The position numbers and the translations under genes were made by a program. A stretch of DNA of 37,755 bases from a virus: positions 1-37,755 of the IMG/VR virus record IMGVR_UViG_3300003691_000030; one strand, written 5' to 3'. Below the pieces are notes generated by a model that searched no databases, had not been told where the DNA came from, and was given only the letters and a program-made list of their open reading frames with translations. The number at the start of each line of letters is the position of its first letter. The first letter of the stretch is position 1. Below are positions 1-37,755 of the stretch, in pieces.

Positions 1-1
1 T

Positions 2-322
2 TTACATGGACTAGACTCACTGGAAGATATACTACTGGAGATAGTAGATTTCCTACCTCAGGATTGCAAAGTATGGGGTAATGGTTCTATATTTGATATC
101 GCTATGCTTGAGGACGCTTATCGTCAATATGATATCGATATACCTTGGGAGTTTTGGAACGTGCGTGATTGCCGTACAGTATTAGACATGTATGAGTCTC
201 AACGAGGTGGATTCAATAAGAAGTCAGGAGGTACTTTACATAACGCTCTAGATGATGCAAGATATCAAGCTCAATACATCACAATGATGTGGAACAAACT
301 GTTAGGTGATAAGGAGAAATAA
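2..322 (+). CDS. DnaQ-like 3'-5' exonuclease, 3' end only
   Basis: The open frame runs in from before the window; about 106 residues are visible and no start can be assigned. The piece VWGNGSIFDIAMLEDAY looks like the Exo II region (N, F and D conserved) and HNALDDARYQAQ is a typical Exo III motif (H and second D) of the DEDDh fold, in the form found in Rv2179c-like and T4 DexA-like nucleases. It would degrade single-stranded DNA or RNA 3'-5' using two metal ions. The first acidic motif lies outside the window. It starts a tightly spaced rightward run of small genes ending in a DNA ligase. Family assignment is good; the substrate is unknown. Confidence 0.7.
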   Translation, partial: LHGLDSLEDILLEIVDFLPQDCKVWGNGSIFDIAMLEDAYRQYDIDIPWEFWNVRDCRTVLDMYESQRGGFNKKSGGTLHNALDDARYQAQYITMMWNKLLGDKEK

Positions 323-323
323 A

Positions 324-512
324 GTGGATCTTAATATAATAGAGCAAGAAGTAGGTAAGATAGCTCCTGGCTCTACTGTTACATTTAACGACAGAACTAA
401 GTCCCTAACGTTGCTTGTTAAGTCTCGTTATGCTGATACGGTTAGTGAGTATATACATTCTCATATACCTGCTAATATAGAAGTTAACATTATTGAGGAG
501 GATGTGAGATGA
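324..512 (+). CDS. Small protein of unknown function (62 aa)
   Basis: I do not recognise this protein. I chose the GTG at 324 because AAGGAGA at 311-317 sits seven bases upstream; the in-frame GTG at 306 has no such site and would overlap the exonuclease. The product is soluble-looking, with alternating hydrophobic residues (TVTFNDRTKSLTLLVKSRYA) compatible with a small alpha/beta fold, and no cysteines or membrane segment. Its stop overlaps the next start as ATGA, so the two are probably translated together. Confidence 0.6.
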   Translation: MDLNIIEQEVGKIAPGSTVTFNDRTKSLTLLVKSRYADTVSEYIHSHIPANIEVNIIEEDVR

Positions 513-709
513 GCATAATAAGAAACAATGAAGAAGACAACTCAACAGAACTATGGGTAAACGGTGAATTTGTAGCTAGTTGGTTGATATTTGAGTTACC
601 TGAATCTATTAGAGGTAGAGTCGAATCTATGATAATAAGAGGTATTGAAGAAGGTAAGAAGCAGAAATCCAAAGAAATACGCAACGTACTAGGAATTAAC
701 CATGTCTAA
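509..709 (+). CDS. Small protein of unknown function (66 aa)
   Basis: Not recognised. The start overlaps the previous stop (ATGA) and has GAGGAGG-type purines about ten bases upstream. Acidic N-terminus, a hydrophobic centre (VASWLIFELP) and a Lys-rich C-terminal helix (EEGKKQKSKEIR) suggest a small soluble or nucleic-acid-contacting protein. It sits in a chain of early-type small genes between the exonuclease and the ligase. Confidence 0.55.
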   Translation: MSIIRNNEEDNSTELWVNGEFVASWLIFELPESIRGRVESMIIRGIEEGKKQKSKEIRNVLGINHV

Positions 710-920
710 CACAACAGTAACAACTCAACTAACAGGTAAGAGATTAAAGCTGAATAAAGTAATAGCTTATTCTCTATTTGTACTGGGCGTGTTGATGATC
801 TTAGTCCACGATGGTGATTCTCCTGATAACCATATGTTAGTATGGGGATGTTTGATTTCTCTGTACGGCCTAGGACACTTAACAGTAACTCGCATACGTA
901 TATGGTGGAATCACAAATGA
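702..920 (+). CDS. Small membrane protein (72 aa, two predicted TM helices)
   Basis: Not recognised. Two hydrophobic stretches are visible, roughly residues 19-37 (KVIAYSLFVLGVLMILV) and 45-60 (MLVWGCLISLYGLGHL), joined by a short acidic loop HDGDSPDN, followed by a basic tail (RIRIWWNHK). By the positive-inside rule both ends may lie in the cytoplasm. AGGA about seven bases before the ATG supports the start. It overlaps its upstream neighbour by 8 bases and the next gene by ATGA. A second small membrane protein follows, so the pair may act together at the inner membrane; the role is unknown. Confidence 0.6.
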   Translation: MSNTTVTTQLTGKRLKLNKVIAYSLFVLGVLMILVHDGDSPDNHMLVWGCLISLYGLGHLTVTRIRIWWNHK

Positions 921-1144
921 ATATTTTACTTATTTGTTACGCGATTATATTAGCATCTATAGGTCTGTATTTGCTTGTGAAGTTCTATAAAATTGTTAAA
1001 AATATGGACAAGGATGAAGATAAGATTAGCAGTAATATCGAACACCTCAATACCTATATGGGAGGTGATTGGTTTTATATTCGTACATCGGATAGTTATC
1101 GTGATTCTATGACCGATAGGACTATTAATAACTTTCCAGATTAA
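917..1144 (+). CDS. Small membrane-anchored protein (75 aa)
   Basis: Not recognised. One N-terminal hydrophobic helix (LLICYAIILASIGLYLLV, residues 3-20) is followed by a charged cytoplasmic-type tail (KFYKIVKNMDKDEDKI). The open frame extends upstream to 842, but the ATG at 917 gives the usual ATGA overlap with the preceding stop; ATG 902 is an alternative giving five extra residues. Together with the preceding two-helix protein it forms a small membrane pair of unknown role. Confidence 0.5.
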   Translation: MNILLICYAIILASIGLYLLVKFYKIVKNMDKDEDKISSNIEHLNTYMGGDWFYIRTSDSYRDSMTDRTINNFPD

Positions 1145-1154
1145 GGAGAAACAC

Positions 1155-2021
1155 GTGAGCCAGAATAAGATCAAACCACTACTAGCTACAAAAGCCGAAT
1201 ACGACAAGATCCAGTATCCTGTATTAGCTACTCCTAAACTCGACGGTATACGTTGCCTTATGGTTGACGGGGTCGCTATGTCCCGTAGTATGAAGCCTAT
1301 CCCTAATAAGTTTATCCAAGAGCAACTGAAAGGTTTACATGGATTGGACGGGGAATTAATGGTTAACGGGGATTTCAACGCTGTACAATCAGGTATAATG
1401 AAGCAAACAGGTGAGCCTGATTTTACGTATCATGTGTTTGATTCATTCGTATTAGAAGTAGGTTACGAAGATAGAATAGACGAACTTGAATGGATAGCTA
1501 CTGCTCTTCATCCTCGTATTAAGATGTTAATTCCTTTGGTTGTCCGTAACGAGAAGCAATTAGACGAATACCTCGAGGACTGTTTACGATTTGAATTTGA
1601 AGGCTTAATGATTCGTAAACCCGACGGTAAATATAAGTTTGGCCGCTCTACTGTCAAGGAAGGCATATTATTGAAGATTAAACGTTTCTTTGATGACGAG
1701 GCTACTCTTGTTGAGATTACTGAGAAGATGCATAACGGTAACGCGCTTGAGGAAGACGAGTTAGGTTATGCTAAACGTAGCTCATGTAAAGAGAACCTCA
1801 TTCCTGCGGGAACAGCGGGTTCTTGTATTCTTGGTTGGAATGGTATTGAGTTCCGTGTCGGGTTTGGCCCCGGTATTACAGATAAGCTGAAACAGGAATG
1901 GTGGGATAAACATGAAGAGTTGGAAGGAGGGACTGTAACCTTCCGTTACCAAGAGTTAAGTAAAGACGGTGTTCCTCGTTTCGGTAAGTTAGTAGGTTTT
2001 AGACACGAGGATGATTTGTAA
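1155..2021 (+). CDS. ATP-dependent DNA ligase
   Basis: This seals nicked DNA through an enzyme-AMP intermediate. The adenylation domain is clear: PKLDGIRCLM holds the nucleotidyl lysine (motif I, about residue 29), then LDGELM (motif III-like), FEGLMIRKPDGKYKFGR (motif IV) and LLKIKRF (motif V, about residue 176). The last 100 residues form the OB-fold domain, including the basic GVPRFGKLVGFRHE end. At 288 residues it is a minimal phage/viral-type ligase without an N-terminal DNA-binding domain. GTG start with AAGGAG six bases upstream. It probably serves replication or repair with the exonuclease at the left edge; it is the last long gene before the terminator at 2501. Confidence 0.92.
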   Translation: MSQNKIKPLLATKAEYDKIQYPVLATPKLDGIRCLMVDGVAMSRSMKPIPNKFIQEQLKGLHGLDGELMVNGDFNAVQSGIMKQTGEPDFTYHVFDSFVLEVGYEDRIDELEWIATALHPRIKMLIPLVVRNEKQLDEYLEDCLRFEFEGLMIRKPDGKYKFGRSTVKEGILLKIKRFFDDEATLVEITEKMHNGNALEEDELGYAKRSSCKENLIPAGTAGSCILGWNGIEFRVGFGPGITDKLKQEWWDKHEELEGGTVTFRYQELSKDGVPRFGKLVGFRHEDDL

Positions 2022-2053
2022 GCTTGCTTTATTGGTAAAGATGATTAATACTA

Positions 2054-2109
2054 AACCCTCTTAGTTATTAAGAGACCAACCCTCTTAGTTATTAAGAGAC
2101 CAACCCTCC
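2054..2109 (+). repeat. Tandem 24-bp repeat, each copy a small hairpin
   Basis: Two exact copies of a 24-bp unit (2054-2077 and 2078-2101) are followed by an 8-base partial copy ending at 2109. Each unit contains CTCTTA-GTTAT-TAAGAG, a perfect 6-bp stem with a 5-base loop, so the RNA would carry two identical hairpins in a row just before the AAGGAG (2111-2116) of the next gene. The stems have no U-tract, so they are not ordinary terminators; mRNA stabilisation, processing or protein binding are possible. Confidence 0.7.
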
Positions 2110-2124
2110 AAAGGAGATAAGAAG

Positions 2125-2466
2125 ATGCGTAAAATGTTCACCATTGTATTATTGCTTTTCAGCTGCGTTACTTATGCTGGATTAGGAATAGAACCAGGTA
2201 GTGGCGGATTCATAGCTAATACCCAGCTCCTAATCAATCCAGACAAACAGATCTCAACAATCGATACCGTGTCTCCAAACAAAGAAACAGTAAGTGTTTC
2301 AAATTTGGATTCTACATCGCCGTTATCTAATACGTTTGAGTTCCATCAAGATACTCAGCGACGACATATGAGTTTATTTAGCAAGGCCTTAGATACTACT
2401 GTCTCATCTGTTGCTTTAACATTAGGAGTTTCAGGGGGTAACTCCAAGGCTCCTATTAGATCGTAA
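2125..2466 (+). CDS. Exported protein with signal peptide (113 aa), unknown function
   Basis: Not recognised beyond its export signal. Residues 1-18 read as a classic Sec signal peptide: basic start MRK, hydrophobic core FTIVLLLF, and VTYA before the likely cleavage at A18/G19. The mature part of about 95 residues is Ser/Thr/Asn-rich, without cysteines or recognisable domains. AAGGAG lies eight bases upstream of the ATG. The gene has its own leader with twin hairpins and is followed by a strong terminator, so it is the end of the left transcription unit. Small phage periplasmic proteins can act in superinfection exclusion or lysis control, but nothing here identifies such a role. Confidence 0.6.
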   Translation: MRKMFTIVLLLFSCVTYAGLGIEPGSGGFIANTQLLINPDKQISTIDTVSPNKETVSVSNLDSTSPLSNTFEFHQDTQRRHMSLFSKALDTTVSSVALTLGVSGGNSKAPIRS

Positions 2467-2500
2467 CCAACCGTACGACGCTAGTTATAAACAGTTAAAT

Positions 2501-2530
2501 AAAAATACCGACGGGCAAGTCGGTATTTTT
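2501..2530 (+). terminator. Strong rho-independent terminator
   Basis: A perfect 12-bp stem AAAAATACCGAC / GTCGGTATTTTT (2501-2512 and 2519-2530) with loop GGGCAA, followed by a T-run at 2526-2530. Because the 5' arm begins with five As, it could work in both directions. It separates the left gene group from the packaging and structural module. Confidence 0.9.
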
Positions 2531-2587
2531 ATGTTTATCACTTCCTATTATCTCTTAACATTTACTATATCTCCTTTTTGATTTATA

Positions 2588-2616
2588 TTGAAACTACCTT
2601 GGCCGGACAATATGAA
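2588..2616 (+). promoter_or_regulatory. Sigma70-like promoter before the packaging genes
   Basis: TTGAAA (2588-2593) and TATGAA (2611-2616) are separated by 17 bases, directly downstream of the terminator at 2530. Transcription would be expected to begin near 2622-2625, practically at the ATG (2625) of the next gene, which has no Shine-Dalgarno sequence. The -10 box matches consensus at only four of six positions, so this is a moderate call. Confidence 0.45.
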
Positions 2617-2624
2617 TTAAATAT

Positions 2625-3029
2625 ATGCAACGACAACCCTTATCAATAGAGGATCTGAGAAGTCTTATCAACAAGGGTGAGGCTAAGGATCCTCTTGTCT
2701 TTTTAGAATCTATAATGAACGGGCAAGATCCCCGTAGACTTTCGTCCATTTATGAACTTGTAATGGAGATAGACAACTTCACTGATGGGGATTTATCTCA
2801 AGGTGACTGGGCTGAGATTGTAGACCATGTTAGTGACCGTTTCCATTTCCATACCGTTAGTCTTAATGAATCTATAACAGCTAGTAAGACCTTAGCAGAA
2901 TACCTACACGCCAAACGCAAACATGTAGAGATAAAAGACAACAGCTCAGGATCAGGTAGCGTACAGGATAACCCTTTAACAGAAGAGGAAATAGAGCTGT
3001 TTAAGGAGAAGTTTAATGACGACTTCTGA
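2625..3029 (+). CDS. Putative small terminase subunit
   Basis: Assigned mainly from position directly upstream of, and overlapping, the large terminase gene (14 bases). The 134-residue protein is acidic and mostly helical in appearance, ending in EEEIELFKEKFNDDF, with a Ser/Gly linker (SSGSGSVQD, about residues 107-115) before that tail, which may contact TerL. No clear helix-turn-helix is visible by eye. In phages of this type the small subunit recognises packaging sites and regulates TerL. The start lacks any Shine-Dalgarno sequence; with a promoter 9 bases upstream the message may be leaderless. An alternative is an unrelated TerL accessory gene. Confidence 0.55.
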   Translation: MQRQPLSIEDLRSLINKGEAKDPLVFLESIMNGQDPRRLSSIYELVMEIDNFTDGDLSQGDWAEIVDHVSDRFHFHTVSLNESITASKTLAEYLHAKRKHVEIKDNSSGSGSVQDNPLTEEEIELFKEKFNDDF

Positions 3030-3882
3030 TATTATACTAGACGAAGAACCTCAATGGACTTACAACGAAAAGCGTATGCTCAAGTACATGTTAGAGCAAG
3101 ACGGTATGCAATTCATGAGGTACTTCTTTAAAATACGTGAAGACAGTAAGATGATCTGCAATTGGCACCATTATGTTATCGAATATGTGCTACAAGCGGT
3201 GTATGATCTAAAAGTAACTCGTCTAATAATCAATATAGCTCCTGGTTATACTAAAACAGAACAAGCCGTACTCAATTTTATATGTAGAGGTTTGGCTCTG
3301 AATCCTCGTAGTAAGTATATCCACACCTCATATGCCGGTAAACTCGTAAACACTAACTCTGCTAAAATAAGACAAACAATAAAGAGTGCTGAGTATCAAG
3401 AACTTTGGCCTATGAAGATACGTATAGACGCTGACTCAAAAGGCGAGTGGTATACTGATCAAGGTGGCGGTATATTAGCTGCTGCTGCTGGAGGACAGAT
3501 CACAGGGTTCCGAGCAGGTCGAATGGACGAGGGTATATTCACAGGAGCGTTTGTAAACGACGACCCTGTTAAGCCTAAAGATGCTTATTCTATAGTCAAA
3601 AGATCTACAGTCAATAACGATTTTAACAATACTATGCGTTCTCGCTTAGCCATAGAGTCTGTACCTATGGTTAATATTATGCAGAGAATACATGAGGATG
3701 ATCTTAGCGGGTATCTCTTAAAGGGAGGGTCGGGTGATATGTGGCATCACCTGACAATACCTACGAATTTAACTGAAGAAGTACTGAACAAGCCTTATTC
3801 TGAGGATTACACCCACGGTATACCTATAAGTATTAATGGTATTCTTAAGGCTATGCACACGGGTCAGAGCTATGATTTTTAG
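3016..3882 (+). CDS. Large terminase, N-terminal ATPase part (frame broken at 3880)
   Basis: This is the packaging motor ATPase. INIAPGYTKTEQAV (residues 72-85) is the TerL Walker A and FVNDDPVKP is the Walker B region; QRIHEDDLSGYLL and HHLTIPTN are typical of the family of TerL proteins with the RNase H-fold C-terminus. Reading in this frame stops at TAG 3880-3882 after GQSYDF, but the protein obviously continues in the +1 frame (next entry): together they make about 533 residues, the usual TerL length. The break is either a +1 programmed frameshift at TTT-TAG, a real mutation, or an indel in the T5 run at 3876-3880. Confidence 0.88.
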   Translation: MTTSDIILDEEPQWTYNEKRMLKYMLEQDGMQFMRYFFKIREDSKMICNWHHYVIEYVLQAVYDLKVTRLIINIAPGYTKTEQAVLNFICRGLALNPRSKYIHTSYAGKLVNTNSAKIRQTIKSAEYQELWPMKIRIDADSKGEWYTDQGGGILAAAAGGQITGFRAGRMDEGIFTGAFVNDDPVKPKDAYSIVKRSTVNNDFNNTMRSRLAIESVPMVNIMQRIHEDDLSGYLLKGGSGDMWHHLTIPTNLTEEVLNKPYSEDYTHGIPISINGILKAMHTGQSYDF

Positions 3883-4615
3883 TTTAGATGCCCTTAACCA
3901 TATCCCCCAACAAATAATCCCTGGGGACCCTCTGTGGGAGTTTAAACACACTACAGAACAGTTAAAAGTTATCGAAACAGGGGATCCCTACACCTATTCA
4001 TCTCAATATCAGCAAGACCCTAGTCCGTTAGGCGGAGGTATGTTTAAGGATAAATACTGGAAATATTATGACGTCTTGCCTCCTGATATAATGTTATATC
4101 GGATTTATGGAGATACAGCTCAGAAGACCAAAGAGCGCAACGACTACAGTGTATTTCAGATGTGGGGTAAATCACCTACGATGGGTATCTTCTTAATAGA
4201 TCAGTTCCGAGGTAAATGGGAAGCTCCGGAATTGGAATCTAAATTAGTAGAGTTTTGGAATAAACATAAACCCACTCAGTATAAACCATTTGGCGCTCAA
4301 GTAGTTAAGATAGAAGATAAGAGTTCTGGTAGCTCCTTAATACAATCTATTAAGAAAGACTATATGATACCTGTAGAGGCTATACAACGTAACACTGATA
4401 AAGTATTAAGAGCTATGGGTGTAGTTAAGTACTTTTCTACAGGTTATATCCACTTGCCCAAGGATACGGATTGGGTTCACGATTACAAAGAGGAGTTCCG
4501 TAAATTTACTCCTCTAATGACACACTCGCATGATGACCAAATAGACCCCACAATGGATGCGGTTGAGGATCTAATTGTATTTGAAGACATGCTTTATAGC
4601 GATAACTCCATGTAA
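3836..4615 (+). CDS. Large terminase, C-terminal nuclease part (+1 frame)
   Basis: This frame is open from 3830 and carries the rest of TerL: DPLWEFKHT and DPYTYSSQYQQDPSP link the domains, and the RNase H-like nuclease has its acidic residues in IYGDTAQKTKERNDYSV, VKIEDKSSGSSLIQS and HSHDDQIDPTMDA. It cuts concatemers at the portal. The ATG at 3836 has no ribosome site, and the first residues in this frame do not look like TerL, so separate translation is unlikely; joining the frames at 3877-3881 gives ...SYDF-SLDALNHIP... in continuity. Treat this as the second half of one protein with the entry before it. Confidence 0.85.
   Translation: MVFLRLCTRVRAMIFSLDALNHIPQQIIPGDPLWEFKHTTEQLKVIETGDPYTYSSQYQQDPSPLGGGMFKDKYWKYYDVLPPDIMLYRIYGDTAQKTKERNDYSVFQMWGKSPTMGIFLIDQFRGKWEAPELESKLVEFWNKHKPTQYKPFGAQVVKIEDKSSGSSLIQSIKKDYMIPVEAIQRNTDKVLRAMGVVKYFSTGYIHLPKDTDWVHDYKEEFRKFTPLMTHSHDDQIDPTMDAVEDLIVFEDMLYSDNSM
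3876..3882 (+). other. Apparent +1 frameshift site in TerL (TTTTTAG)
   Basis: Zero-frame codons are GAT TTT TAG; slipping one base forward on the T5 run gives GAT-T-TTT AGT TTA, which continues the terminase. A phenylalanine codon that can re-pair with UUU one base on, next to a stop codon in the A site, is the arrangement of the RF2-type +1 frameshift. No strong internal Shine-Dalgarno sequence like that of prfB is seen upstream, so a homopolymer sequencing error is equally possible. Confidence 0.5.
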
Positions 4616-4646
4616 TAGGCCGGATAACCTATGAAAGGAAATAATA

Positions 4647-5459
4647 ATGAGTTCATTAAGAGATAGCTTACCTAACTTTGTAACGGGAATCAAGACTCTT
4701 TCCGATTACGAATCCCTTATAGCAGTCGTGTTAGGTTTGATAAACGGCGCTATGCCCGAAGTTAAATTTGGCCACAACGAATTAACAGCTATTACTGAAA
4801 CAGACATATGGGAGAGAGGGGATACTCAACCTATTTATATCTTCCCTGACGTAGCGGGAGAAACTATAGAACTACTATCTGATAATATAGGGGATAATCA
4901 GATAATAACAATAGAAGGTTTAGATGTGGATTACTTAGCTCAAACACAATTTGCAACACTAAACGGAACAACCCCTGTTCCTGTTCCGGGTACTTGGGTT
5001 GCGGTTAATAGGGCTTACAACGATACTGGTACTAGATTTTTAGGAAATGTAATAACTAGAGGGGACGGATCTACGTCCGCTAATATATTTACTTCTATGG
5101 ATACCGCTGCTCAGCAAACAGCCCAAGCAATTACTATTATACCGGATGATAAAGTAGGTATATTAAATAACTTCTCTACAGCAATTAACAAATCAGGAGG
5201 AGCGTCTATTACATGTATATTCTCACTACAATTAGCTAAGTTTGGAAAAGTGTTTAGAACCCAAATACGTTACGGCTTACAGAAAGAAGGAACTAGTAAT
5301 ATTAGCTCTGATCTTATAATCCCAGTATTAGTAGCTCCTAAGTCTAGGGTTAAAATAACTGCTTTACCCGATGCGATCAATACCGATGTTTCAGGTGAGT
5401 TTTCTTTTATATTAGTTGATAAGAACTTAGTTCCTGCTGATATACTAAGTTCTATATAA
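4647..5459 (+). CDS. Virion structural protein (270 aa)
   Basis: Probably a head or neck structural protein. The central part (about residues 50-240) is beta-rich and follows a pattern seen in several phage virion proteins: ELLSDNIGDNQIITIEGLD, LAQTQFATLNGTTPVPVPG, then VAVNRAYNDTGTRFLGNV and a final barrel-like FSFILVDK. AAAGGAAAT upstream supports the start. It lies alone between TerL and portal, with a long structured gap (5460-5591) after it, so it may have its own expression level. No catalytic motif is visible. Function beyond virion component is inference. Confidence 0.6.
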   Translation: MSSLRDSLPNFVTGIKTLSDYESLIAVVLGLINGAMPEVKFGHNELTAITETDIWERGDTQPIYIFPDVAGETIELLSDNIGDNQIITIEGLDVDYLAQTQFATLNGTTPVPVPGTWVAVNRAYNDTGTRFLGNVITRGDGSTSANIFTSMDTAAQQTAQAITIIPDDKVGILNNFSTAINKSGGASITCIFSLQLAKFGKVFRTQIRYGLQKEGTSNISSDLIIPVLVAPKSRVKITALPDAINTDVSGEFSFILVDKNLVPADILSSI

Positions 5460-5466
5460 GGTTAAA

Positions 5467-5563
5467 AAGGTTAGTTTTTAACTATTACCCTTAATACGTA
5501 ATAAAAATTTAGGTAATGAAAATTTATTTAATATAATAAGGGTTCCTGTTTAAAACTAACCTT
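5467..5563 (+). repeat. Nested inverted repeats in the gap before the portal gene
   Basis: The 132-base gap holds a 12-bp perfect inverted repeat AAGGTTAGTTTT (5467-5478) / AAAACTAACCTT (5552-5563), inside which ACCCTTA (5487-5493) pairs with TAAGGGT (5537-5543). The apex is an AT-rich segment with AAATTT repeats. A transcript could fold into one long stepped stem. There is no GC-rich stem plus U-tract, so it is not a simple terminator; a processing site or expression divider between structural genes is possible. Confidence 0.55.
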
Positions 5564-5591
5564 ATTAACTATCACTACGAGGAAAGATAAA

Positions 5592-7013
5592 ATGAGCGGT
5601 AATCATGAAGAGGCTAGGATTTTAGATGAAGGGGTTTCTGTTAAAGACGGATTAGAAAATCTCGTAGCTCAGTTAGGAACAGAGCAGGATAAACGTGCTC
5701 ATTCTAAATTTGTAAATAATAAGCGACTTTCCCTCAAAGGTAATGAGGAAGAGTTAAACGCTATGTACCGTACAGATTGGTTAGCTGGTAAGGTAGTCGA
5801 TATTATACCGGATGACATGACTCGTGAATGGCGTGAGTTTACTGGGGAGATAGAACCGGATACAGTTAAAATACTAGTAGACGAAGAAGATCGTTTAGAC
5901 TTATCTGGATCGTTTAACCTAGCTCATAAATGGGCTAGGTTATATGGTACTGCTTATATTGTCATGTCTATAGATGATGGACAAACTCCGGATAAACCTG
6001 TAAATCTAGATAACATTAAGGAAGGGTCTCTTCGTCATATTAAGGTTGTAGACAGGCATCGTATAAACAATTCAGAAGTAACACCTATTCAGGATCCCTT
6101 AAATTCTAATTTCGGTATGCCTGAATTTTATCGTATAGTAGACACTGCGGTTAAAATTCACCATAGTCGTGTATTGCGTTTCGATGGAGTAATGTTACCC
6201 TTCAACGAATTCCAAAGAAATGATTACAATTCTGATTCCGTATTAAGTCGTTTATATGAAGCTCTTATTAATCTTAATACTACGGCTACCGGAGCCTCTA
6301 GTATGGTATTTGAGACTAATGTAGATATCATGAAGGTTAAGGGGTTAATGGGCTACTTACAAACATCTGATGGAGAAGCTTTACTTCGTAAACGGTTCAC
6401 CTTAGCCGGTATGATGAAGAGCTTCAACAATATGATGTTGTTGGATACTGAAGAAGAATTCGACAGTAAAACTAATACGTTTTCTGGATTACCTGATTTA
6501 CTAGATCGCTTCGGTTTGTTCTTAAGTGCTGCTAGTGATATACCAGCTACTCGGTTATTAGGATCATCGGCTAGTGGTTTAAATGCTACTGGAGAGGGAG
6601 ATCTTAAGAATTACTATGATACAGTACGTTCAGCTCAGAAGAAAGAATATAAACCTAAGCTCGATTATTTTGATGAGATTATGATTAGAAGTTTAGGTTT
6701 ACCTGAAGACACCGATATAACTTATGAGTTTAATTCTTTATTCCAGATGACCCCTAAGGAATTATCTGATATGCAGTTTGTCAACGCTCAACGCGATGCT
6801 CTATATCTAGATAGAGGTGTAGTGACAGAAGAAATAGTAGCTAAGGAATTAAAGCAAGATAATACTTATACTAATATCACAGATGACTATATTGAAGAGC
6901 TAGAGGAATTTGAAAATGACTTTAACACCAATACCAACGATCCTCAACTTGGAAATGAACAGGAAGCACAGGAGGGAAAAGAAGAAAAGGATCCGACCGA
7001 TAAGGACTCCTAA
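5592..7013 (+). CDS. Portal protein (DUF1073 type)
   Basis: Forms the dodecameric ring at the head vertex through which DNA is packaged and where tail connectors dock. DUF1073 features are visible along the whole length: YRTDWLAGKVVDIIPDDMTR (about 59-78), HKWARLYGTAYIVM, IHHSRVLRFDG (about 196-206), and the diagnostic TRLLGSSASGLNATGEGD followed by NYYD (about 320-343). The C-terminal 50 residues are acidic and low-complexity (ELEEFENDFNTNTND, EGKEEKDPTDKDS). 473 residues is a normal length. GAGGAAAG precedes the ATG. The next gene starts inside its 3' end. Some database DUF1073 entries carry an anti-CBASS Acb1 label; nothing in this protein shows an Acb1 domain. Confidence 0.92.
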   Translation: MSGNHEEARILDEGVSVKDGLENLVAQLGTEQDKRAHSKFVNNKRLSLKGNEEELNAMYRTDWLAGKVVDIIPDDMTREWREFTGEIEPDTVKILVDEEDRLDLSGSFNLAHKWARLYGTAYIVMSIDDGQTPDKPVNLDNIKEGSLRHIKVVDRHRINNSEVTPIQDPLNSNFGMPEFYRIVDTAVKIHHSRVLRFDGVMLPFNEFQRNDYNSDSVLSRLYEALINLNTTATGASSMVFETNVDIMKVKGLMGYLQTSDGEALLRKRFTLAGMMKSFNNMMLLDTEEEFDSKTNTFSGLPDLLDRFGLFLSAASDIPATRLLGSSASGLNATGEGDLKNYYDTVRSAQKKEYKPKLDYFDEIMIRSLGLPEDTDITYEFNSLFQMTPKELSDMQFVNAQRDALYLDRGVVTEEIVAKELKQDNTYTNITDDYIEELEEFENDFNTNTNDPQLGNEQEAQEGKEEKDPTDKDS

Positions 7014-7734
7014 GTCTCCTGAGGTAAGATATCGGAATACGTTAAGATCATTAAGTGCTAAGTTACGCCATGACGTCAACACTCAGATTATACCATTGCT
7101 TAAACAGTTTCAATCTGAGTATATTAATGACGCCTATGCTAAAACACTAGAACAAGCTTTCGATCGATTACGTAAGTCTTATTCAGATATTAATACTAAC
7201 GCTCGTATAGTGTCTGAATCTTTTGTGACTAACTCTGAGCAGGTTAATAAACAAAGATTCTATTCATCAATGGAAGACGCAGTTGGTGTTAACCTACAAA
7301 GTATTATCCAGAACGAAGGACTTGAAGATATATTAGTAGCTACTACTCGTGAAAATGTCGGTCTTATTCGTTCTATACCTGAGGAATATTTTAAGAAGAT
7401 AGAAAGTATTGTCTTTACGGGTACTACTCAGGGTAACGCTGCTGGATCGATGATTAAACAAATCCAGAAAACAGGTAAGGTGACAGACAACCGAGCTAAA
7501 CTTATAGCACGTGATCAAAGCTCTAAATTAAACTCGGCATTAACCCAACAACGAGCTCAGAATTTAGGTGTTGAAGAGTACGTCTGGAGAACAGCAGGAG
7601 ACGAGAGAGTACGTGAATCACATCGTACTAAGAACGGTAAGGTATTTAGATGGGACGACCCTCCTAAGGACACTGGGCATCCTGGGCAGGACATTCAGTG
7701 TAGGTGTGTAGCTCAGCCGATAATTAAGCTGTAA
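6916..7734 (+). CDS. MuF-like minor head morphogenesis protein
   Basis: A minor head protein that in Mu/SPP1-like systems binds portal and enters the procapsid. The MuF C-terminal signature is clear: RAKLIARDQSSKLNSALTQQ, YVWRTAGDERVRESHRTKNG, and HPGQDIQCRCVAQP at the end (residues about 195-270), with the conserved cysteine pair CRC. The N-terminal third is basic and helical. It overlaps the portal gene by about 98 bases. ATG 6916 has GAGGA eight bases upstream; TTG 6910 and ATG 6955 are alternative starts, so the N-terminus is uncertain. Confidence 0.88.
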   Translation: MTLTPIPTILNLEMNRKHRREKKKRIRPIRTPKSPEVRYRNTLRSLSAKLRHDVNTQIIPLLKQFQSEYINDAYAKTLEQAFDRLRKSYSDINTNARIVSESFVTNSEQVNKQRFYSSMEDAVGVNLQSIIQNEGLEDILVATTRENVGLIRSIPEEYFKKIESIVFTGTTQGNAAGSMIKQIQKTGKVTDNRAKLIARDQSSKLNSALTQQRAQNLGVEEYVWRTAGDERVRESHRTKNGKVFRWDDPPKDTGHPGQDIQCRCVAQPIIKL

Positions 7735-7749
7735 TTTGTATTATAACTA

Positions 7750-7776
7750 AGCCAAACTTTCATTGAAATTTTGGCT
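7750..7776 (+). other. Intergenic stem-loop AGCCAAA/TTTGGCT
   Basis: A 7-bp stem (7750-7756 with 7770-7776) enclosing a 13-base loop that itself contains TTC-ATT-GAA. It lies in the 68-base gap between the MuF gene and the next virion gene. No U-run follows, so termination is doubtful; mRNA end protection is possible. Confidence 0.35.
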
Positions 7777-7802
7777 AAATATTACTTAGCGAGGAATAGA
7801 AA

Positions 7803-8210
7803 ATGACTTTAGCTTACGAAGTAGGATTAAGAAATACAAGACTGGACGATATAACCGCAAAAATTGACGGAGGCCCAGGAGCAGGTACGATTAAGATTTA
7901 CGACGGTACTCGTCCTGCCACGGGAGCGGCTATTACTACTGAAGTACTAGGTGCTACTTTGACTATGAGTGATCCGTCATTCCCAGCAGCTGGTTCTGGG
8001 ACTATGGGAGCTAGTGCTATAACAGGTGATGCTTCTGCTGACGCTACTATCACTGCTTCTTGGTTCCGTGTGCAAGATTCCACAGGAGCATTTGTAATGG
8101 ACGGAGACGTAGGTACTTCCGGGTCTGATTTGAACTTGAATACTGTATCTCTAGTAGCTGGTGTACAAGTGGATATTACTAGTTTTGTCATTAATGCTGG
8201 TAATGCATAA
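7803..8210 (+). CDS. Small virion-associated protein (135 aa)
   Basis: Belongs to a family often found near phage head genes; the recognisable parts are [52 protein letters not shown] and [18 protein letters not shown]. These suggest an all-beta fold of the decoration or head-fibre kind, with no cysteines and no transmembrane segment. GCGAGGAAT lies upstream of the ATG. It immediately precedes the APS kinase gene (2-base gap), so its message is shared with the sulfation cassette. Virion location is inferred from context; exact role unknown. Confidence 0.6.
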
Positions 8211-8212
8211 TT

Positions 8213-8710
8213 GTGATTACTGTTTGGTTTACAGGTATATCAGGTAGCGGTAAGACTACTATAGCTGACGCAGTAGTATTAAAACTACCTCAGTGTTATA
8301 GACTTGACGGTGACGATTTACGTACAGGTCTTAATTCTGATTTGGGATTTTCTTATAAGGATCGTAAAGAGAATATCCGTAGAGCAGGGGAAGTAGCTAA
8401 GTTATTTTCTTATCACGGTATAGTTCTAGCTAGTTTTATCAGTCCTTACGCTGAACATAGAAAATATGTGAGAGATATACATGAAAGCTCGAATATAAAG
8501 TTCATAGAAGTATTTGTAGATTGCCCATTAAAAGTAGCTGAAGACAGGGACCCCAAGGGGCTTTATAATAAGGTTAGATCCAATAGGATTAATAACTTTA
8601 CAGCTATAGACGATCCATACGAAACCCCGATCTCCCCTGATATACATTTACGAACAGATCGTATAACTGTAAAAGAAGCGGTCCAAGAGGTAATAGATGC
8701 GATTCTTTAG
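8213..8710 (+). CDS. cysC: Adenylylsulfate (APS) kinase
   Basis: Phosphorylates APS with ATP to give PAPS, the universal sulfate donor. Nearly all family motifs are intact: P-loop GISGSGKTT (8-16), [12 protein letters not shown] (30-41), [14 protein letters not shown] (51-64), [11 protein letters not shown] (73-83, with the serine of the ISP motif), [13 protein letters not shown] (110-122) and [12 protein letters not shown] (128-139). At 165 residues it is the bare kinase domain, without ATP sulfurylase, so host APS is needed. GTG start; no strong ribosome site, suggesting coupling to the gene ending two bases earlier. The 3' end overlaps the sulfotransferase gene by 14 bases. A metabolic gene in the middle of head genes is unusual. 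Confidence 0.93.
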
Positions 8711-9344
8711 AGTATCTGAAGATACATGTATAGTAGGTATCCCTAAGGCTGGCTCTTTATCCATGGAAGAAGCCATAAATTTCAATGGGGGTCAGTTTAT
8801 AAATGTACAAGAATCTCTTATTATCCCTAATAGGATTCTTTTTCTCAGAGATTGGTGGGAACGTTTAAACTCAGCATTTACTTTTTTCTGGTTACTTGAG
8901 AAAAACGGAACTATGCAGACCGAGTATCTACCTCAGTATATTTTAGGTACTGCTATCCATAAATCTCCAAAACCAACCCAACAAGCATGGATGGATTTTA
9001 TTGATCATGTGTTGGATGCCCCAAAGGAATTTAATCATGATCATTGGTTACCCCAGACCGAATTAGCAACTCATGAAGGTATATTTTTACCTACTATAGT
9101 TCATAAATTCGAGGATATAGATGCTGTTGATCCTGAACACCCTGATTTTAATAACGACGAAATCCCACTAGAATCTAAGAGTAGATACTGGAGCAGGTAC
9201 AGTCCTGGTAGGTTACCTGAGAAAAATAGAAATAGTAATCATCTACCGATAACTCAATATCGTCAAGACGATTTAGTTGCTCGTTTTATAAATGATAGTA
9301 CTATGCACTCTAAAATCAATGGGTCTTACACCGGAGGGTTATAA
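8697..9344 (+). CDS. PAPS-dependent sulfotransferase
   Basis: Predicted to move sulfate from PAPS to a hydroxyl or amine acceptor. The 5'-phosphosulfate loop is GIPKAGSLS (14-22), close to the PKxGTTS form, and the 3'-phosphate site is [13 protein letters not shown] (49-61), with Arg51 and Ser59 spaced as in known sulfotransferases. HWLPQTEL (116-123) resembles the HWxPQ element of Golgi-type Sulfotransfer_2 proteins. 215 residues is short but complete-looking. Its start overlaps the APS kinase and its stop overlaps the next start (TAATG), so donor-making enzyme, transferase and the repeat protein downstream are translationally linked. Acceptor unknown: virion glycan or protein, host surface polysaccharide or another molecule. 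Confidence 0.75.
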
Positions 9345-10741
9345 TGGCTATTGTTATAACCGATAGGGGTTTTCATAGTCGTAATATAAATACGAATCAA
9401 TTGAGTGCTCCTAGCTCCCCGGCAACAGCTTATACTCCGGCTGCTAATTCGGTAATGCTGGCTATTGTACAAAATGATTTAAACGCTACCGACCCCGATA
9501 TACCTCAAGGTCATGACGGAGGTAGCTCTTGGGTCAAACTAGGGAACTCCCAAACAGCTAATAATAAGACTTCAGTTTTATACGGAGCCCATGTCGGTTC
9601 TAGCCCTAGTTCGGGTTTTGTTACTGTAGATGAAGCTACTGCTTCGACTATGGGTTTGCAAGTATTAGAAGTCGAAGGTTTGGATGATACAGGTACTGTA
9701 GCCGATTCATTCGCTCAGATAGCTGATGGTACATTTTATGGTACTTTACCAACCCTCGCTCTAACAGGAGCAGCTACTCAGACCATTGGATTTTGGTGTT
9801 GTGATCAACCTACAATCACTCCTGATGATACTCCTATTGGTTCTCAACTATCATATCGATATGGCGGAAGCCATATGCATCGAGATCAGAATCCAACTGG
9901 TAACGCTGCTCCGGGGGCAACTGGTTCTTTTGCTACATTTTGGAGAAACCATGCGGTAGAAGTAGTTGAAGCCAGTAGCGGTATAACGGGCACTATTAAC
10001 GAGACTTCTGATAATGATACTTCGGTAGCCTCGGGTGTTGTTACAGTTATAGGTTCTATTGCTGAGACTTCTGATGACGATATATCAGTAGCTTCCGGGT
10101 TAGTTAGGGCTATAGGTAGTTTATCTGAGACCTCTGATAACGATACTTCGATAGCTTCCGGATTAGTTAGAATTGTAGGATCCTTAGTTGAGATTTCTGA
10201 TAATGATACTTCAGTAGCATCGGGAACAGTAACAGTAATAGGGACGTTAAGTGAAACTTCCGACGACGATACTATGATAGGTATTGGAGTGGTTGGAGGA
10301 GCAATAACAGGTACTATCAACGAGACTTCTGATGACGATACATCAGTAGCTTCGGGTGTTATTACAGTTATAGGTAATCTCACAGAAACTTCTGATGACG
10401 ACACTATGGTAGGCGTAGGTATAGTTGGAGGTTTTGTAACAGGTACTATCAACGAGACCTCGGATAATGATACTTTATTCGCTACTGGTCTTATTAGAGT
10501 TATAGGTCTTATTAATGAAATATCAGATAACGACACCTTAATAGCAAGCGGAACAGTGTCTCAAAACATAACAGGTACTATTAATGAGACTTCTGAAGAC
10601 GATATTATGATCGGTACCGGAACAGTCGGAGGTTTACCAAGTGAGAACGATATCGGGTTCTCAGCTCCATTTGCTTTTGATGATATCGGGTTCTCAGCTC
10701 CATTTACTTTTAGTGATATAAATTTAACAGGTGATCTATGA
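9344..10741 (+). CDS. Repeat-containing virion protein (465 aa)
   Basis: Probably a head fibre or surface protein. Residues 1-210 form one domain ([48 protein letters not shown]) resembling phage lectin- or carbohydrate-binding-type modules in overall pattern. Residues about 216-430 hold ten copies of a 21-23-residue unit of consensus GTINETSDNDTSVASGVVTVI. The C-terminus has two copies of DIGFSAPF. The repeats are rich in Asp, Ser and Thr, with short beta-strand segments, and may form an extended, calcium-binding stalk. Translation is coupled to the sulfotransferase gene through TAATG. Whether the repeats are modified by it is not known. Confidence 0.6.
   Translation: MAIVITDRGFHSRNINTNQLSAPSSPATAYTPAANSVMLAIVQNDLNATDPDIPQGHDGGSSWVKLGNSQTANNKTSVLYGAHVGSSPSSGFVTVDEATASTMGLQVLEVEGLDDTGTVADSFAQIADGTFYGTLPTLALTGAATQTIGFWCCDQPTITPDDTPIGSQLSYRYGGSHMHRDQNPTGNAAPGATGSFATFWRNHAVEVVEASSGITGTINETSDNDTSVASGVVTVIGSIAETSDDDISVASGLVRAIGSLSETSDNDTSIASGLVRIVGSLVEISDNDTSVASGTVTVIGTLSETSDDDTMIGIGVVGGAITGTINETSDDDTSVASGVITVIGNLTETSDDDTMVGVGIVGGFVTGTINETSDNDTLFATGLIRVIGLINEISDNDTLIASGTVSQNITGTINETSEDDIMIGTGTVGGLPSENDIGFSAPFAFDDIGFSAPFTFSDINLTGDL
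9989..10633 (+). repeat. Ten degenerate coding repeats of 63-69 bp
   Basis: The unit encodes G-[TSN]-[IL]-x-E-[TI]-S-[DE]-[ND]-D-[TI] followed by about ten hydrophobic, Ser- or Gly-rich residues. Units ending in VVGGxxT (69 bp) are intermixed with units ending in xVTVI (63 bp). The DNA copies differ by many silent changes, so the array is old or kept variable rather than recently expanded. Confidence 0.8.
10649..10705 (+). repeat. Recent direct repeat at the 3' end of the repeat gene
   Basis: A 24-base block is identical at 10649-10672 and 10682-10705 (33-base spacing), encoding DIGFSAPF twice. Identity at DNA level points to a recent duplication, unlike the older array before it. Confidence 0.75.
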
Positions 10742-11058
10742 TAAACGGGGAATATGGGAACACATTAAGGATATCCGCTGAGGAAGATATTAGCGGTAAT
10801 ACTAATAGTATAGAATTAAGAAGCCCTTCTCCTTATGTCTCTAGTAGGGTTCTAACCGCAGCCGACGGAGTAGTCCTAGGCGTAACAACTAAGACAGTAG
10901 GTGGGATATTATTTACTGCTAATGAATATGTAGAGTATCCGATATTGCAAGGTGATATTAATATCGCCGGTAATTGGAACGTATGTTTATTTTCATTAAC
11001 TCCAGGTGGTGAGAATAAAATACTAACTAATCTTACTTTCCCTGTTGGTTCATGTTAA
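10738..11058 (+). CDS. Small virion-associated protein (106 aa)
   Basis: Member of a family of short beta-rich proteins common beside phage head-fibre genes: start MINGEYGNTLRISAEEDISG, middle LTAADGVVLGVTT, then ANEYVEYPILQGDINIAGNW. The pattern (nearly immunoglobulin-like strands) resembles domains in fibre-associated proteins, although the BppU-like comparison is only by eye. It overlaps the repeat protein gene by ATGA and so belongs to the same late translation unit. A 99-base AT-rich gap follows, in which I see no clear terminator. Confidence 0.5.
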   Translation: MINGEYGNTLRISAEEDISGNTNSIELRSPSPYVSSRVLTAADGVVLGVTTKTVGGILFTANEYVEYPILQGDINIAGNWNVCLFSLTPGGENKILTNLTFPVGSC

Positions 11059-11157
11059 TCCTTATATTTTAATAGGTTTTAATAGCGTATTTAATGTGAA
11101 AAATTGTGTTTATAGAGAACATGATTTAATATTGATACAAATTGTAAGGACTCTTAA

Positions 11158-12306
11158 ATGTTTTTAGCCGATAGACTGAAAATTACCACAGAACGTGAAT
11201 ATACTGATGAGGGGTTTCTTAAAGTCCCAGCTCGTATATCTCGTATCGGTATTCAAAATTATTTAGCTGTTGAGATGGGTCTTAAGGATAGAGACCCAGC
11301 TGATGTTATTAGAGTTTATAGACCTGAAGATGAAGTGTTTTCTGATATATCTTTAAGCTCGTTTTCTAACAAGCCCGTAACAAATAATCATCCTTCCGAA
11401 TTGGTCAATCCTACTAACGCTAGTAGTGTAAGTGTAGGTTTCTCAGGACCAGAAGTAACTCGGGATGGGATGTTCGCCAAAACAACCCTTCATGTCACTG
11501 ACGCAGAAGCCATTGCGAATATAGAGAGCGGAAAGGTTGAGCTTTCTAATGGTTATACCGCTGACATAGAATGGGTATCAGGAGTTACTCCGGAGGGTGA
11601 GCAGTTCGACGCCATTCAGAGAAACATTAAAGGCAATCACATTGCCATTGTAGAACGTGGTCGAGCTGGAGCTGCTTGCAGAGTGGCCGACAATTTACCC
11701 GAAACAGGAGATAAAGTCACTATGGCTAAAATCACCATTGATGGGGTCGACTTTGAAGTGCCTGATCAAGCCGCTCAAGCAGTTGGTAAACTGCAAGCAC
11801 GCCTGACTGATGCTGAAAAAGAAACCCTAAGCGAAGCCGAAAAGCTAAAAGCTAAAGAAGACGAAGCGGAAGAAGAGGCTAAGAAAGCCAAGAAATCCGA
11901 AGACTCTTTACAAGCTAAGCTTGACGATGCTAATTCAAAAATCCCATCTTCCGAAACTCTAGATAAATTAGTTGCTGAGCGAACTGCTGTAGTAGATAGC
12001 ATTCTTAAAGTAGCTCCTGATCTAGAATGGCAAGGTAAGGACACAGATACACTTCGTAAAGAAGCAGTAGCTATTAATTGTCCTAATGTTCAATTGGATT
12101 CAATGTCTACTGATTATATCAATGCTCGTTTTGATATGTTGGTTGAATCTATTGAAACTAACAGTCAACAACAACTGGACGAAGCCTTTAGCAACCAAGT
12201 TAAAGACAAAGACAGTAAAGTTGAAGACATTCGTCCGGCTAGTGTTATCGCTCGTGAAAAGATGATGATAGATAGTCAAAATGCTTGGAAAGGAGGTGCT
12301 AAATAA
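11158..12306 (+). CDS. DUF2213 prohead protease fused to scaffold
   Basis: Combines capsid maturation protease and internal scaffold. The N-terminal 190 residues match DUF2213: MFLADRLKITTEREYTDEG, GFLKVPARISRIGIQNY, SNKPVTNNHP (about 76-85), and ESGKVELSNGYTADI with the strongly conserved GNHIAIVERGRAGAA (about 159-173), whose His and following residues are thought to form part of the active site. Residues 200-265 are a Glu/Lys/Ala-rich coiled coil (AEKLKAKEDEAEEEAKKAKK), the scaffold part. AAGGA lies upstream of ATG 11158. The next gene overlaps by TAATG, and the major capsid gene follows shortly. Confidence 0.88.
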   Translation: MFLADRLKITTEREYTDEGFLKVPARISRIGIQNYLAVEMGLKDRDPADVIRVYRPEDEVFSDISLSSFSNKPVTNNHPSELVNPTNASSVSVGFSGPEVTRDGMFAKTTLHVTDAEAIANIESGKVELSNGYTADIEWVSGVTPEGEQFDAIQRNIKGNHIAIVERGRAGAACRVADNLPETGDKVTMAKITIDGVDFEVPDQAAQAVGKLQARLTDAEKETLSEAEKLKAKEDEAEEEAKKAKKSEDSLQAKLDDANSKIPSSETLDKLVAERTAVVDSILKVAPDLEWQGKDTDTLRKEAVAINCPNVQLDSMSTDYINARFDMLVESIETNSQQQLDEAFSNQVKDKDSKVEDIRPASVIAREKMMIDSQNAWKGGAK

Positions 12307-12794
12307 TGAGCGCTCAAACTTCATATGCAATTAAACAAGCCGTCGCTTATGCTGGTTTAGTATACGCTCAGGCTCCTAGTGATATCATTTCTCGTGATGT
12401 CGAAACAGTGGCGGGTATCCCTTTCGCTGTAGTAGTTAGCCGAGGCACTGATGCTGATAAACAAGCTCTTCTAGGCGGCACTACTGGTATTTTAGGTGTA
12501 ACTGTTCGTTCTCTTGATCGCGAAGGTGTTATCAACACTGGAGCTATTAGTTACGCTGAGACAGAAACAGCAGCTATTATGCGAGACGGTTATATCTGGG
12601 CGGTATGTCCTACGGGATGTGTACCTGGGGATGCTGTTAATTTTGTAGAAGCCACTGGTGTTCTAGATTCTGGCGCTCCAGTCGGTGTGGGTGAAACAGG
12701 TCTAGATGATTGTTTCTGGGATTCAACCGCTGCGGCTGGTGCATTAGCTATTCTTCGAGTGAAGAATGTTGAAAACATCACAGCCGGTGTATAA
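12306..12794 (+). CDS. DUF2190-like head decoration (cement) protein
   Basis: A 162-residue protein between scaffold and major capsid genes, the usual place of the cement protein. The pattern fits: beta-rich N-terminus with GIPFAVVVSRGTDADK, LGVTVRSLD, a YIWAVCPTGCVPGDAV element where the DUF2190-type motif GxVxVxxxxGxxxGDxV is recognisable, then ILRVKNVENI at the end. It would bind the mature capsid surface and stabilise it. Start ATG overlaps the previous stop (TAATG). Family name is by pattern, not by search. Confidence 0.72.
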   Translation: MSAQTSYAIKQAVAYAGLVYAQAPSDIISRDVETVAGIPFAVVVSRGTDADKQALLGGTTGILGVTVRSLDREGVINTGAISYAETETAAIMRDGYIWAVCPTGCVPGDAVNFVEATGVLDSGAPVGVGETGLDDCFWDSTAAAGALAILRVKNVENITAGV

Positions 12795-12805
12795 GGGGAA
12801 CTTAA

Positions 12806-13849
12806 ATGAAAAAAATTACTCTTCGTGATGGTTCTACCCTTGCCTATGATGGTATGATCGGTACCATTACAGCTAAAGATGGTAAACAAGTTATGCTTGA
12901 TCATTCTATTACCGTTGCTATTAATAACGGTCTTATGGATGCTGATGGTGCTGTTTTCTTTCAACGTCAACTTGAGCTTATCAAAGCCCGAAGCTATGAT
13001 GTTCGTTATGCTGAACTTAAAGCGCGTCAACTCTTCCCAGTATCTAACGAAGGTGGTCAGGGTATTACGACTATCACTTATCGTACATACGATCAAGCGG
13101 GTGCTGCCAAAATTATCAATGCTTATGCTGATGATTTGCCTCGTGCTGATGTTGCTGGTAAAGAAACTACTATTCCAGTTCGTTCCGTGGGTATTTCTTA
13201 CGGTTATAACTTGGATGAAATCCAGTCTTCACAATTAACTGGTGCTGCTCTAGATCAACGTCGTGCTAACGCTGCTCGTCGTTCTGTTGAGCAAGTAGTT
13301 AACGACGTTGCCTTCTTCGGTGATGCTACTTCAGGTATGGGTGGTTTATTTGACAACCCTAACATCCCAACTGGAGCAGTAGTAAATCCAGGTGGCGGTA
13401 CTGAGTTTGTTAATAAGACTCCTGATCAAATCTTGTTTGATATTAATGATTTGTTCTCTGATATCTTTGAAACTACTAAGATGGTTGAGCAAGGTAATAC
13501 ATTGCTTCTTCCAGCTGCTCAGTGGTCTTATATTATGTCGACTCCTCGAGCATCTAACAGTGATACTACTATTGCGCAGTACGCTGCTCAAAACAGTCCG
13601 TATCTAAATAGTATTGACGATATTATTCCTGTCAACGAATGTAATGCGGCTGATAACCCTTTATTGTCGACAGATGCTATGGTAGCGTATGATCGTAATC
13701 CTGATAAGCTACAGCTTGAGATTCCAGTTGAATTGGAGATGTTACCGGTTCAGCAGAAGAATCTTGAATTTGTTATTCCGGGACGTTCACGTTTAGCTGG
13801 TCTAAACATCTATTATCCGCTTTCATTAGCGATTGCAACAGGGATCTAA
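12806..13849 (+). CDS. Major capsid protein (DUF2184, HK97 fold)
   Basis: The main shell protein, 347 residues. DUF2184 traits: AVFFQRQLELIKARSYDVRY, LFPVSNEGGQGITTITYRTY (about 72-91), SVGISYGYNLDEIQSSQLTG, RRSVEQVVNDVAFFGDA (with the conserved N-D-x-x-F-x-G), GLFDNPNIP, and the C-terminal PVELEMLPVQQKNLEF ending in YYPLSLAIATGI. The gene uses more GC-ending and host-like codons than its neighbours (many CGT, GGT, GCT), typical of a very highly expressed gene. GGGGAA precedes the start. The protein is flanked by cement protein and a coiled-coil protein. Confidence 0.93.
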   Translation: MKKITLRDGSTLAYDGMIGTITAKDGKQVMLDHSITVAINNGLMDADGAVFFQRQLELIKARSYDVRYAELKARQLFPVSNEGGQGITTITYRTYDQAGAAKIINAYADDLPRADVAGKETTIPVRSVGISYGYNLDEIQSSQLTGAALDQRRANAARRSVEQVVNDVAFFGDATSGMGGLFDNPNIPTGAVVNPGGGTEFVNKTPDQILFDINDLFSDIFETTKMVEQGNTLLLPAAQWSYIMSTPRASNSDTTIAQYAAQNSPYLNSIDDIIPVNECNAADNPLLSTDAMVAYDRNPDKLQLEIPVELEMLPVQQKNLEFVIPGRSRLAGLNIYYPLSLAIATGI

Positions 13850-13853
13850 CATT

Positions 13854-14360
13854 ATGGCCGGTATAATGAATAATACTGCTCGTCAGTTTAATCTAAAATG
13901 CATGTCTAGGAATGGTAACCGTGTTTTAGTTAGGATTGCCCCTGGGTTTAATGTAGTAGAAGATGATCATTGGGGAGCGTTTGTACCTAAGAACGGTAAG
14001 GTAGATCCTTACGTAGCAAGACTTAAAAAATCAGGTCAAATAGAGTTCGGAGTTAGGATGGATGATCTTGAGCTTGAGAAAGCCCCTGATACCAAGTCTA
14101 AATCCAAGTCCGAGCCTATTGCTAAGCTAAAAGCTGATGCGGAGAAAGCTTCTAAGGAAGCTGAATTCAATAAGCTAGAAGCTGATAAGGCTAAAGCAGA
14201 AGCTGATAAGGCTAAAGCAGAAGCTGATAAGGCTAAGGTGGAACTTGAAGCTGCTAAGGTGGAGCTTGAAGCTGCTAAGGTGGAGCTTGAAGCTGCTAAG
14301 GTGGAATTGAGTAAATCGAAAACCGAGTCTTCTGAAAACGAAGATAAATCTAAAAAGTAG
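13854..14360 (+). CDS. Head-associated protein with heptad-repeat coiled-coil tail (168 aa)
   Basis: Residues 1-80 are a small domain (NLKCMSRNGNRVLVRIAPGF; FGVRMDDLELEKA) of the kind that often follows the capsid gene. Residues 85-155 are a Lys/Glu/Ala coiled coil with perfect 7-residue repeats AEADKAK (three) and VELEAAK (three to four). The TTG at 13833 lies in the capsid gene; I prefer ATG 13854, with AGGGA nine bases upstream, or ATG 13866. Immediately after its stop comes the alternative-hairpin leader. It may be a minor head or neck protein; function not established. Confidence 0.55.
   Translation: MAGIMNNTARQFNLKCMSRNGNRVLVRIAPGFNVVEDDHWGAFVPKNGKVDPYVARLKKSGQIEFGVRMDDLELEKAPDTKSKSKSEPIAKLKADAEKASKEAEFNKLEADKAKAEADKAKAEADKAKVELEAAKVELEAAKVELEAAKVELSKSKTESSENEDKSKK
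14181..14312 (+). repeat. 21-bp tandem repeats coding coiled-coil heptads
   Basis: Units of 21 bp: GCTGATAAGGCTAAAGCAGA-type at 14181-14201, 14202-14222 and 14223-14243, then a related GCTGCTAAGGTGGAGCTTGA-type unit in three further copies. The 7-codon period equals one coiled-coil heptad. Near-identity of DNA copies indicates recent slippage, so length is likely to vary between relatives. Confidence 0.85.
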
Positions 14361-14364
14361 TAAT

Positions 14365-14441
14365 AAAGGAGACCTGGATGTTAGTCTAGGTCTCCTTTAA
14401 ACGTCCCATTAGGAATAGTGAGACGTTTAAAGGAGATCAGT
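14365..14441 (+). promoter_or_regulatory. Two mutually exclusive hairpins around a duplicated ribosome site
   Basis: Hairpin 1 pairs 14365-14378 with 14385-14398 (14 bp, one G-U, loop TGTTAG). Hairpin 2 pairs 14389-14405 with 14422-14438 (17 bp, one G-U, 16-base loop). Both need the segment GGTCTCCTTT (14389-14398), an anti-Shine-Dalgarno sequence, so only one can form. Hairpin 2 hides AAAGGAG (14429-14435), the ribosome site of the gene at 14442; hairpin 1 leaves it free but hides a first AAAGGAG (14365-14371). This has the geometry of a translational attenuator or switch. No U-tract suggests translation rather than termination as the target. Confidence 0.75.
14378..14389 (+). CDS. Possible three-codon leader ORF (MLV)
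   Basis: ATG TTA GTC TAG, with AAAGGAG (14365-14371) six bases before the ATG, lies in the apex and 3' arm of hairpin 1. Ribosome loading here would melt hairpin 1 and release the anti-Shine-Dalgarno segment to form hairpin 2, repressing the next gene. The peptide is too short for any evidence but geometry; it could be coincidence. Confidence 0.3.
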   Translation: MLV

Positions 14442-14876
14442 ATGGGTACTGGCAAAGACAAAATAAGAGGCCTATTACAAGTGAACGAACTATCAGAAGC
14501 TCGTTTGTGGAAAGTCCTAGATTCTATATCTGAACGACTCACTGGTATTGAATCCCAATTGTCTGAAGTTGTTAGACTTGAAGAACGAGTCAACAGTCAT
14601 GACCAAGCGTTATCTCGCTATGGTAATCGTTTAGACAATCACGATAGTCGTATACGAGAATCTGAATTATGGCAAGCTAATCATGGGGATCGTTCATCAG
14701 TTGAGAGATTGATCAGCACTGTCCAAAGTAATGTTAACAATTTAAAAACTGAAATGGATGAAATAAAGTCCATTGAAGATGTTAATAAAGGTAAGAAAGA
14801 TATAGGTAAAGAAGTATTAAAATGGATAGTAGGTTTATTAACAGCTATTCTACTTTATAAGATAACTAAAGGTTAA
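14442..14876 (+). CDS. Coiled-coil protein with C-terminal membrane helix (144 aa)
   Basis: Not recognised as a named family. After a short N-terminus the protein is a long helix with heptad pattern (WKVLDSISERLTGIESQLSE; RLEERVNSHDQALSRYGNR; NVNNLKTEMDEIKSIE, about 25-120), then a hydrophobic segment VLKWIVGLLTAILLYKI (about 124-140) and a basic end. This layout resembles XhlA-type small membrane-associated coiled-coil proteins, sometimes linked to lysis, but the gene is placed between capsid and connector genes. Start chosen at 14442 for AAAGGAG six bases upstream; that site is controlled by the alternative hairpins before it. Possibly a membrane-interacting virion or assembly factor. Confidence 0.55.
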   Translation: MGTGKDKIRGLLQVNELSEARLWKVLDSISERLTGIESQLSEVVRLEERVNSHDQALSRYGNRLDNHDSRIRESELWQANHGDRSSVERLISTVQSNVNNLKTEMDEIKSIEDVNKGKKDIGKEVLKWIVGLLTAILLYKITKG

Positions 14877-14880
14877 CGAG

Positions 14881-15276
14881 ATGGCCGTAACCGTAACTCT
14901 ATTCAGAACAAGATTCCCAGAGTTTTCAGATGAAACCGAGTACCCTGCTCCTCGTATTCAGTTATTTATAGATGACGCGGCTAATATTCACATGGGAACT
15001 GACGAAAATCGTTGGTGTAATAAGTATGATTTTGCTCAGGCTTATCTAGCAGCTCATTTATTAATAGGAGCTACTGCTTCGGAAGTAGGTGATAGTTCTG
15101 TTAAGGTTGGTCCTATATCCTCCAAGAGTGCGGGGGGAGTTTCAGTTACTAGAGCTGTAGTGTCTAAAGATAGATCGGATATGGATGATTTCTATATGGG
15201 TACGGCTTATGGTCAGCAATTCTTAAATGTTCGTAACACTTGTTTTGTAGGAGTAGCGATAGCTAATTGCTTATGA
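14881..15276 (+). CDS. DUF4054 head-tail connector/adaptor
   Basis: A head-completion adaptor that binds below the portal. DUF4054 pattern: FRTRFPEFSDETEYPAPRIQ (8-27), LFIDDAANIH, NKYDFAQAYLAAHLLIG (about 48-64), then SVSVTRAVVSKD-like strand and SDMDDFYMGTAYGQQFLNVR near the C-terminus. 131 residues is usual. It follows the coiled-coil membrane protein by four bases and overlaps the next gene by ATGA, opening the neck-gene block. Confidence 0.85.
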   Translation: MAVTVTLFRTRFPEFSDETEYPAPRIQLFIDDAANIHMGTDENRWCNKYDFAQAYLAAHLLIGATASEVGDSSVKVGPISSKSAGGVSVTRAVVSKDRSDMDDFYMGTAYGQQFLNVRNTCFVGVAIANCL

Positions 15277-15719
15277 AATCTAAAATAATCAGATCACCTA
15301 AGAAAGCAATCAAGGAATTGGAGAAAATAGCCAAATCTTTAGTAGGACCTGATCTGGTTAAAGTTGGCTTACCTAAAGGTAGTAATGATTACCCAGATGG
15401 GACATCAGTAATTATGGTGGGGGCTGTTCATGAGTTTGGGAGTCCTTCTAAAAATATACCTCAGCGTAGTTATCTTAGATCTACAGTTGTAGAGAAGAGA
15501 CGTCTATATAGGAAAATGTTCAGGAAGCTTTCAAAGAAGATAATAGAAGGTAAGATTACCAAAGAACAAGCTTTAGGTTTAGTGGGGCTACAAGTCCAGA
15601 CCGATGTAAGGGAAAAAATAACAGATATTAAAGAGCCTCCATTAACTACAAGAGAAGGTAATCCTTTGATAGATACGGGACATTTACGTCAGTCTATAGC
15701 TTTCGAGGTTGAAGCATAA
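15273..15719 (+). CDS. HK97 gp10-like neck / tail completion protein
   Basis: A joining protein between connector and tail. The family pattern is visible: VGLPKGSNDYPDGTSVIMVG, AVHEFGSPSKNIPQRSYLRS (the HEFGxxxxxIPxRxF motif, about 52-70), GLVGLQVQTDVREKI, and LIDTGHLRQSIAFEV at the end. ATG 15273 overlaps the previous stop (ATGA); the TTG at 15267 is less likely. 149 residues. It lies in an unbroken run of overlapping neck genes. Confidence 0.8.
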   Translation: MKSKIIRSPKKAIKELEKIAKSLVGPDLVKVGLPKGSNDYPDGTSVIMVGAVHEFGSPSKNIPQRSYLRSTVVEKRRLYRKMFRKLSKKIIEGKITKEQALGLVGLQVQTDVREKITDIKEPPLTTREGNPLIDTGHLRQSIAFEVEA

Positions 15720-16075
15720 TGCCTATTAATGTTTCGGAAGCCTTGGATATGGATACAGCTGAGATAATGACAGTTGAAAGAACCTCAATAGGTTCTTATG
15801 TTGATGGTTTATATGTGAAAGGATCTACATCAACATTTAAAACTCTAGCTAGTTCTCAACAACCTACACCGAGACAAATAGAAACATTACCTGAAGGCGA
15901 AAGAGATAAGAATCCTAGGTTATTCATATCTAAGAAACCATTACGTACCTTGAGCGATAGAGACGGCACTCCGGCTGATATAGTCATATATAAAAGCGTT
16001 AGATATAAAATAATAATGTTAGGTGATTGGTCTTCCTACGGTCATACATATGCATTCGGGGTTAGGGATCAATGA
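15719..16075 (+). CDS. Putative head-tail joining protein (118 aa)
   Basis: Assigned from position between the gp10-like protein and the tail terminator. The C-terminal two thirds look like a small beta-barrel: DIVIYKSVRYKIIMLGDWSS and YGHTYAFGVRDQ, in keeping with head-closure or tail-completion proteins. The central LPEGERDKNPRLFISKKPLR is also typical of this position in related myophages. The start overlaps the previous stop (TAATG) and the end overlaps the next start (ATGA). Exact role unproved. Confidence 0.65.
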   Translation: MPINVSEALDMDTAEIMTVERTSIGSYVDGLYVKGSTSTFKTLASSQQPTPRQIETLPEGERDKNPRLFISKKPLRTLSDRDGTPADIVIYKSVRYKIIMLGDWSSYGHTYAFGVRDQ

Positions 16076-16608
16076 TATTACAAGAGACAATTAATAAGCT
16101 CCTAAGGGATGTTGTAGATTTGATTTTAGTCTCCCCAGGTTACACAATTAAGGCTAAGCAAAAAGACGCTCCTAGGCCTATCGATGCTTACGGGGATGTA
16201 GATTTTATAAGTGATACTCCAGTTGGCTGGGAACAATTTGAATATGAAGATAGAGACGCCGATGACGACTTGGATAATACATCTAAAGGAATGAGACAAA
16301 TAATGATGTCTATCGGGTTCTTTAGAGATAGCTCTAAAGATAACGCTACGCAAGTGCAATTAGGAATGGTTCGTCCATCCGTGCAATCTCTATTTCGTCA
16401 AGCTGGATTAGGATTAACACGAAGATCAGAAGTAAGAGGTATATCCGAAGCATTAGAAAATGGATGGGAAGAAAGAGCTCAGTTCGATATTATCCTTAGT
16501 GCTCTCGGTACTGACACTGATATAGTTAGATCCATACTTAGTGTGGATATGGCGGGTCAATTTCAGGCTAGAGGCTTAACATACGACTTTAATATAGAGG
16601 TACAATAA
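16072..16608 (+). CDS. LIC_12616-type neck / tail terminator protein
   Basis: Expected to cap the tail tube and sheath and join them to the head. Residues such as PVGWEQFEYEDRDADDDLD (about 51-69), MRQIMMSIGFFRDSSKDNA, GLTRRSEVRGISEALENGWE and ERAQFDIILS follow the pattern of phage neck terminator proteins of the LIC_12616 group. 178 residues. It directly precedes the sheath gene with a one-base gap, the usual place for a terminator protein. Confidence 0.75.
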   Translation: MILQETINKLLRDVVDLILVSPGYTIKAKQKDAPRPIDAYGDVDFISDTPVGWEQFEYEDRDADDDLDNTSKGMRQIMMSIGFFRDSSKDNATQVQLGMVRPSVQSLFRQAGLGLTRRSEVRGISEALENGWEERAQFDIILSALGTDTDIVRSILSVDMAGQFQARGLTYDFNIEVQ

Positions 16609-16609
16609 T

Positions 16610-18088
16610 ATGACAATCCCAGTTTCTAGTGTGGTCAATGTCAGCATCGTTATCGGTGCTACATTTCCCGCGCGAGCAGGGTTCGGAACTCTTAACATCG
16701 TTACTGCGGAAACTGGTGTTATTGGTCTAGCTGAACGAATTCGCTCGTATTCAAATTTAGACGGTGTTACTGCTGATTGGTCAGCAGGTACTGAAGTTGC
16801 TAAAGCTGCTACGGCTTATTTTAGCCAGCAGCCTAAACCTACATCGTTAAAGGTATCTACTCGATATCCTACTGCTCAATCTGCTCAATTACGAGGTGGT
16901 TCTGTAATTGACGCTACTGCTTTGTTATTAATAGCGGACGGTAGTTTTGCCATTTCTATTGACGGAGGGGCAGAGGATATCGGTAGTCTTAATTTCACTG
17001 ACGGTGAATCGGATCTAGATGATATCGCTGCTTCAATTCAAACTGCTTTACGAGCAATAGCTACAGGTGGTTACACATTAGCTACCTGTATACATGACGG
17101 AGCAAGGTTCTTTATCACATCAGGTACAACTGGTGCTACTTCAACAATTAGTTTCTTAACTGTTGTAGATCCGGCCTCGGGTACTGATATTTCTTCTCTA
17201 TTACAAATGCAACAAGGCGAAGGTACTAAAGGTAACGGTATAGTAGCTGAGACTATTACTGCTTCTCTTAATGCTATTCAAAACATAGATCCAGACTGGT
17301 ATGGGTTAATGTTTACTAAGGAAGTGCGTGACTTAGTAGTTATTAATACTGAAAACGCAGTAGTCGCAGCTGCGGCTTGGTGTGAGGCTCGAGTTAAAGT
17401 ATTTGGTAATACCTCTAATGACCTGGATGTATTAGATAGTGTTACTACGACTGATATTGCTTCTGTGCTGAACACCGCAAGTTACCGAAGAACTATGACG
17501 ACATTTAGTTCTTTTGCAGCACAGTACCCTTCTGCTTCTATTCTGGGTCGAGCATTCACAGTTAACTTTAATCAGCCGAACAGTACCATTACTCTTAAAT
17601 TTAAACAGCTCCCTGGTATTACAGTTGAAGATTTAACTGTAAATCAAAAAGCCGTATTGGATTCTAAGAAGGCTAACTCGTTAATCACGGTCGGCGCTAG
17701 TATTATGTTCGCCGAATCATTTATGGCAAACGGAGTATTCTTCGACGAGGTACATGGTATTGATTGGTTACAAAATGCAATTGAGACTAATGTATTCGGA
17801 TACCTATTAACTCGTCCAACTAAAGTTCCTTATACTAATAAGGGTACCGCGGCTATCGAACAACAAGTTATCAAAGCTTTAGATGAGGCTGTTCGTAACG
17901 GATTAATAGCTCCGGGTGAAACAATCGATGGTGAATTCTTACCTACTGGTTATAAGACAACCCTTATTCCTGTAGAAGATATTAATCAATCAGACGTAGA
18001 GGCTAGATTTTATCCTGGTCTTAGCTTTATAGTGTTAGGCGCGGGCGCTATTCATCGAGTTCAAATTGACGGCGTGTTCGAGCGATAA
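16610..18088 (+). CDS. Tail sheath protein (DUF3383)
   Basis: The contractile outer tail layer, 492 residues. DUF3383 features: start VSSVVNVSIVIGATFPARAG, ERIRSYSNLDGVTADW and AKAATAYFSQQPKPTSLKV (about 40-80), IDPDWYGLMFTKEVRD (about 224-239), RTMTTFSSFAAQYPSASILG, and the C-terminal handshake region GYLLTRPTKVPYTNKG, IPVEDINQSDVEARFYPGL, IHRVQIDGVFER. Its presence makes this a myovirus. Codon use is richer in host-preferred codons, as for other abundant structural proteins. The tube gene follows 11 bases later. Confidence 0.92.
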   Translation: MTIPVSSVVNVSIVIGATFPARAGFGTLNIVTAETGVIGLAERIRSYSNLDGVTADWSAGTEVAKAATAYFSQQPKPTSLKVSTRYPTAQSAQLRGGSVIDATALLLIADGSFAISIDGGAEDIGSLNFTDGESDLDDIAASIQTALRAIATGGYTLATCIHDGARFFITSGTTGATSTISFLTVVDPASGTDISSLLQMQQGEGTKGNGIVAETITASLNAIQNIDPDWYGLMFTKEVRDLVVINTENAVVAAAAWCEARVKVFGNTSNDLDVLDSVTTTDIASVLNTASYRRTMTTFSSFAAQYPSASILGRAFTVNFNQPNSTITLKFKQLPGITVEDLTVNQKAVLDSKKANSLITVGASIMFAESFMANGVFFDEVHGIDWLQNAIETNVFGYLLTRPTKVPYTNKGTAAIEQQVIKALDEAVRNGLIAPGETIDGEFLPTGYKTTLIPVEDINQSDVEARFYPGLSFIVLGAGAIHRVQIDGVFER

Positions 18089-18099
18089 GGAGAAATCAA

Positions 18100-18519
18100 A
18101 TGAAAGAGTATAGTTTTCTAGACACCTTATTGTTAGTTAATGGTGTTGAAATTTCAGGTTTTGATGAAGGTGACGATGCAATAACATTGGATCGTGTTAA
18201 TGATTCAGCTTCTGATAAGGTAGGTGTAGATGGTGAAATGACTGTTTCCATTAGTTCCGATCGAAGAGGAGATGTTACTTTTAGAGTAATGCAGTCTTCT
18301 GATTCCAATACTTATCTTGGAGGCCTGGTAAGTGGGATGGAAAATGGAGCTTTCGTTCCTATCTTTCTTCAATTCAAGGATACTAGAGGTGGAGATTTAG
18401 GTTCTGGTACTCAGGGTTATATTAGAAAACCTGCTCCAATGACTAGAGGTGAAAATGCTAACGGTCAGGGGTGGATCATTAGAGTAGAGCGGTTGGATTT
18501 AATATATAACGCCGCGTAA
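18100..18519 (+). CDS. Tail tube protein (DUF3277)
   Basis: Forms the inner tube. The DUF3277 pattern is full length: YSFLDTLLLVNGVEISGFDE (4-23), DAITLDRVNDSASDKVGVDG, the beta-hairpin GDVTFRVMQSSDSNTYLGGL, and PAPMTRGENANGQGWIIRVE near the end. 139 residues. AAGGAGAAA lies upstream of the ATG. It follows the sheath gene and precedes a 102-base structured leader, which may let tube and chaperone be made in very different amounts from one message. Confidence 0.9.
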   Translation: MKEYSFLDTLLLVNGVEISGFDEGDDAITLDRVNDSASDKVGVDGEMTVSISSDRRGDVTFRVMQSSDSNTYLGGLVSGMENGAFVPIFLQFKDTRGGDLGSGTQGYIRKPAPMTRGENANGQGWIIRVERLDLIYNAA

Positions 18520-18523
18520 AGGT

Positions 18524-18619
18524 TTCCTAGGGAGTGCCCAGCTATCTCGATGATCCCGGCCTAATCGAGATAGTCTCCCTGGGAATTAATTAGGTCGGGA
18601 TAAACTGGACCGGAGTTTA
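18524..18619 (+). promoter_or_regulatory. Structured RNA leader with pseudoknot potential before the tail chaperone gene
   Basis: Outer stem 18524-18534 with 18575-18585 (11 bp, one G-U); inner stem 18542-18550 with 18565-18573 (9 bp, CTATCTCGA/TCGAGATAG); the apical loop segment 18553-18564 is complementary to 18590-18601 over 12 bases with one G-U, so it can form a pseudoknot or replace the hairpin. A last stem 18601-18606 with 18614-18619 (TAAACT/AGTTTA) covers the GGAG (18612-18615) used by the ATG at 18622. The nested, competing pairings strongly suggest regulated translation or mRNA processing. Confidence 0.7.
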
Positions 18620-18621
18620 TT

Positions 18622-19059
18622 ATGTCTTGTAAGACAGAAACAAAACAGATAGGTGATCACGATTATAGTGTTACTCAGTGGCCTGCTGAAAAATCAATGT
18701 TAATAAAATTACAACTAGCTAAAATATTTGGAGCTTCGTTAGCTACTTTAGCTGGGGTGATATCAACTGAAGAAAGCACCAAAGATCAAGACCAAGCTAA
18801 AGCTTTCTCCGATGGACTGCAGATCCTTTTCAATAATTCATCTCCTGAAGAAATAGTATCTCTTATAAAAACATGTGTAATAGGTGTAGCTTACGATGGT
18901 AAACGTATTACGGATACCTCGTACAATGAGATATTTTCAGGGGACGAATTATTAGAAATATATAAAGTATTCATATTCGTTTTACAGGTTAATTACGCAA
19001 ATTTGTTCAAAGGCCAGTTGGTAGAAACCCTTCTGGCCAAAATGAAGGTAAACCTATAG
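18622..19059 (+). CDS. Tail assembly chaperone, short form (gpG-like)
   Basis: Translation in the first frame gives 145 residues. By position (between tube and tape measure genes) and by the frameshift signal near its end, this is the short tail assembly chaperone, analogous to lambda gpG, which coats the tape measure during tail building. The protein is helical with few charged turns (WPAEKSMLIKLQLAKIFGAS; LQILFNNSSPEEIVSLIKTC; IYKVFIFVLQVNYANLFKGQ). GGAG six bases before the ATG lies in a stem of the upstream leader, so initiation is likely restrained. No sequence family was recognised with certainty. Confidence 0.78.
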   Translation: MSCKTETKQIGDHDYSVTQWPAEKSMLIKLQLAKIFGASLATLAGVISTEESTKDQDQAKAFSDGLQILFNNSSPEEIVSLIKTCVIGVAYDGKRITDTSYNEIFSGDELLEIYKVFIFVLQVNYANLFKGQLVETLLAKMKVNL

Positions 19060-19232
19060 ATAAAATTAAGTTTCCTAATATAGATTCTTTTCTACATCGA
19101 CCGATATTAACAGATCCTCCGATGTGTACTCTTAAAGAACTACAGGATGGAACTTATTCTATAGAAGATATTATGCTGATGAACGAGATGTTAGATTTAA
19201 AAGCGAGTCTAGCGCCTAAACCGAAAGGGTAA
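18622..19232 (+). CDS. Tail assembly chaperone, -1 frameshift long form (gpGT-like)
   Basis: The -1 frame is blocked by a stop at 18990-18992 and then open until TAA 19230-19232. Slipping at 18999-19005 joins the first 128 residues to a 75-residue tail (about 203 in all) that includes KPIDKIKFPNIDSFLHRPIL and MCTLKELQDGTYSIEDIMLM, followed by NEML; the LxxLQDGTxSxxDxxxMNE pattern is typical of gpT-like C-terminal parts. The T part should bind the tape measure. No start codon with a ribosome site precedes this tail, so frameshifting is the natural explanation. Confidence 0.75.
18999..19038 (+). other. -1 programmed ribosomal frameshift cassette
   Basis: Slippery heptamer A_AAT_TTG (18999-19005) lies in the correct phase of the zero frame. 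After a 6-base spacer (TTCAAA) comes a perfect 6-bp GC-rich stem GGCCAG (19012-19017) / CTGGCC (19033-19038) with an inner GGT/ACC pair. Heptamer, phase, spacer length and stem together fit the standard -1 arrangement used by tail chaperone genes. G in the last position of the heptamer would give modest efficiency, which is normal for this gene pair. Confidence 0.75.
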
Positions 19233-19236
19233 ATAC

Positions 19237-20616
19237 ATGCCTTTATTAGATGAACTGTTAGTTGGATTAGGTTTCGATTACGATCCTAACGAGTTAAAAC
19301 AGTTTAAGAAAGATGTAGCTCAAACTACCGATATTGTTAAGAAATTAGTAGGAGCGGCTATAGCCGGAGCAACGGCTATAACAGGTTTAGCAATAGCATC
19401 TACTCGAGCATCTGATGAGCAAGGTAAATTAGCCGATGAAATAGGAGAAACTGTAGGTGTAATAGATGCTTTACAACATGCCTTAGAGATAGCAGGAGGC
19501 TCTTCTGATGGCATGTCTAACTCCTTAACAAACTTAGCTATAAGAGCAGCTGAAGCAGCTAGAGGGGTCGGTAGCGGAGTAGAAGCATTTGGTTTATTAG
19601 GTATATCTGCTACCGACCCTCAAGGTAATTTAAAGAAAACTAGCGATCTAATGTTGGAGATATCCCGGAGATTCAAGGGATTAGATAGAGCTAAGCAGAT
19701 AGAATTAGCTGACAAACTTGGTATTCGTGATTCTATAAGGCTCTTACAATTAGGTCCTAAAGCTATAAGGGAGTTAACTGAAGAAGCTGAGTTACTAGGT
19801 AGTACCACTAAGGAAGACGCAGCTATAGCAGCTGAATTTCAAGACTCATTAGTTAGGGTTTGGAAAATAACTAAGCAAGTATCTAGGACATTAACTAAAG
19901 AGTTCGTCCCAATAATCCAAGAACTAACAGATGGGTTCATAGATTGGTGGAAATCTAATAGGCAACTTATAGAACAAAATATCCCTAAATGGATAGATAA
20001 AGCTACCTCTGCTATGAAACTATTAGTTATAGCTACAGGAGCTTGGTTATCTATGAGATTACTAGCTCATGTAGGTGCTCTCATAATATTGTTTAAAGGT
20101 TTGACTGTTGCTTCTTTAGCTGCTAATGTAGCTGCATTTTTATTACCTACATTAATAGCGGCCGGAATATCAGCCTTAGTTCTATTAGCTGAGGATGCTA
20201 AGGTATTCTTTGAGGGAGGAGAAAGTTTTATCGGGGATATGATTAAGAAATTCCCTCAATGGACTAGTGAAATAAACACAGTAGCTGCTTTATTTGCTAC
20301 TATTTCCGATCTAACTATAATGATATTCGACGGATGGTCTAGGATATTTGATTTATTTAAATCGGATGTGTCATTTGGTAAGTTCCTAGATACTCTCCCT
20401 GGTTTCTTAGGTGACATAACAGGATTAAGAACTGTAGGCGGGGGAGGTACTATACCTGAGCTAGGTCAAAGTATTTCTAACAGTGCTTCGACCGTAATAG
20501 ATAAATTAGAAATAATAGTTCAGGGCGGGGCGGATACTGCTGAAAATATAGCTAATGCTGTGTTTAATGTCTTCCAACAAACATCACAGGATCTTAATAC
20601 TACGGTGGATCAATAA
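19237..20616 (+). CDS. Tape measure protein (short)
   Basis: Sets tail length and is ejected with the DNA. N-terminal helical part with KKDVAQTTDIVKKLVGAAIA; GETVGVIDALQHALEIAGGS and GVGSGVEAFGLLGISATDPQ (about 70-135) are typical of Mu/Pam3-like tape measures; a hydrophobic double segment lies at about 262-315 (MKLLVIATGAWLSMRLLAHV; AAFLLPTLIAAGISALVLLA), matching the membrane-inserting region. At 459 residues, the usual 0.15 nm per residue predicts a tail of about 70 nm. Starts four bases after the long chaperone form ends, and overlaps the next gene by TAATG. Confidence 0.88.
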   Translation: MPLLDELLVGLGFDYDPNELKQFKKDVAQTTDIVKKLVGAAIAGATAITGLAIASTRASDEQGKLADEIGETVGVIDALQHALEIAGGSSDGMSNSLTNLAIRAAEAARGVGSGVEAFGLLGISATDPQGNLKKTSDLMLEISRRFKGLDRAKQIELADKLGIRDSIRLLQLGPKAIRELTEEAELLGSTTKEDAAIAAEFQDSLVRVWKITKQVSRTLTKEFVPIIQELTDGFIDWWKSNRQLIEQNIPKWIDKATSAMKLLVIATGAWLSMRLLAHVGALIILFKGLTVASLAANVAAFLLPTLIAAGISALVLLAEDAKVFFEGGESFIGDMIKKFPQWTSEINTVAALFATISDLTIMIFDGWSRIFDLFKSDVSFGKFLDTLPGFLGDITGLRTVGGGGTIPELGQSISNSASTVIDKLEIIVQGGADTAENIANAVFNVFQQTSQDLNTTVDQ

Positions 20617-21230
20617 TGGCTTTTGAGAATCTATTCATAAGAACCAAAAAATCCATAGGGGGTATTGAACTAGATGCAGTCCTAAGTGAGACTCATAATA
20701 ATGAAGTTCGTTTAACCACTAATCCTGTTGAATTAGGAGCCGATATAACTGATCATGCTATTATAGAACCTAAGAGAATAACTATAGTAGCTGAAGTTAC
20801 TGATTCTCCTTTAGGAGTGGCTGCATTTGGTCAGATAGTAGATTTGGTAACAGGTTTATTTGGAACAGCTACAACTAAGAATATAACTCGTAGTAATGCG
20901 GCGTATAACGCAATGGTCCAATTGATGGAACAACGTGAACCCATAGAGGTTCAAACCAAATTAAGACTATATGAAAACATGGTCATAACTAATTTAGATA
21001 CGACACAAGATGGAAATAGTTCTAGAGTAGCTTCCATGATTATTAATCTTAAAGAAGTATTAATAACTGAATCAGAAATAATTCAATTAGATTCCGATCA
21101 ATTGGAAGATGGATCAACCAAAGAACAAGGTAGTTCGGCCGAAAAGAAAGGACGTAAAGAACCCGTGACTCCTAATGAGACAACTAATAAGTCTGTATTA
21201 AAATCGGTAACTGATTGGGTAACTGACTAA
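20616..21230 (+). CDS. Dit-like baseplate hub protein
   Basis: The first baseplate ring below the tube. Residues 1-155 match the Dit-like phage tail domain: KSIGGIELDAVLSETHNNEV, VELGADITDHAIIEPKRITI (about 37-56), AYNAMVQLMEQREPIEVQTK, LYENMVITNLDTTQDGNSSR. The last 45 residues are charged and low-complexity (EDGSTKEQGSSAEKKGRKEP), a probable flexible tail. It is coupled by TAATG on both sides, to the tape measure gene before and the plug protein gene after. Confidence 0.82.
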   Translation: MAFENLFIRTKKSIGGIELDAVLSETHNNEVRLTTNPVELGADITDHAIIEPKRITIVAEVTDSPLGVAAFGQIVDLVTGLFGTATTKNITRSNAAYNAMVQLMEQREPIEVQTKLRLYENMVITNLDTTQDGNSSRVASMIINLKEVLITESEIIQLDSDQLEDGSTKEQGSSAEKKGRKEPVTPNETTNKSVLKSVTDWVTD

Positions 21231-21544
21231 TGATTGAAATACCTTTAAATTCCAATCCAGAACAATTATTCTCTATCACCATAGAGGGTAATGCTTATGA
21301 TTGCAGAGTTATATTGAATTCCAGAACAGGTATATGGTCTATTTCTTTTTCTCAGTCTGGAACAGATATAATTAATGGTATTTCATTATTAGGCGGGATC
21401 GATATATTAAAACAATATAACATCCCTATTAATAATATCTATGTAGTTAACTTGGATCAAAGTAATCAAGATCCAGGTAAGGATAATTTAGGAACTATAG
21501 CTAAGCTTTTCATCTTAACAGATGAGGAGATACCTAGTGGGTAG
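21230..21544 (+). CDS. Baseplate plug protein (Pam3 gp18-like)
   Basis: A 104-residue beta-rich protein; IEIPLNSNPEQLFSITIEGN, YDCRVILNSRTGIWSISFSQ and GISLLGGIDILKQYNI follow the pattern of the cyanophage Pam3 gp18 family, which plugs the hub channel in simple myophage baseplates. Position between the Dit-like and gp44-like hub genes supports this. The end overlaps the next start by 8 bases. Confidence 0.75.
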   Translation: MIEIPLNSNPEQLFSITIEGNAYDCRVILNSRTGIWSISFSQSGTDIINGISLLGGIDILKQYNIPINNIYVVNLDQSNQDPGKDNLGTIAKLFILTDEEIPSG

Positions 21545-22403
21545 GCAATATAAGAGAGTATATGATTTAACAATAACTCCAATTGACGGGGAAGCTCGTA
21601 ATATAAAGGAGCTTAGGGTTAATTTTGAGATAACTAAGAGTATTCTTAGCTATCCTAACTTATGTAAGTTAGTAATATATAATCCTAATGAAGATACACT
21701 GTCATCATTGCAGAAAAAATTTACAAAGTTAATATTAAATGCCGGATATGAAGGTGATTCGAGATTACTATTCAAAGGTGAAATAAGAAACGTATTTCAA
21801 ACCAAAATAGGAGTGAATAGACTAATAACTATTTACGCCGGTGATGGAGAAAAAGATTGGCAAAATGCTACTTTTAATAAAACATTTACTGAAAATGTAA
21901 CTGTTAAAGCTGCTATAGAAGAAGTATTAAAAACATTCAAAGAAGTAACTATAGGGGTCGTAAATGGATTACCTACAGTAGCTGATAAATTAAGAGGTCA
22001 AACATTATCAGGCTCTTCTAAAGATATACTTGATGGATTCGCCGACGAGTACGGGTTTGATTGGAGTATACAGGATGGAGAAATAATAGTCAATCCTGTA
22101 AACAGTCCGTTAGAAGTAGACGAAGCTGTATTAATAAATGCAGCTACAGGTATGATAGGCTCTCCTATTATTACTGAAATAGGAACTGATGTAACAACAT
22201 TATTGAATCCAAGATTATTACCTAACAAGGCTTTTAAAATTGAATCTGTCAATGCTGATATACAATTGGGTAACTTATTTTTTAGAAATATAAAACGTAC
22301 AAACGCTGAAGGTACTTATAAAGTGCAAGAGGTAATATTTAAAGGTGATTCTAGAGAGGGAGATTGGACATCATCTGTTAAAGGGAGAATAATAAATGGC
22401 TGA
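21537..22403 (+). CDS. Baseplate hub protein (Mu gp44 / T4 gp27-like)
   Basis: Expected to form the trimeric hub that adapts the six-fold tube to the three-fold spike. GTG 21537 is preferred because GAGGAG (21524-21529) lies seven bases upstream; an in-frame ATG at 21522 would include that site. Recognisable parts: LRVNFEITKSILSYPNLCKL, LLFKGEIRNVFQTKIGVNRL, the GDGEKDWQNATFNKTFTENV stretch, and LLNPRLLPNKAFKIESVNAD (about 230-249), followed by GTYKVQEVIFKGDSREGDW, a standard end of this family. 288 residues. Confidence 0.82.
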   Translation: MGRQYKRVYDLTITPIDGEARNIKELRVNFEITKSILSYPNLCKLVIYNPNEDTLSSLQKKFTKLILNAGYEGDSRLLFKGEIRNVFQTKIGVNRLITIYAGDGEKDWQNATFNKTFTENVTVKAAIEEVLKTFKEVTIGVVNGLPTVADKLRGQTLSGSSKDILDGFADEYGFDWSIQDGEIIVNPVNSPLEVDEAVLINAATGMIGSPIITEIGTDVTTLLNPRLLPNKAFKIESVNADIQLGNLFFRNIKRTNAEGTYKVQEVIFKGDSREGDWTSSVKGRIING

Positions 22404-23226
22404 TAAAAGTCCATCTTTGTCTACATTATCATCTACTATAAAACAAGGTGTATTAGCAGCTCTTAAAGATCTCCATACTGCTATGCCTGGGATAGTAGAA
22501 AGTTTCGATGCGACTACACAATTAGCTACTATTCAACCGGCTATAAGAAGAATATTTATCACTAGAGATGGTGACACCGAGATCCTAACTCCATCTGATC
22601 TACCTCTTCTTATTAATGTACCAGTAGTATTTCCAAGGGGAGGTGGATTCTCATTAACGTTCCCAGTTGAAAAGGGAGACGAATGCCTATTGGTATTTTG
22701 TGAACGATCTATAGACAATTGGCATAAGACAGGAAAAGTTAAAAAACCAGGAGCTAGGAGATTCCATAGTTTAAGCGACGCTACTGCCTTCGTAGGTTTG
22801 TCTTCTGTTCCAAATAAAATTCCTAATTACGATCCTATTAATGTCCAATTAAAGAAAGACGACGGATCAGTATTTATAAGATTGAATGACGATACCAGTT
22901 TAGATATCCATGCCGATAGCGATATAAATATAACTACTGATTCAGATATAATAGCGACATGTAATAATATAAATGCTACTGCTACTACTAAAGCTATTGT
23001 AATCGCACCTGATATAGAATTAACAGGTAACGTATTAATAACAGGTACATTAGATGTTACAGACGTAGTAACTGCTCCAACTGGAAATATCACTCAAGTT
23101 AATTCTACTAATGTCGCTGCTACTACTAGTTTGACTGTAGCTAGTAAAGAGATGTCAGGTCATACTCATCCTCAAGGTAATGATGCTAATGGTGATAGTC
23201 AAGTTAATACAGGAGGTCCAGTATGA
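22396..23226 (+). CDS. Baseplate spike protein (Gp138 N-terminal / gpV-like)
   Basis: The central membrane-puncturing spike. Residues 15-140 fit the Gp138-type OB-fold region (PGIVESFDATTQLATIQPAI, LPLLINVPVVFPRGGGFSLT, FPVEKGDECLLVFCERSIDN). Residues 150-245 are a regular beta-helix needle (NITTDSDIIATCNNINATAT), and the tip ends SGHTHPQGNDANGD, whose His-x-His motif binds iron at the apex of known spikes. Overlaps the hub gene by 8 bases and the next gene by ATGA. Confidence 0.85.
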   Translation: MADKSPSLSTLSSTIKQGVLAALKDLHTAMPGIVESFDATTQLATIQPAIRRIFITRDGDTEILTPSDLPLLINVPVVFPRGGGFSLTFPVEKGDECLLVFCERSIDNWHKTGKVKKPGARRFHSLSDATAFVGLSSVPNKIPNYDPINVQLKKDDGSVFIRLNDDTSLDIHADSDINITTDSDIIATCNNINATATTKAIVIAPDIELTGNVLITGTLDVTDVVTAPTGNITQVNSTNVAATTSLTVASKEMSGHTHPQGNDANGDSQVNTGGPV

Positions 23227-23588
23227 TAGGTAGAGCTTTAGATTCTAATAATGATCTACTAGTAAGAAGCGGTAGTTTTGCTACAGTTGAAGACGGAGCA
23301 GAAACAGTACAACATGTACGTACTCGTCTTCAATTTTATCTAGGTGAATGGTTTTTAGACTTACTAGCGGGGGTTCCTTATCATCAACAGATATTTACAA
23401 AACCTGCGAACTTAGCTAATATAGAATCGATATTTAAGACAAAAATACTTAATACTCCAGGTGTAGAAAGATTGATTGAATTTTCTATGGACTATGAAGG
23501 GGATTCGGTTAGGAAGCATACAGTGTCTTTTTCAGCAGAAACAATTTACGGTGTCATAGATAATTTAAAGGTGACAATCAATGTCTGA
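23223..23588 (+). CDS. Baseplate wedge / sheath initiator (gp25/W-like)
   Basis: A 121-residue wedge protein. Features of the gp25/Mu gp46 group: LVRSGSFATVEDGAETVQHV, RTRLQFYLGEWFLDLLAGVP (with the conserved LxxxxGExxxD/xxxGVPY), IFKTKILNTPGVERLIEFSM. It starts the wedge and nucleates the sheath. Overlaps the spike gene before it (ATGA) and the J-like gene after it (8 bases). Confidence 0.85.
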   Translation: MIGRALDSNNDLLVRSGSFATVEDGAETVQHVRTRLQFYLGEWFLDLLAGVPYHQQIFTKPANLANIESIFKTKILNTPGVERLIEFSMDYEGDSVRKHTVSFSAETIYGVIDNLKVTINV

Positions 23589-24771
23589 ATTCGGTATATC
23601 CCCAGAAGGATTTAAGCGTAAACGTTTAGATCAATTATTAGAAGAATTGAACGATGAAGTAAAGTCTATATTTGGTGATAATTTTAACGTATCCCCCGAA
23701 TCCCCAGACGGTCAAATTAATGGTACAATTTCAGAATCCAATGCTAATTTATGGGAGATAGCCGAGGAAGCATATAACGCATTTAATCCTTCTTCAGTTA
23801 CAGGGGTAGCTCAATCTAATTTAGTACAATTAAATGGTATAACTCGCTTACCAGCTACTTCTTCAAGAGCTCAATTAACATTAACAGGAACAGCGTTAAC
23901 AGTAATACCGTTAGGTAGTCTTGTTAGTACTAGCGATACTGGAGATCAATTTGCTACCGAATTAGAAATAACTTTAGATGGAGCAGGGAATGGATCTGTA
24001 TTCGCATCATCAGTTGAAGATGGGTTACCTCTAACTGGTCCGGTAGCAGCTTTAGCAGGAACCTTAACAGAAATAGATACCCCTATAACAGGTTGGGGTA
24101 CAGTTACTAATTCATCCGATGCGACATTAGGTACCGATGAAGAGACAGATGTTGATCTAAGAGCTCGTAGAGAAAGATCAGTAGCTAGGGATGCTCAAGC
24201 AATTATAGATGCGATATTTGCTGCTGTATCTAATATAGCAGGGGTAACGCAAGTAACTGTATTAGAAAACGATACAGATGCAATAGATGGTAACGGATTA
24301 CCTCCTCATTCATTCCAAGTTATAGTAGTAGGTGGAGTAGATGCAGATATAGCTGATGTAATATGGTTAAAGAAACCAGCTGGGATAACTGCTTTTGGTA
24401 GTACTCTTGTATCTGTTGATGACAGCCAGGGTATTCCTCATGATATATCTTTTTCTAGACCGACTACTGTTGATATCTATGTTATAGTTAATCTAACAAC
24501 AGATAGTGATTATCCTACTAACGGTGATGACTTAGTCAAGCAAGCGATAGTCGACTATGCTAATGGTGATTTAGTTTCCGGTAGAGGGTTCTCATTATCT
24601 GAGGATGTTATATTCACCAGATTATATACTCCTATTAACTCTGTTCAGGGTCACGAGATAGATAGTTTATTTATAGATATTACCCCTGTTCCTACTACTA
24701 CTGCTAATATCCCTATATCAGCTACTGAGACTTCCAATTTCCTAGTAGTTAATATTACGGTAAATTCATAA
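23581..24771 (+). CDS. Baseplate J-like wedge protein
   Basis: The main baseplate wedge, like Mu gp47 or P2 gpJ. Start ISPEGFKRKRLDQLLEELND, SPESPDGQINGTISESNANL and AEEAYNAFNPSSVTGVAQSN (about 40-85), then GTDEETDVDLRARRERSVAR (about 186-205), the J-like motif, and AIDGNGLPPHSFQVIVVGGV followed by a beta-rich C-terminus. 396 residues. Overlaps the next gene by TAATG. Confidence 0.9.
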   Translation: MSEFGISPEGFKRKRLDQLLEELNDEVKSIFGDNFNVSPESPDGQINGTISESNANLWEIAEEAYNAFNPSSVTGVAQSNLVQLNGITRLPATSSRAQLTLTGTALTVIPLGSLVSTSDTGDQFATELEITLDGAGNGSVFASSVEDGLPLTGPVAALAGTLTEIDTPITGWGTVTNSSDATLGTDEETDVDLRARRERSVARDAQAIIDAIFAAVSNIAGVTQVTVLENDTDAIDGNGLPPHSFQVIVVGGVDADIADVIWLKKPAGITAFGSTLVSVDDSQGIPHDISFSRPTTVDIYVIVNLTTDSDYPTNGDDLVKQAIVDYANGDLVSGRGFSLSEDVIFTRLYTPINSVQGHEIDSLFIDITPVPTTTANIPISATETSNFLVVNITVNS

Positions 24772-25475
24772 TGAGCGTTATAGATCATGAAGAATTAGCT
24801 ATAAGTAGATTAGCTACTCAATTTCGTGAATCTACTAATCTAATAGCTTATATAAGAGCGTTATTATTAGAAGCTAATAATTTGGAACAAGTGTTCTGTG
24901 ATCTACTAGAGCAAAGATGGATAGACACAGCTGAAGGTGTGAATTTAGATATATTAGGTTCGATAGTAGGTCAGTCTCGTGAATTCATAGATGCAGAGAT
25001 ATTTGATTATTTTGGATTTGCTATTAATGCTCAATCTCAATCTTTCGGTACTCTTTTAGATCCGGGTATCGGAGGTAGATTTATAGCGGTAGGCGAACCT
25101 ATAAGCGGTATTAGAGAGTTAGATGATACTGAATACAGACTCTTTATTAAAGCTCGTATATCTCGTAACTCTACTTCTTCTACACCAGAAGATATTATAT
25201 CTCAAATACGTTATATATTTAACTCCCCATTAGTATTACTTGTAGACGGAGATACTAAATACGAAATAAGTATAGGTCGTAAGCTGACTTTAAATGAGAA
25301 ATCAATACTGTCTGATACTGATATTATACCTAAAACAGCTGGTGTACAAGCGACTTATGTAACAGAATTTAATAGTAATGATTTCTTTGGGTTCCAGGGA
25401 GTGCCTAATAGCGGTGGACTTGGATCTTTAATTAACCCTAGCCAAGGCGGTAAATTCGGCAACCTTATATTCTAA
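24771..25475 (+). CDS. DUF2612 baseplate protein (gp48-like)
   Basis: Second wedge protein that links baseplate to fibres, like Mu gp48. DUF2612 pattern: LEQVFCDLLEQRWIDTAEGV (about 43-62), NLDILGSIVGQSREF, FDYFGFAINAQSQSFGTLLD, LDDTEYRLFIKARISRNSTS (about 120-139), and a C-terminal FFGFQGVPNSGGLGSLINPS. 234 residues. The tail spike gene follows 11 bases later. Confidence 0.88.
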   Translation: MSVIDHEELAISRLATQFRESTNLIAYIRALLLEANNLEQVFCDLLEQRWIDTAEGVNLDILGSIVGQSREFIDAEIFDYFGFAINAQSQSFGTLLDPGIGGRFIAVGEPISGIRELDDTEYRLFIKARISRNSTSSTPEDIISQIRYIFNSPLVLLVDGDTKYEISIGRKLTLNEKSILSDTDIIPKTAGVQATYVTEFNSNDFFGFQGVPNSGGLGSLINPSQGGKFGNLIF

Positions 25476-25486
25476 CGGAGAATAAA

Positions 25487-28054
25487 ATGACACTAAAACC
25501 AGATTTAACTAGAGTATGGGCTAATACCGCTCCAGGAGCAAATGTAGTAGACCCTGACACGACCACCCCAGGAAAAGTCACCGCAGGGTGGACCGCTGAA
25601 GTACCTCCTTTTGAGCACTTTAACTTTTTACAAAAGTGGTTTACACAAGGATTAGCCCATGCTAACGAAGAAGGTATTATGGTATGGGATACCGATACTA
25701 CTTATCCTGTTAACGGCTTAGCTAAAGGTAGCGATGGTGAAATATATAGATGCGTCGTATCTCAAAATGGCAACGACCCTGTATCCGATGGAGGTGTTAA
25801 TTGGATTCTTTGGATTTTCAATATCCCTGTAGATACTGTAGCAGATATGACTTCATCCAGTTTTGCAAAAGTTGGTCAAAGTTATGTGGTAAAGGATTAC
25901 GCCACAGGTAATGGTTCTGGGGTTTTATTCTTTAATGTAGTTGCAGGAGCTGCTTCTACTCCAGACGGAGGTAAAGAAATAGACCATGATACCTTATCTG
26001 TGCATTTTGTCCAAAATTTTGGCTCGTCTATATCTTTCAAACAATACGGTATGTTTGGAACAGCGTCAAATCAAAGTGCTAAATTACAATTTTTATTTGA
26101 TTTCGTAACAGCTACTGACACTATTATAGACACTACGAACGGTGACTTTCTAATAGACAATCCTGTTTTGCTAGAATCTAATAAAAGATATAAGTTTATA
26201 GGTAATGGTAATATTGTATTAGGACCTTCGTTTGCCGAAGGAGGAGCTAATGTTAATCTTCATGTTATGACACTTAGAGGTCTTGCTCCTAGGGTAGTAA
26301 CTCCTACTGATTTATTTTATAATTACTGGAAAGAAACCACAGTCAGTGATGTCCCCAAAGGTACTAGAATATTAATATCTGACAACGACGCAGCTAATTA
26401 CTGGGATGTAGGTGGTAATAATTATAGAAATAGTATACAAACATTTGTAGACTACGCAGATACAGCTAATGATGTATTAAATTTTTATCCTGAGATTAAT
26501 TTCCCAGTGCCGTTTACAGATCTACCCACTAAGGAGATAGACTTCGCAAATATTGTTATATCTATTTATGAAGACGATATAAGAGTTATTATGGACTCTG
26601 GGATAAAGTTCACAGGTGATTTAAACACATTAGCAACTCATACAGCTAGAGCTTACGCTAAAGGTCTTTTAGTTAAGAGAGGTCGGTTTAATATTCAAGC
26701 TGAGTTTATAGAGGTTAGCGACGCACTGCGGATTGAGGAAGCTATCTGTTCTTACCAAGGTATAATGCAAGGAGGATATTCAGTAGCCGGGGGGAATGGA
26801 ATTAAACCAGTTCAAGGTTCCACTCTTTATGTTGATAATTCTACAATTACAGGATTTAGACATTCGATCGGTGTCGCTGGATCGACACAGGACGGAGCTA
26901 GCGCTTATATTTCAAATTCCGTTTTAACTGACGCGAGACAATCTAATAACTCTAGTACTTATCCTCAAGATGAAAGTAGAGCGTTAGACGGTCATGGTAA
27001 TGCACAAATAGTCCAAGCGGTTAATTGCGACATTAGAGGTGTCCAAACCGGTGGCGGAGTTATGTCAATTAGTAAGTCTAAAGTACATACTCAAATAAAC
27101 CCCTTATTCGAAATACGAGCAGGTGATGCAAAGGACAATGGGGAATTGTATTTTGACGATTGTGATTTAGTTCTTTCCCCGGATATACCAACTAATGCTG
27201 ATGTATTAGGAGGAGGTATAGGTACATTTGATTCGACAATTTATTTTGCAAAAGACGGAGGATTAGCTTCAGTAGCTACGGGTTGGAAGGTAGAATTTTC
27301 AAATGTTAGGTTTAGCGTAGCTGACGCAACAAATTACCCAACTAGTACTATTCTCCATTTGGAACCAGGTAATGTTGATTTCGCACGATTCACTATGAAA
27401 AACGGATGTACTTTCAAATTTGGAGGTACGAATATTCGCGAGATAGCAATAGATCCTAAGGTTAATAACGGTGAGATCGACCTAGGCGATACTAAGTTTT
27501 TAGGTTGCGGAGTTACTGTAGGAGTAAGAAACTCTACAGTAGGAACACTATGGCAAAGTATTAAGGTAGGTAAGGTTCAAGTTTTAAATACAGATACTAC
27601 CGCAGGTCAATTCTTCTCAACAGGTATGCAGTTACACGGAGATACAACAGTATCGAGTAACAATAGGAAAATTTCCGTAGACGGGTTAGAAATGGAAACA
27701 TTTGGTAATACAGCGGGATTTACAATGAACGCTTGTGTTTGGGAAGAAGTATCTGTTTTAAATAGTAGTGTTATATTCACTGATTCAGCAGGCACGTTAG
27801 GCCATGCTATACGTGTCGATAGGAATCAAAATGTTTTAAATCTTGAACATTTCTTAGCTCATATAGGTAATAATAGGATTAATGATGAAGCGACTGTACT
27901 TGATGCAAGTCCGACTATCATCACAGGTATACAAATTAACGGGTTAAATTTATCAGGTAGCTTACCTGCTGGTTTTTTTACTACGGGTACTAATGCTGTT
28001 AAAGGATCCGTTACTAAATTAGCTTCAACAGGGACCGCGTTAGCAGGAGTGTAA
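25487..28054 (+). CDS. Tail spike / fibre with predicted beta-helix
   Basis: The host-binding protein, 855 residues. The N-terminal 60 residues (LKPDLTRVWANTAPGANVVD; VPPFEHFNFLQKWFTQGL) are a common virion-attachment module of tail fibres. A small domain follows (VWDTDTTYPVNGLAKGSDGE; GGVNWILW), then from about residue 120 a tailspike-like region (FKQYGMFGTASNQSAKLQFL) leading into a right-handed beta-helix pattern with many short strands and Asn/Asp turns (DNSTITGFRHSIGVAG; YISNSVLTDARQSNNSS). Such spikes often cleave surface polysaccharide, but I cannot point to catalytic residues. No chaperone gene follows. The C-terminus (SLPAGFFTTGTNAVKGSVTK) is likely the trimer tip. Confidence 0.78.
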   Translation: MTLKPDLTRVWANTAPGANVVDPDTTTPGKVTAGWTAEVPPFEHFNFLQKWFTQGLAHANEEGIMVWDTDTTYPVNGLAKGSDGEIYRCVVSQNGNDPVSDGGVNWILWIFNIPVDTVADMTSSSFAKVGQSYVVKDYATGNGSGVLFFNVVAGAASTPDGGKEIDHDTLSVHFVQNFGSSISFKQYGMFGTASNQSAKLQFLFDFVTATDTIIDTTNGDFLIDNPVLLESNKRYKFIGNGNIVLGPSFAEGGANVNLHVMTLRGLAPRVVTPTDLFYNYWKETTVSDVPKGTRILISDNDAANYWDVGGNNYRNSIQTFVDYADTANDVLNFYPEINFPVPFTDLPTKEIDFANIVISIYEDDIRVIMDSGIKFTGDLNTLATHTARAYAKGLLVKRGRFNIQAEFIEVSDALRIEEAICSYQGIMQGGYSVAGGNGIKPVQGSTLYVDNSTITGFRHSIGVAGSTQDGASAYISNSVLTDARQSNNSSTYPQDESRALDGHGNAQIVQAVNCDIRGVQTGGGVMSISKSKVHTQINPLFEIRAGDAKDNGELYFDDCDLVLSPDIPTNADVLGGGIGTFDSTIYFAKDGGLASVATGWKVEFSNVRFSVADATNYPTSTILHLEPGNVDFARFTMKNGCTFKFGGTNIREIAIDPKVNNGEIDLGDTKFLGCGVTVGVRNSTVGTLWQSIKVGKVQVLNTDTTAGQFFSTGMQLHGDTTVSSNNRKISVDGLEMETFGNTAGFTMNACVWEEVSVLNSSVIFTDSAGTLGHAIRVDRNQNVLNLEHFLAHIGNNRINDEATVLDASPTIITGIQINGLNLSGSLPAGFFTTGTNAVKGSVTKLASTGTALAGV

Positions 28055-28059
28055 AATTA

Positions 28060-28431
28060 ATGAATTGGCCTTTTGCTAATTTTACTTATGAGGAGGTATG
28101 TTGTCCGTGTTGCGGGGAACTACCTCCTCAGTCTTATAGTTCAATAGTAAAATTACAATGGGTTAGAGATTATTTAGGGTGCCCTATATATCTTAACTCT
28201 GCTCATCGTTGTTGGTTACATAATGTATTAGTAAGGGGTGCTCCCTTATCAATGCATAAACTAATTGCATTTGATATACCCGTAACTAATAAGAATAGAT
28301 TTATAATATTAGAAGTTTGTAAGTTAGCTGGGTTTACAGGGTTCGGTTACTATAAGACATTTTTACACGTTGATTGTGGTCGACCTAGATATTGGTATGG
28401 TAAAGATGCGAGGCAATTATGGAATGGTTAA
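28060..28431 (+). CDS. M15-family peptidase endolysin
   Basis: Cleaves peptidoglycan cross-links at lysis. The zinc site of M15A-type D-Ala-D-Ala peptidases is complete: LNSAHRCWLHN (with Arg50), APLSMHKLIAFDI (His66, Asp72) and FLHVDCG (His103). An N-terminal CCPCCGE, as often found in this group, may hold a structural metal. 123 residues is the bare catalytic domain; no signal peptide, so it depends on the holin. Its 3' end overlaps the holin gene by 13 bases. Confidence 0.88.
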   Translation: MNWPFANFTYEEVCCPCCGELPPQSYSSIVKLQWVRDYLGCPIYLNSAHRCWLHNVLVRGAPLSMHKLIAFDIPVTNKNRFIILEVCKLAGFTGFGYYKTFLHVDCGRPRYWYGKDARQLWNG

Positions 28432-28934
28432 CAGATCTATTAGGTACAGGCGCAAGTGTAGCAAGCGGAGGACTTTTCGGGCTGTTCGGATCAGTCGTTG
28501 GAGTATTCGCAAAGGTATATCAAGAGAAGCAAAGACAGGAGTGGGAACAGAAGAAGTGGGATCAGGAAGTGAAGATGCAAGAGCTACAGATGCAGGCTCA
28601 AGCTCAGGAGACTGAACAGGAAGTTATACTAGCTAATGTTAATGGTAGTTGGAACGGACTAAGTAGTTCTCAGGAGTTCGCTTCTAAGACAGGTAAGACC
28701 CATATGTGGGTTAACGATAGTAAGGCGATGTTCAGACCTTTCCTAACTGTAACACTATGGGTTATAGCTGCATGGGTATTCTACTATGTAGCGGGTAAAG
28801 GTCTAGCAGCTTTAAGTCAAGCAGAAGTTAATGAACTTATCAAATATATGGTATACTCGATATTCTTCTCTGCTAGTACTGCTACTATGTGGTGGTTCGG
28901 GGATAGAGCTCTAACCCCTCCTAATCTTAAATAA
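28419..28934 (+). CDS. Holin-like protein (GTA 3TM holin type)
   Basis: Forms the inner-membrane lesion releasing the endolysin. The first hydrophobic segment (GASVASGGLFGLFGSVVGVF, about 10-29) is followed by a Gln/Glu-rich coiled coil (EKQRQEWEQKKWDQEVKMQE), then FRPFLTVTLWVIAAWVFYYV (about 106-125) and KYMVYSIFFSASTATMWWFG (about 142-161). The end FGDRALTPP is typical of the 3TM holin family known from gene-transfer agents. It overlaps the endolysin gene upstream and, at its stop, the convergent helicase gene by 8 bases. Confidence 0.78.
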   Translation: MEWLTDLLGTGASVASGGLFGLFGSVVGVFAKVYQEKQRQEWEQKKWDQEVKMQELQMQAQAQETEQEVILANVNGSWNGLSSSQEFASKTGKTHMWVNDSKAMFRPFLTVTLWVIAAWVFYYVAGKGLAALSQAEVNELIKYMVYSIFFSASTATMWWFGDRALTPPNLK

Positions 28935-28938
28935 GATT
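28923..28938. other. AT-rich inverted repeat between convergent gene ends
   Basis: AATCTT / AAGATT around AAAT at the point where the rightward holin gene and the leftward helicase gene end, overlapping by 8 bases. The stem is weak and lacks a proper T-tract, so it is at best a poor bidirectional terminator. I see no better terminator here. Confidence 0.3.
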
Positions 28939-30354
28939 TAGACGGTATTGTTTTAGTGCTTCTCTAAGATCACGTTGTTGCTCCGCTCGTTCTCCTAAGC
29001 GGAGCATCATAGCCTCGTCCACTGTCCCTTCAGCTATTAAGTGATGTACCCTAACGTAACTACCTGTTACCCCTTGTCTCCATATTCTAAATATAAATTG
29101 CAAATAATATTCTAAATTCCATGTTAAGCTGAACCAACATATATCGTTACCTGTTTCTTGTAGGTTCAAACCATGAGCCATAGAAGCAGGCTGGCATAAT
29201 AGTATAGGTAACTTCCCAGCGTTCCAATCATCTTCCAACTGCTTAGACTTACGAGGGGAAACGCCTCCTCCTATGTATGGTATATCTTTTCCTAGTAGGT
29301 TTTTAATAGCTTCCAAGTCGTGCTTGTAGTGGTAAGATATTAATAAGGGTTTACCGTTAAGCTCGTCTATTAAATCCTCAAGAGCCTCTATTTTGGCCTT
29401 ATGAACATGTATAGTTTTTCTAGTTTTCTTAAACTCCCTAATCTCATCGTCATCCAAATCCTCAGGTATATCTTCATAAATCTTACCATTAGCTATTTGG
29501 TGACACTTCATACTAGCTTGAGCAGTAGCTTCAGCTGATATCTCAGAGTCTCCTAGCTCAGTAAAGAAATCCTTCTCCATTTCCTTATAATGTTTATGAG
29601 CTTTAGTAGGTAGCTTTATAATTATATCGTTGAACAATAATTCAGGCATGTCCAGATAATCTTTAGAGGACATCTCTAATACTAACGGAGCTATTGCTTC
29701 CTGTATTTGCTCAGCAGCGAAATCTTTAATCTCCCAGTTGTATTTATCCCAGTCATTTGCTGAGAAATATTTACTGCGGAACTCACAGAAGTTAATACCT
29801 AAGGATTTACCTTCATCTAAGATATATATCTGGGACCACAGATCTAATAGACTTTTGGGAGAAGGTGTACCGGTCATTATATGTCTACGTTTAAATAGAG
29901 GTAACATATCGATAAGATATTGAAACCTATTAGATTCATATGACTTAAACTTGGTACTTTCATCAACCCATAATGTGTCGAATGGGGATTTCTTACCTGC
30001 TCGAAAACCTTCTAATAATTCAGAATGTAACCACTTAAGAGCTTCAGGATTAATAAGATAGATATCCTTATGTTCTCCCCATAAAGTGTCTTTGGTTTGA
30101 TCGTGTAATATAGTACATCTAATATTGTTAAAGTTAATCCACTTGGTTATTTCTTCCGGCCATACGCTATATATTACACGTAAAGGAGCTATTAATAAGA
30201 CTCCTTTTATCCTATTAGACCCTCTTAATAATTTTATAGCAGATAAGCTAATGGATGTTTTACCTAATCCCGGGTCCAAAAACAAAGCAGAACGATCATT
30301 AGATATTAAGAAACTGATACCTGTACGTTGATAACAATGAGCATCCCATATCAT
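28927..30354 (-). CDS. Snf2-like superfamily 2 DNA helicase
   Basis: An ATP-driven DNA translocase or helicase, 475 residues. Motif I is FLDPGLGKT (25-33), motif II WVDEST (129-134, DExx form), motif III MTGTPSP (160-166), and near the C-terminus LCQPASMAHGLNLQE and FRIWRQGVTGSYVRVHHLIA (motifs V and VI; the usual RxHRxGQ is here RIWRQG). This pattern is that of the small phage Snf2-like helicases next to VRR-NUC and polymerase genes. AAGGAAG upstream and a TAATG overlap with the gene before it support the start. It is the last gene of the leftward replication group in this window. Confidence 0.88.
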   Translation of the reverse strand: MIWDAHCYQRTGISFLISNDRSALFLDPGLGKTSISLSAIKLLRGSNRIKGVLLIAPLRVIYSVWPEEITKWINFNNIRCTILHDQTKDTLWGEHKDIYLINPEALKWLHSELLEGFRAGKKSPFDTLWVDESTKFKSYESNRFQYLIDMLPLFKRRHIMTGTPSPKSLLDLWSQIYILDEGKSLGINFCEFRSKYFSANDWDKYNWEIKDFAAEQIQEAIAPLVLEMSSKDYLDMPELLFNDIIIKLPTKAHKHYKEMEKDFFTELGDSEISAEATAQASMKCHQIANGKIYEDIPEDLDDDEIREFKKTRKTIHVHKAKIEALEDLIDELNGKPLLISYHYKHDLEAIKNLLGKDIPYIGGGVSPRKSKQLEDDWNAGKLPILLCQPASMAHGLNLQETGNDICWFSLTWNLEYYLQFIFRIWRQGVTGSYVRVHHLIAEGTVDEAMMLRLGERAEQQRDLREALKQYRLNLI

Positions 30355-30545
30355 TAAGTTAACTTCCTTAATATCTTAATCTCTATGCCTATAGTTTTAT
30401 TTATAAAAACCCATAATATAGTAGCTATACTGAATAGGATTTTAGAAGAGATACCTCCGTCTATCCATATGGCTAATAATGATAATATGGCTATTAAGGT
30501 ACGAGTTAGATTTAGTAGTATAATCCTTTCATATTGAGTGGACAT
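30354..30545 (-). CDS. Small membrane protein (63 aa)
   Basis: Not recognised. Two hydrophobic helices: about TLIAILSLLAIWI and ILFSIATILWVFI, with short ends. I prefer the ATG at 30545, which has GGTGA five bases upstream; the ATG at 30557 adds four residues. Its stop overlaps the helicase start (TAATG), so it is translated with the helicase. The 39 bases between it and the VRR-NUC gene hold nothing I recognise. Confidence 0.5.
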   Translation of the reverse strand: MSTQYERIILLNLTRTLIAILSLLAIWIDGGISSKILFSIATILWVFINKTIGIEIKILRKLT

Positions 30546-30596
30546 TAGATTCACCATTGATATTCGTCTATTTCATGTAAGACTATTATTTCACAT

Positions 30597-30941
30597 CTAC
30601 TCATCAAAAGCAAGAAACGAATCTAATATAGTTTCAGCTTGTCCTATCTCATCGCATACGTAATATTCAAATCCGAAGGACTCAAGTAAGATCTGAACTT
30701 TTACTTGAAGGGGGGATTGAGGTTTATCTTTACGCTTAAATTCTATAAAGAAGATACGACTACCTGGGCATAGTACTGTTCTATCCGGGAATCCTTTCTT
30801 ATTGAGATATATTAATTTTAAAGCGTTGCATCTTTTTCGCTTAGCATATTTACAGAAATGACTTTCTATATCAGCTTCAGCTATTTCGGATTCTTTGAAT
30901 TTACGCTTAGTAGCGTTAGATAGGAAATCTTGAATGGACAT
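30597..30941 (-). CDS. VRR-NUC domain nuclease
   Basis: A PD-(D/E)xK-fold nuclease of the VRR-NUC type, which in phages is a stand-alone domain thought to cut branched DNA such as Holliday junctions or flaps. Key residues: KGFPDRTVL (Asp53), FFIEFKRK (Glu67, Lys69) and the following SPLQVKVQ (Gln79); then ESFGFEYYVCDE. The open frame extends to 30998, but ATG 30941 has AAGG upstream, and the extra residues do not look like the family. 114 residues. A 155-base leader with a paired TACA-N-TGTA repeat lies before it. Confidence 0.85.
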   Translation of the reverse strand: MSIQDFLSNATKRKFKESEIAEADIESHFCKYAKRKRCNALKLIYLNKKGFPDRTVLCPGSRIFFIEFKRKDKPQSPLQVKVQILLESFGFEYYVCDEIGQAETILDSFLAFDE

Positions 30942-30964
30942 AAATAACCTTACTTGTGCCCCTT

Positions 30965-31013
30965 TACACTGTACCCTCAGAGGTTGATAATCTCTCATTA
31001 AGGATACAGTGTA
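30965..31013 (-). promoter_or_regulatory. Paired TACA-N-TGTA sites in the VRR-NUC leader
   Basis: TACACTGTA (30965-30973) and TACAGTGTA (31005-31013) are each palindromic around the central base and are perfect complements of each other, 40 bp apart centre to centre (about four helical turns). They may be two operators for a dimeric DNA-binding protein, or the arms of a 9-bp RNA hairpin with an inner AGAG/CTCT stem. The remainder of the gap (31014-31096) also shows a GCGGT/ACCGC pair at 31014-31046, but no clear promoter. Confidence 0.45.
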
Positions 31014-31096
31014 GCGGTAAGCAGAGACGCCCCAACTTAATCACCGCATTGCTCTGATACTCTTAGGACATCACTCCCTACCCTCTCAGATATTCT

Positions 31097-31432
31097 TTAC
31101 AACTCTTCAGCTTCAGCTTCTGGATCTTTAGCTGCGTCACCAAACTTACGAATAGTACCTGCTAATTCAGAAGCAGCTTCCATAATAGAATCGGCTAATT
31201 TACCAACCGCTTCAGGATCGTTACTAGAGAACACTTCGTATACTTTAGCAGATAAATCACGTAGTTCAGCTTTTTGCTCACGTACATCTTTACGAGCTTG
31301 AGCTTGCACTTTACGAGCTTCTTTACGTTGTTCTTTAGTGGCGTCTAACTCTTCACGTAGTGCTTTTTGCTTCTCAGCAAGTTCTTTCTTTTGTGCGTTG
31401 ATTTGCTTTAATTGTTCAACTTTAGTTGGCAT
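31097..31432 (-). CDS. Coiled-coil protein of unknown function (111 aa)
   Basis: Not recognised. Residues 1-62 are one long, highly charged helix with heptad spacing (LKQINAQKKELAEKQKALRE; EQRKEARKVQAQARKDVREQ), and the rest is a second helical part (AVGKLADSIMEAASELAGTI) with an acidic end. Codon use is unusually regular, with many CGT and GCT, suggesting high expression; it has its own good promoter. It may be an abundant early DNA-binding or scaffold-like protein. No catalytic residues are apparent. Confidence 0.65.
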   Translation of the reverse strand: MPTKVEQLKQINAQKKELAEKQKALREELDATKEQRKEARKVQAQARKDVREQKAELRDLSAKVYEVFSSNDPEAVGKLADSIMEAASELAGTIRKFGDAAKDPEAEAEEL

Positions 31433-31442
31433 GGTATTATTT

Positions 31443-31450
31443 CCAATTGG
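31443..31450. promoter_or_regulatory. CCAATTGG palindrome between promoter and start
   Basis: A perfect 8-bp palindrome ten bases before the start of the coiled-coil gene. It could be an operator or just chance in AT-rich sequence; its TTGGAA part also serves as the weak ribosome site of the gene. Confidence 0.2.
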
Positions 31451-31492
31451 TTATTAGTCGATTAGTGATCCCGGCCTAGCGAGGATAAAACA

Positions 31493-31521
31493 AGTATAGG
31501 ACCTGTTAATATAAAAGTAAA
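31493..31521 (-). promoter_or_regulatory. Sigma70-like promoter for the coiled-coil gene
   Basis: On the minus strand, TTTACT (31516-31521) and TATACT (31493-31498) are 17 bases apart. The -10 box matches five of six consensus positions. Transcription would start near 31486 and give a leader of about 53 bases that contains CTAGGCCGGGATCA, complementary to the loop of the rightward leader at 18551-18563. The promoter lies just after the polymerase stop. Confidence 0.6.
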
Positions 31522-31533
31522 GTATATCTACAA

Positions 31534-33393
31534 TTATTTCCAACCTATATCTTTCAATATACGTTTGGCTTCAGTTATGTACCAAGGGAAATCCACATCC
31601 TCAGGGAAACTATCCGGTAATTGCATAAGAGGAACACCCCCGTCTGATAATGGTACTTTGTTACCGCTAGTTTTGTAATATATAGCGTCTAGTTCGTCAG
31701 AACCGTAGTACCATCTTATAGCTTTTCCTATAAGTTTTCCTTCCTTTACCGCACCTCCGTTGACAGTTCTCACACTTAAGAACTTAGTGATATCCCTACA
31801 TGAGTTTACAGTTTCCTCCACTGGTACGGCTTCCTGTAAAAACATCTTAGCGGCTTCCCTACATATATCGTTAGTGGGGTTACTGCGTAGCTTGTAATAG
31901 TGTTCCCGCTGGTCTGCGTAGGCTCCTTTACCCTTAACGCCTTTAGGTTTTATAGCTATGTAATTGTTGACATCCCTACTGTTTAAACTAGCGTAGTCAG
32001 TACCTTCCATCTCGTAATCTGTATCGAATTCCCAATCACTTATAATATCAGAAGCTAAGGACTCCTGCTCAGGTTTCATTTTAACTACTATACCATCTGT
32101 ATTAGCGCTTATTACCGATATACCTTGCAATTCAAAACGCTCTATAAGCATCAGGAAGCTCAGCTGACCTGTTACCGTAACTTGCATCATAAGATCAGGA
32201 GAATACAAACAAGACCACTTACTACCTAGCTTACCGAACGACCCGTTAATGGTAATCTTAAGACTCTCGTCTACTACCTTATTCCCTTCTCTCTTAGCCT
32301 TAAGACGACGATCAACAATAGTACCATAAATATCTAAAAACGGTTCCCCTATATGCTTAGGGTATAGACGGTTATTCAGTATAATAGCAGGGTAATATCT
32401 AGCTGCATCGTAATCACGTAGTATATAACCCTCATCGGTATGCCTAGTTTTCTTTTCACAGCTATGAATTCCACCTATCCCTACAGTATATTTGGTAGTA
32501 CCGATTACAAATTTTAATTTGCTTTTGGAATCAGGTAACTCCCCTTTACGCTTACCCGACTTAAAGCGATCAGAGTCTGTTATTTCGAAGTTAAAACTTA
32601 CATAACCTCCATTACCAATAGTGAAGGGTAAAGACGTATACTGACGAAATACATCCTGTAATATCTCTGTCTGGAATTCAAGATTATCAGGTGGGTTGTA
32701 ATAATACTCAGTACCCGGTTTAACTTTGGGACGCTTAGGTATTATGCCAAAACGGTCGTCCATCTCCTTCTTAATAACAGCTTCTGCTATTTGAGCATCA
32801 GATTTAGAACGTAAATCTACTCCGTATTCTTTAGACATTTTAATACGAAGTTCTATCTCAGGTTCTACTACTTTGAATAATAACTCAGTTAGTTCTAAGT
32901 CGTTTCCGCAGTACTCTCTCATAGGCTCTACATCTGATTCCAATATTTCATCGTCAGGATCTATTGGTAAATCCTGCATCTTAGGACAATGTATACGACC
33001 ACCATAAATCTTAAGAGAGGCCGTCAACGGAGCTACTTCTATGAGATCTATATGATCGAATTGCATCGCTCCTATTCCGAATTGCTTCCTAGCTTGCCAA
33101 GGTTGATGACCTTTTCCATCTTTACCTACGATTAAAAAATCAGATATTTTCTTAAGAGTTTCATTCTTAAACCCTTGACAAGCGGCCTCGATCATTACCG
33201 AGTCATACTTATTACCATTAAATGTTATAATAGTATACTTATTAATAATATGAAGAATATTCTGTCTATTCAGTTCGGAATCATTGAACTTATCAAAATA
33301 AATAACATCACCGTTAGATATTTTTCTGAACATTATTAGGAAGTAATTCCTGTAACACTCTACATCGCATGTTAACAACTTTGAATATTTCAT
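31534..33393 (-). CDS. Family-B-like DNA polymerase
   Basis: The replicative polymerase, 619 residues with proofreading and polymerase parts. Exonuclease: CDVECYRNYFL (Exo I, Asp10/Glu12), ITFNGNKYD (Exo II, Asn59/Asp64) and YCGNDLELTELL (Exo III, Asp165). Polymerase: LRDYDAARYYPAIIL (motif A, about 325-339), LKITINGSFGKLGS (motif B, Lys379, about 378-391) and SANTDGIVVK (motif C, about 429-438). Motif C reads N-T-D where most family B enzymes have D-T-D; the second Asp, the essential one, is kept. It is short for family B and lacks an obvious TPR region. It follows a 59-codon gene with one base between. Confidence 0.87.
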   Translation of the reverse strand: MKYSKLLTCDVECYRNYFLIMFRKISNGDVIYFDKFNDSELNRQNILHIINKYTIITFNGNKYDSVMIEAACQGFKNETLKKISDFLIVGKDGKGHQPWQARKQFGIGAMQFDHIDLIEVAPLTASLKIYGGRIHCPKMQDLPIDPDDEILESDVEPMREYCGNDLELTELLFKVVEPEIELRIKMSKEYGVDLRSKSDAQIAEAVIKKEMDDRFGIIPKRPKVKPGTEYYYNPPDNLEFQTEILQDVFRQYTSLPFTIGNGGYVSFNFEITDSDRFKSGKRKGELPDSKSKLKFVIGTTKYTVGIGGIHSCEKKTRHTDEGYILRDYDAARYYPAIILNNRLYPKHIGEPFLDIYGTIVDRRLKAKREGNKVVDESLKITINGSFGKLGSKWSCLYSPDLMMQVTVTGQLSFLMLIERFELQGISVISANTDGIVVKMKPEQESLASDIISDWEFDTDYEMEGTDYASLNSRDVNNYIAIKPKGVKGKGAYADQREHYYKLRSNPTNDICREAAKMFLQEAVPVEETVNSCRDITKFLSVRTVNGGAVKEGKLIGKAIRWYYGSDELDAIYYKTSGNKVPLSDGGVPLMQLPDSFPEDVDFPWYITEAKRILKDIGWK

Positions 33394-33394
33394 A

Positions 33395-33574
33395 TTATAA
33401 GGTTCTATTGTAGATAGCGTTACGTTCGCTTTTAGACAACCTAAAGTTATCCTTACGTTCGTTCTTAGATACTTTGGTTATTTCGCCCCCTTTATCAAAG
33501 AGCTCTTCTATTTGCTTATTTATAGTTTCGTGTTCGTCATTCTTATGCTGTAAGTGGGAATTTGAATCACTCAT
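33395..33574 (-). CDS. Small basic protein of unknown function (59 aa)
   Basis: A small gene that fills the gap between the polymerase and dCTP deaminase genes. It begins at an ATG overlapping the deaminase stop (TAATG at 33574) and ends one base before the polymerase start. The product begins MSDSNSHLQHKND and continues NKQIEELFDKGGEITKVSKN, ending in a basic RNAIYNRTL. It is helical and charged, without cysteines or membrane segments. Tight packing on both sides is the best evidence that it is a real gene. Confidence 0.65.
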   Translation of the reverse strand: MSDSNSHLQHKNDEHETINKQIEELFDKGGEITKVSKNERKDNFRLSKSERNAIYNRTL

Positions 33575-34113
33575 TATCGCACACCTTTACTCTTAGTTAC
33601 AGTGTTTTGATTATTGTACTGCCCTTTATTAGCATAACTATGAAAATCAGGAACAGGTTCACATTTCCAGAACACCATCTGACCAATTTTCATCCTAGGT
33701 TTTATTACTAGTACATGGTGTTCAGTAACGTTCTTTAATTCCAAAGTTAGTTTAGAATTGGTCCAACCTGGGTCACACCAACCGGCTAATAAATGTTGTA
33801 AACCAGAACGAGCCAATGAGCTTTTTAACTTATACTCAGCTGCGATATGATTAGGTAAGTTGAATGTCTCTTGACTACTAGCTAATATGAACTGACCAGG
33901 ATATAAGCGATACCCATTAGTCATGTCTAGTTTTGTAAAATCCAAAGACCCCTTATTAGCTAAATCAACAGCTCCTGTAGAGCTTGTCTTTTCGATAAGT
34001 ATTTCACTACCTAAAGTAATATCAATACTAGCACCACTAATATTGGCAATAGGAGCGTCGATAATTCCTCGTTCGACGAACTTTAATAATGAGTTGTAAG
34101 ATACTAATGACAT
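33574..34113 (-). CDS. dcd: dCTP deaminase
   Basis: Converts dCTP to dUTP, feeding dUMP production. The trimeric dUTPase-fold signature is full: ISGASIDITLGSEILI (25-40), KLKSSLARSGLQHLLAGWCD (95-114), PGWTNSKLTLELKNVT (115-130, with catalytic Glu125) and RMKIGQMVF; SYANKGQYNNQNTVTKSKG closes the active site. 179 residues. GAGG lies before the start. Whether it also has dUTPase activity cannot be read by eye. In this operon it probably supplies deoxyuridylate to the thymidylate synthase superfamily enzyme upstream. Confidence 0.92.
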   Translation of the reverse strand: MSLVSYNSLLKFVERGIIDAPIANISGASIDITLGSEILIEKTSSTGAVDLANKGSLDFTKLDMTNGYRLYPGQFILASSQETFNLPNHIAAEYKLKSSLARSGLQHLLAGWCDPGWTNSKLTLELKNVTEHHVLVIKPRMKIGQMVFWKCEPVPDFHSYANKGQYNNQNTVTKSKGVR

Positions 34114-34114
34114 A

Positions 34115-34507
34115 TTAACCTCGTATATAATTTTTATCAGGGTCTACGTAATTTGGAGTCGGTCCTGCTTCTGCTTCGTCAATCAAATCTTGGATTAGTT
34201 TGGTAGCCTCAGCAAAACAACATACTCCTATTAGACGTACAATCTTAGCGTCTTCAGGGTTTAATTGCTCACAGAAATACTTAAGAGGTCCGAGATTAGT
34301 TTGGAAGTCAGTACGAACCTCTTTAGCTTTTTCTATGTAATGTAGAGATTTACGAAGATCCTCAACTCCGTTCTTATCCCTCCAACGGCTAGGATACTTA
34401 GTAGCGCAACCAAGAAGATAAGGCATTTTGGTATCTACTACCATATCCCAATGTTGATATTGTTTCTTATAATGTTCACCGCCTACTTGTTTATCATTGG
34501 CTCCCAT
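34115..34507 (-). CDS. DUF3310 protein
   Basis: A family common in phage nucleotide-metabolism clusters, function unsettled. The DUF3310 motif is clear: QVGGEHYKKQYQHWDMVVDT (7-26), then YLLGCATKYPSRWRDKNGVE and DLRKSLHYIEKAKEV (about 30-64). The remaining part (CEQLNPEDAKIVRLIGVCCF) is less conserved. Start overlaps the HD gene stop (TAATG) and has GGAGGAG before it. Sometimes labelled nucleotide kinase in databases without firm evidence. Confidence 0.82.
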   Translation of the reverse strand: MGANDKQVGGEHYKKQYQHWDMVVDTKMPYLLGCATKYPSRWRDKNGVEDLRKSLHYIEKAKEVRTDFQTNLGPLKYFCEQLNPEDAKIVRLIGVCCFAEATKLIQDLIDEAEAGPTPNYVDPDKNYIRG

Positions 34508-35001
34508 TACAGCTCCTCCATTTCACGGATTAATATTTCGTAGAAACTATATGCTATCTCGTAATCAGGACAAAAGTTATCAGCGAAGAACTTACGCCAC
34601 TTGCGGAAAGGTCGTTTGGCATTAACATTACCCATTCTTACCTGATGGATGCAGAACCACATACCCTCTAAAGTGTCTCCCATCTTGAGGATTAGCTTCT
34701 CTTCATCCTTCAGACTAAAATAAACACCGTTATCGATTTCCCATGCTTTTTCTATATCACGTAATAAGAGAGCTAAATCAGAATGTTCTTTCTTAACAGG
34801 AAAAGGGACATCACCTGTTAAATATTCAGCTGCATCATGGGTCATTGCCGCAAGCAATAAGTCTTTAGAGCAGTCGGGGTAAATATGCTGAACTATTAAA
34901 GCTACTCCCCACTGATGTTCAGCGTTCTTTTGCTTATCAATCCCCGCATGACTATGGAAACGAACCACATCACCGCTATGTAATATATTACGAATATTCA
35001 T
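34507..35001 (-). CDS. HD-domain nucleotide phosphohydrolase (YfbR-like)
   Basis: Predicted to remove phosphate from deoxynucleotides. Metal-binding HD residues: KNAEHQWGVALI (His29), AAMTHDAAEYLTGDVPFPVK (His55, Asp56, Glu59) and LKMGDTLEGMWF (Asp109), with the EYLTGD-PxPxK pattern of YfbR-like enzymes. 164 residues. It lies between the thymidylate synthase superfamily gene and DUF3310. Such an enzyme in phages with altered bases can deplete the normal nucleotide (as DatZ does for dATP); here that could be dTMP/dTTP, which is only inference. Confidence 0.82.
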   Translation of the reverse strand: MNIRNILHSGDVVRFHSHAGIDKQKNAEHQWGVALIVQHIYPDCSKDLLLAAMTHDAAEYLTGDVPFPVKKEHSDLALLLRDIEKAWEIDNGVYFSLKDEEKLILKMGDTLEGMWFCIHQVRMGNVNAKRPFRKWRKFFADNFCPDYEIAYSFYEILIREMEEL

Positions 35002-36020
35002 TTAGCTCTACCCTCCGCTCGGTTAAATAACCAATCCTCACAGGCTATTCGCCAATCGTCAGCTTTTATCTTATGAGTATATCCTATAGCTTTTTTAGGA
35101 CCGTGTTGCTTATGAACTAGATAAGTACATAAAACAGGTATGATTAGATTATTGAAATAATCAGAGCGCCAGCATTCCATTTCACCTAATTCTTCAAGAC
35201 CATAATCGTCATAGCAGTTAAAGAACATAGTTAAATCGTAATCAATAAGTTTTATCTCGGAGTTATCCATTAATACTTGTCTGTTGGGATAATTTGCTTC
35301 TGGGTAGGGAATAGTACCCCTCAACCGATCCCAGACTTCACCTCCTGGTCCTCCAGTATAAACATGGTAGGAGTTACTAACTTGGGTATAGTCGCCCATT
35401 GGTATTTTTAGATGAGCTGCTACGTATTCCTGGAGCATACTAAACTGGACTACATTAGCTCCGTATGCTCCCCAGATCATATCATTGGAACGATTGTAGA
35501 CTGTCATATGTAATTCCATATTACGGATACGAAACACAATAGACATGTTACAGGCTTTATCCTTGGTTGGTTTCTCCAAGTCTTGAGTATCCCATATTTG
35601 GCATACAGCTTGACGAGACAGAGGATCATGTTTTAAAATATCAATAACTGATTCTAACTGATCCATATTACAGTTACCGTTATCATTAAAATTGTGTTTT
35701 AATCGATAACCATAAGGAGCATTAAAAGTAAGACCGTCGTCGCTATAATCGACCATACGCTTGTTAAATTCGGTTAAGAACATAACGTCATCACGACCTG
35801 CTAAGATCCATATAGCTTCCATTAGATGGAAGAAAGGATTAGCATCGCGAACTTTATTAATAAGTACTCGTTCCCATGGACGAGCATAAACAGTAGAGAC
35901 AGGTTCGGGGATCTCTAATGTAACACCTCCTCTACTAGGGGTGAATTCTCCTGATTGTAACATTAATCGAATACCTTCAGTTAAAGCTCCGTTTACATTT
36001 CTTACATTTATAACTTTCAT
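34998..36020 (-). CDS. Thymidylate synthase superfamily enzyme (TS or dUMP hydroxymethylase)
   Basis: Adds a one-carbon unit to C5 of dUMP. The catalytic Cys is Cys157 in TKDKACNMSIVF, the Arg loop is DPLSRQAV (Arg136), and the pyrimidine pocket RSNDMIWGAYGANVVQFSML keeps Asn189, the residue that selects dUMP over dCMP; SNSYHVY gives the His219/Tyr221 pair. At 340 residues it is a divergent phage type with EAIWILAGRDDVMFL near residues 68-82. Whether it makes dTMP or 5-hydroxymethyl-dUMP cannot be settled by eye; the adjacent hypermodification-type gene favours the latter. Overlaps the HD gene by ATGA. Confidence 0.85.
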   Translation of the reverse strand: MKVINVRNVNGALTEGIRLMLQSGEFTPSRGGVTLEIPEPVSTVYARPWERVLINKVRDANPFFHLMEAIWILAGRDDVMFLTEFNKRMVDYSDDGLTFNAPYGYRLKHNFNDNGNCNMDQLESVIDILKHDPLSRQAVCQIWDTQDLEKPTKDKACNMSIVFRIRNMELHMTVYNRSNDMIWGAYGANVVQFSMLQEYVAAHLKIPMGDYTQVSNSYHVYTGGPGGEVWDRLRGTIPYPEANYPNRQVLMDNSEIKLIDYDLTMFFNCYDDYGLEELGEMECWRSDYFNNLIIPVLCTYLVHKQHGPKKAIGYTHKIKADDWRIACEDWLFNRAEGRAK

Positions 36021-36022
36021 TG

Positions 36023-36892
36023 TTAACCCTTCCCGTTGTATTTACGACAAAGAAAACTTTTGTCATTTTGTATTCGTAAGTATTTATCAAATTCACAAAG
36101 ACTATGTTCTATATCCCTCATTTCTAATTTTGGAAAAGCAGCGAGGAACATACCTTCTAAAACCGACAGTAAGTATTGCATATCTTTGTTGGACCGACAA
36201 GGTTTTATTTTCGTATCTACTGGTCTTTCGTATAGACGATTTAAACCCCTAATAGCTCCTGGTCCAGCATGTGCCCACGTCATGATATCAGGTGCGTTTC
36301 TCAGATAACGAGTATGTCTCATATCAGTTATTATTTCATAAGATAAGAACCCGCTAATACCAGGATTATGATGAGCGAACAGAATGAACACTTGCTCTAA
36401 TGTCCATTGTTCTTTATCTAGAGCCATACTTATAGTTTCTCGTCTTTCCCATAGTTTATTTAAGCACTCGTAAACTGTATAGTGATTCTTGGACATTTTA
36501 AGAGAGCTAGTGGATAATGAATAAGCTCCGCTGTATATAGGGAGTTCCAATAATTTACGTTGCTCCAAAATACCTAGTACTGCTTTAGCGTCCCAATCAA
36601 CTAATAAGTAATCTAGTTGATGCAGTGTAACAGGTAAGTTAATACGACGAGCCACTGCTAAAGCGAACCACAAATATCGATGATACTCCCAACGTCCCCT
36701 AATATTTTGACGTATCCAAGCAGTGGTACTATCTAACTCACGATACACATTACAGAACTTATACTCTTGGAGTATGGTGTTATCGGTCCAAGGCTTGGGA
36801 GACCCTACTAATTTATGCAAGTATATTTCGTGACGAGCTTTCATGAAATAAAACAACCTACAGACATTTATATCTTTAATCTTAGAAGTCAT
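36023..36892 (-). CDS. Thymine hypermodification protein, helical (HMUDK/AGPT-pyrophosphorylase-like) family
   Basis: Recognised by the very conserved helical family tied to 5-hydroxymethyluracil-derived bases in phage DNA: PWTDNTILQEYKFCNVYREL (34-53), DSTTAWIRQNIRGRW, NPGISGFLSYEIITDMRHTR (176-195, a helix-hairpin-helix-like stretch resembling DNA glycosylases), TWAHAGPGAIRGLNRLYERP (205-224) and LEMRDIEHSLCEFDKYLRI (256-274). This segment is found in 5-hmdU DNA kinases and in AGPT pyrophosphorylases; there is no P-loop here, so it is not a complete kinase and is more likely the DNA-acting or transferase-type member. GGAG seven bases before the ATG; overlaps the glycosyltransferase gene by 11 bases. 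Confidence 0.75.
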   Translation of the reverse strand: MTSKIKDINVCRLFYFMKARHEIYLHKLVGSPKPWTDNTILQEYKFCNVYRELDSTTAWIRQNIRGRWEYHRYLWFALAVARRINLPVTLHQLDYLLVDWDAKAVLGILEQRKLLELPIYSGAYSLSTSSLKMSKNHYTVYECLNKLWERRETISMALDKEQWTLEQVFILFAHHNPGISGFLSYEIITDMRHTRYLRNAPDIMTWAHAGPGAIRGLNRLYERPVDTKIKPCRSNKDMQYLLSVLEGMFLAAFPKLEMRDIEHSLCEFDKYLRIQNDKSFLCRKYNGKG

Positions 36893-37755
36893 CGAAATGC
36901 TCCATCTTGCGAAGTGAATCGGATATTAACTTAGCAGTTGGTTCACCTAGTACACCAGCGTCACCAAAAGCAAATTCTAATATCGCTTTAGCTACTTCCT
37001 GTTTATCGAATGCTCCCATTAATTCCATATTGTTATTCTGAATTTGCTGTAGTAGATCTTCATCTGCTATAGATTTGTCTATCAAAGCTCCGTAGTTCTC
37101 GGGGGATATATCGTAAGGTATTTCTATATAATTAACACCCGCTGTAAAAAGTAAGCTATTGTTCATAGCCAAATCGGTACACATTGGTACACAACCAAGA
37201 GCCATTGCTTCAACCATAACACGATTGAAGTGGCTACCTAATTCTGAATATTTCTTAGACCAACTGGGATCTATTAATAGTTTCATTTCTTTGAGCATGT
37301 AATCACGATCCTCAGTAGTCACATACCCTTTAAAATCCATACCAGCTTTAATAGCTTCGTCCCATATACGTGTTCCATCTTCGGTACGGTATTCAGGTTT
37401 ACACTTAGTGGTAGAAGTCATATAGTGGTACTCAATACCTCCTCCACAAATAATCTTATCATTCCAATAAGCCATATGAGGTATAGCACGTATGAGATCA
37501 TCAACTCGTTTCCAACGTTTGAATGTTTGTAAAGATACAAATCCATCCTCACGCTCATCTATAGGTCTAATATAGGAGAACTCATCGTGCTCATGAGGAT
37601 TAGGTATAAAGGTACGACGGACAGGTAGTATCTCACAACTATTAAATGAAGCATCATGGACACATACTACGCCGTCTAGCTTATCGCATACTTGTAATAT
37701 ATGAGGGTAAAGCTTTTGCATATTACCGTCATGGACAATAGCGATTTGTTTAGCA
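36882..37755 (-). CDS. GT-B (GT4-like) glycosyltransferase, 5' end outside window
   Basis: The frame continues without a stop to the window edge: eleven codons (AKQIAIVHDGN) precede the first visible ATG (37721) and read as protein, so the true start lies beyond. The group-1 transferase fold is seen in FVSLQTFKRWKRVDDLIRAI (the linker and nucleotide-binding start), KIICGGG, GYVTTEDRDYMLKEMKLLID and HFNRVMVEAMALGCVPMCTD, the EAMAxGxPxxxxD-type sugar-nucleotide site. It may attach a sugar to modified DNA bases or to a surface glycan. The first placement is suggested by its overlap with the thymine-modification gene. Confidence 0.82.
   Translation of the reverse strand, partial: AKQIAIVHDGNMQKLYPHILQVCDKLDGVVCVHDASFNSCEILPVRRTFIPNPHEHDEFSYIRPIDEREDGFVSLQTFKRWKRVDDLIRAIPHMAYWNDKIICGGGIEYHYMTSTTKCKPEYRTEDGTRIWDEAIKAGMDFKGYVTTEDRDYMLKEMKLLIDPSWSKKYSELGSHFNRVMVEAMALGCVPMCTDLAMNNSLLFTAGVNYIEIPYDISPENYGALIDKSIADEDLLQQIQNNNMELMGAFDKQEVAKAILEFAFGDAGVLGEPTAKLISDSLRKMEHFDDF

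Follow-up and report, generated by a model that had tools for sequence, protein, structure and literature searches.

The window, the whole 37.8-kb stretch of an IMG/VR virus record that was analysed here, belongs to a contractile-tailed phage which encodes a tail sheath, a baseplate and a tape measure. Five tightly packed genes (the cassette, 7803-11058) are located between the genes for a minor head protein and a head maturation protease (Table 1), with the portal and the minor head protein upstream, and the protease and the major capsid protein downstream. The initial annotation had placed an adenosine phosphosulfate (APS) kinase and a PAPS sulfotransferase inside the head genes; this location proved correct, and both open reading frames were recovered with the motifs that it had quoted for them. 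The junctions of the cassette genes are, in order, +2, -14, -1 and -4 nt. Thus, the kinase and sulfotransferase genes overlap by 14 nt, and the stop codon of the latter overlaps the ATG of the following gene by 1 nt (TAATG). Given these gap and overlap sizes, translational coupling across the cassette genes is likely. Promoter-like sites barely exceeded background and terminator-like sites were found at background level; since no such signal stands out, the probable co-transcription of the cassette was deduced from gene spacing.

Elsewhere in the window (3016-4615, + strand), the terminase large subunit is encoded by two overlapping ORFs that match successive parts of PHROG 38. This split is retained in many relatives, so that a sequencing error is unlikely.

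Table 1. Genes of the cassette and its two flanks in the window.
Feature	Position	Strand	Characteristics
Minor head protein, left flank	6910..7734	+	Conserved in 26 relatives, with the protease gene directly next in most
Virion structural protein-like gene, first of the inserted block	7803..8210	+	PHROG 3758 'virion structural protein' (2.4e-29)
Predicted APS kinase (cysC), PAPS from APS and ATP	8213..8710	+	165 aa; GTG start; PF01583 and TIGR00455 matches
Predicted divergent PAPS-dependent sulfotransferase, Sulfotransfer_2-like	8697..9344	+	215 aa; K17; R51, S59; HWLPQ
Putative virion surface/fibre protein	9344..10741	+	Residues 1-215 form a conserved N-terminal domain, followed by repeats of ~21 residues
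Small protein, last of the inserted block, possible adaptor	10738..11058	+	106 aa; homologous to a 104-aa gene of L118
Head maturation protease (DUF2213), right flank	11158..12306	+	PF09979 (9.9e-53); PHROG 530 (1.4e-95)

The cassette as an accessory insertion

Thirty viral loci were taken by relatedness of their head protease; many of these records are fragments, and 26 contain both flanking genes. None of the five cassette genes was present in any of these 26 relatives, where the gap from flank to flank measured 71-127 bp in 20 cases, 168 bp in one and 416 bp in one distant relative. In the same way, no match to APS kinase or Sulfotransfer_2 was obtained in the 30 records, many of them fragmentary. 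Close relatives thus lack the cassette, which is an accessory insertion. The initial annotation had named as evidence against its claim the loss of the transferase from relatives that keep the kinase in place; no such case occurred, the relatives having neither gene.

The slot between the minor head protein and the protease holds other genes in other phages. A close relative (L004, 302-3499) carries a different 3.4-kb insert with ORFs of 876, 90 and 106 aa, and a gene judged by eye to be lysozyme-like occupies the same position in L008. Since different inserts are found at one position, the slot accepts exchangeable late genes. Just before it, a long insertion that looks intein-like by eye interrupts the minor head protein of L021 (3286-5070). 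The G+C content of the cassette (40%) hardly differs from that of the window (38%), and composition therefore shows no sign of recent transfer.

The predicted APS kinase and sulfotransferase

The product of 8213-8710 matched the Pfam family PF01583 at 6e-56 (189 bits, cut-off 21.1), the apsK equivalog model TIGR00455 of NCBIfam at 3.9e-62 (209 bits, cut-off 138.7) and the APS kinases of the PDB at about 1e-50 (PAPSS1, 1.4e-50). In an alignment that also contained human PAPSS1 and four further CysC proteins, the P-loop, the ISP serine and the RDPKGLY motif were invariant or nearly so. This match is far beyond chance and, judged by its sequence, the protein is a bona fide APS kinase, with full-domain scores above curated cut-offs and all motifs of the complete enzyme that had been claimed initially. 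It resembles bacterial CysC and NodQ (TIGR00455) in its full-length domain, in the P-loop, FISP and RDPKGLY motifs and in passing the curated cut-off, but it differs from them in being phage-encoded and located within head genes, where no adjoining ATP sulfurylase or PAPS reductase was found. Single-protein scans of viral contigs returned no relatives of the window kinase or transferase, and alignment-based queries were needed to find them.

The sulfotransferase was identified through intermediates. On its own, the product of 8697-9344 gave no significant match in Pfam, where it stayed below the gathering score of PF03567, nor in PHROGs, NCBIfam, the PDB, phages or plasmids. Because a direct PF03567 match is lacking, we term it Sulfotransfer_2-like and do not file it as a member of that family. 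Its homologue in a second phage contig, L037 (phmmer, 3.7e-30), scored 20.9 bits against PF03567, just below the cut-off of 22, and the homologue in a third one, L118, scored 24.0 bits, above this cut-off. A profile made from these three transferases found, at 5.9e-6, a protein of L052 which is a clear Sulfotransfer_2 (PF03567, 1.8e-24). Thirteen phage sulfotransferases were aligned; of the residues of the PAPS site, R51 and S59 (3' element) were invariant and K17 (5' loop) was present in 12 sequences, and the profile of this alignment matched heparan sulfate 2-O-sulfotransferase in the PDB at 1e-5. By homology via these intermediates to Sulfotransfer_2, together with the conserved K17, R51 and S59, the protein is classed as a divergent PAPS sulfotransferase, in agreement with the initial annotation. 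The window-type transferases share with Sulfotransfer_2 (PF03567), a family of carbohydrate sulfotransferases, and with PHROG 3347 ('Galactose-3-O-sulfotransferase') of phages the lysine of the 5' loop, R-x7-S and HWxPQ; unlike them, they are of ~190-215 aa, divergent, not directly recognised and coupled to a surface-protein gene. Scans of genome contigs with the transferase profiles returned no relatives, and a candidate adjoining a kinase in L039 was discarded as a chance-level match.

An AlphaFold2 model of 8697-9344, computed from the 13-sulfotransferase alignment, reached a pLDDT of 81. In the VIA comparison of this model, sulfotransferases filled the top 24 rows at Z 5.2-7.2, with PAP-bound heparan 3-O-sulfotransferases (Z up to 7.2) at the head, and the first unrelated fold followed at Z 3.6. 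Foldseek retrieved viral sulfotransferases at a probability of 1.00; against the PDB sulfotransferases also headed the list, although not significantly (best E 0.6). The predicted fold thus agrees with that of a sulfotransferase, as supportive and not independent evidence, since the input alignment contained only putative sulfotransferases.

Recurrence of the sulfotransferase with a surface-type protein

The 118-kb contig L037 has a terminase and a portal-like gene of its own; it encodes the kinase, the transferase and the repeat protein in the same order as the window, and its CysC is 57% identical to the window CysC. L118, a 42-kb contig, was found by a search with the N-terminal domain of 9344-10741 alone; in this contig a homologous transferase gene is located directly upstream of the surface-protein gene, with a 1-nt overlap, and no kinase was found. 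The repeat proteins of the window and L037 are 39% identical over the first 222 aligned residues (3e-39), and the N-terminal domain (~215 aa) of the window protein matched that of L118 at 1e-5 (6e-11 in a domain search). The capsid and portal proteins of the window have no detectable version in L037 or L118.

The pair of transferase and surface protein was encountered at these three loci only, and in each of them the sulfotransferase gene directly precedes the gene with the N-terminal domain. As read from sequence and gene order, the constant unit is the predicted sulfotransferase plus the N-terminal domain of a repeat-rich putative fibre/surface protein, with likely translational coupling in 3/3. 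Its presence in the window, L037 and L118, which have no common capsid or portal, suggests that the pair is transferred as one piece from phage to unrelated phage, with variation in the kinase and in the genes that flank it. The kinase is probably an optional part of the module, since L118 has the transferase and the surface protein but no kinase in the contig. Recurrence in two unrelated phages backs the tie to a repeat-rich surface-type protein that the initial annotation had drawn. Its notion of a kinase-transferase cassette held in that the pair is real, but the kinase is missing from the L118 contig and the whole block is accessory.

The AlphaFold2 model of 9344-10741 was poor (pLDDT 40). 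Its late position, its repeats (a 63-bp tandem repeat at 9996-10401) and its neighbours, which include a Gp77 fibre-tail adaptor in L037, suggest that it belongs to the virion surface or to a fibre. Two tyrosines, Y80 and Y132, are invariant across the three N-terminal domains and are, with several conserved Ser/Thr of this domain, candidate sulfation sites; tyrosine is absent from the repeat region.

The outer genes of the block are less constant. The small protein encoded at 10738-11058 is homologous to the 104-aa gene product of the same module in L118 (E 5e-6). At the equivalent position, L037 encodes the Gp77 adaptor (PF23148, 2e-12), to which the small protein has no detectable similarity. 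The product of 7803-8210 has no similarity to that of the same-position gene in L037 and no counterpart in the head-gene relatives. In the phage represented by L037 and L116, a large insertion, intein-like by eye, is found inside the terminase (L116, 11833-14214).

Proposed mechanism and alternative readings

In the mechanism that we propose, host ATP sulfurylase would provide APS, the phage kinase would convert it to PAPS, and the transferase would pass the sulfo group from PAPS to the product of 9344-10741, whose conserved N-terminal domain, or an attached glycan, would receive it. The kinase would secure the supply of PAPS and could be dispensed with where the host supply suffices, as may be the case in L118. 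The block would then be a mobile set of late genes serving to sulfate a structural component of the phage. We have high confidence in the chemistry of the two enzymes, APS kinase and PAPS sulfotransferase, and see an even chance that the neighbouring surface protein is the acceptor. For the reading as a whole, with phage-made PAPS used to sulfate the phage's surface protein or a glycan attached to it, we estimate a probability of about 0.5; it presumes that both enzymes are catalytically active, that the surface protein is present in the virion and that the phage benefits from the modification. With PAPS production, PAPS consumption and a single defined protein partner brought together, this compact recurring unit offers a testable answer on what phage sulfotransferases do, and points to sulfation as a way of modifying virions.

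The usual acceptors of Sulfotransfer_2 enzymes are carbohydrates, while the block contains no glycosyltransferase, which speaks against the surface protein as acceptor. This neighbour could be linked to the transferase for another reason, e.g., if both were cargo of one fibre-exchange module. The main rival, possible though rather unlikely, is accordingly that the pair sulfates a surface or exported polysaccharide of the host and alters the envelope, for instance to block superinfection, the surface protein being a genetic hitch-hiker or a binder of the sulfated glycan. A glycosyltransferase group 1 gene does lie at the window edge (36885-37721), but on the other strand and near DNA-modification genes. 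Moreover, a single protein domain accompanies the transferase in all three phages, which share neither capsid nor portal, and the place of the transferase among late morphogenesis genes would be late for an envelope change.

Sulfation of hypermodified phage DNA by the transferase is improbable. The same phage has a 5-hmdU DNA kinase domain (HMUDK, PF18723, 3.2e-43), phrog_5131, a thymidylate-synthase-like protein and a glycosyltransferase, and phage modification systems based on sulfotransferases are mentioned in PMC10829341. However, HMUDK is retained by the closest relatives, L003 and L014, which have neither cysC nor the transferase, and is missing from both L037 and L118, where the transferase is present; the DNA-modification genes, too, belong to an opposite-strand module. 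That module (33574-37721, - strand) likely encodes a thymidine hypermodification pathway, with a dCTP deaminase, the thymidylate-synthase-like protein, the helical domain of the 5-hmdU DNA kinase and the glycosyltransferase at the edge.

In the available text of PMC10914622 and PMC9529941, viral cysC is assigned to assimilatory sulfate reduction. That the window kinase serves this host pathway next to an unrelated or inactive neighbour seems improbable as well: the transferase retains K17, R51 and S59, and no PAPS reductase (cysH) was seen among the window proteins scanned, which are part of the ORFs of a record that may be a fragment. We also surveyed 50 viral contigs with cysC (among L036-L095), which are best matches to the window kinase and not a random sample, and some of which look bacterial. 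PAPS reductase (PF01507 above cut-off) was present in 4 of the 50, against 27 with a match to Sulfotransfer_1, 2 or 3. In 17 contigs the sulfotransferase was located within 3 kb of cysC, where about 3.2 would be expected under random placement; strand agreement of the two genes is uninformative in phages. When the kinases were grouped at 90% identity, a sulfotransferase accompanied 23 of 38 groups and was within 3 kb in 13 of 38. These counts question the label of assimilatory sulfate reduction for phage cysC.

Sulfotransferases as a class act on many substrates, but sulfation of a small host metabolite or signalling molecule, along the lines of NodH-type systems and with no structural target, is very improbable in view of the late-gene location and the constant surface-protein partner.

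Tentatively, sulfation of the phage's own surface protein can be extended to a module for protein sulfation that is passed between phages. Its dedicated sulfotransferase would modify the conserved N-terminal domain of the co-encoded fibre/surface protein, its APS kinase would guarantee PAPS, and viral cysC would, more generally, serve mostly sulfation and not assimilation. If true, this would give, to our knowledge, the first bacteriophage virion protein that is sulfated. Should the pattern be general, surveys in which viral cysC is counted among the sulfur-cycle genes would need revision.

The initial annotation knew of no described phage system of this kind. In the literature searched this holds for the unit but not for its enzymes: phage cysC (PMC10914622) and phage sulfotransferases (PMC10580990) are each known, and the available text of PMC10580990 calls the role of the latter unclear. 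As far as the accessible parts of these papers and of PMC9529941 go, the same enzyme classes are reported in phage genomes but treated separately, with no coupling to a virion-type protein. A literature search, mostly without subscription papers, returned no description of the kinase-transferase-surface protein unit. Bacteria, too, have cysC-sulfotransferase pairs, located in clusters for surface polysaccharides (e.g., OQ572406, L034), with a kinase and a transferase adjoining for PAPS supply and use; that cluster differs in its glycan-synthesis surroundings, opposite strands and another type of sulfotransferase (by eye).

Several other kinase matches were set aside. The top kinase by blastp bit score (L036) has a bacterial-looking gene content and no sulfotransferase nearby. 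Five matches came from a phage collection; one is a 462-kb uncultured phage with no recognised transferase adjoining the kinase, another is a labelled Salmonella genome record, and three are bacterial-looking by gene content. In L052 (5695-6867), as judged by eye, the APS kinase has a membrane-protein-like segment fused to its N-terminus and a phosphatase-like one to its C-terminus, and a Sulfotransfer_2 gene follows directly after it.
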